From the NCBI RefSeq assembly GCF_000244955.1, contig NZ_CM001439.1, positions 4,955,234 to 5,019,233 on the forward strand: a stretch of 64,000 nucleotides of DNA, given 5' to 3'. The stretch comes from Saccharomonospora marina XMU15. GTDB taxonomy: Bacteria > Actinomycetota > Actinomycetes > Mycobacteriales > Pseudonocardiaceae. The notes beneath the pieces were generated by a model. That model was not told where the DNA came from and ran no database searches. It was given only the letters and a program-made list of their open reading frames with translations. A program made the position numbers and the translations under genes. Position 1 is the stretch's first letter. The number at the start of each line of letters is the position of its first letter. Of this stretch, positions 1 to 64,000 are shown one piece after another.

Positions 1-311
1 AGCGAGGCGGGGCACCAGCGGAACGCTGGCTGGTCGACGGGGGTCCGCACGAGGTCGGCGTGATCCCGTCGGTGAGCAGGCCGTTCTGCGCCGCCTGCGA
101 GCGCACCAGGCTCACGGCCGACGGCGCGATCCGCTCGTGCCTGTTCAGTACCGACGAGACCGACCTGCGGCTGCTGCTGCGCGGTGGCGCGAGCGACGAG
201 GACATCGCCAACACCTGGCGAGCCACCATGTGGGGCAAACTCGCAGGCCATGAGATCAACGAGGCCGGATTCGCGCAGCCGATCCGGCCGATGAGCGCGA
301 TCGGAGGCTGA
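1..311 (+). CDS. moaA: GTP 3',8-cyclase MoaA, C-terminal part (cut by window edge)
   Basis: Carboxy-terminal third of the radical-SAM enzyme that starts molybdopterin synthesis by converting GTP to 3',8-cyclo-H2GTP. The reading frame is open from base 3, so the start lies outside the window. Visible family marks are the second [4Fe-4S] cluster cysteines, [14 protein letters not shown] followed 13 residues later by SCLF (C-x2-C-x13-C), and the conserved terminal Gly-Gly (MSAIGG). The stop is followed after 2 bases by moaD, so the two are probably co-transcribed. Identity is firm; the N-terminal SAM motif cannot be seen. Confidence 0.95.
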
Positions 312-313
312 CC

Positions 314-619
314 GTGAGCTCGGCGACTTCAGGGCCGACCTCGCTCGACGAGGGGGAGCAGCACGCCACCACCGTGCTCGTGCGGTACTTCGCGTCCGCA
401 CGGGCGGCAAGCGGGGTGGATTCCGAACTCGTGCGCCTGCCACCGGGCGCGTCGGTGGGCGAGGCGGTCGATCAGTTGCGGGCGATGCATCCGGGTGAGC
501 TTGCTCGCATCCTCGACGCCGCGAGCTTCCTGCTCGACGGCATGGCCGTGCGCGATGTCACCAGGCAGCTCCCCGATGGAGCCGAGTTGGACGTGCTCCC
601 GCCCTTCGCGGGCGGCTGA
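314..619 (+). CDS. moaD: Molybdopterin synthase small subunit MoaD
   Basis: A 101-residue ubiquitin-fold sulfur carrier. It ends in Gly-Gly (PPFAGG), which is adenylated and thiocarboxylated and then inserted into the MoaE active site to build the dithiolene. The body shows the family pattern VRYFASARAASGV near residue 24 and LPDGAELDVLPPFAGG at the end. About 20 N-terminal residues before the fold are poorly conserved, so a later start is possible. The GTG start lies 2 bases after moaA. The MoaE partner is encoded as a MoaB-MoaE fusion at 2918-3880 on the other strand. Confidence 0.92.
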   Translation: MSSATSGPTSLDEGEQHATTVLVRYFASARAASGVDSELVRLPPGASVGEAVDQLRAMHPGELARILDAASFLLDGMAVRDVTRQLPDGAELDVLPPFAGG

Positions 620-724
620 CCCGCCGGTGATCCGCAGCGATCGCGAGTGATTTTCGTCATTTCGTGACCCTGCCGAGAGCGGCCGTTCACCGTGCGTACG
701 CCTGGCTCGCACAGGCTGAGCCGC

Positions 725-1588
725 ATGTCGCTCCCACGTCGCATGCTCGCGGCTGCGCTGTCGGCCCTGACCCTGTTCACGCTGCTCAGCGCCCCCGCGG
801 CGGCACACGACCGCCCCGGCGAGCGCAACGTGCGGCCACTCGCGCAGGCGCACGCGCACAACGACTACGAGCACTCCCGCCCGCTGTTCGACGCGCTCGA
901 CCACGGCTTCACCAGTGTCGAGGCCGACATCTACCTGGTCGGCGACCAGCTGCTGGTCGGGCACGACCCTGAGGATCTGACGCCGGAACGGACGCTGGAG
1001 TCGCTGTACCTGGAGCCGCTGCGCGAGCGGGTGATGGACAACCACGGCAAGGTCTACCGGCGCAAGATCGACTTCCAGTTGCTCGTGGACATCAAGAGCG
1101 AAGCGACCAGCACCTACGCCGCGCTGCAGCAACGGCTGCGTGACCGGCGGTACTCGTTCATGTTCACCTCCTACGACGCGGGCAAGGTGCGCCGACACGC
1201 CGTGACGGTGGTGCTTTCGGGCAACCGGCCCAGGGCGCAGTTGAGCGCGCAGCGGCACCGGCTGGCGTTCTACGACGGCCGCATCGCCGATCCGACCGAC
1301 CTCGGCCCCGGCTCCGACGCCGGCCTGACGCCGCTGGTGTCGGACAACTGGACCAAGCTGTTCTCCTGGACCGGAGAGGGCACCTTCCCGGCCCGGGAAC
1401 GCGCACGGCTGCGCGAGATCGTCGAGCAGGCGCACGCGGCAGGCCAGCGGGTGCGATTCTGGGCCACACCGGACAGCGACACCCCGGCGCGGACGGCGGT
1501 GTGGGAGGAGTTGCTGGCGGCCGGTGTGGATCACATCAACACAGATGATCTTGCCGGGCTCGCGGCTTTCCTGACGGCCGCGAGGTAG
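725..1588 (+). CDS. Secreted glycerophosphodiester phosphodiesterase-like (PI-PLC-like) protein
   Basis: Predicted exported phosphodiesterase of the PLC-like TIM-barrel superfamily (AIM6/GDPD-like). After a signal peptide (SLPRR, a hydrophobic stretch, then APAAAHD) comes the family core QAHAHNDYEHSRPLFDAL with GFTSVEADIYL and LLVGHD, which place the catalytic His and metal-binding Glu/Asp. The C-terminus (GVDHINTDDLAGL) is also family-like. ATG 725 is chosen because it gives a compact signal peptide; GTG 692 would add 11 residues in frame. The substrate is unknown; phospholipid head groups are a family-level guess. It stands alone between moaD and the rpf promoter region. Confidence 0.78.
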   Translation: MSLPRRMLAAALSALTLFTLLSAPAAAHDRPGERNVRPLAQAHAHNDYEHSRPLFDALDHGFTSVEADIYLVGDQLLVGHDPEDLTPERTLESLYLEPLRERVMDNHGKVYRRKIDFQLLVDIKSEATSTYAALQQRLRDRRYSFMFTSYDAGKVRRHAVTVVLSGNRPRAQLSAQRHRLAFYDGRIADPTDLGPGSDAGLTPLVSDNWTKLFSWTGEGTFPARERARLREIVEQAHAAGQRVRFWATPDSDTPARTAVWEELLAAGVDHINTDDLAGLAAFLTAAR

Positions 1589-1726
1589 TCACGAACGGAG
1601 CAAACGCGCTCCGACAGACGTGACCCATGCCTCACTTTGAGTGAAAAGTCTCGACTCGGATACGGCTCGATAACGGGGCCTCTACCAGCGAAAACACCAT
1701 GATCGTTGAAGGTTGCTTGCCGTTAC

Positions 1727-1742
1727 TGTGACTTAGCTCACG
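1727..1742 (+). promoter_or_regulatory. CRP/GlxR-type operator upstream of rpfA
   Basis: TGTGACTTAGCTCACG fits the CRP/GlxR half-sites TGTGA-N6-TCACA with one mismatch in the last base and carries the central TA seen in actinobacterial GlxR/Crp sites. It lies 262 bases before the rpf start codon in a 416-base gene-free stretch. CRP-family control of rpf genes is known in M. tuberculosis (Rv3676-rpfA), Corynebacterium (GlxR-rpf2) and Streptomyces. That makes this a likely genuine site; binding here is inference. Confidence 0.72.
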
Positions 1743-2658
<916 letters not shown>

Positions 2659-2697
2659 CCTCCCCGAAGGTCTGATGGTGCCGACGACGGCGCCGAT

Positions 2698-2764
2698 GCC
2701 TGCCGATCGCTGATCGGCAGGCACGGAAGGGGTCCCACCGCGTCCCCCGGGCGGTGGGACCCCT
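2698..2764 (+). terminator. Two tandem hairpins after rpfA
   Basis: Two perfect inverted repeats sit back to back. The first is GCCTGCCGATC-GCT-GATCGGCAGGC (2698-2722, 11-bp stem). The second has a 14-bp stem, arms 2728-2741 and 2751-2764, with a C-rich 9-base loop. No strong T tract follows. They lie between rpfA and the convergent moaBE gene and probably act as a two-way terminator. Confidence 0.75.
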
Positions 2765-2917
2765 CATCCCGTCCCTTGACAACAGCAAGACCGCTCTCGG
2801 CCCTGATCGACGGCCTTCGGCGAGCCGCCGTCCGGGGCCACCATCCAGGTAGGCATGCGGCTCCGCGGCGGAGGACCAGCCGGTCACCCGCGTCGGGCCA
2901 TCACCGGGCGGTACGGC

Positions 2918-3880
2918 TCAGGGCGAATTGACCCACTCGTCGGTGCCGTCGGCGAAGTGCTGGTGTTTCCACACCGGAAGTCGCGCCTTCACCTCGTCGA
3001 CCAGTTCGGCGCAGGTCGCGAAGGCCTCGGCCCTGTGCTCGGCGGCGACGGCGCAGGCAAGCGCCACATCGCCGATCTCCAAAGGGCCCAGCCGGTGGCT
3101 GACCGCCACCGCCCGCAGGCCGCTCCTTCGCCCGACAACCTCGGACACGACCCTGGCGAGCACCTCGCCCGCGGTCGGGTGTCCCTCGTAGTACAACGAG
3201 GTCACCGATCGGCCGTCGTCGTGATCGCGAACGACACCGCCGAAGGTCACCACGGCACCCGCGCCCGCCTCACGCACCAACTGGGCGTGCTCCTCCACCG
3301 ACAGCTCCGACTCGGTCACCTGCGCCAGCGCTACCCGAGCCGTCGGCGCAAGCTGCCCGTTCTCCTGCTGGTCACCGTTCTCGTGCTGGCTGTCGGCACC
3401 GATCCTCGGGTGGTCGCCGCCTGCGATCTGGTCGACGGCATGGTCGAGCACGGCGGCAAGCACCTCGAGCCCGTCGCTCACCCCGCCACGCGAACCCGGC
3501 AGGTTCACGATCAGTGTCCGGCCCGCGACACCGGCCATGCCTCGCGACAGGATCGCGGTCGCCACCTTCTCCTGCCCCGCCGCCCTCACCGCGTCGGCAA
3601 TCCCGGGAAGCTCGTAGTCGAGCACCTGGGCTGTCGCCTCGGGAGTGCGGTCGGTCGGTGAGATCCCCGTGCCGCCCGTGGTGATCACGACGTCGACCTC
3701 GTCGGAGAGGCTTTCCCGCAGCGCCTGCGCCACCGGCTCACCGTCGGGCACCACGACCGGTTCGGGCACCTCGTAGGAACGCTCGGCCAGCCACCTGGTG
3801 ATGATGGGGCCGGTCTGGTCGGCGTAGACGCCGTTGGCGGCGCGGTTCGAGGCCACGATCACCCTCGCGGTGCGCTTCAT
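2918..3880 (-). CDS. moaE: MoaB/Mog - MoaE fusion protein (molybdopterin adenylyltransferase-like plus molybdopterin synthase large subunit)
   Basis: A 320-residue two-domain molybdenum-cofactor protein. Residues 1-156 are a MoaB/MogA domain with VVITTGGTGISPTDRTPEAT and NLPGSRGGVSDGLEVL, the MPT-binding signature. Residues about 157-185 form a hydrophilic Gln/Asn/Gly-rich linker. Residues about 186-320 are MoaE, with TSLYYEGHPTAGEV, SHRLGPLEIGDVAL and LPVWKHQHFADG, the lysine and contact residues for MoaD. In M. tuberculosis mog and moaE2 are separate adjacent genes. The ATG at 3880 overlaps the moaC stop (ATGA), so translation is coupled. An open frame extends further upstream inside moaC but is not used. 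Confidence 0.9.
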   Translation of the reverse strand: MKRTARVIVASNRAANGVYADQTGPIITRWLAERSYEVPEPVVVPDGEPVAQALRESLSDEVDVVITTGGTGISPTDRTPEATAQVLDYELPGIADAVRAAGQEKVATAILSRGMAGVAGRTLIVNLPGSRGGVSDGLEVLAAVLDHAVDQIAGGDHPRIGADSQHENGDQQENGQLAPTARVALAQVTESELSVEEHAQLVREAGAGAVVTFGGVVRDHDDGRSVTSLYYEGHPTAGEVLARVVSEVVGRRSGLRAVAVSHRLGPLEIGDVALACAVAAEHRAEAFATCAELVDEVKARLPVWKHQHFADGTDEWVNSP

Positions 3881-4362
3881 CGGTGCTCCTCCCGACGCCA
3901 GGTCCCGGTCTTGCCGCCTGCCTTGCTCTCCAGCCGCACCTCGTCCAGCGAGGCGGCGGGATCGACCGCCTTGATCATGTCGTGCAGCGTCAGCCCGGCC
4001 ACCGCGACGGCGGTGAGCGCCTCCATCTCCACACCCGTGCGGTCGCTGGTTCGAGCCGTCGCCTCGATGCGCACGCTGTCGGTGTCGAGTTGGAAGTCCA
4101 GGTCCACCTTGCTCAACGCGATCTGGTGGCACAGCGGGATCAACTCGGGCGTGCGTTTGGCGCCGAGGACTCCCGCGATGCGCGCGGTAGCCAGGGCGTC
4201 GCCCTTGGGCAGCCCGTTCGACGAAAGTAGCCGCAGCACCTCCGAGGTGGTGCGCACCCTGCCACTGGCCACCGCGGTGCGCGCGGTCACCTCCTTGCCG
4301 GAGACGTCGACCATCCGCGCCGCGCCGGTCTCGTCGACGTGGCTGAGCTCACTCATGCTCAC
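3877..4362 (-). CDS. moaC: Cyclic pyranopterin monophosphate synthase MoaC
   Basis: Converts 3',8-cyclo-H2GTP, the MoaA product, to cyclic pyranopterin monophosphate. The 161 residues match the family's usual length and show GTVRMVDVSGKEVT-like opening residues, LIPLCHQIALSKVDLDF, the catalytic region GVEMEALTAVAVAGLTLHDMIKAVDP, and a GTW-rich tail. GTG 4362 and ATG 4356 are both possible starts; neither has a clear ribosome-binding site. It overlaps the fusion gene downstream by 4 bases and follows the malic enzyme gene by 18 bases, so the three are probably one transcript. Confidence 0.95.
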   Translation of the reverse strand: MSMSELSHVDETGAARMVDVSGKEVTARTAVASGRVRTTSEVLRLLSSNGLPKGDALATARIAGVLGAKRTPELIPLCHQIALSKVDLDFQLDTDSVRIEATARTSDRTGVEMEALTAVAVAGLTLHDMIKAVDPAASLDEVRLESKAGGKTGTWRREEHR

Positions 4363-4375
4363 TCATGTCACTCAT
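4349..4375 (-). other. Tiny ORF and repeated ATGAGTGA start region before moaC
   Basis: Between the malic enzyme stop and moaC the 8-base motif ATGAGTGA occurs three times, 9 to 10 bases apart. The first two ATGs (4375, 4366) share a frame that reads MSDMSEHE and stops at 4349, just past the moaC ATG at 4356. This could pass ribosomes from the upstream gene to moaC, or could simply be a replication-slippage product. No ribosome-binding site is visible for the tiny frame. Confidence 0.3.
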
Positions 4376-4380
4376 GTCAC

Positions 4381-5784
4381 TCACGATGCCGAGGCTACTT
4401 CTTCTTCGCCACGAGCGGCGGCCCTGACCGCCTCGGCGACGGCGGGCGCGACCGCCGAGTCGAACACGCTCGGCACGATGAAGGACGCGTTGAGCCGGTC
4501 GTCCACGACGTCGGCGATGGCGTTGGCCGCGGCCAGCAGCATCTCGTCGTCGATCTGGTGCGCCTGCGCGTCGAGCAGTCCTCGGAAGAAACCCGGGAAC
4601 GCCAGCACGTTGTTGATCTGGTTCGGGTAGTCGCTGCGCCCGGTCGCCACGACGGCGGCGTGCCGCTGCGCTTCCAGCGGATCGATCTCCGGGTCGGGGT
4701 TGGCCAGCGCGAAAACCACGGCGTCGTCGGCCATCGTCGCGACGTGCTCGGCGCCGAACAGGTTCGGGGCCGACACGCCGATGAACACGTCCGCCCCCAC
4801 CAGCGCCTCGTGCAGGGTGCCGGAGAAGCCCTCCTTGTTGGTGTTCTCGGCCACCCAGCGCAGGTTGTCGTCGAGGTGGCGCCTTGCTCCGTGCACGGCC
4901 CCGTCGATGTCGACGGCGACGATGTCGGCGGGTGCCTTACGCAGCAGCAGCCGGATGATCGCCGAACCGGCGGCGCCGACACCGCTGACGACGATCCGGC
5001 ATTTCTCGATCGGTTTGCCGATCACGCGTAACGCGTTGCGAAGGGCCGCCACCACGACGATCGCCGTGCCGTGCTGATCGTCGTGGAACACCGGGATGTC
5101 CAACTGTTCCCGCAGCCGTGCCTCGATCTCGAAACACCGAGGCGCGGCGATGTCCTCCAGGTTGATTCCCGCGTAGACCGGGGCCAGCGCGCGAACGATG
5201 CGGATGATCTCGTCGGGGTCCTGCGTGTCGAGGCACACCGGCCACGCATCAACCCCCGCGAACTTCTTGAACAGCGCAGCCTTGCCCTCCATCACCGGCA
5301 ACGCCGCGGCCGGGCCGATGTTGCCGAGCCCGAGCACGGCCGAGCCGTCGGTGACCACCGCGACCGTGTTGCGCTTGATCGTGAGCCTGCGCGCGTCGTC
5401 GGGGTTCGCGGCGATCGCCTGGCAGACCCGTGCGACCCCGGGGGTGTAGGCGCGTGAGAGGTCGTCCCGGTTTCGCAACGCGACCTTGGGGGTCACCTCC
5501 AGCTTGCCGCCAAGGTGCATCAGGAACGTGCGGTCGGACACCTTGCGCACGCGAACACCCGCCAGCGTGTCGAGCGCCTTGGTGATGTCCTCCGCGTGAT
5601 CGGCCGACAGCACGTTGGCAGTGATGTCCACCACGATGAAATCGGAGTGCGACTCGACGACGTCGAACGCGGTGAGCACACCGCCGACCCGGCCCACGGC
5701 GCTGGTCAGATCACCCGCGGCACTGGCCGACGGCGGGGCTTCCAGTCGCACGGTGATCGAGTAACCGGGCCCGGGAACCGGCAT
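4381..5784 (-). CDS. NAD(P)-dependent malic enzyme with N-terminal ACT domain
   Basis: Oxidative decarboxylation of malate to pyruvate. The 467 residues are the short bacterial type. Residues 1-90 look like an ACT regulatory domain ([20 protein letters not shown]). The malic N-terminal domain has [12 protein letters not shown] with the catalytic Tyr, [18 protein letters not shown] with the catalytic Lys, and FHDDQHGTA for metal binding. The NAD domain has [12 protein letters not shown] and ALANPDPEI. The ATG follows a G-rich ribosome-binding region. The stop lies 18 bases before moaC. There is no obvious functional link to cofactor synthesis other than a shared transcript. Confidence 0.93.
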
Positions 5785-5879
5785 GGGACTACCCCCGCAT
5801 CAGGAACTCTGCGATATACGGGGAAACATTAGCTCCCCGGGTGTCCGGGCAGACGGCCAGGATGGTGACTGACCAGTAA

Positions 5880-6071
5880 CTATGCGGGCTTGTTGATCTC
5901 GGTGTGCGGGTGCTCGTACGGCACGGAGTCCAGCGGGAAGGTAACGTCGCCGAACGGCGAGAGTGCGCCCTGCCGGTCGGCGGCGAGCTCGGAAACCGGG
6001 TGCTCGCCCACGGGTACCTCCGGCCAGGTGGGGTCGATCCGCTTGCGCTTGCGGTCGTCCGACTTCGCCAC
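5880..6071 (-). CDS. Small conserved hydrophilic protein, function unknown
   Basis: A 63-residue charged protein starting VAKSDDRKRKRIDPTWPEVPVGEHP and ending PYEHPHTEINKPA, with no membrane segment. The GTG start is chosen because GGAGG lies 5 bases before it; an ATG 12 bases upstream has no comparable site. It sits where Rv0863, also a short unknown protein, lies in M. tuberculosis, between the moaC cluster and the helicase-associated gene. That conserved position is the main reason to believe it is real. It is transcribed divergently from the helicase-associated gene. Confidence 0.6.
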   Translation of the reverse strand: MAKSDDRKRKRIDPTWPEVPVGEHPVSELAADRQGALSPFGDVTFPLDSVPYEHPHTEINKPA

Positions 6072-6138
6072 GTCGTCCTCCATCCGCTCAACCAACGACT
6101 GAGCACAGTGTGCCCGATGGCCTCGAACGGGAGATATC

Positions 6139-8388
6139 GTGGTCACGATGGCCGCCACCTCTCTCGCGGACTGGCTGTGCTCGGCATCCGACGACCTGCT
6201 GACCAACCTGCTGTGTGCCAGGCGCGACCTCGCGACGCCCCCGCCTGCCGACTCCGCCGTGCTCGCCACCCGCGCGAGCACGGCGGGCTCGATCGCGCGC
6301 GCGTGCGAACGGCTCGACGCCGCGACGCTGGCGGTGCTGGAGACACTGCTGGTGGCAGGCGCCGACACCGAACCGGTGCACGGCGCCCGCGTCGCCGAGC
6401 TCGCGGGCGAGGACATCACGGTCCAACTCGACCGGCTGCGGGTGCTCGCGCTCGTCTGGGGCGACGACGAGGGACTTCGCGTCCCGCCCGCCGCACGCGA
6501 GGTGTTCGGCCCGTTCCCAGCCGGGCTGGGCACTTCCTGCCCGGACCTGTCAGCCTCGGACCTGCCCGGCACGCTCGCGCAAGTGGGTGAGGACGAGCGA
6601 GCGTTGCTCGACGTGCTCGCCAAGGGCCCACCCATAGGCCGGACCAGGGACGCGGCGGCGGAGGTGACCGACCCGTCGGCCGCCACCCCCGTGCGGCGAC
6701 TGCTGGCGCGCGGGCTGCTGCTACGCAGGGACGAGGCGACCGTGGAGCTGCCGAGGGAGGTCGGTATCGCGCTGCGGGGCGGCAGGGTCATCGAGGACGG
6801 CAAGCTCCGAGAACCCCCGCTGCCCGTCACCAGGCGCGAGCGTTCCACGGTGGACCAGGCCGCGGCCGGTGAGGCGATGGAGTTCGTTCGCCTGCTGGAA
6901 TCGCTGCTGATGCTGTGGTCGCAGCAGCCTTCACCCGTGTTGAAGGCGGGCGGGCTCGGGACGCGGGAGCTCAAGCGCGTCGCCAAGGAACTCGACGCCG
7001 ACGAGGAAAGGGCCGCGCTGCTGGTGGAGTTGGCCGTCGGTGCCGGACTGGCGGCGGCGAGTGAGGAGACCACCGCCGAATGGCTGCCGACGACGCTGGC
7101 CGACTCGTGGTTGGCGGCACCGCCCGCGGGTCGCTGGCTCACCATCGCCCGTGCCTGGCTGGAGCTGCCCCGGTTGCCCGGTTTGGCGGGCACGAGAGAT
7201 CCAAGAGACAAGGCACTCGCGCCGCTGTCGGAGGAGTTGCGCCGACCGCAGGCACCCACGGCTCGCAGGCGGGTACTGCAGGCGCTGTCGGAATTACCCG
7301 AAGGGGCCGGGGTCGACGACGTGGAAGCGCTCGTGGCTCTGCTCGCGTGGCGGGCTCCAAGGTGGGGCGGCAGGCTGCGCGACGAGATGGTGCGCTGGGC
7401 GATGGCCGAGGCCACTGCCATCGGCGTGGTGGCGCTGGGTTCGGTGCCCGCCGCCACCACGCAACTGCTGGCGGGCGAGCAGCACGCCGCGGCCTCCGCC
7501 ATGGCGGAGGCGATGCCGAAGCCGGTGGATCACGTGCTCGTGCAGGCCGACCTCACGGTGGTGGCTCCCGGCCCGCTGGAGCCGGAACTGGCAACGGAGA
7601 TCGCGGCGGTCGCCGATGTGGAGTCGGCAGGCCACGCGACGATGTACCGCGTCGGCGAGGCGTCCGTGCGGCGGGCACTGGACAGCGGGCGCACAGCTGC
7701 GGAACTGCACGAACTCTTTCGCACCCGTTCGGCCACCCCGGTACCGCAATCGCTTTCGTACCTGATCGACGACGTGGCTCGCAGGCACGGCAGGCTGCGC
7801 GGCGGCACGGCCGCGTCGTTTCTTCGCTGCGACGACGAAGTGCTGATCGCGGAGGTTCTCGGCAGCGGTGTCGCCGACGAGTACGAGCTTCGCAAGATCG
7901 CTCCCACGGTGCTGGTGAGCCCGTACCCGCTCGCGGAGGTGTTGCAGGGCCTGAGGGCGGCGGGGTTCGCGCCCGCGGCGGAAGGACCGGACGGCCGCAT
8001 CGTCGACCTACGGCCCAGCGGCAAGCGGATCGCCGCTCGGGGCCGCCCCGCGCGGCGCGGCGCCGCCGAGCCCACCGGCGTCAGCGCGGAGCAGCTGAAC
8101 GCCGTCATCGCCCACATCCGGACGGGAGACAAGGCGGCACGCAGCCGCAGGGGCACGGTGGTGCGCCTGCCCGGCGGTGGCGGGGCGGACACCTCGGCGA
8201 CGCTGGCCCTGCTCGCCAAAGCCACACGCGAGCAACGGGAGGTGTGGATCGGCTTCGTCGACTCGCACGGCACGGCGGCGCAGCGGGTGATCACGCCGGT
8301 GCGGGTCGGCGGCGGCATTCTGGAAGGTTCCGACAACGAGCGCTACCCGCTGCACCGCATCACCTCGGCGGCACTCGTGGAGGACTGA
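6139..8388 (+). CDS. Helicase-associated protein (XPB/Ssl2-like helicase N-terminal domain family, Rv0862c-like)
   Basis: A 749-residue protein without Walker motifs. It matches the actinobacterial family annotated as helicase-associated (Helicase_C_3/XPB-Ssl2 N-terminal-like), known as the usual neighbour of the XPB helicase. N-terminal part (about 1-250): winged-helix-like repeats with ACERLDAATLAVLETLL. Middle: MPKPVDHVLVQADLTVVAPGPLEPELA. C-terminus: REQREVWIGFVDSHGTAAQRVITPVRV, resembling a WYL-type effector domain. Function is inferred from pairing: probably a partner in DNA repair or remodelling. The XPB gene is not adjacent here but 15 kb away at 23615. GTG 6139 has GGGAG in front; ATG 6148 is an alternative. 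Confidence 0.8.
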   Translation: MVTMAATSLADWLCSASDDLLTNLLCARRDLATPPPADSAVLATRASTAGSIARACERLDAATLAVLETLLVAGADTEPVHGARVAELAGEDITVQLDRLRVLALVWGDDEGLRVPPAAREVFGPFPAGLGTSCPDLSASDLPGTLAQVGEDERALLDVLAKGPPIGRTRDAAAEVTDPSAATPVRRLLARGLLLRRDEATVELPREVGIALRGGRVIEDGKLREPPLPVTRRERSTVDQAAAGEAMEFVRLLESLLMLWSQQPSPVLKAGGLGTRELKRVAKELDADEERAALLVELAVGAGLAAASEETTAEWLPTTLADSWLAAPPAGRWLTIARAWLELPRLPGLAGTRDPRDKALAPLSEELRRPQAPTARRRVLQALSELPEGAGVDDVEALVALLAWRAPRWGGRLRDEMVRWAMAEATAIGVVALGSVPAATTQLLAGEQHAAASAMAEAMPKPVDHVLVQADLTVVAPGPLEPELATEIAAVADVESAGHATMYRVGEASVRRALDSGRTAAELHELFRTRSATPVPQSLSYLIDDVARRHGRLRGGTAASFLRCDDEVLIAEVLGSGVADEYELRKIAPTVLVSPYPLAEVLQGLRAAGFAPAAEGPDGRIVDLRPSGKRIAARGRPARRGAAEPTGVSAEQLNAVIAHIRTGDKAARSRRGTVVRLPGGGGADTSATLALLAKATREQREVWIGFVDSHGTAAQRVITPVRVGGGILEGSDNERYPLHRITSAALVED

Positions 8389-8415
8389 TCCCGTAGGCGC
8401 CCGGATGCGTTCCGG

Positions 8416-8476
8416 AACGCAGGACTCGCGGGCGAGAGCGCAGGACTCGCGGGCGGGAACGCAGGACTCGCGGGGT
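8416..8476. repeat. 21-bp tandem repeat array A (3 units)
   Basis: Three head-to-tail 21-bp units with core GCAGGACTCGCGGGC (8416-8436, 8437-8457, 8458-8478). The last unit runs into the stop codon of the convergent DUF742 gene. The same unit occurs in three other arrays in this window. It has no internal dyad, so it is not a simple hairpin terminator. Confidence 0.9.
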
Positions 8477-8970
8477 TACAGCGAGCGCAGGCCTTCCAGA
8501 ATCTTCGTCATGAAGTCGTGCGAGGAGCGGTCGGACAACACGAAGCCCGGCTGCTGAACCTGCACGGCCCCGGAGTTCTCGAGGTCGTCCACGATCACCT
8601 TCACCACCCCCAGCGGCAGTCCCGCGAAAGCGGCGATCTCGGCGATCGAATGCACCTCAACGCACAGGTCGCAGATGAATCGCTGCTCGGGTGAGCTGAC
8701 ACCGTGGTACTGCCTGCCGCGTTCGGTGGTAGCCACCAACGCCTCCAGCGCCAGTTCCTTCGCGGGCCGGGTCCGCCCGCCGGTGCGCGCGTAGGGCCGA
8801 ACCAGCGACCGGTGAGTGAACCGTGGCGGGGGCGGGGGCTGCGCGCGGACACGCTTGGTCAGCTGGGCAACGTGCCGGACGCTGCCGAGGTCGAACCTGC
8901 TCGGCGAGTCGAAATGCTCGCGGCCCGTGCCCTTGTTGAGGGCCTCCCACTCGTCCACTGTCCTATCCAC
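8476..8970 (-). CDS. DUF742 protein, extra copy (CvnC-like)
   Basis: Conservon component C with a winged-helix-like DUF742 fold; its exact role is unknown. Of 164 residues, about 60-164 form the domain: [31 protein letters not shown], then [34 protein letters not shown] and a C-terminal [13 protein letters not shown]. Conserved CxLC cysteines are present. GTG 8970 is preceded by an AGGGCGG-like site and overlaps the stop of the upstream Roadblock gene by 8 bases, so the pair is coupled. It repeats the B-C gene order of the main conservon upstream, with no second GTPase following. Confidence 0.88.
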
Positions 8971-9382
8971 GCACACCGCCCTGCAGCTGAGCACGCAACT
9001 CGGGAGTCAACTGCTGGCCTACCCGATCGACGAGCAGTGTCATCTCGTACGCGACCGTGCCGATGTCCGCCGTCGGCGCGGCGAGCACGGCAAGGCACGA
9101 ACCATCGCTGATCGACATGAGAAACAGGTAGCCACGCTCCATCTCGACAACGGTTTGATGGACAGTACCGCCCTCGAAGCACCGCGAAGCACCCAATGTG
9201 AGCGAAACCAGTCCCGAGGCGACGGCGGACAGTTGCTCCGCCCGCTCCCTCGGCAAGCCGTCGGAAGCTGACAGGAGCAGCCCATCCGCCGACACCACCA
9301 CGGCGTGTGCGGCGCCCGGCACCCTTCGTACGAAATCGGTGATCAGCCAGCCGAAACCGTCACGCTGCGCCGAAGCTGTCAC
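8963..9382 (-). CDS. Roadblock/LC7 domain protein, extra copy (CvnB-like)
   Basis: A 139-residue single-domain Roadblock protein. In conservons such proteins bind and act as a non-catalytic partner or GAP-like regulator of the MglA-like GTPase. Motifs: [71 protein letters not shown]. It is highly similar to the other copy at 10957-11415, which suggests duplication. GTG 9382 is chosen for the AGGAGG four bases before it; an in-frame start at 9418 lacks such a site. It follows the GTPase gene by about 145 bases, so it may have its own promoter. Confidence 0.9.
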
Positions 9383-9527
9383 TGTCCCTCCTCGCCTGCC
9401 GCCCGGTTTCGCCCTCACCCAGCGGCAAGACTATTAGCCAGGTCAAACCTGTCGAGGGCACAAGCCTCATTCGCTCGGGTGAATCACTCCGGGTACCGGT
9501 GCGGCGCACCCCGAGGAACCGGGTGGC

Positions 9528-10136
9528 TCAGCCCACCTGTAATGCCGAATCGTGCGAGATCGCGTGTTGCACCACCGAGATCAACACCTGTTTCGCCGAA
9601 TCCCGCTCCCGCGCGTCGCACGCCATGATCGGAACGGACGGCGAGATGGTGAGCGCGTGCCGCACGTCCTCGATCTGATGGTGCAGCAACCGGTCGAAAC
9701 AGTTGATCGCCACGATGTAGGGCAGTTTGCGATTCTCGAAGAAGTCGATGGACGGAAACGCGTCCGCCAACCTCCTGGTGTCCACGAGCACGACCGCGCC
9801 GATCGCACCGAGTGCGAGGTCGTCCCACATGAACCAGAACCGGTGCTGCCCCGGCGTGCCGAAGATGTACAGCACCAGATCGGAATCCAGCGTGATCCGG
9901 CCGAAGTCCATCGCGACGGTGGTGGTGACCTTGTTCGGTGTGGACGAAAGGTCGTCCACCGAAACGCTGGCCTCCGTCATCGACGCTTCGGTCGTCAGCG
10001 GATCGATCTCGGAGACCGCGCCCACCAGCGTGGTCTTGCCTACCCCGAAGCCACCGGCGACCACGATCTTCGCCGATTGGGTCGGGCCTGACGTCGCCGG
10101 CGTGTTCGCGGACGCGTCAAATTCTCCGAAGCCCAC
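9528..10136 (-). CDS. cvnD: MglA/Ras-like GTPase of conservon (CvnD-like)
   Basis: Small cytoplasmic GTPase that acts as a switch downstream of the membrane kinase. Of 202 residues: Walker A GGFGVGKTTLVGAVSEI (about 28-44), switch region TTTVAMDFGRI, G3-like YIFGTPGQHRFWFMWDDL and base-binding-like AINCFDRL. Asn-Cys-Phe-Asp takes the place of NKxD, which is usual for this family. The GTG start lies 20 bases inside the end of the DUF742 gene, so translation is coupled. Order A-B-C-D on the reverse strand matches Streptomyces conservons. Confidence 0.92.
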   Translation of the reverse strand: MGFGEFDASANTPATSGPTQSAKIVVAGGFGVGKTTLVGAVSEIDPLTTEASMTEASVSVDDLSSTPNKVTTTVAMDFGRITLDSDLVLYIFGTPGQHRFWFMWDDLALGAIGAVVLVDTRRLADAFPSIDFFENRKLPYIVAINCFDRLLHHQIEDVRHALTISPSVPIMACDARERDSAKQVLISVVQHAISHDSALQVG

Positions 10137-10881
10137 TGAGCACCCTTTCCATGAACTCGATACTGGGCCGGTCTCCCACCATGGACGACGCGGAATGAAT
10201 GAGCACGAGCCCGAGACCGGCTACGTCACCGACAAGGACTCTGACCACACCGAGCGGCAGCCGAAGCAGCGCGGCCACCTCCGCGACCGACCGCGTGTCG
10301 AGGCACAGTCCGCAGATGGACCTGTGCTCGGGTACGCGCACCCGCTCCAGCCTCCTGCCACGCTCGCTGGTGGAGATCAGCGCCTCGATCGCGAGATCGT
10401 AGTCCGGTTTCGTCCTGCCCTTGGTACGGAAATAGGGACGGACAAGTCCTGACGTCTCGGCAGGCGACTCGGGCTCGACATCGGCCTGCCTCGGCACGGG
10501 AGACGGGGTGAACTCCTGCGAGGAGGGCCCTCGCTCCCCCGCCGGATCGCGAAACGGGGAAAACCCCGCGGCCTCTTGAGGAGGTTCGACCATCCCGCCG
10601 CCGCCCATGCCGTAAAGCTCGGCTCCCGGCCCACTCAGCAGCTGCTGCCGATACTCCGTGACATCGAACTCGGAGGGGCCTTGCGAACCGATGTCCACGG
10701 GCCGCAACCACTCGGCCGAGTCGTCCAGCCTTCGCCCCGGCAGCGAGTCGTCCACCCGCCGTAGCCGCCAGTCGCTGTCATCGCGGCCGCGGCGCGGGTT
10801 GGCGCTGGGATCGCCACGCCTTCGCCCGGCGGCACGGTCCCTGTCGAGCCGACGGTCACCACGTGAGTGCCCGGAATTCAC
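10117..10881 (-). CDS. cvnC: DUF742 protein of conservon (CvnC-like)
   Basis: A 254-residue conservon component. The first 145 residues are a charged, low-complexity, Arg/Asp/Gly-rich extension. DUF742 follows: SGLVRPYFRTKGRTKPDYDLAIEALISTSERG, HRSICGLCLDTRSVAEVAALLRLPLGVVRVLVGDV and a C-terminal FMERVLSGLRRI. The second DUF742 copy (8476-8970) lacks most of this extension. It overlaps the GTPase gene and lies 75 bases after the Roadblock gene. Role inferred: couples kinase and Roadblock inputs to the GTPase. Confidence 0.9.
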   Translation of the reverse strand: MNSGHSRGDRRLDRDRAAGRRRGDPSANPRRGRDDSDWRLRRVDDSLPGRRLDDSAEWLRPVDIGSQGPSEFDVTEYRQQLLSGPGAELYGMGGGGMVEPPQEAAGFSPFRDPAGERGPSSQEFTPSPVPRQADVEPESPAETSGLVRPYFRTKGRTKPDYDLAIEALISTSERGRRLERVRVPEHRSICGLCLDTRSVAEVAALLRLPLGVVRVLVGDVAGLGLVLIHSASSMVGDRPSIEFMERVLSGLRRI

Positions 10882-10956
10882 GGGGTTCTCCTCAGTGTTT
10901 GTTCACCGAACTGTGTCTATGCCGAAATCTCCATCGGTCCGCTCATGGCCGTGCGG

Positions 10957-11415
10957 TTACCGCCGCACCGAGCCCTGTAGCTGCGCGCGCAACTCCGGGG
11001 TCATCTGCTGGCCCACCCGGTCCACGAGCAGTGTCATCTCGTAAACGACAAGGCCGATGTCGCTGTCCGGCGCACCGAGCACGGCAAGGCACGAACCGTC
11101 GGACACCGACATCAGGAACAGGAAGCCGTTGGCCATCTCCACCACGGTTTGGGCGACGGTGCCGCCCTCGAAGACCTGCGCCGCGCCGCGGGCGAGGCTT
11201 GTCAGGCCCGACGCCACCGCGGCGAGTTGGTCAGCCCTGTCCTTCGGCAGCCCACGTGACGACGCGAGCAGCAGGCCATCCGCGGATACGACGACAGCAT
11301 GTGCCGCGCCGGGCACGCGGTGCACGAAGTCGCTGATGAGCCAAGCGAAGCTACCCTTCTGCGCCGAGTTGCCTTGCTTGGGGACACCCGACTGCGCTGA
11401 ACCCGCCCGTGTCAA
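10957..11415 (-). CDS. cvnB: Roadblock/LC7 domain protein of conservon (CvnB-like)
   Basis: A 152-residue Roadblock/LC7 protein: [63 protein letters not shown] and [18 protein letters not shown]. The TTG start at 11415 is supported by AAGGAG six bases upstream and lies 3 bases after the histidine kinase stop, so it is translated in tandem with the kinase. It is the partner or regulator of the CvnD-type GTPase by family knowledge. Confidence 0.92.
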
Positions 11416-11418
11416 CTC

Positions 11419-14400
11419 TTACTCCTTCGCCCCGTTGTGACGGGGGCCTGCCCCCGCCTCGTCGAACTGCTCGCTTCGGTCCGACGGCTCCTTGAGCGCG
11501 TGGCGCCCGCTTTGGTAACCACGCTGGAAACTCCGCATTCGGTTGCGTGCCGCCTCCGCCGATCTCGCGATGGCAACCTCGCCAGGTTCGCCCGCCGTCG
11601 CGTCGGTGAACCCGTCTCCCTTGCTCGGGCGCACCGAACCAGGGACCAAGTATGCGTTCGGCACCCGCTTGGGCAGCCCGGCCGGGGTCATCTCCTCGCC
11701 CTTCGACTCCAGCAGCGCATGCGCTGCCTGCCAACCTGTGTCCGATGCGCTGCGCCAGCCGCTGTCGACCACCCCGGCGACGGGCTCCGAGGAGTCCTGT
11801 TCGGAGCCGGGGTCCGGATCGAGGGGCTGCTGATCGTCGACTTCGGAGTCCGTCGCGGCCGCTTCGTCGGCGGCTTCCTCGCTGAACCAGCGCGACAACA
11901 CCGATTGGTAGATCGGCAGCCTCCTGGTCGGCACGTCGTCGTCCAGTGCGCTGCCCTGGTCGGTCTCGGCTTGCTGCTCCATGGACTCGTACCGGTAGGC
12001 CTGCGAGGACATCGGCGTGCTGTGCGGTTCTCGCTTCGGCAGCAGGTTCGGCTGAGCACCGACCCCGCCGGGTGCGGGTTCGTGCGACTCCGAGGGCCAC
12101 TGCGGTTCGTCCGCACGGGAAGGTGGGGCAGGCGGGGACGCCTCGTGGCTGACGAACGGGCCCGCCGCCTTGCTCGGCCCCGCCACCAGGTCGTCGAGAC
12201 TGATGGGCTTGTCGAGCGGCGTCAGGCCGTTCTCGTCGGGCACGGGCTTGGCAGCGGGAGGCTCGGCGGGCGTCGGGGGGAGCATCGTCGTCTCCTCCGG
12301 ATCCCCGCTGGGGAACGGGATCGAAGGCGACGACAGCTCCGAACGCTGCTCCGGCACCGAGGTCCGCGGCAGGGCCTGCACCGTGTGCGGCGCGCTGGTC
12401 AACAGCTCGGTCGGCACGACGACCCGCGCGATGACACCGCCCTCGATGTCCTCGTTCTCCCGCAGCCGCACCTCGATGCCGTGCCGCTTCGCCAGGCGTG
12501 CCACCACGTAGAGGCCCATCCGCCTTGTCACCGACACGTCGAGGTCGGGCGGGTCGGCCAGCCGCTCGTTGGCCTCGTCGAGTTGCTCCTCCGTCATACC
12601 GACGCCGCGGTCGGTGATCTGCACGGCCAGCGCGTGCCGCCTCGTGACGACAGCACGCACGCTGATCTTGGTTTCCGGTTCGGAGAAGTAGGTCGCGTTG
12701 TCGAGCAACTCGGCGAGCAGGTGCACCAGGTCGTGCACCGCCCTGCCCTGCACGGCGACATCGGGCACCGAGCCCACCTCGACGCGTGCGTACTGCTCGA
12801 TCTCCGAGACCGCCGCACCGATGACGTCGGCGGCGGGCACCGGCTTGGACACCGACTTCGTCAGCCCCGCGCCGGAGAGCACGAGCAGGCTCTCACCGTT
12901 GCGCCGCAACCGCGTGGCAAGGTGGTCCAGCTCGAACAGGCTGGCGAGCTGGTCGGGGTCCTGCTCGTCGGCCTCAAGCCGGTCGATCACGCCGAGCTGG
13001 CGTTCCACGAGGCGCTGGCTGCGCCGGGACAGGTTGACGAAGATGCCGTTGACGTTCTCGCGCAACAGCGCCTGCTCGGCGGCCATCCTGATCGCGCGCT
13101 CGTGGACCACGTCGAACGACCTGGCGACCTCGCCGATCTCCTCCCTGCTGTTGACCGGCACCGGTTCCACCGCGTTGCGCGATGCCTCGATCGGGTTCGG
13201 GTCGGCGAGGATGCGACGCACCGTCTCAGGCAGCCGCACGTAGGCGACCTCGAGTGCGCTCGAGCGCAGCTGGCGCAGCGGCTTGATGAGGGCGCGGGCG
13301 ATCACCAGCATCAGCACGACGGTGGCGACGAGCGCGGCGACAACGATCGCGAAGAACACCCAGGCCGCGTCGGTCGCGTCACTCGCCAGCGCGGAAGCCT
13401 GTGCCCGCAGCCGGTCCAGCAGCGTGCTCTCCACCTGGCGCATCATGTCGCTGGTCGCCCTGCCGTCCGCGGTGAGCCGCCCGACGTCGATGTCCAGGTC
13501 CTCACCCGCGGACGCGCGGGCGAACGCGGTGGCGACGATGCGCTCCCGGTTGTCCACCTCCGCGCCGGACACCCGGTCGGCGTAGAGCTGCTGCTCGTCG
13601 AACGTGGCGTTGGCGTTGAAGGAGTCGATGGCGGCCTGCGCACTCGCCTGCGCCGCGAAAGTGCGCTCCAGCAGGTCGGCCGGGAAGACGTCGCGTCCGG
13701 CCGCGATCTGCAGCGCGGCGTTCTGCCTGGCCACGAACTCCTTGGCCTCGCCGAGTGCCTGCACCGTCGTGCCACGGCGGAGCAGTTCCCTGTCGGTCAC
13801 CGCCAGGTTCACCTCGCGGCCGAGTTGCAGCAGATCGCTCAGGATCGAGGTGTAGGTGACGAAGGCGGCCAGGTCGGGGAACGCGGTATTGTTGATCTTG
13901 GCGCGCAGCGGGTCGAGGGCGGTGAGACGTTGCAGCGCCTGGTCGTAGTTCTGTCTGGTGGCCTCGTCGGGGAACTCCAGGTCGGCCACCGCCGCACGCA
14001 GCTGCCGCACCGCGGTGTCGACCTTGGTGATCTGCGCGTCCAGTGCCGCCCGGTCGGCCGACCCGTTGGCCATCCTCGCGACGGCGAGTGTTCGCTCGCC
14101 CTGGAGTTGTTGCACCACGGAGGTCACGCTGGCGGCCACGTCGAACTGGTCGGCGGTTCGCTGGAACTCCTTGGCACTGTTCAGTTCGCCAACGGCGCGC
14201 AATCCACCGAAGGTCAGGGCCGTGACCAGCGGGATGATCAGGACGACGGCCAGCTTCGACCGCAGTGGCCAGTTGCGCAGTCTCCACCGGGAGCCACCCG
14301 GTTCCACCGGCTGTTGAGAGCCCGCCTGTTCCTGGGCAGCACCCGGCCCGCCTACGGCCGCGGTCTCACTGTTCGGCACCGCTCTACCACCATCGTTCTC

Positions 14401-14424
14401 CGAGCCGGATCCGATCCCCGGCAT
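11419..14424 (-). CDS. cvnA: Nitrate/nitrite-sensor-type histidine kinase (CvnA-like)
   Basis: A 1001-residue membrane kinase. There is a cytoplasmic N-terminal tail, then TM1 at about 58-75 (LAVVLIIPLVTALTF). The extracellular NIT-like sensing domain spans about 80-350, TM2 is about 355-380 (AWVFFAIVVAALVATVVLMLV), and a HAMP-like segment follows. A DHp-like region contains ENVNGIFVNLSRRSQRLVERQL without an obvious phospho-His motif. The HATPase domain has LLDNATYFSEP (N box), DRGVGMTEEQL (G1) and MGLYVVARLAKRHG. The last 300 residues are low-complexity and probably disordered. First gene of the A-B-C-D conservon. No response regulator is nearby, as is usual for conservons. Confidence 0.92.
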   Translation of the reverse strand: MPGIGSGSENDGGRAVPNSETAAVGGPGAAQEQAGSQQPVEPGGSRWRLRNWPLRSKLAVVLIIPLVTALTFGGLRAVGELNSAKEFQRTADQFDVAASVTSVVQQLQGERTLAVARMANGSADRAALDAQITKVDTAVRQLRAAVADLEFPDEATRQNYDQALQRLTALDPLRAKINNTAFPDLAAFVTYTSILSDLLQLGREVNLAVTDRELLRRGTTVQALGEAKEFVARQNAALQIAAGRDVFPADLLERTFAAQASAQAAIDSFNANATFDEQQLYADRVSGAEVDNRERIVATAFARASAGEDLDIDVGRLTADGRATSDMMRQVESTLLDRLRAQASALASDATDAAWVFFAIVVAALVATVVLMLVIARALIKPLRQLRSSALEVAYVRLPETVRRILADPNPIEASRNAVEPVPVNSREEIGEVARSFDVVHERAIRMAAEQALLRENVNGIFVNLSRRSQRLVERQLGVIDRLEADEQDPDQLASLFELDHLATRLRRNGESLLVLSGAGLTKSVSKPVPAADVIGAAVSEIEQYARVEVGSVPDVAVQGRAVHDLVHLLAELLDNATYFSEPETKISVRAVVTRRHALAVQITDRGVGMTEEQLDEANERLADPPDLDVSVTRRMGLYVVARLAKRHGIEVRLRENEDIEGGVIARVVVPTELLTSAPHTVQALPRTSVPEQRSELSSPSIPFPSGDPEETTMLPPTPAEPPAAKPVPDENGLTPLDKPISLDDLVAGPSKAAGPFVSHEASPPAPPSRADEPQWPSESHEPAPGGVGAQPNLLPKREPHSTPMSSQAYRYESMEQQAETDQGSALDDDVPTRRLPIYQSVLSRWFSEEAADEAAATDSEVDDQQPLDPDPGSEQDSSEPVAGVVDSGWRSASDTGWQAAHALLESKGEEMTPAGLPKRVPNAYLVPGSVRPSKGDGFTDATAGEPGEVAIARSAEAARNRMRSFQRGYQSGRHALKEPSDRSEQFDEAGAGPRHNGAKE

Positions 14425-14950
14425 CCCTGGCCGAGCACTTCGTTACTTTCCGCGCATTCGCCATAGCCCCCTGTCACCCCATTGGAGGTCAAGCAGCGGA
14501 AGCATTGCGTCAGGCCACCACACTGGTCAACCCACGTCTGGTGGATGACTCACACCGAAGCGTCGACATCGTAGAGGTCGACTCCACCACTTGGTCACTC
14601 TTTCGTCACACTTCGGAGGTTCGTTTCGCGCGGGAGACACAGAAGGTAGCGAAGACCACCGTGGGATGTAACCCTCGATGGTCAACTCTCAGCAAACTTG
14701 AGTGCACAAGTTCGCTGTCAAGGCCCTGTTTTACAGGGCAGAAGTAAACCTACAGTTAATTTCGCCACACTATGTTCCACCCGATCGTGGGCCATAGAGT
14801 ACCGATCGGCTCGGTTCCGGCACGCATTGTGATGACCGCGCCGGGTCTCTACAGTAGCCGTGGCTCGCTGAGTTGTCGGGGTGTCTTTCGCTCAGTTGGC
14901 CCTAACCCACACAAGACACCGGCTCATCGCCTCATACCTGAGGAGTGGCA
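14425..14950. promoter_or_regulatory. Divergent intergenic region with a perfect 17-bp inverted repeat
   Basis: These 526 gene-free bases are less GC-rich than the surroundings and lie between the conservon and the ABC transporter. They must hold both promoters. GCCCTGT-TTT-ACAGGGC (14723-14739) is a perfect dyad about 210 bases before the transporter start and could be an operator or a small hairpin. No small RNA or ORF could be supported. Confidence 0.4.
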
Positions 14951-15976
14951 TTGCTTCGACACGGCACCACCACCGAACGACGGCCGCGCAAACGCGCGAG
15001 GCTGGCCACGGTGGTCGCGACAATCGGTCTGCTGGCTTCGGTCAGCGGATGCGGACTGCTGGGTGGCTCCGACGAATCCTCCGATTCCGGAGGTAACGGT
15101 TCGGTGGAGAAGGCGAACATCACGATCGCGACACTGCCCGCCATCGACGTCGCGCCCCTGCACCTGGCCGTGAAGAACGGGTATTTCAAGGAAGAGGGCC
15201 TCAACGTCAAGATCGACCAGGCCGCGAGTGGCCAGGCCGCGCTGACCAAACTGATCGGCGGCGACGCCGACATCACCTTCTCCAGCTACGTCCCGTTCCT
15301 CGTGGCGCAGAGCAAGGGTGCCGCTGACATCAAGTTCGTCGCCGACGCCGTTTCCACCACGCCGGACGCGATCCAGCTCGTCACCATGCCCAACTCGTCG
15401 GTGAAGAGCGTGAAGGACCTGGAGAACAAGAAGATCGGCGTCTCGGCGCTGAACACGATCTCCGACGCGCTGGTCAAGTCGGTGATGAAGACCAACGGCC
15501 TCGACTTCAACACGGTGGAATGGGTCCCGGTGTCCTTCCCGGACATGGCGGGTGCGCTGTCACGAGGTGACGTCGACGCGGCACTGATGATCGAGCCGTT
15601 CCTGACCGCCTCGGCCAGCTCCACGGGCACCGTCCCGGTCATCGACGTCGCCACCGGCCCCACGAAGGACTTCCCGCTCGCCGGCTACGGCGCGCTCGCC
15701 GGCTTCGTGGAGCAGAACCCCAAGACGGTCGCGGCCTTCCAGCGTGCCATGAAGAAGGCCAGTGACGACGCGCAGGACCGCAGCAAGGTGGAACCGGTGC
15801 TGGTGGACCAGGCCAAGGTGGAGCCTGCCATCGCCTCGCTGGTGAAGCTGCCGCAGTTCCACGCCACTTTGGACGCTTCGAGGCTGCAGCGCGTCGCCGA
15901 CCTCATGGTCGAGTTCGACATCGTCAAGGAGAAGATCGATGTCGGGCCGATGATCGTCCAACCGTCCGAAACCTGA
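14951..15976 (+). CDS. NMT1/SsuA-type ABC transporter substrate-binding lipoprotein
   Basis: Extracytoplasmic binding protein for an organic sulfur/nitrogen compound, nitrate or a thiamine precursor-like substrate; the exact ligand is unknown. Lipobox LLASVSGC with acylated Cys near residue 35, then a Gly/Ser linker. The SsuA/THI5-like fold follows: ITIATLPAIDVAPLHLAVKNGYFKEEGLNVKI, GQAALTKLIGGDADI and PDMAGALSRGDVDAALMIEP. The TTG start is chosen because GAGGAG lies 5 bases before it; the in-frame GTG two codons earlier overlaps that site. It is followed at once by two permeases and an ATPase in one operon. Confidence 0.9.
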   Translation: MLRHGTTTERRPRKRARLATVVATIGLLASVSGCGLLGGSDESSDSGGNGSVEKANITIATLPAIDVAPLHLAVKNGYFKEEGLNVKIDQAASGQAALTKLIGGDADITFSSYVPFLVAQSKGAADIKFVADAVSTTPDAIQLVTMPNSSVKSVKDLENKKIGVSALNTISDALVKSVMKTNGLDFNTVEWVPVSFPDMAGALSRGDVDAALMIEPFLTASASSTGTVPVIDVATGPTKDFPLAGYGALAGFVEQNPKTVAAFQRAMKKASDDAQDRSKVEPVLVDQAKVEPAIASLVKLPQFHATLDASRLQRVADLMVEFDIVKEKIDVGPMIVQPSET

Positions 15977-15977
15977 C

Positions 15978-16751
15978 GTGCGACCGGTAGTACGAAATCT
16001 GGTCGGCCTGGTCGCGTTCCTGGGTATCTGGGAACTCGCGGCCAGGTCCGGCCTGGTACCGCAGCGCGACGTTCCCCCTGCCAGCGTCGTGCTCACCAGG
16101 ACAGTCGAGTTGCTCGGGCAGCAGGATTTCGTTCGCGACGTGATAGCCAGCGTGCTGGCATGGGCCATCGCGCTGTGCGCGGCGACCGCGATCGCGGTGC
16201 CCGCCGGGCTCGTGCTCGGCAGCCTGCCCGCGGTGCGGGTGGCGACGAGAGCCATCGTGGAGTTCCTGCGGCCGATACCTTCGGTGGCGTTGATCCCGCT
16301 GGTGATCCTGGTCATCGGCGGGGGTCCGGAATCCAAGATCGCGCTGGCGATCTACGCCGCGATCTGGCCGATCCTGTACAACACGATCTACGCCTTCGAC
16401 GAGATCGACCCGCTGCTCATCGACACCGCGCGCTCGTGCGGCGCGGGTAGGCCCGCGGTGCTGGCCACGGTGGCGTTGCCGCACGCGGCGCCGTTCGTGT
16501 TCACCGGCATCCGGATGTCGGCGGCTGTCGCGCTGATCGTCGTGGTCAGCACCGAGTTCATCGCGGGGGCCAGCAGCGGTATCGGGAAGTTCATTCTCGA
16601 GTCCGCATCCGGCGGCGGGCGGATGGACCTTGTGCTCGCGGGGACGGTGGTGGCAGGCGTGTTCGGATACCTGGTCAACGACGGCCTCGAACGCCTCGGC
16701 AATCGGTTGTTCCGCTGGCACACGGCGACGACCGCACAGGAGACCGCATGA
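15978..16751 (+). CDS. ABC transporter permease (SsuC/TauC type), first
   Basis: A 257-residue inner-membrane permease with about six membrane segments and the binding-protein-dependent loop near DTARSCGAGRPAVLATVALPHAAPFVFTG, which contacts the ATPase. Motifs FLRPIPSVALIPLVILVIGGGPESK are typical of the SsuC/TauC/NrtB group. The GTG start is 1 base after the stop of the binding protein, and its end overlaps the next permease by 4 bases. Two non-identical permeases suggest a heterodimeric pore. Confidence 0.9.
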   Translation: MRPVVRNLVGLVAFLGIWELAARSGLVPQRDVPPASVVLTRTVELLGQQDFVRDVIASVLAWAIALCAATAIAVPAGLVLGSLPAVRVATRAIVEFLRPIPSVALIPLVILVIGGGPESKIALAIYAAIWPILYNTIYAFDEIDPLLIDTARSCGAGRPAVLATVALPHAAPFVFTGIRMSAAVALIVVVSTEFIAGASSGIGKFILESASGGGRMDLVLAGTVVAGVFGYLVNDGLERLGNRLFRWHTATTAQETA

Positions 16752-17557
16752 ACCCGCTGCTCGGCTTCGTCCGTAGATGGGCGCTGTTTCTCGTGGCCGT
16801 GGCGCTGTGGGAGGTGGCGGCTCGGCTCGGGGAAAGCCCGTTCTTCCCCCCACCGACGACGATCATCGGCAGCGCCGCCGACACCTGGCTTTCCGGCCCT
16901 GCCACCCGGTTGTTCCTCGGCGAAAGCGTGTTCGACGACGTGCTGCCCAGCCTGGGAAGGGTGTTCGGCGGCTGGGCGATCGCGGTACTGGTCGGTGTCG
17001 GCCTCGGCGCCGCGCTCGGCAGGTCGAGGACCGGCATGGACTACGTCGGTCCGCTGTTCGCCTTCATGCGCGCCGTGCCTCCCCCGACGCTCATCCCCGT
17101 CTTCCTCGTGCTGTTCAGCATCGGCACCCCGATGAAGCTGGCGACCATCGTCTTCGGTTCGGTGTGGCCGATCCTGCTGAACACTGTGGACGGTGTGCGC
17201 TCGGTCAGCACCACCCAGCAGGAGACGGCGCGATCGTTTCGAACGCCACGGCCGTACTGGATCGCGATGGTGGTACTGCCCGCCGCATCGCCGAAGATCT
17301 TCGCGGGGTTGCGGTTGAGCCTCTCGCTCGCCCTCATCCTCATGGTGGTATCGGAGATGGTCGGGGCTACCGACGGCATCGGCTACGAACTGATCTTCGC
17401 GCAGCAACGGTTCGACTTCGCGGCGATGTGGGCGTGGATCGCGCTACTGGGCGCTCTCGGCTACGGGCTCAACGCCTTGCTGCTTATGGTCGAACGTCGC
17501 ATGCTCGGCTGGCAGCACACCAGTGTCGCCGCGACCGCCAAGACCGCAGGAGCTTGA
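16748..17557 (+). CDS. ABC transporter permease (SsuC/TauC type), second
   Basis: A 269-residue partner permease. Segments include GWAIAVLVGVGLGAALGRSRTGMDYV, FMRAVPPPTLIPVFLVLFSIGTPMK and the coupling loop TARSFRTPRPYWIAMVVLPAASPKIFAGLR. The ATG overlaps the preceding stop (ATGA), so the two permeases are translationally coupled and probably form equal partners in one transporter. Confidence 0.9.
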   Translation: MNPLLGFVRRWALFLVAVALWEVAARLGESPFFPPPTTIIGSAADTWLSGPATRLFLGESVFDDVLPSLGRVFGGWAIAVLVGVGLGAALGRSRTGMDYVGPLFAFMRAVPPPTLIPVFLVLFSIGTPMKLATIVFGSVWPILLNTVDGVRSVSTTQQETARSFRTPRPYWIAMVVLPAASPKIFAGLRLSLSLALILMVVSEMVGATDGIGYELIFAQQRFDFAAMWAWIALLGALGYGLNALLLMVERRMLGWQHTSVAATAKTAGA

Positions 17558-17558
17558 T

Positions 17559-18353
17559 ATGGCAACGATGTTGGAGGTGACCGGCCTCACCCACCGCTAC
17601 GGTGGTGCGGGCAGCGATCACCTCGCGGTGAACGAACTGACGTTCAGCGTGGAAACGGGGCAGTTGGCCTGCATCGTCGGGCCCTCCGGCTGCGGCAAGT
17701 CGACACTGCTTCGCTGCATCAGCGGGCTCATCCGCCCCTCCGGCGGTGAGGTCAAGCTGCACGGCGACAGGGTGGAGGGGGTACCCGAAGACCTTGCCGT
17801 GGTGTTCCAGGACTACAGCCGCTCGCTGTTTCCGTGGCTGTCCGTGCGGCAGAACGTGGAGTTCCCGCTGCGCTGGAAGAAGCTCAGCCGAGCAGAACGC
17901 AGGCAGCGGGCCGAAGAGGCGCTGGAGTGGGTCGGCCTTCCCGGAGTGGGTGGGAAGTACCCGTGGCAGCTTTCCGGTGGCATGCAGCAACGGGTCTCGA
18001 TCGCCAGGGCGCTGGCCCGGCGACCCGCACTGTTGCTGATGGACGAGCCGTTCGCCTCCGTGGACGCGCAGACCCGGTTCGAACTGGAGGATCTGCTGCG
18101 CGGGGTGCAGGTGCAAAACCACAGCACGGTGCTGCTGGTGACACACGACATCGACGAGAGCGTCTACCTCGGTGACCGGGTACTCGTGCTGTCGAAATCA
18201 CCGGCCTCGATCGTCGCCGACCTGCCCGTGAACCTGCCCGCGGAGCGCGACCAGATCGCTACCAGGGAGGCGCAGGAGTTCGTCTCGCTGCGCGCAGAGG
18301 TGGCAAGACTGCTGCACGGTGGCGCCCCGGCCACCGCCAAGCCATCGGCCTGA
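17559..18353 (+). CDS. ABC transporter ATP-binding protein (SsuB/TauB type)
   Basis: A 264-residue ATPase of the nitrate/sulfonate/taurine group. Walker A GPSGCGKSTLLR (about 45), Q-loop VVFQDYSRSLFPWL, signature LSGGMQQRVSIARAL, Walker B LLLMDEPFASVD, switch His in VTHDIDES. ATG 17559 is one base after the permease stop, with GGAG six bases upstream. It completes a four-gene importer. The following hairpin probably ends the transcript. Confidence 0.93.
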   Translation: MATMLEVTGLTHRYGGAGSDHLAVNELTFSVETGQLACIVGPSGCGKSTLLRCISGLIRPSGGEVKLHGDRVEGVPEDLAVVFQDYSRSLFPWLSVRQNVEFPLRWKKLSRAERRQRAEEALEWVGLPGVGGKYPWQLSGGMQQRVSIARALARRPALLLMDEPFASVDAQTRFELEDLLRGVQVQNHSTVLLVTHDIDESVYLGDRVLVLSKSPASIVADLPVNLPAERDQIATREAQEFVSLRAEVARLLHGGAPATAKPSA

Positions 18354-18383
18354 CAACCGGCCCCTGACCAGCCTGCCGGAAGG

Positions 18384-18419
18384 AGTCGGCACGCGGTCGC
18401 GTCGAACCGCGTGCCGACT
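18384..18419. terminator. Bidirectional hairpin terminator
   Basis: Perfect 14-bp inverted repeat, arms 18384-18397 and 18406-18419 (AGTCGGCACGCGGT and its complement) around an 8-base loop. It lies between the ABC ATPase and the convergent YCII gene, where a shared terminator is expected. Confidence 0.8.
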
Positions 18420-18462
18420 GCTCCGTCACTCGGCGGTAGCTCCTGTGACTACTGTGGTGTGG

Positions 18463-18795
18463 CTACTGTGGCTCCTGCAGCGGCCAGACCTCGACGACAC
18501 CGTGGGCGACGGCGCACGGTGTGTTCGCGACCAGTTCCACGGCCTCGTCGATCGTCGCCGCTTCGAGCACGGCGAACCCGGCCACGGGCAGCGAGGACCG
18601 CAGGAACGAGCCGGTCTCGGTCTCAACCCCCTCGGCGGCGTGGTTGCGTACCCGCACTGCGGTCCCCGCGATGCCCATGAGCACACCGCTGTCCCGAAGC
18701 CGCTGGTCGTGCGCGTGCGCATCGTCTCGCAGCCGGGGGTCGGTCCGCTCGTAACCCTCCCGATCGCCGTATCCGATCGCCACGAACTTCGCCAT
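18463..18795 (-). CDS. YCII-related (DGPF) domain protein
   Basis: A 110-residue soluble protein of the YciI/DGPF dimeric alpha-beta barrel family: AKFVAIGYGDREGYERTDPRL, LRDSGVLMGIAGTAVRVR and a C-terminal DEAVELVANTPCAVAHGVVEVWPL. Some members act beside ECF sigma factors, but none is present here, so the role is unknown. ATG 18795 is chosen because the family begins there; the frame is open upstream but that extension is Arg/Gly-rich and unlikely. Convergent with the ABC operon. Confidence 0.85.
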   Translation of the reverse strand: MAKFVAIGYGDREGYERTDPRLRDDAHAHDQRLRDSGVLMGIAGTAVRVRNHAAEGVETETGSFLRSSLPVAGFAVLEAATIDEAVELVANTPCAVAHGVVEVWPLQEPQ

Positions 18796-18926
18796 GGCAC
18801 CGCCCTTCCATGTGGGGTCAGCCGACCACGTCATTCCAGTCGCAAGTGTTGACCCGGTGAGGCGGCGAAACTCATCCCGGCGTGCACCGGGGGGCATCGT
18901 GCGGACTCACGCGATGCCGCCCCAGG

Positions 18927-20507
18927 TCAGTAGATCCGCTCCGGGCTGGGGTCCACCCGGACGTGCACCAGGCTCGGGCGAGGGTCGGCCAGTGCCGCGT
19001 TGAGCGCGGGCTTGAGTTCGTCCGGCCGCTCGGCCCGGTAGGCGGAGCAGCCCATCGCGGACGCGAGTTCACCGAAGTCGATGCCGCCGAGGTCCACGCC
19101 GGGCAGCTTCTGCCCACCCATCGCCTCCCCCAGGATGCGCACCGCCGCGTACTGGGTGTTGTCGAGGATCACGAACGTCACCGGCGCCTGCTCCACCGCC
19201 GCTGTCCACAGTGCCTGAATGCTGTACATGCTCGAGCCGTCGCCGACCACACACACCACCTTGCGCCGCGGCCTGGCGACGGCGGCTCCCACTGCGGCGG
19301 GAACCGCCCACCCGAGCGTTCCACTGGCGGCGGCGAGAAAACCGGTGTCTCGAGCGGTGATCGGCAGGTGGTCGTGCAGCACGTTGCGGTGGCTGGGCGC
19401 CTCCTCGACCACGATCGCGTCGGACGGCAGCAGTTCGGCGAGCACGCTGTAGACGTAGCCGCCGGACACCGGATTCGTCTGCGCCGGTCGCGGTGGGCGC
19501 GCCAGCGGTGCGGGAGCGGCAGCGCGAGAACCCGAAACAGCGGCCGCGAGCTGGGTCACGGCGGGCTTGGTCGTGGACCTGATGCCGGTGCCGTGCGGTG
19601 CCCTCGCCAGCACCTGCTCGTCGTCGCTGACCACGAACATCGGCGGCAGCGCGATATCCGGCTCGCCACGGTAGACGTGGTAGGTGAACGCGGGTGCGCC
19701 GACAACGACCACGAGGTCGTGCCCTGCCAGGCTATGCGCCAGCGCGATGCGTTCGGGCGTCAGGAAACCGAGAAACAGTGGATGATCCTCTGGGAAGGAG
19801 CATCTGCCCGACATCGGGCTGACGTACACCCCCGCCTTCACCTTCTCGGCGAGTGCCACCACCTCGTCGACCGCGCCGTCCTGGTCGACGGCGTCGCCGA
19901 CCACGATCGCGGGGGAAGCACTCGCCGACAACGCATCGGCCAACTCGGCCAGCGCTTTCGGGTCGGGTGCGAACCCCGCGAGCGCGCGCCGCGCCGCGAC
20001 CGGCGGCGACTCACTGTCCCAGTCGTCGGCGGGAACGGAGACGAACACCGGGCCGTAAGGCGGTTGGGCGGCCGTGTGATACGCGCGCGCCAGCGCCGCG
20101 GGCACGTCCTGCGCGCGAGCGGGCTCGCAGCTCCACTTCACGTAGGGCTTGGGGAACTCCGCCGCGTCCGTGGCACCGAGGAACGGGTCCTCCAGCAACA
20201 ACGACCGGGTCTGCTGACCCGCCATGATGATCAGCGGCGATCGGTTGCGGTGTGCGGTGTAGAGGCTGCCGAGCGCGTGGCCCACCCCGCCGGCGGAGTG
20301 CAGGTTCACCAGCACCGGCTGCCTGGCGGCCTGCGCGTAGCCGTCGGCCATCGCGACCACCACCGACTCCTGCAGCCCCAGCACGTACCGGAAGTCGGAA
20401 GGCCAGTCGGTGAGGAACGGGATCTCGGTGGTGCCCGGGTTCCCGAAAACGGTGGTGAGTCCGTATTCACGCAGCAGGTCTCGCGTGACATCGCGTACCG
20501 ATCCCAT
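18927..20507 (-). CDS. mdlC: Thiamine diphosphate-dependent decarboxylase, benzoylformate decarboxylase-like
   Basis: A 526-residue ThDP enzyme. The N-terminal PYR domain has VFGNPGTTEIPFL and the catalytic Glu in LGLQESVVVAMADG. NLHSAGGVGHALG contains the His matching benzoylformate decarboxylase H70, and FTYHVYRGEPDI the second active-site His. The PP domain has VVGDGSSMYSIQALWTA and ILDNTQYAAVRIL (GDG...N ThDP motif). Pseudomonas BFD has Ser where Thr stands in NPGTTE. Likely reaction: aromatic 2-oxoacid to aldehyde and CO2. No mandelate dehydrogenase or aldehyde dehydrogenase is nearby, so the substrate is uncertain. Thiamine synthesis is encoded 22 kb away. Confidence 0.82.
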   Translation of the reverse strand: MGSVRDVTRDLLREYGLTTVFGNPGTTEIPFLTDWPSDFRYVLGLQESVVVAMADGYAQAARQPVLVNLHSAGGVGHALGSLYTAHRNRSPLIIMAGQQTRSLLLEDPFLGATDAAEFPKPYVKWSCEPARAQDVPAALARAYHTAAQPPYGPVFVSVPADDWDSESPPVAARRALAGFAPDPKALAELADALSASASPAIVVGDAVDQDGAVDEVVALAEKVKAGVYVSPMSGRCSFPEDHPLFLGFLTPERIALAHSLAGHDLVVVVGAPAFTYHVYRGEPDIALPPMFVVSDDEQVLARAPHGTGIRSTTKPAVTQLAAAVSGSRAAAPAPLARPPRPAQTNPVSGGYVYSVLAELLPSDAIVVEEAPSHRNVLHDHLPITARDTGFLAAASGTLGWAVPAAVGAAVARPRRKVVCVVGDGSSMYSIQALWTAAVEQAPVTFVILDNTQYAAVRILGEAMGGQKLPGVDLGGIDFGELASAMGCSAYRAERPDELKPALNAALADPRPSLVHVRVDPSPERIY

Positions 20508-20659
20508 GCTTGCACGCTATCCGCTCGGCCCCTCACCTCGGAAGCCACGGCGTGATCGTGATGATCCCGCTATCGCCGCGATCATCCGACGTTCACGTGC
20601 GGTGCGAGCCGGTTCGCCGTCGGTGATGGCCGTCACGGGCTGCGGATTCGCACGAACGG

Positions 20660-23242
20660 TCAGTCCGCGCAGTGCTCCCGCCCCCGCCTGACTCCGGTTT
20701 GCAGCCGGGTCATCCTCGCCCGCACGTCCTCGGGTGCGCGGCTGACCCTGGTATGCCGTTGCCCCTCGGCCGAGCGGGCCGCCGTGGAGTTGCTGCCGGG
20801 TCCGGTGCGGAACCACTCCGAAAGCGCGGCCTGGTAGGCGGGCATCCGGTCGGTGGGCGTGTCCTCCTCGAGCGGGTGGCGGTACTCGCCCGGCTGGTCC
20901 CCGTCGTCGACCGGCCACGTTGGCAGGGTGTCGGCATCCGCGGGATCCGGTACCCCGTCGGGCCGGTAGGCGTGTCGCCCCGCTGGTGCCGGTTCGGGCC
21001 GTAGGTGGTCGCCGTACCGCTCGCCCGGCGACCACGACGCCTGCGCTGGTTCCGGCTGCGGCTGTGACTCCGGCTGCGGCGGCGGCAGTGACTCCGGTTG
21101 TGGCTGTGGCTGCGGCTGCGGCTGTGGCTCCGGTTGTGGCTGTGGCTGTGGCTGTGGCACAGGGCGTGGCGGCGGAACCGGCAACGCCTGCGATCGCGCC
21201 GCCCGAGACGGGTGCGGCTGCTGGATCGGTGCGATCGGAGCCGGGTCCACCACGCCGGGCGGCAGCGGCGACATGAACTCCACGAGAGTCGAGGGCACCA
21301 CAACGCTCGCGGTGATACCCCCGCCGTCCGCCGTCGCCAGCCACACCCGGATGCGGTGCCGCTCGGCCAGTCTCGCGACGACGTAGAGCCCCATCCGCCG
21401 CGAGACCTCCACGTCCACAGCGGGTGGTTCCGCCAGCCGCGCATTGGCCCTGCGGATCTCGACCTCCGGCATGCCGGGGCCGCGGTCGGTGATGTCGATG
21501 CGCCACTCGCCGTGCGCGGTCACCGTGCTGACCACGGACACCGGAGCACGCGGACTCGAGTACTCGGTGGCGTTCTCCAGCAACTCCGAGATCACGTGCA
21601 CGACGTCACTCACCGCCTCGCCGTGCACGGCAACGCTCGGCGGTGTCCCCACCTGGATTCGTTGATAGTGCTCGACCTCCGACAGCGCCGCACCGATGAC
21701 CTCGTCCGCGGACACCGACTCCGGCAGTGGCCGCCCCGCGTCCTGCCCCGCGAGCACCAGCAGGTTCTCGCTGTTGCGCCGCATCCTCGTCGCGAGGTGA
21801 TCGAGTTCGAACAGCCCACCGAGAATGTCGGGGTCCTGCTCGTGTTGCTCCATCCGGTCCAGCACCGACAGTTGCCGCTCCACCAGGTCCTGACTGCGCC
21901 GGGACAGGTTCACGAACATCGAGTTGACGTTCTCGCGCAGCAGCGCCTGTTCACCGGCCAGCCGCACCGCCTGCCCGTGCACCGCGTCGAAGGCCCGTGC
22001 GACCTGCCCGAGTTCTTCCCTGGTGAACACCGGGACGGCTTCGATCCTCCTGCTGTAGGTGATCTCGGGGCGTGGGTTGGGATCGGCGAGGATGTCCTGC
22101 ACGGCCTCCGGCAACCGGTACTGTGCCACTTCCAGCGCGCTGGACCGCAGGATTCGCAGCGGCCGCAGCAGCGACCTCGCGATCACCACGGTGAGCAATC
22201 CCGCGGCGAGCAGCACCCCGAGCACGATTCCGGAGTCCTGCACAGCCGAGCGGCGGGCCTGCGCGGCGAGTGCGTCGGAACGCTGCTGGATGCCGATGAG
22301 CAGGTGCTCCTGCACCCGCTTGACCAGGTCCACCGTGGTGGTCGCGGCCTCGTCCCATGCCGAGGCCGACAGTTCGGTGAGCCTCGCTGCTGTCCGCGCG
22401 CTCGCCAGCACGGAGTCGGCCATGTCGTTGGCGGCATCCACTTCCGGACCGAGCACGGTGTCGGCGTAGTCCGCTCGCTGCCCCGCGGTGGCGTACTTCA
22501 GGAACTCCTCGCGGGAGGCTTGCAGCAACGTCGCGGCCTCCAGCAGCGCGCGTTCGGTGTCCTGCGGCACACGGCCCCGCTCGATCGCCTCCGCGACGAG
22601 TGCCCTTCTGACCGACAGTTGCTCCTTGACTCTGGCCAGCGCCCCGGCCGCCAGCCGGGTGCGGACCAGCGTGTCGTCCACCACGTCGGCGGCCGCCTGG
22701 TCGCCCTCGTCGAGTAGCCCGGAGATCAGTTCGCCGTAGGAGTGCGCCACCGCGTCGGAGCCCTGTTCGGAGTGCTGGCCCGCGTAGCGCAGCCCGGTGA
22801 GCACGTCGAGCCGGTCGCGCATCCGCTCGAAACTCGCCGTGGCCCGCGCTGAGATCGACGGACCCGAAGCGACCAGTGTGCGTTCGAACACACCGGCGGC
22901 GGCGTCCACCCGTTCCCGCTGCCGCGACACGTCGCCGATGTCGCCGGTGCGGCCCGCGGCGACGTAGCCGACCGTGAGATCCCGTTCGCGTTGCAGTTCG
23001 TGGACCAGATCGGCGACCGTGCTGTCCACGCGTACGCGCTCGGCGGCTTCGGCGAACCGGTTCGCCCGCTGCAGATCCGCCATGGCCCGCAGGCCGAGTA
23101 GCGCCACCACGGCGAGGGTCGGCACCACCAGTACCACGATCAGCTTGGTACGCAGTCGCCAGTTGCGAAGCCGCCACCGGCCCCCCGCGCGTCGATGCTC
23201 CGCCGCGCCACCAGCAGGGGGACGCTCGCTGCGACGGGTCAC
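20660..23242 (-). CDS. Orphan conservon-type histidine kinase (CvnA-like) with Gln-Pro-rich tail
   Basis: An 860-residue paralogue of the kinase at 11419-14424, with the same layout. TM1 is near 35-55 (LIVVLVVPTLAVVALLGL), followed by the external nitrate-sensor-like domain, TM2 near 335 (SGIVLGVLLAAGLLTVVIA), HAMP-like LLRPLRILRSSALEVAQYRLPE, RENVNSMFVNLSRRSQDLVERQL, and HATPase LLENATEYSSP and DRGPGMPEVEI. The tail holds a Pro-Gln dipeptide repeat of about 40 residues. No Roadblock, DUF742 or GTPase gene adjoins it. It may work with the unpaired Roadblock-DUF742 genes at 8476-9382. GTG start with AAGGAA six bases upstream. Confidence 0.88.
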   Translation of the reverse strand: MTRRSERPPAGGAAEHRRAGGRWRLRNWRLRTKLIVVLVVPTLAVVALLGLRAMADLQRANRFAEAAERVRVDSTVADLVHELQRERDLTVGYVAAGRTGDIGDVSRQRERVDAAAGVFERTLVASGPSISARATASFERMRDRLDVLTGLRYAGQHSEQGSDAVAHSYGELISGLLDEGDQAAADVVDDTLVRTRLAAGALARVKEQLSVRRALVAEAIERGRVPQDTERALLEAATLLQASREEFLKYATAGQRADYADTVLGPEVDAANDMADSVLASARTAARLTELSASAWDEAATTTVDLVKRVQEHLLIGIQQRSDALAAQARRSAVQDSGIVLGVLLAAGLLTVVIARSLLRPLRILRSSALEVAQYRLPEAVQDILADPNPRPEITYSRRIEAVPVFTREELGQVARAFDAVHGQAVRLAGEQALLRENVNSMFVNLSRRSQDLVERQLSVLDRMEQHEQDPDILGGLFELDHLATRMRRNSENLLVLAGQDAGRPLPESVSADEVIGAALSEVEHYQRIQVGTPPSVAVHGEAVSDVVHVISELLENATEYSSPRAPVSVVSTVTAHGEWRIDITDRGPGMPEVEIRRANARLAEPPAVDVEVSRRMGLYVVARLAERHRIRVWLATADGGGITASVVVPSTLVEFMSPLPPGVVDPAPIAPIQQPHPSRAARSQALPVPPPRPVPQPQPQPQPEPQPQPQPQPQPESLPPPQPESQPQPEPAQASWSPGERYGDHLRPEPAPAGRHAYRPDGVPDPADADTLPTWPVDDGDQPGEYRHPLEEDTPTDRMPAYQAALSEWFRTGPGSNSTAARSAEGQRHTRVSRAPEDVRARMTRLQTGVRRGREHCAD

Positions 23243-23614
23243 CTGGCTTCCTTAGTCGAACCGCAGTCAGGGGGCACGTCCCCAGAAAACGACTTGAGAG
23301 TAGCGACGCATCGCCGTGCCCCAGAAGACGCCCGCAGATTCAGCACGATTGCCGACGATGGTATTGGCTCCGTCGGCGCCGACTCCACCACAATGGCGAA
23401 AACCACCACCTGATTTCGCATCCGTTTCCCCTCGGCGGCGGCCCGCTACTCCGGCTGCGCCAGGCAATTGCGCTGCTCGCGGGCAAGCTCGGGGGATTGG
23501 GCCGAAAACAGCTCGCCCGCCTACCCGAATCTGATTCAGGTATCGCGAAGCCCCGACCCGCTCGCCGCCGCCGCAACCGCGGCGTTGTCGCGTGGGCGAC
23601 GTATAAAGGACGAT
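23243..23614. other. Divergent promoter region, no gene seen
   Basis: These 372 bases lie between the orphan kinase and the XPB helicase, read in opposite directions. The visible features are a small dyad GAATC-T-GATTC (23527-23537) and TATAAAGGA just before the helicase start, which supplies its ribosome-binding site. An open frame running through the region into the helicase has no family-like sequence, so I see no gene here. Confidence 0.4.
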
Positions 23615-25261
23615 GTGAGTAATGGCCCCTTGATCGTCCAGTCGGACAAGACCGTGCTGCTCGAGGTCGACCACGAGCAGGCGGAGGGCGCCCGCATCGC
23701 GATCGCGCCGTTCGCAGAGCTGGAGCGTGCGCCCGAGCACGTCCACACCTACCGCGTCACTCCGCTCGCGTTGTGGAACGCCCGCGCGGCGGGCCACGAC
23801 GCCGAGCAGGTGGTCGACGCGCTCACCACGTACTCGCGCTTCCCGGTGCCGCAGCCGCTGCTCATCGACGTGGTCGACACGATGGGCCGGTTCGGCAGGC
23901 TGCAGATCCTCAACAGTCCCGCGCACGGCCTGGTGCTGGCCACCACCGACCGCGCCGTGCTGGAAGAGGTGCTGCGCAGCAAGAAGATCAGCCCCATGCT
24001 GGGCTCGCGCATCGACGACGACACCGTCGTGGTGCACCCCTCCGAGCGCGGCAGGCTCAAGCAGGCACTGCTGAAGGTGGGTTGGCCCGCAGAGGACCTC
24101 GCCGGGTACGTCGACGGGGAGGCGCACCCGATCTCGCTCGCCGAGGACGGCTGGGCGTTGCGCGGCTACCAGCGTGACGCCGCGCAGGCGTTCTGGGCAG
24201 GCGGCTCCGGCGTGGTCGTGCTGCCGTGCGGTGCGGGCAAGACACTCGTCGGCGCCGCGGCGATGGCGCAGGCTCAGGCAACGACGCTGATCCTGGTGAC
24301 CAACACGGTCGCGGGCAGGCAGTGGAAGCGTGAACTCGTCGCCCGCACGTCGCTGACCGAGGACGAGATCGGCGAGTACTCCGGAGAGAAGAAGGAGATC
24401 CGTCCGGTCACCATCGCCACCTACCAGGTCGTCACGCGCAAGACCAAGGGCGAGTACCGGCATCTGGAACTGTTCGACTCCCGCGACTGGGGACTGATCA
24501 TCTACGACGAGGTGCACCTGCTGCCCGCGCCCGTCTTCCGGATGACGGCGGACCTGCAGTCGCGCAGGCGGCTCGGGCTGACGGCGACACTGGTGCGCGA
24601 GGACGGCCGCGAGGGCGACGTGTTCTCGCTGATCGGACCCAAGCGCTTCGACGTGCCGTGGCGCGACATCGAGCAGCAGGGCTGGATCGCACCGGCCGAG
24701 TGCGTCGAGGTCCGGGTGACCCTCACCGACGGCGAACGGCTCGGCTACGCCACGGCGGAGAGCGAGGAGCGCTACCGGCTGGCGTCGACGGCACGGACGA
24801 AGGTGGCCGTCATCAAGTCGATCGTGGAGCGGCACGCGGGTGAGCCCACGCTTGTCATCGGTGCCTACCTGGACCAGTTGGAGGAGCTCGGCGCCGAACT
24901 GGAGGCCCCGGTCATCCAGGGCTCCACCCGCAACGCCGAGCGGGAGGCACTCTTCGACGCCTTCCGCCGAGGCGAGTTGGACAAGCTGGTCGTGTCGAAG
25001 GTCGCCAACTTCTCGATCGACCTGCCTGAGGCGTCGGTGGCGATCCAGGTTTCGGGCACTTTCGGTTCGCGGCAGGAGGAGGCGCAGCGGCTCGGCAGGC
25101 TGCTTCGACCCAAGGGAGACGGGCGGCAGGCCCACTTCTACTCGGTCGTCTCGCGTGACACGGTGGACACCGACTACGCGGCGCACCGCCAGCGCTTCCT
25201 GACCGAACAGGGCTACGCCTACCGCATCATCGACGCCGACGACCTGCTGCGGCCGCTGTAG
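23615..25261 (+). CDS. XPB/Rad25-like DNA repair helicase
   Basis: A 548-residue superfamily 2 helicase of the bacterial XPB type, with 3'-5' unwinding in DNA repair or transcription-linked roles. The N-terminal domain (about 1-190) includes SNGPLIVQSDKTVLLEVDHEQAEGAR. The helicase core has ALRGYQRDAA (Q-like), VVLPCGAGKTLVGAAAM (motif I), IIYDEVHLLPAPVFR (motif II, DEVH), RRLGLTATLVREDGREGD (motif III plus the XPB RED motif) and EEAQRLGRLLRPKG (motif VI). The GTG is chosen for AAAGGA five bases upstream. Its usual partner gene (6139-8388) is separated by the conservon/transporter block. Confidence 0.95.
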   Translation: MSNGPLIVQSDKTVLLEVDHEQAEGARIAIAPFAELERAPEHVHTYRVTPLALWNARAAGHDAEQVVDALTTYSRFPVPQPLLIDVVDTMGRFGRLQILNSPAHGLVLATTDRAVLEEVLRSKKISPMLGSRIDDDTVVVHPSERGRLKQALLKVGWPAEDLAGYVDGEAHPISLAEDGWALRGYQRDAAQAFWAGGSGVVVLPCGAGKTLVGAAAMAQAQATTLILVTNTVAGRQWKRELVARTSLTEDEIGEYSGEKKEIRPVTIATYQVVTRKTKGEYRHLELFDSRDWGLIIYDEVHLLPAPVFRMTADLQSRRRLGLTATLVREDGREGDVFSLIGPKRFDVPWRDIEQQGWIAPAECVEVRVTLTDGERLGYATAESEERYRLASTARTKVAVIKSIVERHAGEPTLVIGAYLDQLEELGAELEAPVIQGSTRNAEREALFDAFRRGELDKLVVSKVANFSIDLPEASVAIQVSGTFGSRQEEAQRLGRLLRPKGDGRQAHFYSVVSRDTVDTDYAAHRQRFLTEQGYAYRIIDADDLLRPL

Positions 25262-25283
25262 CGCGAACTCGCCGCGAAGCGCC

Positions 25284-26177
25284 TCATGCATCGGCCGTCT
25301 CGCCGAGCGCGGCCAGTACCTGGCGCGCCTGGTTACGCGCGCCCAAGGCGTTGGGGTGCACGGGTGCCGCCGGTGAGGTGAGCAGCACTGCCTCCACCCA
25401 CTTCTCGCCCGTGGGCTTGCACATGTCGTGCCCGATGCTGCTGGTGTAGGTGTCCACGAAGGTCACGCCGTGTTGCTGTGCCTGCTGTGCCAGCACCTGA
25501 TTCAGCAACTTGGTCATGTCGCGCAGGTAGGGGGCGTCTCCGTCGGAGATGGGCACCACCGGCCAGCAGTTGGCACCCGAGTCAGGCAGCAGCACCGGGT
25601 AGCCGACCAGGTAGATGTCCGCGCGCGGCGAGCGCTCGGCGATACCGCGCAGCACGTCTGCGACCAACGGGCCGACCGCTCGGATCTTCTCCGCGAGCCG
25701 GTCGGTGCCGCCGAAGTTGTAGTAGTCACGGCAGGGCGACCCGTGAGGAACGCCCGCGCCCAGAGTCGCACAGGTGACGATCACCTCGACGAAGGGGATG
25801 TCGTTGCCACCGATACCTATGGTCACCAGGTCGGTGTCGGTGGCCAGCGCGTCGAACTGCGCAGCGTTCGCCACACCCCATTGCGGGCTGGTCATGTGGG
25901 TGGTGTCGGCACCGCCGCAGCTGACGTCGGTGAACTCCGAAGGTTCCAGTCGCGATGCGACGAGCGAGGGGTAGTTGCGGTCGGATCGGGTGCACGGCAG
26001 ATCGACCTGGTTGGGGATGCCGGTGCCGGAGGTGAAGGAGTCGCCGAGCGACACGTAGTCGTAGTAACCCCGGCCGTCGGCCGTCGGCGCGGATTGAGCC
26101 GCAGGCGCAAGGGCGCCGAGCCAACCGGTGGTGAGCAACGCGGTCGCGGTCGCGAGCGTGGCCAGCGCACGGCGCAT
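25284..26177 (-). CDS. Secreted SGNH/GDSL hydrolase (lipase/esterase family)
   Basis: Exported esterase of the SGNH fold. Signal peptide RRALATLATATALLTTGWLGALAPAAQSA, then block I YVSLGDSFTSGTG with the nucleophile Ser, block III GIGGNDIPF with oxyanion Asn, and a catalytic Asp/His pair near the end (SPAAPVHPNALG). Six cysteines (DLPC, DVSC, VTCATL, SPCRD, GANCWP, DMCKP) suggest disulfides typical of Streptomyces secreted lipases. ATG 26177 has GGAGG six bases upstream. The frame extends further 5' but without a signal. Substrate unknown. Convergent with the XPB gene. Confidence 0.88.
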   Translation of the reverse strand: MRRALATLATATALLTTGWLGALAPAAQSAPTADGRGYYDYVSLGDSFTSGTGIPNQVDLPCTRSDRNYPSLVASRLEPSEFTDVSCGGADTTHMTSPQWGVANAAQFDALATDTDLVTIGIGGNDIPFVEVIVTCATLGAGVPHGSPCRDYYNFGGTDRLAEKIRAVGPLVADVLRGIAERSPRADIYLVGYPVLLPDSGANCWPVVPISDGDAPYLRDMTKLLNQVLAQQAQQHGVTFVDTYTSSIGHDMCKPTGEKWVEAVLLTSPAAPVHPNALGARNQARQVLAALGETADA

Positions 26178-26308
26178 CGAGGTCCTCCACGGTGAGCGAC
26201 TCATTACCCGCAAGTAGTTACTGGAGAGTAGTGTGCGAGTCGCGGCGTTGTCCAGCAGGGTTTGGACAGCACTGGAGAGCACCGCGTTCACTCGCCGTGG
26301 GGGCGACC

Positions 26309-27163
26309 ATGCCACGCAACGGAGCCGACATCAGGATCGGCACGTCGGGCTGGCTCTATCCGGCGTGGCGCGGCACGTTCTACCCGCGCGGCCTCGCGCA
26401 CCCGCGCGAACTGGAGTACCTGTCTCGTCGCGTCAACACAGTGGAGATCAACGGTTCGTTCTACTCACTGCAGCGCCCGCAGCGGTACCGGCACTGGCAC
26501 GACGTGACGCCCCCGGACTTCCGCTTCGCGGTCAAGGGCGGCCGTTTCATCACGCACCTGAAGCAGCTACGGGATCCGGAAGTACCGCTGGCCAACTTCT
26601 TCGCATCGGGGGTGCTGGCCCTGGGTCACAAGCTTGGGCCGGTGCTGTGGCAGTTGCCCGCACGGCTGGCCTTCGATGCGGAACGTATCGAGAACTTCCT
26701 GCGGCTGCTGCCCGGCAACACCACCGCCGTCTCGCGGCTGGCGGCGCGGCACGACAGCAAACTCAACTGCGAGCCCTACCTCGACGCGGGCCCCGACCGC
26801 CCGGTGCGGCACGCGCTGGAAGCTCGCCACTCCAGCTTCGCCGACCCGGCGTGCCTTGAGCTGCTGCATGACTACGGCGTCGCGCTCGTCGTCGCCGACA
26901 CGGCCGGAACCTGGCCGTACCTGGAGCATGTGACGGCCGATTTCGTCTACGTGCGGCTGCACGGCGATGTCGAGCTCTACACCAGCGGCTACTCCGACCG
27001 CGCACTCTCGGCATGGGCCCGCAAGATCACCGCCTGGCACGCGGCCGGGCTGGACACCTACGTCTACTTCGACAACGACAGCAAAGCGAAGGCGCCCGGC
27101 GACGCCGTGGCACTGGCCGAGAAACTCGGCCTTCGCCAGGCGGCACCGGGCGCCTCGCGTTAG
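26309..27163 (+). CDS. DUF72 domain protein (YecE-like)
   Basis: A 284-residue TIM-barrel protein of the DUF72/YecE family, of unknown biochemical role. It shows the family opening IRIGTSGWLYPAWRGTFYPRGL, NTVEINGSFYSLQRP, FRFAVKGGRFITH, LGPVLWQLP, ALEARHSSF and the C-terminal YVYFDNDSKAKAP. ATG 26309 follows a G-rich site and begins just before the conserved region; longer in-frame starts add nonconserved sequence. It reads away from the SGNH hydrolase, with which it shares a promoter region. Confidence 0.9.
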   Translation: MPRNGADIRIGTSGWLYPAWRGTFYPRGLAHPRELEYLSRRVNTVEINGSFYSLQRPQRYRHWHDVTPPDFRFAVKGGRFITHLKQLRDPEVPLANFFASGVLALGHKLGPVLWQLPARLAFDAERIENFLRLLPGNTTAVSRLAARHDSKLNCEPYLDAGPDRPVRHALEARHSSFADPACLELLHDYGVALVVADTAGTWPYLEHVTADFVYVRLHGDVELYTSGYSDRALSAWARKITAWHAAGLDTYVYFDNDSKAKAPGDAVALAEKLGLRQAAPGASR

Positions 27164-27173
27164 CGGCAGCGGT

Positions 27174-27746
27174 CTACACGCTGCTCGCCTGCCGGGCGTG
27201 CGCCCCCTCGGAGATCTCCTCCACCAGCTTGTCGCAGAACGCGGGCAGATCGTCCGGCTTGCGGCTGGAGACCAGCCCGCCGTCGACGACGACCTGCTCG
27301 TCGACCCACTCGGCACCCGCGTTACGCAGGTCCGTCTGCAGGCTCGGCCACGAGGTGAGCCTGCGCCCGCGAACCACGTCGGCCTCGATGAGGGTCCACG
27401 GTCCGTGGCAGATCACCGCCACGGGCTTTTGCCGCGAGAAGAACTCGCCGACGAACCTCACAACATTCGGGTTCGTGCGCAGAATGTCCGGATTGGCCAC
27501 ACCACCGGGCAACACGAGCCCGTCGTAGTCGTCCACCGACGCCTCGGTGACGACCTTGTCGACGGGGAAGGTGTCGCCCCTGTCGAGATGGTTGAATGCC
27601 TGGATACTGCCGGGCTGGATGGAGATCAGCTCGGGGTTTCCGCCCGCCTCCTTGACGGCCTTCCAGGGCTCCGTCAGTTCCACCTGCTCGGTGCCCTCAG
27701 GCGCCGCCACGAAGGCCACCCTGCGACCGGTCAGTTTGTCAGCCAC
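27174..27746 (-). CDS. DJ-1/PfpI family type 1 glutamine amidotransferase-like protein
   Basis: A 190-residue PfpI/YhbO-type stress protein, probably a cysteine hydrolase, protease or deglycase by family. Catalytic nucleophile in VAVICHGPWTLIEADVVRG (Cys-His pair), the family Glu early in VAFVAAPEGTEQVELTEPWK, and DGLVLPGGVANPDILR. Length and start (ATG after an AGGAGT site) fit the family. Convergent with the DUF72 gene, 10 bases apart. Confidence 0.9.
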   Translation of the reverse strand: MADKLTGRRVAFVAAPEGTEQVELTEPWKAVKEAGGNPELISIQPGSIQAFNHLDRGDTFPVDKVVTEASVDDYDGLVLPGGVANPDILRTNPNVVRFVGEFFSRQKPVAVICHGPWTLIEADVVRGRRLTSWPSLQTDLRNAGAEWVDEQVVVDGGLVSSRKPDDLPAFCDKLVEEISEGAHARQASSV

Positions 27747-27950
27747 GCGTCATCACTCCTTTCAGACTCGTGGTCCGATCGGTGGATACCCAGGCCGTCG
27801 CAGAGCCGAAACGCGGTGCGCGCCCGGTCGGGAATTCACGCGGGCGATCTCGGTGTGCGCTTGCTCACCGCATGCAGCGATCGGCTGCCACCGACCGTCC
27901 ACACCGGAATTCCGGAGCGGCGGGCATTCGGTGTGACGGGACAAAAAGTG

Positions 27951-27988
27951 ACCCCCGGGCCACCGTGTGTCGGTGAGCCCGGGGGTCG
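27951..27988 (-). terminator. Intrinsic terminator of groEL
   Basis: Arms 27951-27961 and 27978-27988 are perfectly complementary (GACCCCCGGGC), with an inner CACCG/CGGTG extension. On the reverse strand the hairpin is followed by CACTTTTTG, a real U tract, which is rare in this GC-rich window. It lies 15 bases past the groEL stop. Confidence 0.9.
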
Positions 27989-28002
27989 AAGGTGAGCAGG
28001 AC

Positions 28003-29655
<1,653 letters not shown>

Positions 29656-29765
29656 TCAGGACACGTCCTCGGCCAGGCTCGGTGCCCGCGACGGACGACC
29701 AGTTCGGCTTATCCGAACGTGGCCTCACCGTCCCGACCTTCAGGCGGCGGTCGGCGACCAGCCGC

Positions 29766-29827
29766 CTGGCACTCAACGGTGCCGAGTGCCAATTCCGTGT
29801 TTAGCACTCTCAAGGGGAGAGTGCAAG
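29766..29827 (-). promoter_or_regulatory. Two tandem CIRCE elements upstream of groEL (HrcA operators)
   Basis: Two copies of the CIRCE inverted repeat (TTAGCACTC-N9-GAGTGCTAA). The first is CTGGCACTC-N9-GAGTGCCAA at 29766-29792; the second is TTAGCACTC-N9-GAGTGCAAG at 29801-29827. Centres are 35 bases apart. They lie 130-195 bases before the groEL ATG and are the known target of the heat-shock repressor HrcA. Confidence 0.95.
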
Positions 29828-29834
29828 CTGAGGG

Positions 29835-31304
29835 TCACCCTCCGGAACCGGGCACCACCGGGATCGAGGTCGGCGGTGGATTGTCACCGGACTGCTGCGC
29901 CGTCGGTTCGCCGGTGCCCGGACCCACCGGGATGTCAGGCGCCGGGGTACTGCTCGAGGTGGTCGCGGGCTGGTCGCCACCCTGCTCGTCGCCCCCGAGC
30001 AGGAGCAGCAGCGCCGTGACGCCGCCGCCCACCACGACCACGGCCGCGAGCAACCACGCGATCCACGCCTTGCCGCGCTTGCCGCCTCCACCCGGGCCAC
30101 CGGGAGGCCCGTACCCGGGCGGCCCGCCGAAGCCCGGCGGCGGCCCCTGCGGATGCATCCCACCCATACCCGGCGGCTGCATGCCGGGCGCCGTGCCGTA
30201 CTGCTGGTGCGGTCCTGGCTGGGCGAACCCCCCGGGAGGGGGCGCCGGGTGCCCCGGCTGCTGCCCGAAGCCGGGCTGGACGTGTTGCGGCCCCGGTTGC
30301 CCCGGCTGCCCTGGCTGCGCGGGCTGTCCCGGTTGCTGCCCCGGCTGCGGTCCCGGTTGCGGCCCCGGCTGCTGCCCGTAGGTGTGCACGGGTTTCCCCT
30401 CTCCGTGTTGCCCGACGGCGACCGGCCGCCTGCCCGGCATGGTGGTCGACAGCGCCGGGCGCGGTTGCAGTGCCTCGCGCGCTGCCGAGATCAAAGCGAC
30501 ACAGCTTTCGTAGCGGTCGGCCGCGTTCTTCGCCAAACCCTTGCGGACGACGTCGTCGACGACGGGCGGCAGCGCGGGCACGGCCTGGGAGACCGAAGGC
30601 GGCTCGCCACCGAGGTGCCCCTTGATCACCGCCTGCACGTCGCCCCGAAACGGTGGGCCCCCGGTGAGGCAGGCGTAGAGCATGCAGGCCAGCGCGTACT
30701 GGTCGGTGCGGCCGTCCAGCGGTTCCCCGCGCAGGTGCTCCGGCGCCGCATAGGTCGGCGAGCCGAGGAAATCGCCGCCACGGGTGCGATGGCCCGTCGT
30801 GCCTCGCCTGGTGAGACCGAAGTCGGCGATGTAGACGTGTTCCCGTGCCGACTCCCTGCTCGTCACCAGCACGTTCGCAGGCTTGACGTCCAGATGCACC
30901 AGGCCGCGGTTGTGCAGGGTGTCGAGGGCATCCGCGACCTGGTCGAGCAGACCGACGGCCCGCTGCGGCTTCATCGGCTCGCCGCCGATGAGGCTGGCCA
31001 GGTCGGAGCCGTCGACGAGCCGCATGGCGATGTAGAGCATGCCGTCGAGCTCGCCGAAGTCGTACAGCGGCACGATGTTGGCGTGATCGATGGCCGAGGT
31101 GTTGCGCGCCTCGTCGACGAAACGCTCGCGGAACTCGGCGTCCGCGCCGAGATGCTCACCGATGACCTTCAACGCCACCTTGCGGCCGAGCCGCACGTCG
31201 GTGGCCCGGTACATCACGCTCATGCCGCCGCGGCCGAGCACACCGTCGATGCGGTAGTTGCCCAACCTGCGACCGGTGAGGTCCCCCGACACATCGCCTG
31301 TCAC
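29835..31304 (-). CDS. Membrane-anchored Ser/Thr protein kinase (PknB-like) with atypical HLD catalytic motif
   Basis: A 489-residue receptor-type kinase. Kinase domain (about 10-275): glycine loop [19 protein letters not shown] with the ATP Lys, catalytic loop [17 protein letters not shown] in IADFGLTRR, and [12 protein letters not shown]. The catalytic loop has Leu in place of the usual Arg (HLD, not HRD). A Pro/Gly/Gln-rich linker of about 130 residues follows, then a single membrane segment ([24 protein letters not shown]) and a short Pro/Thr-rich outer tail with no PASTA repeats. GTG 31304 begins the conserved part; GTG 31325 is possible. It lies just upstream of the groEL CIRCE region. 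Confidence 0.92.
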
Positions 31305-31379
31305 GGAGCGCAGCCTAGCGCCCACGCCGATCGCACGACGAGCAGTCGCCCTGTTCGGTGCGGGCGCTCCCGCCCCGGA

Positions 31380-31586
31380 CTAGGAGACCTTGCGAACGTC
31401 GGCGGCCTGGCTGCGACCGTCGCGTCCCGCCGTTATCTCGAATTCCACCCGGTCACCCTCGTCGAGGGTCCGGAAACCGTCCGCCTGAATGGCGGAGTAA
31501 TGTACGAAGACGTCCGGGCCGTCAGGTGACTCGATGAACCCGTAGCCCTTTTCCGCGTTGAACCACTTGACCGTGCCGACAGCCAC
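31380..31586 (-). CDS. Cold-shock domain protein (CspA family)
   Basis: A 68-residue single-stranded nucleic acid-binding protein. RNP1 [17 protein letters not shown] and RNP2 DVFVHYSAI are intact. The GTG start has AAGGAGG five bases upstream; 10 further in-frame codons upstream are not family-like. Its position next to the groEL/kinase genes and its similarity in place to Rv0871 support it. The 142 bases upstream form its leader and promoter. Confidence 0.96.
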
Positions 31587-31728
31587 GGCGTCCTCCTTGC
31601 TACATACCACAAACACGAGCAGTCCCGCCTGCCGCGTTCCAAGCGTCGATCACGCTACCCGAATCAGGGCCGTGGGCAATGGTCAATTTGTGGTAAACGG
31701 CGGCCGCATTCGCGGTCCGGGTCGCGGT

Positions 31729-32322
31729 TCAGTCGCGGCCGCGAGCCTGCACGAGCAACGTGGCAGGTCCGGCGAAGTCGAGCACGAGCCCTTCTCCGGT
31801 GCGCACGGACTGCGGGCCGGACGGGTCGACCGCCCGCAGCCGGACCTGCACCGTGTCCGGATAGGCGAGCAGGAATCGAGGCACCACGGTGATCACCTCA
31901 CCCGCACGCAACGTGAACGAGTCCACCGGTCCCCTGCTGGCGAGCAGCAACAGACCGGTGCCGCTGAAGTGCTCCAGGAAACCGGCGTCACCGCCGAACA
32001 GCGCCTGCAGCGCGGGCCACGGATGATCCCTGCGCACGGTGGCAGGCCGCGCGAGCACGCTGTCACGCACCACCGACCAGCCGATCTTGCCGTCGAACTC
32101 GAGCGGATGGACGTCGCCGGGCTCGGCAGGTGCCAGGTCGAGCCAGCCACCCTCGGCGGGTGCCGTGAACACCGAAGCACTCCTGCCACGGCCCGATCTC
32201 GTCGGTGTCACGCCGAAGCTGCTCGCCACCAGGGTGGCGGGGTCGGCCTCCACCGCCTCCCCCGCCGCCAGCGAGATCCTGGCTACGCCGAAGCTGGGTG
32301 TGTGCCGAGTGTGTACCCGCAT
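31729..32322 (-). CDS. AIM24 family protein (second of tandem pair)
   Basis: A 197-residue protein of the AIM24/TIGR00266 beta-rich fold, whose molecular role in bacteria is unknown. Shares motifs with its neighbour: HTRHTPSFGVARISLAAGE, GGWLDLAPAEPGDV, HFSGTGLLLLASRGPVDSFTLRAGE and LDFAGPATLLVQ. Shorter than the partner gene and lying 6 bases downstream of it, it looks like an old tandem duplicate in one operon. Confidence 0.85.
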   Translation of the reverse strand: MRVHTRHTPSFGVARISLAAGEAVEADPATLVASSFGVTPTRSGRGRSASVFTAPAEGGWLDLAPAEPGDVHPLEFDGKIGWSVVRDSVLARPATVRRDHPWPALQALFGGDAGFLEHFSGTGLLLLASRGPVDSFTLRAGEVITVVPRFLLAYPDTVQVRLRAVDPSGPQSVRTGEGLVLDFAGPATLLVQARGRD

Positions 32323-32328
32323 CGCCGC

Positions 32329-33006
32329 CTACCTGGACGGCACTTGCGCCACCACCCAGGCCGACAGTGCCGACGGGTTGCGGGTCTGAGTCAGGACCTG
32401 ACCGGGACCGGCGAAGTCGAACACGAAACCCTCGCCGCTCTTCAGCGACTGGATGGCCCCGGAGGAGACCTTTCGCAACTGCGACTGCACCGTGTCCGCG
32501 TAGGCCACGACGTGTCCGGAGTCGATCGTGATCATCTCCCCTTGTTGCAGCGTCACCAGGTCGAGCGCGCCGTAACACGCCACGACGAGCTGCCCCTGCC
32601 CGGTGGCGTGCGTCAGGAACCCGCCCTCACCGCCGAACAGCTGGCCGAACCCTCCCCACCTGGTCTCGGTCTGCACGCCGTAGGCGGAGGCAAGCCACGA
32701 ACCTCGCGTGACGCACCACCCGGTCCGACCGTCCAGGTTGATCGTCTGGAGGTCACCGGGCAGGTGGGCGGCGATGTCCACCCAGCCGCCGTTCTGCGGC
32801 GCGGTGAACGTGGACACGAACAGCGACTCGCCACCCAGCAACGCCCTGCCGAGACCCTTCAGCACACCGCCCTGCGCCTGCGACTGCACGTGAACGCCGT
32901 AGCTGGTCGCCACCATCGCCCCCGCCTCGACCTGTGCCGGCTCCCCCGGCGCGAGCAGCAACCTGGCAACCGCGAACGACGGCTGGTGCCGCACCTGAAC
33001 CTGCAT
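32329..33006 (-). CDS. AIM24 family protein (first of tandem pair)
   Basis: A 225-residue AIM24/TIGR00266 protein: QVQVRHQPSFAVARLLLAPGEPAQVEAGAMVA, GGESLFVSTFTAPQNGGWVDIA, THATGQGQLVVACYGALD and FDFAGPGQVLTQTRNPSAL, the full family pattern. The ATG is preceded by GGGGAGGG. The upstream frame extension lacks homology-like sequence. It reads divergently from moeA, 68 bases apart. Confidence 0.9.
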   Translation of the reverse strand: MQVQVRHQPSFAVARLLLAPGEPAQVEAGAMVATSYGVHVQSQAQGGVLKGLGRALLGGESLFVSTFTAPQNGGWVDIAAHLPGDLQTINLDGRTGWCVTRGSWLASAYGVQTETRWGGFGQLFGGEGGFLTHATGQGQLVVACYGALDLVTLQQGEMITIDSGHVVAYADTVQSQLRKVSSGAIQSLKSGEGFVFDFAGPGQVLTQTRNPSALSAWVVAQVPSR

Positions 33007-33074
33007 GGACCCTCCCCTGACACGCGCCTGTGTTGTGCGGGGAGAGTCTTGCACGAGCCCGAACGCGAGAGAGG

Positions 33075-34289
33075 ATGGTCGTCGTGATCTCCGTCGAAGA
33101 GCACCGAGCAACTGTCACCGAACTGCTCGGCACCCGCCCCGCAGTGGAACTGCCCCTTGCCGACTGTGCGGGCCTCGTACTGGCCGAGGACGTGCGAGCG
33201 GGCGTCTCACTTCCCCCGTTCGACAACTCGGCCATGGACGGCTACGCCGTGCGGGCCGTCGACGTCGCGGGCGCGAGCGAGGAGACGCCCGTCGAACTGC
33301 CGGTGGCCGAGGACATCCCTGCCGGACGCACCGACGTGCCCGCACTGCTGCCCGGTACCGCCCACCGGATCATGACGGGCGCACCGGTACCGCCCGGCGC
33401 CGACAGCGTCGTGGTGGTGGAACGCACCGACCGTGGCGCCGAGCGGGTCCGCGTGTTCGGTCCGGCCGAACCGGGTGCCCACATCCGCCGCACCGGCGAG
33501 GACGTGGCGAGCGGTTCCGCCGCACTGGCCAGCGGAATCGTGCTCGGACCCGCGCAACTGGGGCTGGCATCGGCCGTCGGACTCGACCGGCTGCCCGTAC
33601 ACGCACCGCCCAGGGTGCTCGTTGTCTCGACGGGCACCGAGTTGGTGCTGCCGCCGAACCCGCTTCGGCACGGCCAGATCTACGAGTCCAACAGCGTCAT
33701 GCTGGTCGCCGCACTGCGCGCGCTGGGCTGCCAGGTGGAGTCGGTCCGCAGCGTCGCCGACGACGTCGAGCAGTTCCGCGCGAGTGTCGAACCCAAGCTC
33801 GCGCAGGCGGACCTACTCGTCACCTCGGGTGGAGTCAGCGCGGGCGCCTACGAGGTTGTCAAGGACAGCCTGGCCGATGTGGGTGTCAGCTTCGCGAAGG
33901 TCGCGATGCAGCCAGGTGGCCCGCAGGGCTGCGGGCGCTGGAACGGCGTTCCTGTCGTGACGCTGCCCGGCAACCCGGTGAGCGTGCTCGTGTCGTTCGA
34001 GGCGTTCCTGCGGCCCGCACTGCTGACCTCCCTCGGGCACACCGACGTCGAACGGCAGCGGGTGCGGGCACGGCTCACCGAGACACTTCGCTCGCCGAAG
34101 GGCAAACGTCAGTTCCGCCGCGGCTACTACACCCACGCGCAAGGCCAGGTGACCGGAGTCGTTGGCCCACGTGGCGGGCCGGGTTCGCACCTGCTTGCCG
34201 CGTTCACACAGGCCAACTGCCTCATCGTGATCGAGGAGGACGTCACCGAGGTCGAGCGCGACGCCGAGGTCGACGTGTTGCTGTTCTAG
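33075..34289 (+). CDS. moeA: Molybdopterin molybdenumtransferase MoeA
   Basis: Inserts molybdate into adenylylated molybdopterin. The 404 residues show PPFDNSAMDGYAVRA, the catalytic-site GTAHRIMTGAPVPPGADSVV, the MoaB-like domain DLLVTSGGVSAGAYEVVKDSL, and GVPVVTLPGNPVSVLVSFEAFLRP. ATG 33075 is used; GTG 33084 is also possible. It heads a string of forward genes (GlsB-like, psd, pssA, AAA ATPase) in the same order as M. tuberculosis Rv0438c-Rv0435c. Together with moaA/D/C and moaB-E, most of the cofactor pathway lies in this window. Confidence 0.95.
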   Translation: MVVVISVEEHRATVTELLGTRPAVELPLADCAGLVLAEDVRAGVSLPPFDNSAMDGYAVRAVDVAGASEETPVELPVAEDIPAGRTDVPALLPGTAHRIMTGAPVPPGADSVVVVERTDRGAERVRVFGPAEPGAHIRRTGEDVASGSAALASGIVLGPAQLGLASAVGLDRLPVHAPPRVLVVSTGTELVLPPNPLRHGQIYESNSVMLVAALRALGCQVESVRSVADDVEQFRASVEPKLAQADLLVTSGGVSAGAYEVVKDSLADVGVSFAKVAMQPGGPQGCGRWNGVPVVTLPGNPVSVLVSFEAFLRPALLTSLGHTDVERQRVRARLTETLRSPKGKRQFRRGYYTHAQGQVTGVVGPRGGPGSHLLAAFTQANCLIVIEEDVTEVERDAEVDVLLF

Positions 34290-34300
34290 GCTCGCCCGTT

Positions 34301-34561
34301 ATGGGCTTTTTCTCGTGGATCGTCTTCGGTGCACTGGCGGGCTGGGCCGCCAACCTCATCGTCGGCGGGAAGCAGCGCCGCCCACAGGGCTGCCTGCTGA
34401 GCGTGCTCGTTGGCGTCGTGGGGGCCGCACTCGGTGGCCTGCTGTACCGCGCGACAACCGGCGAGGAGAAGACCTTCGGCTTCGATTTCGCCAGCTTCGG
34501 CGTCGCCGTTCTCGGTGCGGTGCTGCTGCTCGCCGTGCTGCGCCTGGCGACACGACGCTAG
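34301..34561 (+). CDS. GlsB/YeaQ/YmgE family small membrane protein
   Basis: An 86-residue transglycosylase-associated-type membrane protein with three hydrophobic segments: FFSWIVFGALAGWAANLIVGG, GCLLSVLVGVVGAALGGLLY and FGVAVLGAVLLLAVLRLA. This matches the general-stress GlsB/YmgE family. It begins 11 bases after moeA and lies in a frame easily hidden by a longer antiphase frame. Role unknown; probably membrane stress. Confidence 0.85.
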   Translation: MGFFSWIVFGALAGWAANLIVGGKQRRPQGCLLSVLVGVVGAALGGLLYRATTGEEKTFGFDFASFGVAVLGAVLLLAVLRLATRR

Positions 34562-34701
34562 CAACACCTCGTAACGTTTTGCGCACACGGGGTTATCGAC
34601 GCTGGCCGCCGCGGTTAGGATCGGCCATCCGTGGCCGGGTGGCGTACGGCGTCGGGGGGCGGACGCCACCCGGCCCGTCCAAATGGGGGACAATCATCGA
34701 A

Positions 34702-35391
34702 ATGAGCTCCAACTCGCTCGGCCATGCCGTGCGGCTTGCCCGCGAAACCCTCCCGCCCATGCACCCGGCGGGGCGGCCGTTCGTACTCGGGGCTGCCGCC
34801 GCGACCCTCGTGCTGCGCCGCTACTCCCGTCCGCTCGGCGTGCTCGCCGGGCTCGGCACCCTCGCCACCGCCGCGTTCTTCCGCGAACCGAAGCGGGTGC
34901 CGCCGCAGCGCGACGGGCTGGCGATCGCCGCCGCCGACGGTGTCGTCTCGCTGATCGAGAAGGCGAGCCCGCCGCCGGAACTCGGCCTGCCCGAACTACC
35001 GCGGACGCGGGTGAGCGTGTTCCTTTCGGTGTTCGACGTGCATGTCCAGCGCGCTCCCGCTTCCGGCAAGGTCGAGCGCGTCGCCTACCGGCCGGGCAAG
35101 TTCGTCTCCGCGGACCTCGACAAGGCCAGCGAGGACAACGAGCGCAACTCGCTGCTGCTGCGTACCGACGACGGGCACGAGCTCGTCGTCGTGCAGATCG
35201 CGGGTCTTGTGGCACGGCGTATCCTCTGCCAGGTCGGTGAGGGCGACCGGGTCGAGGCCGGTTCGACCTACGGCCTCATCCGGTTCGGCTCACGGGTGGA
35301 CACCTACCTTCCGCCCGGCAGCCGGGTGCTGGTCAGCAAGGGCCAGCGCACCATCGGTGGCGAGACCCCACTCGCCGAGCTAGGAGCCTGA
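34702..35391 (+). CDS. psd: Phosphatidylserine decarboxylase proenzyme (short type)
   Basis: Makes phosphatidylethanolamine from phosphatidylserine. The 229 residues fit the short archaeal/actinobacterial PSD form: one N-terminal membrane anchor region (FVLGAAAATLVLRRY, VLAGLGTLATAAFF), FREPKRVPPQRDGLAIAAADG, VSVFLSVFDVHVQRAPASG with the catalytic His, and IRFGSRVDTYLP containing the Gly-Ser self-cleavage site that yields the pyruvoyl group. Followed 11 bases later by pssA, whose product is its substrate source. Confidence 0.93.
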   Translation: MSSNSLGHAVRLARETLPPMHPAGRPFVLGAAAATLVLRRYSRPLGVLAGLGTLATAAFFREPKRVPPQRDGLAIAAADGVVSLIEKASPPPELGLPELPRTRVSVFLSVFDVHVQRAPASGKVERVAYRPGKFVSADLDKASEDNERNSLLLRTDDGHELVVVQIAGLVARRILCQVGEGDRVEAGSTYGLIRFGSRVDTYLPPGSRVLVSKGQRTIGGETPLAELGA

Positions 35392-35402
35392 AGGACTGAT
35401 CC

Positions 35403-36380
35403 ATGGCCCGGACCACCCCCGGCGTCCGGTTGCTGCCGAACGCGATCACCGTGCTCGCGCTCTGCGCGGGCCTTTCCGCCGTCCAGTTCGCGCTCGTCGG
35501 CCAGCATGTGCTGGCGATCGGCGCCATCGGGGTCGCGGCGGTGCTGGACAGCCTCGACGGCAGAATCGCGCGGCTGCTCGACGCCACCTCCAAGATGGGC
35601 GCGGAACTGGACTCGCTCTCCGACGCCATCTCCTTCGGCGTCGCACCCGCGCTCGTGCTCTACATCTGGCTGGCCGAAGCGGGCAGACTCGGCTGGGTCG
35701 CCGCGCTCATCTTCGCGGTGTGCATGGTGCTGCGGCTCGCCCGGTTCAACACACTGCTCGACGACGCCGAGCAGCCGCCGTACGCGAACGAGTTCTTCGT
35801 CGGCGTGCCTGCTCCGGCAGGCGGGCTGCTCGCGCTGCTGCCGGTGATCGTCACGCTGCAGTTCGGCGAAGGCTGGTGGTCCTCGCAGGCGGCGGTGTGG
35901 CTGTGGACCGTCGCGGTGGCGGGCCTGCTGATCAGCCGCATCCCCACGCTGTCGCTGAAGAAGCTGCGTGCCCCTGCCAAGGCCGTCGCGCCGCTGCTGG
36001 TCGGCGTGGGCCTGGTGGCCGCGGCGATCATCCAGTACCCGCTGATCGCGCTCATCGCCGCGCTGCTGCTGTACCTGGTGCACATCCCGTACTCGTTGCG
36101 CCGGTATCGCTGGCTGGCCAAGCACCCCGAGGCGTGGGACGTGCCGCCGAGGGAACGCAGGGCCATCAGACGCGCGCGAAGCCAGCGCAGACTCGGCCTT
36201 CGCAGGCCGCAGTTCCGCCGGGTGGCTGGCGCGGCAAGGCGGGCCGTGCTGCGGCCGCGCGCTGCCCAGCACGTGCCAAGGGTGTACCCGCCGGAGGTCA
36301 CCGCGCCGCCGTCCCGCGTGAGCACCAGGGGGCCCAGGCGCAGGAACTGGCGGCGAATCGGCCTGCGCCGAAGCGACTGA
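35403..36380 (+). CDS. pssA: CDP-diacylglycerol-serine O-phosphatidyltransferase
   Basis: Integral-membrane enzyme that makes phosphatidylserine from CDP-diacylglycerol and serine. The CDP-alcohol phosphotransferase motif is complete: LDSLDGRIARLL, then GAELDSLSDAISFG (D-G-x2-A-R-x8-G-x3-D-x3-D). About six to eight membrane segments cover residues 10-235. A basic, Arg-rich tail of about 80 residues follows, longer than typical and probably cytoplasmic. The upstream psd acts next in the pathway. Confidence 0.93.
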   Translation: MARTTPGVRLLPNAITVLALCAGLSAVQFALVGQHVLAIGAIGVAAVLDSLDGRIARLLDATSKMGAELDSLSDAISFGVAPALVLYIWLAEAGRLGWVAALIFAVCMVLRLARFNTLLDDAEQPPYANEFFVGVPAPAGGLLALLPVIVTLQFGEGWWSSQAAVWLWTVAVAGLLISRIPTLSLKKLRAPAKAVAPLLVGVGLVAAAIIQYPLIALIAALLLYLVHIPYSLRRYRWLAKHPEAWDVPPRERRAIRRARSQRRLGLRRPQFRRVAGAARRAVLRPRAAQHVPRVYPPEVTAPPSRVSTRGPRRRNWRRIGLRRSD

Positions 36381-36470
36381 CCCCGAAATAAGGCAACAGG
36401 CAGACCACTCGCGGGCACGCTGCGGCTGTCGAGCGAGCCCTGCCGTGGCGCCGGGTCATAGAGTGGGGGT

Positions 36471-38705
36471 GTGACCGCGCAGCTGACGCTCACCGTCCGC
36501 CACACCCCCTCCGCACTCGACTCCAGACGCGGGGTCGTCCGGCTGCATCGAGAGGTGCTCGACGCGCTGGGGCTGCGCGCCTGGGACGCGGTGCGGCTGA
36601 CCGGCGCCAGGATCAGCGCCGCGCTCGCCGCCCCCTCGCACGACGGCGGTTCTCCGGGCGTGGCGCTGCTGGACGACGTCACCATGGCGAACCTCGGTGT
36701 CACGGAGGGCGCGGAGGTGGTCGTCGCACCGTGTGAGGTGGCGGCTGCCCGCTCGGTCACCGTGTCCGGTTCCCGGCTGGCCAGGCTGTCGCTGAGCGGG
36801 CACACGCTGCGGTTGGCGCTCATCGGCAAGGTCCTCACCGTCGGCGACGCGGTGTCGCTGCTGCCGCAGGACCTCGCCCCGCCGCCAGGCGCTGACACCT
36901 CCGCCGTGCGCGGTCAACTTTCCCGGGCCATCGGCGCCACCTGGACCAGCGAACTGCTCACCGTCACCGGCACCGACCCCGCTGGTCCCGTGGCCGTCGG
37001 GCAGTCCACAGTGGTCAGCTGGCGGGACGAGGTGACGCGGGACGACGGGGCCGACCCGGCCACGCAGCCGCCCGCCGCACGGGCCGAAGCGACACCCACG
37101 GCGGTGGGAGCGCAGCAGGACGCGGCCGAGCAGCCACCGCCACTGGCCGACCTCGCCGGGGCACGGGAAGCGGCGCGGCGCCTTCGCGAGTGGCTCGACC
37201 TGGCCTTCCACCGTCCCGACCTGCTGGCCAGGCTCGGCACCTCGCAGCGGCTCGGCGTGCTGCTGTCCGGACCGGAAGGGGTGGGAAAGGCCACGCTCGT
37301 CCGCGCGGTCGCGCGTGCCGAGGACGTCACGGTCGTGACGCTGGCGGCACCGACGCTTGCCGTGCTGGAGCCCCACGCCGCGGCCGACCGGCTCACCGAA
37401 GCCGTGCGGCGAGCAGAGGCCGCCGAGCCCGCCGCCTTGCTGCTGATCACCGACATCGACGCGGCACTGCCCGCGAGTCAGCCGCCGCCGGTCGCCACGG
37501 TGCTGCTGGAGGAGTTGCGAGCGGCGCTGGGACGTCCCGGCCTCGCGGTGGTGGCCACGAGCGCACACCCGGAGTCGGTGGACCCCCGGCTGCGGTCGCT
37601 GGACCTGCTCGACCGCGAACTGACACTCGCGTTGCCCGACACCGGGACGCGCACCGAACTGCTGCGGATCCTGCTGCGCGACACCCCCGTCGAGCCTGGT
37701 ATCGACCTGGGTGCGGTCGCGGAGAAGGCGCCCGGGTTCGTGGCCGCCGACCTGGTGGCCCTACGGCGCGACGCCGCCCTGCGAGCCGCGCTGCGGCACC
37801 GCGACGGTGAGTCCGACCCTCGTATCCGCCAGCAGGACCTGCTCGACGCGCTCGAATCGGTCCGGCCCATCTCGATGTCCTCATCGGACACCCTGGCCAC
37901 CGGAGGGTTGTCGCTCGACGATGTGGGGGACATGGCGGAGGTCAAGCAGTCGCTGACCGAGACCGTGCTGTGGCCGCTTCGCTATCCCGACTCGTTCGCG
38001 CGACTCGGTGTCGCACCCCCGCGAGGCGTGCTGATCTACGGACCACCCGGTAACGGGAAGACTTTCCTGGTGCGTGCCCTCGCTGGCACCGGCGCGTTGA
38101 ACGTGTTCGCGGTCAAGGGCGCGGAACTGATGGACAAGTGGGTCGGCGAGTCGGAGCGTGCGGTGCGGGAACTGTTCCGCAGAGCTGCCGAGGCGGCGCC
38201 GTCACTGATCTTTCTGGACGAAGTGGACGCGCTCGCGCCCCGCAGGGGGCAGTCCGCGGACTCCGGTGTCGCCGATCGGGTTGTGGCGGCGTTGCTGACC
38301 GAATTGGACGGGGTGGAGCCGGTACGCGACGTCGTCGTGCTCGGGGCGACGAACCGCCCGGAACTGGTCGACCCGGCGCTGCTACGGCCGGGCAGGTTGG
38401 AGCGCCTGGTGTACGTGCCGCCCCCGGACGCTGCCGCGCGCGCGGCCATCCTGCGGGCGAGCGCCAGGAACACCCCGCTTGCCCCGGACGTGGATCTCGG
38501 CCAGCTTGCCTCCACCTTGGACGGCTACTCCGCCGCCGACTGCGCCGCACTGATCCGGGAGGCGGCGCTGACCGCCATGCGGGAGTCGCTGGAAGCGGCG
38601 GAGGTGTCGGCCGCGCACCTGGCGAAGGCGAGGGACGCGGTGCGCCCTTCACTGGACCCGCAGCAACTGGCCACGCTGGAGGCGTACGCCAGTACCCGCC
38701 GCTGA
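36471..38705 (+). CDS. CDC48-like double AAA ATPase (Rv0435c-like) with degenerate first ATPase domain
   Basis: A 744-residue Cdc48/VAT-type ATPase. The N-domain (about 1-190) is double-psi-barrel-like (TLTVRHTPSALDSRRGVVRLH). The D1 domain (about 225-460) has GPEGVGKATL, with Ala where Thr/Ser should follow the Walker Lys, and LLLITDIDAAL, which lacks the Walker B Glu. D2 (about 480-744) is intact: GPPGNGKTFLVRAL, LIFLDEVDALAPRRG, sensor GATNRPELVDPALLRPGRLE. So D2 probably does the work and D1 is structural. It likely unfolds or remodels proteins; substrates are unknown. GTG start after GTGGGGGT. Confidence 0.9.
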   Translation: MTAQLTLTVRHTPSALDSRRGVVRLHREVLDALGLRAWDAVRLTGARISAALAAPSHDGGSPGVALLDDVTMANLGVTEGAEVVVAPCEVAAARSVTVSGSRLARLSLSGHTLRLALIGKVLTVGDAVSLLPQDLAPPPGADTSAVRGQLSRAIGATWTSELLTVTGTDPAGPVAVGQSTVVSWRDEVTRDDGADPATQPPAARAEATPTAVGAQQDAAEQPPPLADLAGAREAARRLREWLDLAFHRPDLLARLGTSQRLGVLLSGPEGVGKATLVRAVARAEDVTVVTLAAPTLAVLEPHAAADRLTEAVRRAEAAEPAALLLITDIDAALPASQPPPVATVLLEELRAALGRPGLAVVATSAHPESVDPRLRSLDLLDRELTLALPDTGTRTELLRILLRDTPVEPGIDLGAVAEKAPGFVAADLVALRRDAALRAALRHRDGESDPRIRQQDLLDALESVRPISMSSSDTLATGGLSLDDVGDMAEVKQSLTETVLWPLRYPDSFARLGVAPPRGVLIYGPPGNGKTFLVRALAGTGALNVFAVKGAELMDKWVGESERAVRELFRRAAEAAPSLIFLDEVDALAPRRGQSADSGVADRVVAALLTELDGVEPVRDVVVLGATNRPELVDPALLRPGRLERLVYVPPPDAAARAAILRASARNTPLAPDVDLGQLASTLDGYSAADCAALIREAALTAMRESLEAAEVSAAHLAKARDAVRPSLDPQQLATLEAYASTRR

Positions 38706-38710
38706 AGCCC

Positions 38711-38809
38711 CGCGAGTCCTGCACTCTCGTCCGCGAGTCCTGCACTCCTGCCCGCGAGTCCTGCGTTCTTGTCCGCGAGTCCTGCACTCCTGCCCGCGAG
38801 TTCCGCGTT
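38711..38809. repeat. 21-bp tandem repeat array B (4 units plus partial)
   Basis: Reverse-orientation copies of the window's 21-bp unit, seen on this strand as CGCGAGTCCTGC followed by a variable 9-mer: 38711-38731, 38732-38752, 38753-38773, 38774-38794 and a decayed unit to 38809. It starts 6 bases after the AAA ATPase stop and lies between that gene and the convergent LytR_C gene. Confidence 0.9.
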
Positions 38810-38877
38810 GGGGAAGCTCGGACGCGAACCGGCCGGTCTTGGCATCCGGACCGGCGCAGTCACCGCGCGGGTGGGGC

Positions 38878-39495
38878 CTACTTGACGTTGGCCGCGCCGT
38901 CGTAGTCCCTGGTCACGATGACGATCAGCCCCGGCGACGAGTCCGCGATCCCACGGAACCGCGGCTCCGCCCTGATACCGAACTGGCTGGCCAGCACGGT
39001 CGCGGCAGCCTTCTCGTCGGTACCTTCGCGGTAGTACACCGTGGTGGTCGGGATGATGCCGCCCGAGTAGTTGCCGGTCTCGACGACCTTCCAGCCCGCC
39101 GACCGCAGGTCGTCGCCCGCGCGGGAAGCAAGACCGTGGACGGTGCTGTTGTTGTAGACCCGAACGGGGATGTCGCGGGTGGAGGCCTCGTCGTCGCCAC
39201 CCTTGTCGCCACCACCGGGCGGCGCGGCGGTCGGCGAACTGGACGTGGCGGGTGCGGACGGCTTGCCGGTCGACTCACCTTCCGAGGAAGGGGCCGGTGA
39301 CTGGCTCGGCGAGTCCGGCGACGCACCTGTGGGCGTCGGCTGCGCCTGCGAGGTGGCTTCCCCCGCGGTTTCGCCCGGGTCGTCATCGCCGACCACGAGT
39401 GTCACCCCACCGATGACGGCGGCGACCACCGCGACAGCGAGCAGGCCGAGACCGGCAGCCCGTACCGGCCGGGACAACCCGTCGAAGATGCTCAT
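38878..39495 (-). CDS. Membrane-anchored protein with LytR C-terminal domain
   Basis: A 205-residue protein with one N-terminal membrane anchor (AAGLGLLAVAVVAAVIGGVTLVV), a Ser/Pro/Gly-rich extracytoplasmic linker (about 38-105), and a LytR_cpsA_psr C-terminal-type domain: DIPVRVYNNSTVHGLASRAGDDLRSAGW, TTTVYYREG and GLIVIVTRDY. Lacking the catalytic LCP domain, it resembles Rv0431. Likely role: cell-envelope assembly alongside LCP ligases, by inference. The ATG overlaps the DUF3263 stop (ATGA). Confidence 0.88.
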   Translation of the reverse strand: MSIFDGLSRPVRAAGLGLLAVAVVAAVIGGVTLVVGDDDPGETAGEATSQAQPTPTGASPDSPSQSPAPSSEGESTGKPSAPATSSSPTAAPPGGGDKGGDDEASTRDIPVRVYNNSTVHGLASRAGDDLRSAGWKVVETGNYSGGIIPTTTVYYREGTDEKAAATVLASQFGIRAEPRFRGIADSSPGLIVIVTRDYDGAANVK

Positions 39496-39806
39496 GGCAG
39501 TTCAATCCCCAACCGCCGTGCCGCGCGGTTGCGCTGCCTGGCGGCACGCAGCTTCCTGAGCCGCTTCACCAGCATCGGGTCCGCACGCATGGCTTCCTGC
39601 TTGTCGATGAGCCGATTCAAGATCTGGTAGTAGCGGGTGGGCGACATTCCGAACGCCTGTCGGATGGCCTGCTCCTTGGCACCCGCGTACCGCCACCATT
39701 GGCGCTCGAAGGCGAGCACGTCCTGCTCCCGTTGCGAGAGCCCGTCAGCGGGTCGGGCGGGCGGGGGCGGCTGGCCTGCCGAGGCCATCGACTCCGCGGC
39801 GTCCAT
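39492..39806 (-). CDS. DUF3263 protein
   Basis: A 104-residue actinobacterial protein with a helical DNA-binding-like region: [46 protein letters not shown]. This is a short helix-turn-helix-like motif typical of DUF3263 (compare Rv0430). ATG 39806 has AGGAG four bases upstream and gives the family length. It is coupled to the LytR_C gene by a 4-base overlap and is divergent from def. Function unknown; possibly a transcription regulator. Confidence 0.88.
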
Positions 39807-39937
39807 CTGACTCCTCGCGATTCCGGGGCGAATTACGCGGTTGTCGTACCGCAGCGCCATTAGACCACGGGGGGCCGACAGCCCCGGGTAGGCCGCCCGG
39901 CGCGTCCGGGTATGGGATCTCGGTAGGCTTACGAGTC

Positions 39938-40489
39938 GTGACCGTGCACGCCATCCGTATCGCGGGCGACCCCGTCCTGCACACGCCCACCCGCGAGGTG
40001 GACAAGTTCGACGGCGAGCTCGCCACGCTCGTCGACGACATGTTCGAGACGATGTACGCCGCTGAAGGGGTCGGTCTCGCCGCCAACCAGATCGGCGTCG
40101 ACCTGCGACTGTTCGTCTACGACTGCCCTGACGACGAGGGGGTCCGGCACAAGGGCGTCGTCGTCAACCCGAGGCTGGAGACCTCGCAGATTCCCGAGAC
40201 GATGCCCGATCCCGACGACGACTGGGAGGGCTGCCTCTCGGTACCCGGCGAGTCGTTCCCGACGGGTCGCGCCGATTGGGCCAAGGTCACCGGCTACGAC
40301 ATCGAGGGTAGGCCGATCGAGGTAGCGGGTACCGGCTACTTCGCACGTTGCCTGCAGCACGAGACCGATCACCTCGACGGCTACCTCTACCTCGACCGGC
40401 TGGTCGGACGCCACGCCCGCGCCGCGAAGAAGATGCTCAAGGCGAACAACTGGGGCGTTCCCGGCAACAGCTGGCTGCCCGAGGGCTGA
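39938..40489 (+). CDS. def: Peptide deformylase
   Basis: Removes the formyl group from nascent proteins; an Fe(II)/Zn metalloenzyme. The three motifs are present: [29 protein letters not shown] with metal-binding Cys, and [17 protein letters not shown] (HExxH-type HETDH). 183 residues, GTG start. Gene order with DUF3263 and LytR_C matches the mycobacterial Rv0429c-Rv0431 region. Confidence 0.97.
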
Positions 40490-40593
40490 AGCCCGAACAT
40501 GGTCGCCCGCTAAGCCCAGGGCGAACACCGGCCTCCCGACGCCGTTACGGACGCACAATCGAGTAGTTGACGTAACGGTGTAATCGGCTGGCG

Positions 40594-41532
40594 GTGGTTG
40601 CGGTGTCCGAAGCGACGCCCGATATCGAAGCGCTGGATGCCTACTCCCGCGCGGTGAGTTCCGTGGCGAGGTCGGTGACACCTCGCGTCGCGAGTGTGCG
40701 GCTGAGCATGGGCGGCGGTTCGGCCGTGGTCCTCGACGGCGAAGGCCACCTGCTGACGAACGCGCACGTGGTGGGCCGTGCGCGAACCGGCACGGCGACC
40801 TTCTCCGACGGCGGGGAGTCGGACTTCGACGTGGTGGGTGCCGACCCGCTCTCCGACCTGGCGGTGCTGCGCTCGCGAGGGCCGACACCGCTGCCCGCGG
40901 TGCTCGGCGACGCCGACCGGCTCGTCGTGGGGCAACTGGTGGTTGCGGTGGGCAGCCCACTCGGCTTCTCGGGTTCGGTGACCGCGGGGGTCGTCAGCGC
41001 ACTCGGTCGAGCGATCCCCGCGCGGCACGGACGCGCCGCGAGAGTGATCGAGGACGTGATCCAGACCGACGCCGCACTCAACCCCGGCAACTCCGGTGGC
41101 GCGCTGGCCGACTCGACGGGCAAGGTCGTCGGCATCAACACCGCCGTCGCGGGGCTCGGCCTCGGGCTCGCGGTGCCGGTGAACGCCACGACCAGGCGAA
41201 TCATCGACACCTTGCTGGTCGAGGGCAGGGTGCGACGCGCCTATCTCGGCGTGGTCGGCGTGCCCGCGCCGCTTCCCGACGACGTCGCGCGGCGCACCGG
41301 CCAGAGCGCGGGGCTTCGGGTCGTCGAGGTCATCGGGGGCGGCCCCGCCGAAAGGGCAGGCCTGCGAGCGGGTGACCTCGTGCTCACCGTGGGCCGTGAG
41401 CGGGTCAGCGACGCGCAGGGCATCCAGCGGCGGCTGTTCGCCGAAGTCATCGGAGTGCGACTGGCGATCACGGTGCTGCGAAACGGCGCGATGGTGGACG
41501 TGTTCGCCGTTCCCACCGAACTGGTGGGTTGA
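40594..41532 (+). CDS. HtrA-like trypsin/PDZ serine protease without signal peptide
   Basis: A 312-residue S1C-family protease. Catalytic triad: His in LLTNAHVVG, Asp in DPLSDLAVLRSRG, Ser in NPGNSGGALAD. A PDZ domain (about 225-310) has SAGLRVVEVIGGGPAERAGLRAGDLVLTVG. No signal peptide or membrane segment is visible, so it is probably cytoplasmic, unlike most HtrA proteins. GTG 40594 is used; a GTG three codons later is equally likely. Confidence 0.9.
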   Translation: MVAVSEATPDIEALDAYSRAVSSVARSVTPRVASVRLSMGGGSAVVLDGEGHLLTNAHVVGRARTGTATFSDGGESDFDVVGADPLSDLAVLRSRGPTPLPAVLGDADRLVVGQLVVAVGSPLGFSGSVTAGVVSALGRAIPARHGRAARVIEDVIQTDAALNPGNSGGALADSTGKVVGINTAVAGLGLGLAVPVNATTRRIIDTLLVEGRVRRAYLGVVGVPAPLPDDVARRTGQSAGLRVVEVIGGGPAERAGLRAGDLVLTVGRERVSDAQGIQRRLFAEVIGVRLAITVLRNGAMVDVFAVPTELVG

Positions 41533-41575
41533 GGTCTGCCACCTGTCGTGGCATGGTCGCAGGGGACAATTACAC

Positions 41576-44167
<2,592 letters not shown>

Positions 44168-44305
44168 AACGGCGCAAGTCGCCGGGAGTCCCAACGGCCG
44201 CCGCTCATGGGCGACCGCTCGATGAACGAGGAGTGAACAAACGACCTTTCGGCCGAGGGCGCATTGATCCACTCGTAGGCTTGTCCGTCCCGCCGACGGA
44301 AACGA

Positions 44306-46021
44306 GTGCCACGCATGACTCCAGGCCAACGGTTGGAGGCCGTCGCCGAGTTGCTGCTGTCCAACCAGGGCAGCCTCGTCCTCGGGATCGCCGCCCTGCT
44401 CGCTGTCGCGGCCCCGTTCGCCGACCGTTACCTCATCCGGCGCAAGCGGCTGTACTACCGGGTCCAGTACAACTCCAAACTCGGTTTGAGCCCGGTAGAC
44501 CTGCAAGACCGCGACGACTCCGTGAAGCACGCCGACCCGGAACTGCAACCCATCGCCGAGTTGCTCGACCGGATGAGCATCGTCGTGATCCGTGTCCGCA
44601 ACACCGGAATCGACGACATCTCGGCGGCCGACCTGAAGGACGACCCCATCGAGTTCACCTTCGGCGGCCGGGTGATCTGGAACGCCCGAATCTCCGAGCC
44701 CTCGATCGAGACGCATCGCAAGAAGTTGAAGGACGGCCTGGAGTTCTTCACTGCCGACACCGGCGACAGCGGCCACGGGGACAACACGCTCGACAACGTC
44801 CGGGTGTCATTGGGCAGGCGGCTGTCGGCGTGGTTGCGTGGCGAACCGGTGGACAGGGCGACCCAGCCCAGCGCCGGCCAACCCGCACCGCAATGGCACG
44901 GTGTCCGTTTCCGGGACATTTCCTTGCAACGCAAGGAGAAGTTCAAGCTCGTCGTCGTGCTGCGGGAACCGGACGGCAACACCGATGGGGAACTCACCAA
45001 GGAGGTGCGCTGCTTCGGGCACGTGGCAGGCGGCCGCATCGTCGACGAGCGGCGGCAGCGCCGAATCACCTGGCCACGGCTCACCGCCACGTTCGGTGTG
45101 CTGCTCACCGGCGCGCTGCTCGCAACCCTGCTGGTCAACGCATCGCAACCGGGTGTGGCCACGGACATCGCGTGTGCAGACGGCCGGTTGCGGGTGGTCG
45201 GCTCCAGCGCGTTCATCCCTGTCGTCGAGCGAATCGCCACCGAGTACACCCGCACCTGTTCGGGCGCGGAAATCGACACCGAGGCCACCGGAAGTATCGG
45301 CGGGGTACGCATGCTGGCGGCGGCCCAGGACGGGCAGGACGAACTCGCGGCGCTCTCCGACGGCGAAAGCGGCGCGGCCACCCCCGAACTCGTCGCCCAG
45401 CCGCTCGCGGTCATCGTCTACACCGTCGTGGTCAACGACTCGGTGGGCGTCGACAGCCTCACCGTCGAGCAGATCAGAGGCATCCACGACGGGCGCTACC
45501 GCGACTGGAAGCAGCTACGCGACGGGCCTTCGCTGCCTATCCGTATCGTCGGCCGAGGTCAGGAGTCCGGGTCGAGGCAGACGTTCGAGGCGACCGTGCT
45601 CGGCACCACGGAGCCAGGGCTTTCCTCGGATTCCTGTGCCAGCGCCGACCGGGACAGCGGTTCGCCACTGATCCGTTGTGAAAGAAGCACCGAAGCACAG
45701 GTGGTGGCCGAGGTCGCGGACACCGCGGGCGCCATCGGCTACGTCGACCTGCCGTCAGCGATCGAGGCGAGGACCGACGGTCAGCCTCTCACCGTGCTAC
45801 GGCTCGGCGAGGTGTATCCGGACGCGAACAACATCGAGCACGGCTACCCGTTCTGGGCGATCGAGTACCTCTACACCAGGGGTGCGCCCGAGAACGGATC
45901 GGTGCTGCGAGGTTTCATCGGCTACCTGCGCAGCGGCACCGCTCGCGCGGAGCTTCGCGAGGCCGGGTACACGCCGTGCATCGGCGGCAACGGTGTACCG
46001 CACCGGTTGTGCCGCGGTTGA
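44306..46021 (+). CDS. Two-TM membrane protein with PstS-like substrate-binding domain
   Basis: A 571-residue protein I cannot assign to a named function. Residues about 18-40 are a membrane segment (GSLVLGIAALLAVAAPFADRY). A cytoplasmic-looking region of about 200 residues follows, with VIRVRNTGIDDISAADL and KEKFKLVVVLREPDG. TM2 lies near 262-282 (ATFGVLLTGALLATLLV). The outer C-terminal domain (about 290-571) is PstS/type-2 periplasmic-binding-like: LRVVGSSAFIPVVERIATEY, LTVEQIRGIHDGRYRDWKQL, GRGQESGSRQTFEATV, GAIGYVDL. No phosphate transporter is near. It may sense a small ligand across the membrane. It lies between the two thiD genes. ATG 44315 is an alternative start. Confidence 0.72.
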   Translation: MPRMTPGQRLEAVAELLLSNQGSLVLGIAALLAVAAPFADRYLIRRKRLYYRVQYNSKLGLSPVDLQDRDDSVKHADPELQPIAELLDRMSIVVIRVRNTGIDDISAADLKDDPIEFTFGGRVIWNARISEPSIETHRKKLKDGLEFFTADTGDSGHGDNTLDNVRVSLGRRLSAWLRGEPVDRATQPSAGQPAPQWHGVRFRDISLQRKEKFKLVVVLREPDGNTDGELTKEVRCFGHVAGGRIVDERRQRRITWPRLTATFGVLLTGALLATLLVNASQPGVATDIACADGRLRVVGSSAFIPVVERIATEYTRTCSGAEIDTEATGSIGGVRMLAAAQDGQDELAALSDGESGAATPELVAQPLAVIVYTVVVNDSVGVDSLTVEQIRGIHDGRYRDWKQLRDGPSLPIRIVGRGQESGSRQTFEATVLGTTEPGLSSDSCASADRDSGSPLIRCERSTEAQVVAEVADTAGAIGYVDLPSAIEARTDGQPLTVLRLGEVYPDANNIEHGYPFWAIEYLYTRGAPENGSVLRGFIGYLRSGTARAELREAGYTPCIGGNGVPHRLCRG

Positions 46022-46063
46022 CGGGGCAGCAGCGGACCGGGACGCGTGCGCGACACTGTGCGG

Positions 46064-46936
46064 ATGACCGAGCAGCGACCTCCGGCCGCGTTGACCATCG
46101 CCGGCTCCGATTCCGGCGGCGCGGCCGGGTTGCAGGCCGACCTGCGCACGTTTCTCACCTGCGGGGTGCACGGACTGGTCGCGGTGACGGCGGTGACCGT
46201 GCAGAACACGCTCGGCGTGCACGCGCGCAGCGACATCGAAGCGGACATCGTCGCGGGCCAGATCGAGGCGGTCACCTCCGACATGGGCGCGCAGGCAGCG
46301 AAGACGGGGATGCTTGCCCGCGGCGAGACCATCACCTCGGTACGGCGAGCGTGTGAGAAGGCGGGCATCGGGCGGGCAGCGGCGATCCCGTTCGTGGTCG
46401 ATCCGGTGGCGGCTTCCATGCACGGGCACCCGCTTTTCGACGCCGAGGGCCTGGCCGCGTTGCGGGAGGAGTTGCTACCGATGGCGACCGTGCTGACCCC
46501 CAACCTCGACGAGGTGCGGCTGCTGACCGGAAAAGCCGTGACCGATCGCGACTCGATGCGGGCCGCCGCGGCGGCGCTGCATGCGATGGGGCCGGAGTAC
46601 GTACTTGTGAAGGGCGGTCATCTGGAGGACGACCCGGAGTGCGTCGACCTGCTGTACGACGGTCTGACCTACACCGAGTTGCGAGGGCCCCGGTTCGACA
46701 CCCGGCACACGCACGGCGCGGGCGATGCGATGGCCGCGGCGTTGACCGCGGGCTTGGCGCGCGGAATGGCGGTTCCACAGGCCGTGCGATACGCGAAGTG
46801 GTACGTCAGCAACGCCGTTCGGCACTCCTATCCCATGGGTGCCGAGGTGGGCCCGGTCTCGGCCTTCTGGCGGCTCGCCCCCGAGTCGGGTCCGGAAGGC
46901 GAGGGCCCGATCGCGGGGCGAGAACCCGGACACTGA
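46064..46936 (+). CDS. thiD: Hydroxymethylpyrimidine/phosphomethylpyrimidine kinase ThiD (copy 2)
   Basis: Second ThiD-type kinase, 290 residues: ALTIAGSDSGGAAGLQADLRTFLTCGVHG, AQAAKTGMLARG, VVDPVAASMHGHPLF, TPNLDEVRLLTG and the anion hole HTHGAGDAMAAA. It is close in sequence to copy 1, suggesting duplication with the PstS-like gene in between. It has no riboswitch of its own and lies 42 bases after that gene, so it may serve salvage or another pyrimidine. ATG 46064 is chosen; an in-frame GTG 18 bases earlier is possible. Confidence 0.92.
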   Translation: MTEQRPPAALTIAGSDSGGAAGLQADLRTFLTCGVHGLVAVTAVTVQNTLGVHARSDIEADIVAGQIEAVTSDMGAQAAKTGMLARGETITSVRRACEKAGIGRAAAIPFVVDPVAASMHGHPLFDAEGLAALREELLPMATVLTPNLDEVRLLTGKAVTDRDSMRAAAAALHAMGPEYVLVKGGHLEDDPECVDLLYDGLTYTELRGPRFDTRHTHGAGDAMAAALTAGLARGMAVPQAVRYAKWYVSNAVRHSYPMGAEVGPVSAFWRLAPESGPEGEGPIAGREPGH

Positions 46937-46948
46937 GCGACGGACGGC

Positions 46949-47074
46949 AGCGCAGGACTCGCGGGCGGGAGCGGGGGACTCGCCGACAGGAACGCAGGAC
47001 TCGCCGACAGGAACGCAGGACTCGCCGACAGGAACGCAGGACTCGCGGACGGCAGCGGGGGACTCGCGGGTTGG
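46949..47074. repeat. 21-bp tandem repeat array C (6 units)
   Basis: The largest array: six contiguous 21-bp units at 46949-47074. Unit core is GCAGGACTCGC or GGGGGACTCGC followed by a variable half (GGGCGGG or CGACAGG). Two middle units (46991-47011, 47012-47032) are identical, a sign of recent expansion. It lies exactly between thiD copy 2 and the convergent MarR gene, ending 5 bases before the MarR stop. Confidence 0.93.
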
Positions 47075-47078
47075 GTGT

Positions 47079-47510
47079 TCACGACTCTTCATCGGTGAGC
47101 AGCGCCTCCAGCGCGGGAAGCGCCGCGGTCAGCGCTTCCCGATGCTCGGGTGAAAGCCGGGCGATGCGCCGGTCAAGCTCTTCGATCCGGGTCGAGCGCA
47201 CCCCGGACAGCAAGCGCTCGCCCTCGGGGGTCACGGTCGCCAGCCACGCCCTGCGGTCGGCCGGGTCGGACTCCCTGCGCACGTACCCGGCCTCGACGAG
47301 CGCGGCGACGATGCGCGACATCGTGGCCGCGGCCACGCCCTCCTTGGCAGCCAGATCACCGAGCCGCAACTGGCCGTAGGCGGCGAGCGTGGCCAGCGCC
47401 GAGATCGCACCGTGTCCGGGGCCCGGCGCACCGGCCTGCCGCAGCGAGCGCGACAGCCTGCCGATGGCGAGGAAAAGCCTGCCGGGTACGTCCTGTGACG
47501 ACGCGGTCAC
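47079..47510 (-). CDS. MarR family transcriptional regulator
   Basis: A 143-residue winged-helix repressor: GRLFLAIGRLSRSLRQ, then LATLAAYGQLRLGDLAAKEGVAAATMSRIVAALVEAGYVRRESDPADRRAWLATVTPEGERLL with the recognition helix and the DxRxx wing. GTG 47510 has AAGGAG six bases upstream; a longer frame to 47600 is less likely. Its target is unknown; the nearest gene it might share a promoter region with is the end of thiG, so it may regulate itself or a distant gene. Confidence 0.9.
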   Translation of the reverse strand: MTASSQDVPGRLFLAIGRLSRSLRQAGAPGPGHGAISALATLAAYGQLRLGDLAAKEGVAAATMSRIVAALVEAGYVRRESDPADRRAWLATVTPEGERLLSGVRSTRIEELDRRIARLSPEHREALTAALPALEALLTDEES

Positions 47511-47609
47511 CTGGAACTCCTTAGATCCACGCGCGGCTCGAGATCGCGGTTCACCATACGTGGCGGGCTGTGCACCACTGGCGTGAACCCATCGACCCAT
47601 CGACAGGGC

Positions 47610-49698
<2,089 letters not shown>

Positions 49699-49703
49699 GA
49701 GAT

Positions 49704-49788
49704 CACGCTCCCTGCGCCGGCATGACCCGGATCAGGTTCCACGGTCGGAGCGGCGGCTCCCTCTCAGCCCGTGCCTCGGGCTCCCGTG
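49704..49788 (-). promoter_or_regulatory. TPP riboswitch of thiO-thiS-thiG
   Basis: On the reverse strand: CACG opening stem (49785-49788), CACGGGCTGAGAGGGAG, CCGTGGAACCTGATCCGGG, TCATGCCGGCGCAGGGAG, closing CGTG (49704-49707). This is the canonical thi box. The AGGGAG (49708-49713) lies 9 bases before the thiO ATG and inside the structure, so TPP should block ribosome entry. Confidence 0.96.
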
Positions 49789-49815
49789 CGGACGTCACCA
49801 CCGTACAGTGATCCC

Positions 49816-50493
49816 ATGCCCGGGCTCAACGGTGACCAGATCAGGCAGCGGCTGGCCGAAGCCAGGTTGTACCTGTGTACCGACGCTCGCCGCGATCGTG
49901 GCGATCTCGCCGAGTTCGCCGACGCGGCGCTGGCGGGTGGGGTCGACATCATCCAACTCCGGGACAAGAACGACGGCACGCTCGAGGCAGGCGAAGAGAT
50001 CGAGGCGCTGGAGGTGCTGGCGCGGGCGTGCGCGAAGCACGGCGCCCTGCTCTCGGTGAACGACCGCGCCGACATCGCGCTCGCCGTCCAGGCCGATGTC
50101 CTGCATCTGGGGCAGGACGACCTCCCGGTGTCGGTGGCACGGCGGATTCTCGGCGACGATCCGGTGATCGGCAGGTCGACGCACTCGCTGGAAGAGGCTC
50201 GCCTTGCGGCCACCGAGGACGGCGTGGACTACTTCTGTGTGGGGCCGTGCTGGCCGACCCCGACCAAACCGGGCAGGCCCGCGCCAGGACTGGAACTGAT
50301 CCGAGCCGTAGCGCAAGGGATCGACACGACCCGCCCGTGGTTCGCGATCGGTGGTATCGACGAGCGGCGCGTCGGTGAGGTGGTGGCGGCGGGCGCCCGA
50401 CGTGCGGTGGTGGTGCGGGCGATCACCGAAGCGGAGGACCCGGCTGCGGCCGCGACCGCCTTGCGACAAGCGCTCCAGCCCGACAGCAGGTGA
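49816..50493 (+). CDS. thiE: Thiamine phosphate synthase ThiE
   Basis: Joins HMP-PP and thiazole phosphate to thiamine phosphate. The 225-residue TIM barrel shows [88 protein letters not shown] and [12 protein letters not shown] 49816 is about 28 bases from the 5' end of the divergent riboswitch, so the two promoters overlap. No thi box precedes thiE itself. A strong hairpin follows. Confidence 0.95.
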
Positions 50494-50510
50494 CTGTGCT
50501 TTCCGATGAT

Positions 50511-50548
50511 CAACCTGGCGCGGCCGCCAAGGTGGCCACGCCAGGTTG
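50511..50548. terminator. Hairpin terminator after thiE
   Basis: Perfect 10-bp outer stem CAACCTGGCG (50511-50520) / CGCCAGGTTG (50539-50548) with an inner GGCC/GGCC pair, directly after thiE and before the convergent membrane-protein gene. Confidence 0.8.
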
Positions 50549-50608
50549 AGCCAGGTAGTTCAGCGCGCTCGCACCTGCGACAGCCTCCTACTGACGAGTC
50601 TGCGGCGA

Positions 50609-51394
50609 TCAGGACGTGGTCGGGAGTCCCTGGCCGCCCGGCACCGGCGCGTCGCCGGGGTCGGGCACCGAGTCGTCCGACGGCGCGGTGGGCGGTGGCT
50701 GTTGCTGCTCTCGCGTGGTCGATTCGGTCGGCTCCGTCGTGGTCGTGCTGTCCTCGGTCGGGGAGGTCTCCGTCGAGCCAGGCTCCGACCCCTCTGTCAC
50801 CGACGGCGAAGGTGTGCTGTCCGGGTCCTGCTGGTCCTGCTCGTCCTGCCCCGGCTGGCCTGCCCCTCCGCCGACCAGCCTGCTCACCGTGGTGGCACCC
50901 TCGCCTGACAGCGACTTGCCCGTGACGCCCTCAAAACCGGTGATCAGCGCCATCCCGATCACGAAGGCGACGACGCTGGTGCCGAGCAGCCACGGCCAGC
51001 GTCGTTTCCACCACTGCTTGTGTTCCTCCGGCTGCTGTGGCTCTCCTCCGGGGTCGGGCAGCGGCGCGGCGGGCTGGGTCGGCTGTTCGGTCGGCGGCAC
51101 CTCGGCATGCTCGGCCCGCTCGGAGTTGCCGCGCTTGTGGGGCAACCTCGCGCCTGCCTCGGTGAGTGCGCGAGCGGCCACCCGGGTGCGCTCCATGGAG
51201 CGCAGGAACAGTTCGCTGCCCACCGTGAAGACGACACTGAACAGTCCAGCACCGAGCACCGTTCCGTAGACCCCGAGGGTCGAGCCAAGAAACGCGGCCG
51301 CGGTGGCCGCCAGTCCCGCCGCGATCACCTGTACCGGTCTGAGCCCCTGCTTCTCGGGCTGCTCCTCGGTCTTCGTCTCCTTCTCCCCGACCAT
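50609..51394 (-). CDS. Membrane protein with low-complexity outer tail, unknown function
   Basis: A 261-residue protein not assigned to a family. It has a charged N-terminus, two close membrane segments (VQVIAAGLAATAAAFLGSTLGVYG, VLGAGLFSVVFTVGSELFL), a basic cytoplasmic stretch with Pro/Gln, a third membrane segment (WPWLLGTSVVAFVIGMALITGF), and a C-terminal Ser/Thr/Pro/Glu-rich tail of about 90 residues ending in PTTS. Composition suggests an exported disordered tail. It is monocistronic between the thiE terminator and the GntR gene. The 283 bases upstream hold no gene I can support. Confidence 0.7.
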   Translation of the reverse strand: MVGEKETKTEEQPEKQGLRPVQVIAAGLAATAAAFLGSTLGVYGTVLGAGLFSVVFTVGSELFLRSMERTRVAARALTEAGARLPHKRGNSERAEHAEVPPTEQPTQPAAPLPDPGGEPQQPEEHKQWWKRRWPWLLGTSVVAFVIGMALITGFEGVTGKSLSGEGATTVSRLVGGGAGQPGQDEQDQQDPDSTPSPSVTEGSEPGSTETSPTEDSTTTTEPTESTTREQQQPPPTAPSDDSVPDPGDAPVPGGQGLPTTS

Positions 51395-51677
51395 GATCTC
51401 GATTCACTCGCGTTCGCCGGTCTCGGTATGGCAACGACAAGCACGTCCGGAACGCTCCCGACGTTGCCTGAAGTGAGCACTGCCACCACGTCTGATGTGG
51501 ACTCCAGGGCCTGCCTGCGGCGGCAGGCCACGGCGGCCGACCCGGTGTCCCGGGCTCGGCACCCGTTCGTGCGACAGCATCGGCTACCCCGGATGTGGCA
51601 CCCACGAACGTGTCGTTCGCGCCACGCCCGCGGGTGTCCGGCCGCGAGTGAGTTCGAGTTCCGCCGAGGGCCAGGGG

Positions 51678-52412
51678 TCACGGCCGGGTCAGCGTCGTGA
51701 CGAACTTGTACCGGTCACCACGGTAGATGGAGCGAACGAACTCCACCGGCTTGCCGTCCGAGGCGAACGTCTGCCTGGACAGCAACAGCACCGGCATCCC
51801 GACGTCGGCCCCGAGCAACTCCGCCTCCTGCGGACCCGCCAGCGATGTCTCGATGGTCTCCTCCGCACGTTCCAGCTCCACGCCGTAGCGCTCCCGCAAC
51901 GCCTCGTACAGGGAACCGCCCTCCGCGATCTGCTTGCGGATGCCACGGAACCTGGCCAGTGGCAGGTGCGTGGTCTCCAGCGCCATGGGCTCGTCGTCGG
52001 CGAGCCGCAGCCTGCGCAGCTTGAGCACCTTGGCACCGGTACGGATACCGAGCAGCTTCGGAAGATCGCCTTCGGCGACGATCTCCTCGATCTCCAGCAA
52101 CTGCGAGGAGGGCTCCCTGCCCTGCGCCCGCATGTCCTCGGTGTAGGAGGACAACTGCAGCCGTTGCGCCATCTTCGGCTCGGCCGCGAACGTGCCCTTG
52201 CCCTGCACCCGGTGAAGCCTGCCCTCTGCCGTGAGATCCGCCAGCGCTTGGCGCACAGTGGTGCGGGAGACGTGAAAATCCCCCGCGAGCGAACGCTCGG
52301 TGGGGATAGGAGATCCCGCTGGCATCGACTCCAGCAGATCGAGCAGATGCTGCTTCAGCGACCAGTACTTGGGCTCGCGCTGGCCGCGGGTGCTCGCAAC
52401 TGCCTCCAACAT
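51678..52412 (-). CDS. GntR/HutC family regulator (DasR/NagR-like)
   Basis: A 244-residue GntR-type repressor. Winged helix (about 15-85): [67 protein letters not shown] effector domain (about 100-240): [39 protein letters not shown] and [17 protein letters not shown]. This matches DasR, which senses glucosamine-6-phosphate in Streptomyces. ATG 52412 has GGGAG six bases upstream. It is divergent from a SIS deaminase/kinase pair with a dre-like site between them, so autoregulation and control of those genes are likely. Confidence 0.9.
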
Positions 52413-52488
52413 GACCGACTCCCTCACTGAATAGGTACCCACCTACCGTGGAAAGTACCCTTCGAATACTACGTTGAACGTGCTTACT

Positions 52489-52504
52489 ATTGGTCTAGAC
52501 CGCA
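52489..52504. promoter_or_regulatory. dre-like operator (DasR site)
   Basis: ATTGGTCTAGACCGCA resembles the Streptomyces DasR-responsive element ACTGGTCTAGACCAGT. Its centre GGTCTAGACC (52492-52501) is a perfect palindrome. It lies between the DasR-like gene and the SIS-domain gene. A weaker dyad TAGGT-N4-ACCTA (52432-52445) nearer the regulator may be a second site. Confidence 0.85.
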
Positions 52505-52550
52505 GCCTGACCGAGTCGGGTGACCCGGATGGCCGACCGGAGGGACCACC

Positions 52551-53594
52551 GTGAAAGAGGGCAGAACCGGCGAGCGAATGACGGCGGAGATCAATGAGCA
52601 ACCCGAGGTGCTCGCCGGACTGGTCGAGACGAGGGCCGAGATCGCCACCGTGGCACGTTCGATCACCGAGCGTTCGCCGCGGTTCGCCCTGCTGATTGCC
52701 CGCGGTTCCAGCGACCATGCGGCGCTGTACGCGAAGTACCTCATCGAGATCCTGCTGGGTCTGCCCGCCGGGCTCGCGTCGCCGTCGACGACGACGCTGT
52801 ACGACGCGCGCCCCGACCTGCGAGACGTGCTGGTGGTCACCGTGAGCCAGAGCGGCAGCTCTCCCGACCTGCTCGAGGCCACGGCCTCGGCCAAGGCGGG
52901 TGGCGCGCTGACACTCGCGGTGACCAACACGCCAGCTTCAGCCCTGCACGACGTCGCGGAGTTCTCCGTGCAGATCAGGGCGGGACAGGAACTGGCCGTG
53001 GCCGCCACCAAGACGTACTCCGCCACCCTGCTGGCCCTCTACCTGCTGGTCGACGCGGCACGAGGGGGAAGTGGTGAGCACGTGCGTGACATCGGCGAGT
53101 TGGCACGGCAGGCACTGCGGGAATCATCGGAAGGAGTGGAACGGGCAGTGGAGCGTTACCGCTTCGCCGACCGTCTGATCACAACGGCCAGAGGCTACTC
53201 CTTCGCCACCGCGCTGGAGGCCGCGCTCAAGCTCACCGAGACCAGCTACCTCGCCACCCGCGCCTACAGCGGTGCCGACCTGCTGCACGGGCCGGTCGCC
53301 GCCATCGACACCGATACCGCCGTGCTGGCGGTGACGAGCGAGGGCAAGGGCGGCGGCGCGATGTGGGATGTACTCGACGCGGTCTCCGGGCGCGGTGCCG
53401 ACGTGCTCACGGTGGGCTCCGCAGCGGCCAGCGTGCCCGCGTCGCTTTCCATCCCGTTGCCGGAGACGGCTGAGGAGATCGCCCCCATCCTGGAGGTGCT
53501 GCCGGTACAGCGGCTCGCACTGGGCCTCGCACTGGCGAGAGGGTTCGATCCGGACCGGCCGCGCGGCCTGCACAAAGTGACGAGAACCAGGTGA
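52551..53594 (+). CDS. SIS-domain sugar-phosphate isomerase/deaminase (GlmS-like, NagB-II type)
   Basis: A 347-residue protein with two SIS domains, like the isomerase half of GlmS but lacking the glutaminase half. Such proteins (NagB-II, AgaS, FrlB types) deaminate amino-sugar phosphates, here probably glucosamine-6-phosphate to fructose-6-phosphate. Motifs: ARGSSDHAALYAKYLIE, VSQSGSSPDLLEAT, AVAATKTYSATLLALYLL, ALKLTETSYLATRAYSGADLLHGP. The GTG has GGAGGG six bases upstream. It overlaps the GlcNAc-kinase gene and lies behind the dre-like site; substrate is inferred from that context. Confidence 0.85.
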   Translation: MKEGRTGERMTAEINEQPEVLAGLVETRAEIATVARSITERSPRFALLIARGSSDHAALYAKYLIEILLGLPAGLASPSTTTLYDARPDLRDVLVVTVSQSGSSPDLLEATASAKAGGALTLAVTNTPASALHDVAEFSVQIRAGQELAVAATKTYSATLLALYLLVDAARGGSGEHVRDIGELARQALRESSEGVERAVERYRFADRLITTARGYSFATALEAALKLTETSYLATRAYSGADLLHGPVAAIDTDTAVLAVTSEGKGGGAMWDVLDAVSGRGADVLTVGSAAASVPASLSIPLPETAEEIAPILEVLPVQRLALGLALARGFDPDRPRGLHKVTRTR

Positions 53595-54526
53595 AACCGG
53601 GTTTCGTCGTCGGGGTCGACGCGGGCGGCAGCAGCACCAGGGCAGTTGCCGTGGACGCGAGCGGCCAGGTACTCGGATTCGCCAAAGCGGGCGGCGGCAA
53701 TCCCAACTCCCGGCCGCCGAGGCAGGCGGCCGAGGCGATCGCCTCATCGATCGCGGAAGCCACGGCCGGGTTGGCCGGCCGCGACCTGCGGGCATGTGTG
53801 ATCGGTCTGGCCGGCCGCAGCAAGCTGACCAACCCGACCTTCGCCGCGATCTTCCAGCAAGCGATGGCAGGGTTCGCGGTGTCGCCTGCCGTGGTGTCCG
53901 ACGCCGATGCCGCGTTCGCGTCGGCCACCGCACAGCCTGACGGGACTGTGCTGGTGGCCGGTACCGGTTCGATCGCCGCGCGCATCAGGGACAGGCGGAC
54001 GGTCGCCACCGTGGGCGGCTACGGCTGGCTGCTCGGTGACGAGGGGTCGGGCTTCTGGTTGGGGCGCGAGGCCGTCAGGGCAACCCTCGACGGGCTCGCC
54101 CGGGGTCACCTCGGTGTGCTGGGGCAGGCGGTGCTCAGTAGCGCGGCGGTCGACCCGGACGACCCGCGCGCCGCTCACCGGCTCATCACCGAGGTCAACG
54201 GGCAACCGCCGGTTCGCCTCGACCGGTTCGCCCCGCTGGTGAGCCGGGCACACGAGGCGGGAGATCCCGTCGCGCTGACCATCGTCGAGCGCGCGGCCGG
54301 ATTGCTCATGGAAACCGCCAAAGCGGCGAGGGACGAAGGGGAGCGCACGCCGATCGTGCTCGCGGGCAGCGTGCTGGGCGTCACCAGCCCGGTCGGCGCG
54401 CTGGTGCGCGAGGGGCTGGCCGAGTCGCATGTGCTGTCCAGCGGCGACGGTGTACTCGGCGCCGCCTGGCTGGCGGCGGTGCGGGGCTTCGGCGAAAGCG
54501 CAGCGCGTCCGAGGCGAGTACCGTAG
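53591..54526 (+). CDS. N-acetylglucosamine kinase-like ATPase (BadF/BadG family)
   Basis: A 311-residue ASKHA-fold sugar kinase, most like N-acetylglucosamine/glucosamine kinase. Phosphate 1 loop FVVGVDAGGSSTRAVAVDA, VVSDADAAFASATA, phosphate 2 GTVLVAGTGSIAARI, GGYGWLLGDEGSGFWLGREAVR with the catalytic-region Asp, and adenosine motif PIVLAGSVLG. The GTG overlaps the SIS gene stop (GTGA). Together with the deaminase it would feed amino sugars into glycolysis. A GC-rich hairpin follows. Confidence 0.88.
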   Translation: MKPGFVVGVDAGGSSTRAVAVDASGQVLGFAKAGGGNPNSRPPRQAAEAIASSIAEATAGLAGRDLRACVIGLAGRSKLTNPTFAAIFQQAMAGFAVSPAVVSDADAAFASATAQPDGTVLVAGTGSIAARIRDRRTVATVGGYGWLLGDEGSGFWLGREAVRATLDGLARGHLGVLGQAVLSSAAVDPDDPRAAHRLITEVNGQPPVRLDRFAPLVSRAHEAGDPVALTIVERAAGLLMETAKAARDEGERTPIVLAGSVLGVTSPVGALVREGLAESHVLSSGDGVLGAAWLAAVRGFGESAARPRRVP

Positions 54527-54531
54527 GTAGT

Positions 54532-54563
54532 GGGCCCCCGGACCTCCCCCTCGCCGGGGGCCC
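54532..54563. terminator. Bidirectional hairpin terminator
   Basis: Perfect 10-bp stem GGGCCCCCGG (54532-54541) / CCGGGGGCCC (54554-54563) with a 12-base loop, followed by TT. It ends 1 base before the stop of the convergent DUF3159 gene, so it probably serves both directions. Confidence 0.8.
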
Positions 54564-55247
54564 TTACTCGTCGGTGGTCACCGGTTCGCCCGTCACCCGT
54601 CGTGGCCGCGGATTCCGCAGCCCGGGGTGATCATCTGGCAGCGTGCGGTACAGCACCCATCCGCTCACCGCGATCGTCAGCGCCACGAGGGGCCACGACA
54701 GCACAGTGCGCGCCACGCCCAGTGCGACGACCTGCCCTGCCCACCACAGCGAGCCGTACACCACGACTCGCAGCAGGTACTGGCTCACCCAGACCCAACT
54801 GGCGACCGAGTAGGCGGCCAGCAGTTCTGGGTCCTGCCGCCACCTGGTGCGCTGCCCGAGGGCGAACCCCACGACGACGCCGAGCAGTGGCCACCTCAGC
54901 ACGATGCTCGCGGCCCATACCAGCGAGCTGGCCACATTGGACAGCAGTTGCAGCAGGAAGAAGTCCTCGGCCCTACCGGTGTGCAAAGCGACCAGCGCTG
55001 CCGCGATGACCGCCGCGAGACTCACCAGCACCGCTCTGGCCCGATCGCCCCGCAGTAACCGGAACACGCCCACCAGCACGCTGACCGCGATCGCGGTAAC
55101 CGCTGCCCAACCGATCGAGGAACCGGCCAGCAGCCAACCGAGCACAAAGGCGGCCGGCGGCAGACTGGCGTCGATCGCGCCCTTGCTTCCGCCGAGCAGG
55201 CCGGCCAGCGACTCGCGGGCGGGCTCGGTGGTCGGACGCTCCTGCAC
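54564..55247 (-). CDS. DUF3159 family membrane protein
   Basis: A 227-residue actinobacterial integral membrane protein with about six hydrophobic segments. Pattern: ESLAGLLGGSKGAIDASLPPAAFVLGWLLAG at the start, then VLVGVFRLLRGD, RAEDFFLLQLLSNVASSLVWAASIVLRWPLLGVVVG, and QYLLRVVVYGSLW. Matches DUF3159 from memory; the function is not known. Monocistronic and convergent with the amino-sugar genes. Confidence 0.88.
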   Translation of the reverse strand: MQERPTTEPARESLAGLLGGSKGAIDASLPPAAFVLGWLLAGSSIGWAAVTAIAVSVLVGVFRLLRGDRARAVLVSLAAVIAAALVALHTGRAEDFFLLQLLSNVASSLVWAASIVLRWPLLGVVVGFALGQRTRWRQDPELLAAYSVASWVWVSQYLLRVVVYGSLWWAGQVVALGVARTVLSWPLVALTIAVSGWVLYRTLPDDHPGLRNPRPRRVTGEPVTTDE

Positions 55248-55464
55248 GGTGTCCAGCCTGCCTCAAATCCGGTGGTTAGGGCACCCTTTGTCGGAGAGGT
55301 TCACCACATGATCCGAAAAACCGGCTGCGCGGTGTGCGCCCACCGGAAGAAACTATGACGTCCGATCAACCGACGGTGGCGTAGGTGGGCATATCGGGGG
55401 CACCCTCGGATGTTGATCGACAGCAGGAACTTCACAGGGTTGCTGGCGGGAGGAGACAGAACTC

Positions 55465-56274
55465 GTGAACGGGTTCGACAGCTATGTGGCGATCGGGGAC
55501 AGCTTCACCGAGGGGCTCAACGACCCGCTTCCCGATGGGACCTACCGAGGGTGGGCGGACCGGCTGGCGGAGATTCTCGGTGCGGGGCGAAGCGAGTTCC
55601 AGTACGCCAACCTGGCGCTGCGGGGCAAGATGCTGGCCGAGATCGTGCAGGAGCAGCTACCGCTCGCGCTCGAACTCAAGCCCGATCTCGTCACCGTCTG
55701 CGCGGGCGGGAACGACATCATCGTTCCAGGAGCGGACGTGGACGACATCGCGGCCAGGTTCGAGGAGACCATCGCCACGTTACGGGGGGCGGGTATCGAG
55801 GTGCTGATCTTCACCGGCCCTGACACCAAGCGGATGTCGGTGATGAGCATCCTGCGGGGCAAGGTGGGCATCTACAACGCGCATCTGTGGGCCATCGCGG
55901 AGCGACACAAGGCCAAGGTCGTGGACCTGTGGGCGATGGATGTGCTGCACGACAACCGGGCATGGAGCGACGACCGGCTGCACTTCACGTCCGAGGGGCA
56001 TCGCAGGATCGCGCTGCGTACCGCCGAAGTGCTCGGCGTGCCGACGGCCGAGGACTGGCGGGAGCCGTGGCCGGAAACCGCCGAGCACGCCAACTGGCTC
56101 ACACTGCGCCGTTCGGACCTGGAATGGACGAGGACGCACCTGCTGCCGTGGATTCGAAGGCACCTGCGCGGCGAGTCGATGGGCGACGGTCTTGTGCCCA
56201 AACGGCCGAGGCTGGAACCGCTGGTTCGCAACCAGGTCAGCGGCGCACGGCTCACCGAAGCCGCCGAGAGCTGA
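55465..56274 (+). CDS. Cytoplasmic SGNH/GDSL hydrolase family protein
   Basis: A 269-residue SGNH hydrolase without signal peptide. Block I YVAIGDSFTEGLNDP (nucleophile Ser), GRSEFQYANLALRGK (block II Gly/Asn), VCAGGNDIIVPG (block III), DDRLHFTSEGHRRIA (Asp/His). Typical of intracellular esterases; substrate unknown. A strong hairpin follows 9 bases after the stop. The 217-base upstream region is shared with the divergent DUF3159 gene. Confidence 0.9.
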   Translation: MNGFDSYVAIGDSFTEGLNDPLPDGTYRGWADRLAEILGAGRSEFQYANLALRGKMLAEIVQEQLPLALELKPDLVTVCAGGNDIIVPGADVDDIAARFEETIATLRGAGIEVLIFTGPDTKRMSVMSILRGKVGIYNAHLWAIAERHKAKVVDLWAMDVLHDNRAWSDDRLHFTSEGHRRIALRTAEVLGVPTAEDWREPWPETAEHANWLTLRRSDLEWTRTHLLPWIRRHLRGESMGDGLVPKRPRLEPLVRNQVSGARLTEAAES

Positions 56275-56282
56275 TCCCCTCC

Positions 56283-56322
56283 GCACGCCGTCCGGGCTGC
56301 GGTCGCGGCCCGGACGGCGTGC
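56283..56322 (+). terminator. Hairpin terminator after the SGNH hydrolase gene
   Basis: Perfect 15-bp inverted repeat GCACGCCGTCCGGGC (56283-56297) / GCCCGGACGGCGTGC (56308-56322) with a 10-base loop, the strongest dyad in the window. No T tract. Confidence 0.85.
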
Positions 56323-56388
56323 GCGGGCACGCGCTGTGCCGTCCTCCTCGTTTCGCGCGAGAGGCCGCCCGCGCTTAAAGTCACCGTT

Positions 56389-57051
56389 ATGTCCGGTGAC
56401 CGCGGCTGGCTCGTGCTTGTCCCGATCGCCCTGCTGGTGACGGGCGCCCTCGCGCTGGCGGTGACCTGGGTGAGCGTCGACCACATCGAGTCCGACCTGG
56501 CGGGCCGCTCCTCGGCCGCCCTGCGCTCGGCCGAGGTGCGTGGAGCAGAGGTTACCCTCGATGGTCGCGATGCCACGGTGCGTGAGGCCCCCGCTGATCA
56601 GGTGGCGACGGCCTACGAGGTGGTGGCGGGAGTCGACGGTGTGCGAAGGGTGGAGGTGTTCGCGGCCCAACGCGACACCAGGCGTGACGACGCACGCGAC
56701 CGGCTGCAGCAGCGCCTCGACGAGGTGCTGGCCCGCGCACCGATCACGTTCGACCCCTTCAGCGACGCCCTGACCCCGCAGGCCGAGCGTTCCGTGGCGG
56801 CCGCCGCCGCGTTCATCGACGCCGCGCGCGGTGACCTGCGCATCGAGGTCGCGGGGCACACCTCCAAGGTCCCGGGTGTCGACCCGACAGCCGCCAAGGA
56901 TCTGTCCGACAGACGAGCGCAGGCGGTGGCCGACCGCCTGGTCGCCGCGGGTGTCGCCGAGCAACGCGTGTGGCCGATCGGGTACGGCGACAGCAGACCT
57001 GCCGGTGGAGACCCGAATCTGGACCGCAGGGTGGAGATCACGGTGCGCTGA
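56389..57051 (+). CDS. OmpA-like outer-envelope protein with BON-like region (ArfA/OmpATb-like)
   Basis: A 220-residue membrane-anchored protein. N-terminal membrane segment WLVLVPIALLVTGALALAVTWV, a BON-like stretch (about 45-95: VRGAEVTLDGRDATVREAPADQ, GVRRVEVFAA), then an OmpA peptidoglycan-binding domain (about 110-220): ITFDPFSDALTPQAERSVAAAAAFI, LRIEVAGHTSK, LSDRRAQAVADRLVAAGV and YGDSRPAG. M. tuberculosis ArfA (Rv0899) has the same make-up and is followed by small membrane proteins, as here. Function in acid or ammonia response is known only for ArfA. Confidence 0.8.
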   Translation: MSGDRGWLVLVPIALLVTGALALAVTWVSVDHIESDLAGRSSAALRSAEVRGAEVTLDGRDATVREAPADQVATAYEVVAGVDGVRRVEVFAAQRDTRRDDARDRLQQRLDEVLARAPITFDPFSDALTPQAERSVAAAAAFIDAARGDLRIEVAGHTSKVPGVDPTAAKDLSDRRAQAVADRLVAAGVAEQRVWPIGYGDSRPAGGDPNLDRRVEITVR

Positions 57052-57092
57052 ATCGAGACCGCTGGCGAAGAAGGTGTGACGAAGGAGGGCAC

Positions 57093-57458
57093 ATGCTGTG
57101 GTTGTTCGGGCAGATCTGGCTTTGGCTGCTGCTGGCCTTCGCGCTCGGCGCCGGGGTGACCGCGTTCGTCTTCGTCATCCTCCAGCGGCGCGCCGAGCAG
57201 CCCGAAACCACCGCCCGGCCGCCCGCCGCGGCCCGGCGACCGCCGCCGGAACCGGACGACAACGAGCAGACCCAGCGCATCGCTGCGGTACGGGCACCGG
57301 TTCGCCAGTTCGAGGAAGGCGAGGACGACGCCGGCCCGCCCGACCTCGGATACCGCGAGGGCGTGCTGCCCAATCACCGCGAATGGCACGAGCGCAACGA
57401 ATGGCCCGACGAGTACGACGTCCCCGAGGAGGAGTGGCAGCCACACCAACGTGGTTGA
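57093..57458 (+). CDS. Small membrane protein after the OmpA-like gene (ArfB/ArfC-like position)
   Basis: A 121-residue protein with one N-terminal membrane segment (LWLFGQIWLWLLLAFALGAGVTAFVFVIL) and a charged, Pro- and acidic-rich cytoplasmic tail (NEQTQRIAAVRAPVRQFEEGEDD). Not recognised by sequence. The ATG has GAAGGAGGG in front, 41 bases after the OmpA-like gene, so co-expression is likely. Its place resembles the small membrane genes arfB/arfC next to arfA; the link is positional only. Confidence 0.7.
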   Translation: MLWLFGQIWLWLLLAFALGAGVTAFVFVILQRRAEQPETTARPPAAARRPPPEPDDNEQTQRIAAVRAPVRQFEEGEDDAGPPDLGYREGVLPNHREWHERNEWPDEYDVPEEEWQPHQRG

Positions 57459-57513
57459 ACGCGGGCTGATAGGTTCACAGTTCCCCGGTCACGGCAGCAG
57501 GTAAGGACAATCA

Positions 57514-58005
57514 ATGCCGCTTCCGCACTGGACGCCGGAGCACGTTCTCCCGCCCGGGCGGCATCCGGCCGATCTCTCCGATCTTTACGAACGCTTCGTG
57601 TGGGACGCGCCGCACCGCAACGAGCGGGAGATCATTTTCAGCGCGCTCAGCGGCTACCTCGGCGTGGTGTGCAGGCTGATCCCTTCCGGCAGGGCCTGGA
57701 TCGGTGGCGAACTCACCAACCGCACCTCGGACGCGCCCCGAGACGTCGACGTCGTGTTGATCCCGGACGAATGGGGCGCGTTGAAGCGCCTCGACGGCGC
57801 GGCCAGGGCGAGGTTGTACGGCATGTTGACGCTGCGCGGTGTGATCGCCGAGCAGCCGGTGATGTACCTGGAGCAGGTACAACCCGTCAGTGGCCTGCTC
57901 GACGGCTTCCTGTGCCACCCGGGCGACGAGGACGAGTGGGCAGCGATCTGGGCGAGGGGCCCAGTGCCGGGGACGGCGAAGGGCTTCGCGGAGGTGACCT
58001 GGTGA
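57514..58005 (+). CDS. Nucleotidyltransferase-fold-like protein (DUF6932-like)
   Basis: A 163-residue cytoplasmic protein. Its clearest feature is GRAWIGGELTNRTSDAPRD followed by VDVVLIP: a Gly-Gly ... Asp-x-Asp pattern like minimal nucleotidyltransferases (G[GS]-x9-14-D-x-D). I recall similar sequences under DUF6932. The remainder (HRNEREIIFSALSGYLGVVCRL, GDEDEWAAIWARGPVPGT) is unassigned. Its stop overlaps the start of the next gene, so the two products are made together. Possible roles: toxin-antitoxin-like nucleotidyl transfer, or tailoring of an RNA or protein; none proven. Confidence 0.6.
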   Translation: MPLPHWTPEHVLPPGRHPADLSDLYERFVWDAPHRNEREIIFSALSGYLGVVCRLIPSGRAWIGGELTNRTSDAPRDVDVVLIPDEWGALKRLDGAARARLYGMLTLRGVIAEQPVMYLEQVQPVSGLLDGFLCHPGDEDEWAAIWARGPVPGTAKGFAEVTW

Positions 58006-58877
58006 ACCTGCGGAAGGTGGCCGAGAACATCCCTGGTGGCACCTGGCTCGACGATCTCGCGCGTGCCTCGGCGCTGGCCGCCCACGCCAAGTTCGAGCGC
58101 ACCTGCCGCTCGCCGCTGCTACGAGTGTCGCTGCTCGAGTCGACGAGGCTGGACGCGTACACCTTCTCCGACATCAGCAAGTCGTTGCAGGACGCCACCG
58201 CCAAGATCGGGCATATCGTGCGAAACCCGCAGGGCGAGATCACTTACGTACAGCCGGCCGACCGCGAGAAGGCGCCCCTCATCCAGCGCGGGCTGGCGGG
58301 CAACGCGATGTTCTTCGGATTCCCCGAGACGAGCGCGCCGGACGCGCTCATCAACGACGGGATCGAGACCCTGTCGGAACGCGCGGTGAAGGAACTGTGC
58401 GACTTCCTGCCCGTCAACGGCTCCGACGACGGGGCGCTGGACGCGGTGCTGTTGCAGCGCGACACCGTGCGAAACGCGGTGAGCGACATCGTGAACGCCG
58501 TGATGAAGACGTCCAGTATCGGGCTGTCTCTCACCCCCACCTACGGCGAAGAGATCACCAGGAGCATGACCACCGAGCAGGCGAAGGTGCTGCAAAGCAG
58601 CCTGCGGGAGTCTCGCGAGGACGTCGGCTACGAGACGGTGACAGGGCGGCTCGACGGGGTTCGCACCAGGCGGCGGATCTTCTACCTGGAGCGCGACACC
58701 GGCAGCACCATCCAGGGAGCCGTCGCCCCTGATCTGCTCGACGAGATCAAGCTCAACCTGGACCGGCCTGTGACGGCACGGCTACGCGTGGTCCGCACGA
58801 CGACTATCGACGGCAGGCGCGGGAAGCCGGTGTACGAGCTGCTGGAGATCCACTCCGAGTCCAGCCTCTTCGACTGA
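58002..58877 (+). CDS. Unknown protein coupled to the nucleotidyltransferase-like gene
   Basis: A 291-residue soluble protein I do not recognise. Features: NLRKVAENIPGGTWLDDLARASALAAHAKFERTCRSP, a central helical part (SDISKSLQDATAKIGHIV, LNDGIETLSERAVKELCDFLP), and a C-terminal beta-rich part (GRLDGVRTRRRIFYLERD, RPVTARLRVVRTTTIDGRRGKPVYELLEIHSE). No membrane segment or known catalytic motif is visible. The GTG overlaps the stop of the nucleotidyltransferase-like gene (GTGA), giving fixed co-expression. Its partner suggests it could be an antitoxin, target or effector of that enzyme. Confidence 0.6.
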   Translation: MNLRKVAENIPGGTWLDDLARASALAAHAKFERTCRSPLLRVSLLESTRLDAYTFSDISKSLQDATAKIGHIVRNPQGEITYVQPADREKAPLIQRGLAGNAMFFGFPETSAPDALINDGIETLSERAVKELCDFLPVNGSDDGALDAVLLQRDTVRNAVSDIVNAVMKTSSIGLSLTPTYGEEITRSMTTEQAKVLQSSLRESREDVGYETVTGRLDGVRTRRRIFYLERDTGSTIQGAVAPDLLDEIKLNLDRPVTARLRVVRTTTIDGRRGKPVYELLEIHSESSLFD

Positions 58878-58893
58878 GACCGGCAGGCGGGCG

Positions 58894-58950
58894 CGCGAAT
58901 ACGGCCCCGTGCCACCAGTCCCGATCTGGCAGCGCGGGGCCGTACTCGCG
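58894..58950 (+). terminator. Long hairpin ending the nucleotidyltransferase-like pair
   Basis: Imperfect long inverted repeat from CGCGA (58894) to TCGCG (58950). Inner pairs are TACGGCCCCG with CGGGGCCGTA and TGCCA with TGGCA. It is followed by AAAA, so it may terminate in either direction. It lies 17 bases after the unknown gene; the next 180 bases up to ectD contain nothing I can name. Confidence 0.75.
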
Positions 58951-59131
58951 AAAACTACGTCGCTGCCACGCCTGGCCCGAGCCTCACCCCGAGCAAGGAG
59001 TTACCCGCGCCAGCACCGGCAACGACTACCCACCCGAACTTGTTCGAGCAAGTGGCGACACGGTAACAGATCGCGTCAGGGCGGTTACAACCACCCCTTC
59101 GCGATCTGATACCAGTCGCTCACTCACCACG

Positions 59132-60034
59132 TCAGCGAGTCAGCGGGGTGAAGTCCCTGCTGCCGATGAACGTCGGCCTGGGCTTGCTGGCCGCGAACGG
59201 CTCCACCAGCGTGTTCTCCACGCTGTTGAACACAAGGAAGATGTTCGAACGCGGGTACGGGGTGATGTTGTTGCCCGACCCGTGCATGATGTTGGAGTCG
59301 AAGAACAGCGCCGAGCCCGCCGGGCCGGTGAACTGGTCGATACCGTGCTCGGCCGCCAGCTTGGTGATGTCGTTCTCGCTCGGAACGCCGATCTCCTGCT
59401 CCTTCAGCGACGCCTTGTAGTGATCGTCGGGCGTCTCGCCGATGCACTGTACGAACGTGCGCTGCGAGCCCGGCATCACCATCAGGCCGCCGTTGAACGG
59501 ATAGTTGTCGGTCAGCGCGATGGAGCAGCTCACGGCGCGTGGCCTCGGCATGCCGTCCTCGGCGTGCCAGGTTTCGAAGTCGGAGTGCCAGTAGAAACCG
59601 CTGCCCTTGAAGCCGGGCATGTAGTTCACCCGGCTCTGGTGAATGTAGACCTCGGAACCGAGGATCTGGCGGGCGCGGTCGAGCACCCTCGGGTCACGTG
59701 CCAACTCACTGATCAACTCGCTGATCAGGTGCACCTCGAAGATCGAACGGACCTCGCCGGACTTCTTCTCGGTGATTACGCGCTCGTCGGCCTTGAGCTT
59801 CTCATCCGACGAGAGCCGCACGAGTTCCTGCCAGTACCCCTGCACTTCGGCAGGGGAAAGCAGTCCCTCGATGATCGTGTACCCCTTCGCGTCGTGCGCC
59901 GCGAGGCCGGCCGCGTCGAACGGGCCGTCATGCTCACTGCCCCACACGGTCGGATCCGTCCTGTCGAGCAGTTTCGCGTCCGCGGCGACACGGGTCGGGT
60001 AAGCGTCCTTGATCCGGCTCTCTGTGAGAGTCAA
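59132..60034 (-). CDS. ectD: Ectoine 5-hydroxylase EctD
   Basis: Fe(II)/2-oxoglutarate dioxygenase that makes 5-hydroxyectoine. The 300 residues match the family length. The signature GFYWHSDFETWHAEDGMPRPRAV holds the iron His and Asp; the second iron His is in FFDSNIMHGSGNNITPYPRSN. The TTG start at 60034 has AGGAGG eight bases upstream. Last gene of ectABCD, 79 bases after ectC, so it may be read through or have its own weak promoter. Hydroxyectoine protects against salt, heat and desiccation. Confidence 0.97.
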   Translation of the reverse strand: MTLTESRIKDAYPTRVAADAKLLDRTDPTVWGSEHDGPFDAAGLAAHDAKGYTIIEGLLSPAEVQGYWQELVRLSSDEKLKADERVITEKKSGEVRSIFEVHLISELISELARDPRVLDRARQILGSEVYIHQSRVNYMPGFKGSGFYWHSDFETWHAEDGMPRPRAVSCSIALTDNYPFNGGLMVMPGSQRTFVQCIGETPDDHYKASLKEQEIGVPSENDITKLAAEHGIDQFTGPAGSALFFDSNIMHGSGNNITPYPRSNIFLVFNSVENTLVEPFAASKPRPTFIGSRDFTPLTR

Positions 60035-60113
60035 GTTACTCGCCTCCTACGAGTGCCACTGTTGTGTTTTGCGGTGTCGTGAGCGTCGCACGGGCGCTAC
60101 GGTCCCGCGGACC

Positions 60114-60515
60114 TCACGAGGCCATGTCGTCCTCCACCACGAGCGGGTACACACCGTTCTCGTCGTGCACCTCACGCCCGGTGATCGGAGGGTTGAACAC
60201 ACAGACCGCTCGCATGTCGGTCTTCGGCCGAACCTGGTGCTTGTCGTGCTTGTCCAGCAGGTAGAGCGAACCAGGCCGCAACTGGTAGGTCTCGCCGGTG
60301 GCCTTGTCGGTCACCTCGCCCTCACCCTCGACGATGAACACCGCCTCGATGTGGTTGGCATACCAGAAGTCGTTCACCGTCCCCGCGTACAGCGTGGTCT
60401 CGTGCACCGAGAATCCCGCCTTGTCCTTGGCGAGAACGATGCGCTTGCTACGCCAGTTCGGCTCCTTGATGTCAGCCTCGGTGTCGGTGATGTCGTCGAG
60501 GTTGCGGACGATCAA
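60114..60515 (-). CDS. ectC: L-ectoine synthase EctC
   Basis: Cupin-fold hydro-lyase that cyclises N-gamma-acetyl-diaminobutyrate to ectoine. The 133 residues show [54 protein letters not shown] and [13 protein letters not shown] with the metal-binding region. TTG 60515 is preceded by GGGAG at 6-7 bases. Follows ectB by 32 bases in the same operon. Confidence 0.97.
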
Positions 60516-60547
60516 AGATGTCTCCCTTCATGCACTTCGGTTGGGAC

Positions 60548-61801
60548 TCAGTGCGACAGCACCGAGTCGACGGATTCGGAGATGATCCCCAGGCCCTGCT
60601 CGATCTCGGCATCTGTCGTGGTGAGCGCGGGAAGCAACTTCACGACCTCACCGTCGGGCCCCGAGGTCTCCATGAGCAGGCCACGGTCGAACGCCGCCGC
60701 GCAGACCTTGCCCGCGACCTCGCCGCTCTCGAACTCCAGGCCGCGAGCAAGTCCCCTGCCCTTGGCCACCAGGTTCGCCTGCGGATAGCGCTCGACGAGC
60801 TCGCTGAAGACGGCGCCGACGCGCTCGCCCTTCGCCTTGGTCGACTTCTCCAACTCGTCGTCCCGCCAGTAGGTCCGCAGGGCCTCGGTGGCGGTGACGA
60901 ACGCCGGGTTGATGCCGCGGAAGGTGCCGTTGTGCTCGCCGGGCGCCCACACGTCGAGGTCGGGCCTGACCAGCGTGATGGCCAGCGGGAGGCCGTACCC
61001 GCCGATGGACTTCGACAGGCACACCATGTCGGGCTCGATTCCGGCTTCCTCGAAGCTGAAGAACGGTCCCGTGCGGCCACAACCCATCTGCACGTCATCG
61101 AGTATTAGCAGGATGTCGTGCCGCTTGCACAGGTCCGAAAGGCCGCGCAGCCATTCGAGTCGCGCGGCGTTGATGCCGCCCTCGCCCTGCACCGTCTCCA
61201 CGATCACGGCGGCGGGCTCGTTCAGCCCGCTGCCGGAGTCCTCGAGCAGCCGCTCGAAGTACAGGAAGTCGGGGTAGGCCCCGTCGAAGTACTTGTCGTA
61301 GGGCATCGGGGTGGCGTGCACGAGCGGGATCCCGGCACCGCCGCGCTTCATGGAGTTACCGGTGACCGAAAGGGCACCCAGCGTCATTCCGTGGAAGGCA
61401 TTGGTGAAGTTGATGACCGATTCCTTGCCGGTCACTTTTCGAGCCAGTTTCAGCGCGGCCTCGACGGCGTTCGCGCCACCGGGCCCGGGAAAGATCACCT
61501 TGTAGTCCAGCGAGCGCGGCTTGAGGATGACCTCGTCGAGGGCCTCGAGAAAGTCGCGCTTGGCAACGGTGAACATGTCGAGCGCATGCGTCACACCGTC
61601 GCGGGAAATGTAGTCGAGCAGCGCTTTCTTCAACACCGGATTGTTATGCCCGTAGTTGAGAGCTCCAGCACCGGCGAAGAAGTCGAGATAGGGTTTGCCG
61701 TCCTCCGAGTACAGCCAACTGCCCTGCGCCCGATCGAACACGGTAGGCCAGCCACGGCTGTAGCTGCGCACTTCGGATTCGAGCGTTTCGAAGATGCTCA
61801 C
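60548..61801 (-). CDS. ectB: Diaminobutyrate-2-oxoglutarate transaminase EctB
   Basis: PLP enzyme that makes L-2,4-diaminobutyrate from aspartate semialdehyde. The 417 residues fit Ect[79 protein letters not shown] and the PLP Lys in [17 protein letters not shown] 61801 is chosen because it opens the conserved region; the upstream open frame overlaps ectA in another phase. Second gene of the operon, 46 bases after ectA. Confidence 0.97.
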
Positions 61802-61847
61802 CTTGCTTCGTCTCCTGCTTTGTCGGGCGAATTTTCGGCTACTTTCA

Positions 61848-62399
61848 TTATCGCCCCGATGGTGGCTGGGCGGGCACGAGTGGACCGATACGGAACAGGT
61901 CCTCGGGCTCGTGCGGGTCCGGAAAGTCGGCCGCGGCGAACAGCGTCGACCGCTCGAGCGTGGCATTCCACCGCTTCGCGAAGGACTCGAACAACCGAAT
62001 CGACGCCTCATTGTCGGGCGTGATGGTGGTGTCCAGGTACCGCACGCCCTCGTCGACGAGCCGGCCGAACAGAGCGTCGAGCAGCTTGCCCGCCAGGCCC
62101 CGGCCGCGCTGTGACTCGTCGACCGCGACCTGCCACACGAGCGCGGCGTCGGGAACGGCGGGCCTGCGGTAACCGATGACGAACCCCACAGTTTCCGAGC
62201 CGACCCTGGCTACGACGGACGTATCGGCGAAATCGTGGCACCACAGCAAGTAGGCATATGACGAGTTGAGATCCAGCTTTTGTGAATCACGCGCAATTCG
62301 CCAGAGGGCCGCGCCATCCGCCTTGGTCGGCGATTCGATCACAACGTGGCCCGCCGCTTGATTGTCGCCGTTGGCACGCTTTGAGTGCTTTCCGGACAT
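61848..62399 (-). CDS. ectA: L-2,4-diaminobutyrate acetyltransferase EctA
   Basis: GNAT-fold enzyme that acetylates diaminobutyrate with acetyl-CoA. The 183 residues show [26 protein letters not shown], the acetyl-CoA loop [21 protein letters not shown], and [25 protein letters not shown] 62399 is used; TTG 62405 is possible. The start has no good ribosome-binding site, which may mean a short leader or leaderless message. First gene of ectABCD; no aspartokinase (ask_ect) or EctR regulator is nearby. Confidence 0.96.
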
Positions 62400-62649
62400 A
62401 TTCAAGCAACGTAACAGAGTGAGTTAAGCCTTTCAGCCCGGCAGCCGCCGCCACAGCCTACCTACCTGCAACAACGCAGAAACACGTGTGACAATGCCGA
62501 CAAAAGTATACCGATCATGGTGTCAAATATGCTACAAGCGCAGCACGCCGAACCGCTGTCTTCCAGCGGTTCCCGACTTTGCACGGTAGTGGCGAAGCGC
62601 ACGTGACGCGAGAGTCCGTGCGGACTAATGCACCGATCGGTGTCACACG
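62400..62649. promoter_or_regulatory. ectABCD promoter region
   Basis: These 250 bases are clearly lower in GC than the rest. Reading toward ectA, TTGACA (62526-62521) and TATACT (62510-62505) occur but only 10 bases apart, so they are not a standard pair; TATACT alone may be a -10 box. GAACCGCTG-TCTTC-CAGCGGTTC (62550-62572) is a perfect 9-bp hairpin, perhaps the terminator of the upstream repair gene. AGTCCG-TG-CGGACT lies at 62613-62626. Confidence 0.4.
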
Positions 62650-63216
62650 CTACTTCGCGGCCTTGGCCGCCTTCTTGAACTCCCGGACCTTCGCGAGCGT
62701 CTCGGCGTCGGTGACGTCGGCGATCGAGCGGTGCGAGTCCGCTTCGCCGTAGGAGCCGGCCGCCTCGCGCCAGCCTGCCGGGCGCACGCCCAGCTGCTTA
62801 CCGAGCAGGGCGAGGAAGATGCGCGCCTTCTGGTCGCCGAATCCGGGCAGCGACTTCAGCCGCTTCAGCACCTCGGCGCCGTCCGGGTCGCCTTCCCGCC
62901 AGATCCGCTCCGCCGCTCCGTCGTAGTTGTCCACGACATAGCGTGCCAGCGTGTGCACGCGGCGAGCCATCGATGCGCCGTATCGGTGAATCGCGGGCTT
63001 GCGCACGCACAGCTCCACGAACTCGTCCTCGTCCGACTCTGCGATCTTGGTGACGCTGAAGCCAGCCATCCGGTCGGCGATCTTTCTCGGCCCCGCGAAC
63101 GCCACTTCCATGGCTATCTGCTGGTCCAACAGCATTCCGGTGAGCAGCGCGAACGGGTCCCGCGACAGCAACTCGTCGGTTTCCGCGTCCCCGGTCAGTC
63201 GAAGCGTGGCTGGCAT
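62650..63216 (-). CDS. HhH-GPD type base-excision DNA repair protein
   Basis: A 188-residue protein of the HhH-GPD DNA glycosylase superfamily. PFALLTGMLLDQQIAMEVAFAGPRKIADRM matches the family N-terminal half. The helix-hairpin-helix is LKSLPGFGDQKARIFLALLGKQ; the end is Lys/Ala-rich (EFKKAAKAAK). The classical catalytic Asp position is not obvious, so glycosylase activity is uncertain. The ATG lies 20 bases from a 21-bp repeat array that would sit in its promoter or leader. An open frame runs on through the repeats but is not a real extension. Confidence 0.85.
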   Translation of the reverse strand: MPATLRLTGDAETDELLSRDPFALLTGMLLDQQIAMEVAFAGPRKIADRMAGFSVTKIAESDEDEFVELCVRKPAIHRYGASMARRVHTLARYVVDNYDGAAERIWREGDPDGAEVLKRLKSLPGFGDQKARIFLALLGKQLGVRPAGWREAAGSYGEADSHRSIADVTDAETLAKVREFKKAAKAAK

Positions 63217-63235
63217 GGCGTTATCGTCCCACGTC

Positions 63236-63355
63236 CGCGAGTCCCCCGCTCTCGCCCGCGAGTCCTGCGCTCCCGTCCGCGAGTCCCCTGCTCTCGCCCG
63301 CGAGTCCTGCGCTCCCGTCCGCGAGTCCTGCGCTCCCGTCCGCGAGTTCGGCGCG
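63236..63355. repeat. 21-bp tandem repeat array D (5 units plus partial)
   Basis: Five 21-bp units in the same orientation as array B: 63236-63256, 63257-63277, 63278-63298, 63299-63319, 63320-63340, then a decayed sixth. Units 2, 4 and 5 are identical (CGCGAGTCCTGC then GCTCCCGTC). Unlike the other arrays it lies between two same-strand genes, downstream of the AraC remnant and just upstream of the HhH-GPD gene. Confidence 0.92.
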
Positions 63356-63364
63356 GGTGAAGCG

Positions 63365-63550
63365 CTACCGGTACTGCGCCGGGCTGAGCCCGGTGTGCCT
63401 GCGCAGCTGGACACGCAGGTTCGACGCGGAACCGAGCCCGCTGACGCGCGCCACCACCTCCAGCCGCCGCTCACCGCGCTCGATGAGAGTGCACGCCAGC
63501 GCGATCCGCTCTGCGGCGAGCCACCGCAGCGGTGTGGTGCCCGACTCTGG
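63365..63550 (-). pseudogene. Remnant of an AraC/GlxA-type regulator (C-terminal HTH only)
   Basis: About 60 codons ending at a TAG (63365-63367) encode only the second half of an AraC DNA-binding domain: TTPLRWLAAERIALACTLIERG, RLEVVARVSGLGSASNLRVQLRRHTGLSPAQYR. The text is most like GlxA-family regulators, whose N-terminal DJ-1/PfpI-like domain should precede it. Upstream, this frame runs into the end of the DinB gene with no plausible start codon or ribosome-binding site. It therefore looks like a truncated gene, possibly cut during insertion or expansion of the adjacent repeat. Confidence 0.7.
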
Positions 63551-63551
63551 G

Positions 63552-64000
63552 TCAGCGCCGCAGCACGATTCCCTTGACGAACGCGGCCTGGCCCACGTGC
63601 TGCAACCCGTCGGAAATGACGCTGACCAACCGCACTCCCAGCGTCACCGGCGGGTCCCACGCGGCGTCCACCGCCACGTCCAGGTCGGTGTCGGTGATAC
63701 CGCTGACGTAATCGACCGTCTGCTTGTGCACGGCGTCGTGGTAGTCGGTGAGCAACTCCGCCGACTCCAGTCGCACCGACGCCACCTGGTCGCTGCTGTG
63801 CCCGTAGCCGATGTCGAGCGGCGAGAGCGGGAGCCCGAACTCGTCGGCCCAGCCACCCGACAGCCACACCTGCTCGATGTCGGCCACCCCGGCGACGTGA
63901 TCGTCCTGCACCCGGGTGAGGTGCCACAGCAGCCACGCGATCGAGTTGGCCTCGGCGTCGAGCCGGTAGTTCAACGCCTCGGCGCCGAGACCGCTCGCGG
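63552..64000 (-). CDS. DinB/DUF664 family protein, 5' end cut by window edge
   Basis: C-terminal part (at least 148 residues) of a four-helix DinB-like protein, probably a metal-dependent thiol transferase or hydrolase by family. Typical text: ALNYRLDAEANSIAWLLWHLTRVQDDHVAG with the first metal His, then ELLTDYHDAVHKQTVDYV and VSVISDGLQHVGQAAFVKGIVL with the last His. The frame is still open at base 64000, so the start lies outside. It overlaps the frame of the AraC remnant downstream. Confidence 0.88.
   Translation of the reverse strand, partial: ASGLGAEALNYRLDAEANSIAWLLWHLTRVQDDHVAGVADIEQVWLSGGWADEFGLPLSPLDIGYGHSSDQVASVRLESAELLTDYHDAVHKQTVDYVSGITDTDLDVAVDAAWDPPVTLGVRLVSVISDGLQHVGQAAFVKGIVLRR

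Follow-up and report, generated by a model that had tools for sequence, protein, structure and literature searches.

What are short tandem repeats doing directly behind the stop codons of genes? The question is raised by a stretch of 64,000 nucleotides of the Saccharomonospora marina XMU15 genome (the window, C1:4955234-5019233 of a single contig of 5,965,593 bases), in which a sequence-only reading had noticed four arrays of a 21-bp unit, each of three to six units and in both orientations, and had offered a barrier to colliding transcription, a protein-binding array with a nucleoid or replication role, or a mobile minisatellite as possible explanations. Here we describe the family to which these arrays belong. 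Most arrays hold a defined position and polarity relative to a gene's stop codon; in addition, they are regularly phased, their units come in a set order, they are conserved in place, and the convergent gene gaps that contain them lack hairpins. Our leading proposal, tentative and somewhat short of probable, is that the arrays may be modular, strand-specific signals at gene 3' ends that would do the work of intrinsic terminators by way of a factor, such as one of the Rho type.

Four arrays in the window

The four arrays, their unit numbers and their mixed orientation were recovered both by Tandem Repeats Finder, which reports a period of 21 at 8415-8474, 38709-38801, 46951-47069 and 63232-63354, and by core matching. 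In the sense reading used here, which is the strand opposite to that of the core first proposed, array 1 has three cores on the minus strand (8419-8473) and starts 2 nt past the TAA of a minus-strand DUF742 gene (8476-8958). Array 2, with five cores on the plus strand (38710-38806), starts 4 nt past the TGA of a plus-strand gene for a CDC48-type AAA ATPase with CDC48_N (36471-38705), and array 3, with six cores on the minus strand (46952-47069), starts 9 nt past the TGA of a minus-strand MarR-family gene (47079-47510), its far end being 15 nt from the stop codon of a phosphomethylpyrimidine kinase gene (46046-46936). That three of the four arrays lie between convergent genes with stop codons close by, as had been claimed, agrees with our gene calls. 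Array 4, with six cores on the plus strand (63235-63352), is the exception: no stop codon precedes its sense start within 40 nt, and it lies 5' of a minus-strand gene (62650-63216) without a called convergent partner. Beside it, on the minus strand at 63365-63550, is a sequence, perhaps a remnant, that by eye we take to resemble the C-terminus of an AraC-type regulator and that belongs to no complete gene.

The repeat arrays match no RNA family at the Rfam gathering threshold; the sole match in the window is a TPP riboswitch (49692-49797, minus strand), which marks the 5' end of the called gene 48580-49698 on the same strand. The window also holds an imperfect GGCTGC/GGCTGT tandem repeat (21053-21158) within the called minus-strand gene 20660-23242.

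A genome-wide family with ordered units

In sense reading the unit consists of CCGCGAGTYCYSC and an 8-nt spacer, 21 nt in all. The core of the sequence-only reading needed revision: the part that varies least is CGCGAGT, read on the opposite strand, and the spacer is variable. With at most one mismatch the core occurs 142 times in the 5.97-Mb genome, against 2 occurrences of the reversed pattern; exact copies of GCAGRACTCGCGGGC number 94, and core pairs at 21 bp with at most two mismatches number 386, against 4 in the reversed control.

Arrays were analysed in a sample totalling 2.0 Mb, made up of 80 systematically spaced stretches of 20 kb and of 400 kb surrounding the window, and in a target set of 40 stretches around known arrays; the latter, picked for holding arrays, served only for the counts of polarity, array pairs, unit order, folding, composition and G-quadruplexes and for the ortholog comparison. 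Genes were called with a simple codon-model gene caller, which missed some. Sample and target together gave 113 arrays of at least two cores, 49 of them in the sample (47 by an earlier weight-matrix count), and extrapolation of these 49 in 2.0 Mb implies roughly 140-150 arrays genome-wide.

Simple homogenisation of the units had been suggested because some are identical and does not hold, the first and last units being consistently different. Of the 113 arrays, 93 have a first, stop-proximal core ending in CCCCC and none has a last core with that ending; TCTGC closes the last core of 45 of the 113 and no first core. This order argues against free homogenisation. Over the loci of all named relatives TTCTGC is the commonest last-core ending (40), and the common core in Prauserella muralis is CCGCGAGTCCTGC. 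The repeat layout is not that of a CRISPR array, in which long, unique spacers would separate identical repeats next to cas genes, since the 8-nt spacers recur within an array.

Position and strand relative to stop codons

Arrays are concentrated at convergent gene ends: among intergenic gaps of at least 60 bp, 23 of 114 convergent gaps hold one, compared with 14 of 483 codirectional gaps (Fisher p 2e-9), and 3 of 257 divergent gaps do so. Neighbouring arrays no more than 3 kb apart form 23 pairs: 18 are facing, 4 and 1 are tandem, and none stand back to back. Ten facing pairs less than 400 bp apart have inner gaps of 42-84 bp; both genes of a convergent pair can thus have an array of their own. 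We also considered facing arrays as the two ends of one mobile cassette and rejected this, the inner sequences being mostly unrelated by eye, with the exception of one duplicated pair. Two facing arrays at C1:896001-897136 enclose a DUF559 gene together with two DnaA-box-like TTRTCCACA sites; at the orthologous gene ends there are arrays in P. muralis (both) and in Amycolatopsis thermalba (one).

The relation to the stop codon was scored by asking for a coding-supported stop codon from -4 to 12 nt of the sense start, and likewise on the other strand for the far end. A stop stands at the sense start in 69 of 113 arrays and at the far end in 14 (58 arrays have one at the sense start alone, 11 at both ends, 3 at the far end alone and 41 at neither; binomial p 3e-14), and the sample by itself gives the same picture (27, 4, 3 and 15, n=49; p 8e-6). 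When the limit is widened to 40 nt, the counts become 54 at the sense start only, 28 at both ends, 8 at the far end only and 23 at neither. The commonest position of the sense start is 0-6 nt past the stop (48 of 113 arrays). To describe the arrays as placed between genes, as had been done, is too weak, in that many are tied, by strand and to within a few nucleotides, to the stop codon of one gene. The same tie of strand and stop codon points to a signal at the gene's 3' end rather than to a generic collision barrier.

A similar tie is found in named relatives. Among 111 arrays at their loci, an upstream gene on the sense strand was called for 58, of which 42 begin between -3 and 10 nt from the stop of that gene; for the remaining 53 the gene call is missing, overlapping or in the opposite direction, and several of them show a stop by eye. 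Judged with the codon model of the window genome and on short stretches, a coding-supported stop lies within 12 nt in only 4 of 16 core groups of distant genomes, and in genome G020 in one of six stretches (at 2 nt), with another at 14 nt; these low counts may speak against a role as terminators. Single cores at array-less gene ends show no sense enrichment (3 in sense and 5 in antisense orientation over the initial 20 nt at 1658 ends), which rules out the single core as a general post-stop motif.

Several arrays count against a role as terminators. No coding-supported stop lies within 12 nt of either end in the 41 arrays mentioned, array 4 included. The sample contains 18 codirectional arrays, of which 11 read in the same direction as their called neighbours and 7 in the opposite one, and the antisense ones speak against termination, one of the 7 lying directly behind the coding-supported stop of an uncalled sense frame. 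Placement is not random with respect to genes, as only 2 of 47 sampled arrays fall within gene calls, where they form C-terminal tails; these two likewise weigh against termination. The two, at C1:5048453-5048515 and 5063381-5063443, lie near the 3' ends of the called genes, and a reading of the called frame by hand gives tails that repeat RESPAPA or RESPVPA.

Missing hairpins and C-rich RNA

The earlier statement that the unit has no internal dyad is supported by folding: over the first 60 arrays with three or more cores, folding of the sense RNA is no stronger than that of shuffled sequence (mean z -0.19, and -0.77 for the antisense strand), which rules out a stem-loop inside the array. As a group, the arrays do not have the stable GC-rich stem-loop after the gene that marks an intrinsic terminator. 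Pairing arm to arm is possible between facing arrays, a minority case (18 pairs among 113 arrays).

The gaps around the arrays are also poor in hairpins. Among convergent gaps of 60-400 bp, the excess of the best hairpin over shuffles has a median of +0.5 kcal/mol in array-bearing gaps (n=19), only 2 of which fall below -4 kcal/mol, compared with -9.1 kcal/mol in array-less gaps (n=68; p 5e-5) and -12.4 in length-matched array-less gaps (n=23; p 9e-6), the median lengths being about equal (121 and 118) and the array by itself filling most of a short gap and leaving little room for a hairpin. Array and hairpin behave at convergent ends as if they were alternatives. Hairpins at array-less orthologous ends were dropped as proof of replacement, being clear in only 3 of the 8 ends tested, and this count too weighs against termination.

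The sense RNA is rich in C (45%, with 28% G), and C exceeds G by a median of 17 per 78 nt in arrays compared with 3 in controls, an excess shared by the window genome and three named relatives. PMC6407284 gives as the rule for RUT sites an excess of C over G with regularly spaced C over about 78 nt; in the simplified form used here after that source (C>G, C every 11-13 nt), it is satisfied by 63% of 105 arrays, compared with 16% of convergent ends (n=156), 12% of codirectional ends (n=400) and 17% of coding windows (n=556). This agreement with the composition of Rho-dependent terminators is not general: in G020 the excess of C is almost absent (0.41 vs 0.37), while core and spacing are retained, which a preference of Rho alone does not predict. 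A G-quadruplex on the G-rich strand was rejected as the conserved feature: the window genome has the canonical motif in 60 of its 113 arrays, and P. muralis loci have it in 0 of 48.

A possible route to termination

Strand bias, the start at the stop codon, the missing hairpins and the unstructured, C-rich RNA fit a factor-dependent terminator that acts on RNA. In the mechanism that we propose, the ribosome would stop at the stop codon and leave behind RNA carrying repeated CCGCGAGUYC motifs, rich in C and without stable structure; a factor would load on this ribosome-free RNA, and RNA polymerase would be released in the array or just past it. Each member of a convergent gene pair could carry its own array, so that the arrays come to face each other. 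Rho is the obvious candidate for this factor, working through the RNA-binding extension of its actinobacterial form or together with a motif-specific helper. A 760-aa open frame in the window genome matches Rho above the cut-off, and an RNA-binding N-terminal extension is reported for Rho of M. tuberculosis and stated to be common to all actinobacterial Rho (PMC4167861). From the sequence we infer that transcription would end at the arrays, that a factor would be needed, that it could be Rho and that it would act on RNA.

The constant, G-containing core and the 21-nt phase that persists while spacers vary, most clearly in G020, point to a specific reader of the motif, which could be the Rho extension, a helper or a roadblock bound to DNA.

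Spacing across genomes and a possible DNA-bound roadblock

In the sister species exact matches to the core GCAGRACTCGCGGGC number 98, and among the other 58 relatives searched it occurs once each in 6 and in none of the remaining 52. At least one pair match is present in 219 of 390 family genomes, mostly as one to a few, and such low counts may reflect coding sequence or chance; 20 or more pair matches are found in 19 genomes belonging to 10 genera. The triple-unit pattern returned 107 stretches from the genome collection, and the 80 listed are presumably all from Pseudonocardiaceae (the family was checked for three species) except two records, one from Streptomyces and one from Gemmatimonadetes, both inside gene calls.

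The foremost alternative to action on RNA, which we consider unlikely, is a polar roadblock on DNA: a protein bound to CGCGAGT cores that recur on the same side of the helix after every second turn would stop RNA polymerase from one side only, as TTF-I does at rDNA terminators. The polarity of the arrays and the missing hairpins would suit this arrangement as well, and the spacing speaks for it. The spacer-free pattern RACTCGCG-N12-GRACTCGCG, with its 21-bp period, is present in 32 of 110 family genomes, at about 200-302 copies in six, compared with 4 of 110 genomes, once each, when the same cores are set at 24 bp; the reversed control gives 0-1 in nearly all genomes (26 in G302, 7 in G015 and 3 in G301). 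In six short stretches of G020 the spacers of neighbouring units are mostly different, one array having a higher-order repeat, and the spacings are nevertheless 21 or whole multiples of it, one lone core apart. In the named relatives 21 is likewise by far the commonest spacing (115 of 123, 141 of 146, 72 of 74, 30 of 30 and 8 of 10). Phasing this exact, kept while the spacers vary, is more suggestive of binding to DNA and counts against a reading at the level of RNA. Against the roadblock stand spacings of 22-23 in genome G100 and a binding protein that is only hypothetical. Above all, where an array starts 0-6 nt past the stop, a polymerase halted at the first unit would presumably still have its active centre inside the gene and would stop before the stop codon is transcribed; for this reason we favour action on RNA.

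Factor-dependent termination of this kind may moreover be specific to this lineage. It is possible, and we hold this less firmly than the general proposal, that the arrays are sequence-directed terminators in which CGCGAGT at 21 bp would be served by a dedicated factor and would replace hairpins at a sizeable share of convergent ends in several genera of Pseudonocardiaceae.

Inheritance, copy number and mobility

A different explanation is that the arrays are a selfish or neutral minisatellite, whose units would spread and expand by slippage and recombination and would be tolerated at gene ends. The patchy distribution over genera and the many arrays that break the stop-codon rule would be expected of such an element, as would a changing copy number: as the sequence-only reading had anticipated, unit counts vary, differing between species at 8 of 11 orthologous arrays. 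These come from a comparison over 400 kb with one other species of the genus, in which the twelve longest aligned blocks are 88-93% identical and 11 of 12 arrays are kept in position and orientation; for 10 of them this follows from flanks that align on either side, and for the eleventh from the left flank and the order. In the sister species the remaining array is shorter by two units (42 bp), which put it under the threshold of two units.

Support for mobility itself is limited. A composite of two facing arrays occurs at C1:1372086-1372353 and at 1697422-1697711, 86% identical over 259 bp, with a middle of 73-74 bp between the arrays and unrelated flanks, so the element was copied as a unit at least once. 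The mobile minisatellite suggested at the outset finds limited support in this one composite, against 11 of 12 arrays inherited in place. An integrase-like gene, recognised by eye, lies beside the copy at 1697422-1697711.

Gene ends with arrays are also shared across genera, which speaks against the minisatellite. Of 50 array-bearing genes from loci of Prauserella, Qaidamihabitans and A. thermalba, 20 have a qualifying ortholog in the stretches of the window genome, and 9 of the 20 orthologs (8 distinct gene ends) also carry an array. In target stretches the ortholog has an array for 8 of 11 array-bearing genes vs 1 of 41 array-less genes, and in sample stretches for 1 of 9 vs 2 of 83. Spacers change between species and CGCGAGT stays constant; this constancy of core and spacing between genera, together with the strand bias relative to the stop and the fixed order of first and last units, tells against a minisatellite, and we regard that explanation as doubtful.

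Arrays are themselves interrupted by an insertion sequence. Both full-length copies of an element that we take from its sequence to be IS30-like (L274, C1:1338409-1339589, and L294, 3503284-3504464) lie inside an array unit, at the same unit position as read from the junctions, and six partial matches lie elsewhere in the genome. The array groups at 1339846 and at 3502952/3503027, which have no adjacent stop, are parts of arrays split by this element. The element may target the repeat, and in inserting into array units it appears to behave as insertion sequences do in REPs, which IS1397 targets.

Relation to known systems and significance

Gyrase binding has been proposed for the BIMEs of E. 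coli, and a topological or nucleoid site between converging polymerases, for example for gyrase, would account for the convergent enrichment and the two-turn phasing; it would leave unexplained the sense polarity, the adjacency to stop codons, the arrays at codirectional ends and the single array per gene in facing pairs, and we judge it very unlikely. The replication role once suggested finds no support beyond the two-turn spacing. Least probable of all is an element acting on translation, as E. coli REPs within 15 nt of the stop are reported to act on the terminating ribosome (PMC12306157): the distance from the stop codon fits, but the sense RNA has no stable structure to stall a ribosome and many units would lie beyond its reach.

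The arrays are like the REP/BIME elements of E. coli in being many short, dispersed, intergenic 3'-end repeats, some within 15 nt of the stop (PMC12306157). Unlike REPs, which are palindromes, the units here have no stem and the sense RNA is unstructured, and the arrays differ from REP/BIME elements in their tandem layout, with a 21-bp period and a set order of first and last unit. The MIRUs of mycobacteria, a related actinobacterial group, are dispersed tandem repeats that are polar to the gene, variable in copy number and next to stop codons, as the arrays are; MIRU units, however, measure 46-101 bp and are often found inside operons where a stop and a start codon overlap, whereas the unit here is 21 bp and convergent ends are preferred. 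With rut sites the arrays share an excess of C over G in unstructured, ribosome-free RNA after the stop, but the fixed motif at a fixed 21-nt spacing, which we know of in no rut site, and the near loss of the C excess in G020 set them apart. Iterons, to which a replication initiator binds, are direct repeats at about two helical turns, and the TTF-I boxes of rDNA are orientation-dependent terminators; the arrays resemble them as direct repeats, and iterons in spacing too, and differ in having no known Rep or TTF-I-like factor and roughly 140-150 scattered sites. Literature searches, mostly without full texts, found no description of the repeat family. The arrays resemble known dispersed 3'-end repeats and are possibly a new class of terminator.

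Transcription ending in GC-rich actinobacteria is poorly understood, and to our knowledge Rho sites in these organisms have no recognisable signature. Should the arrays not be terminators, they would still stand out as repeats that are tied to stop codons in both position and strand. If the proposal is right, they would provide a searchable and countable signature of termination in a family that makes many antibiotics, together with ready-made terminator parts and a factor that could be found by phylogenetic profiling and pull-down.
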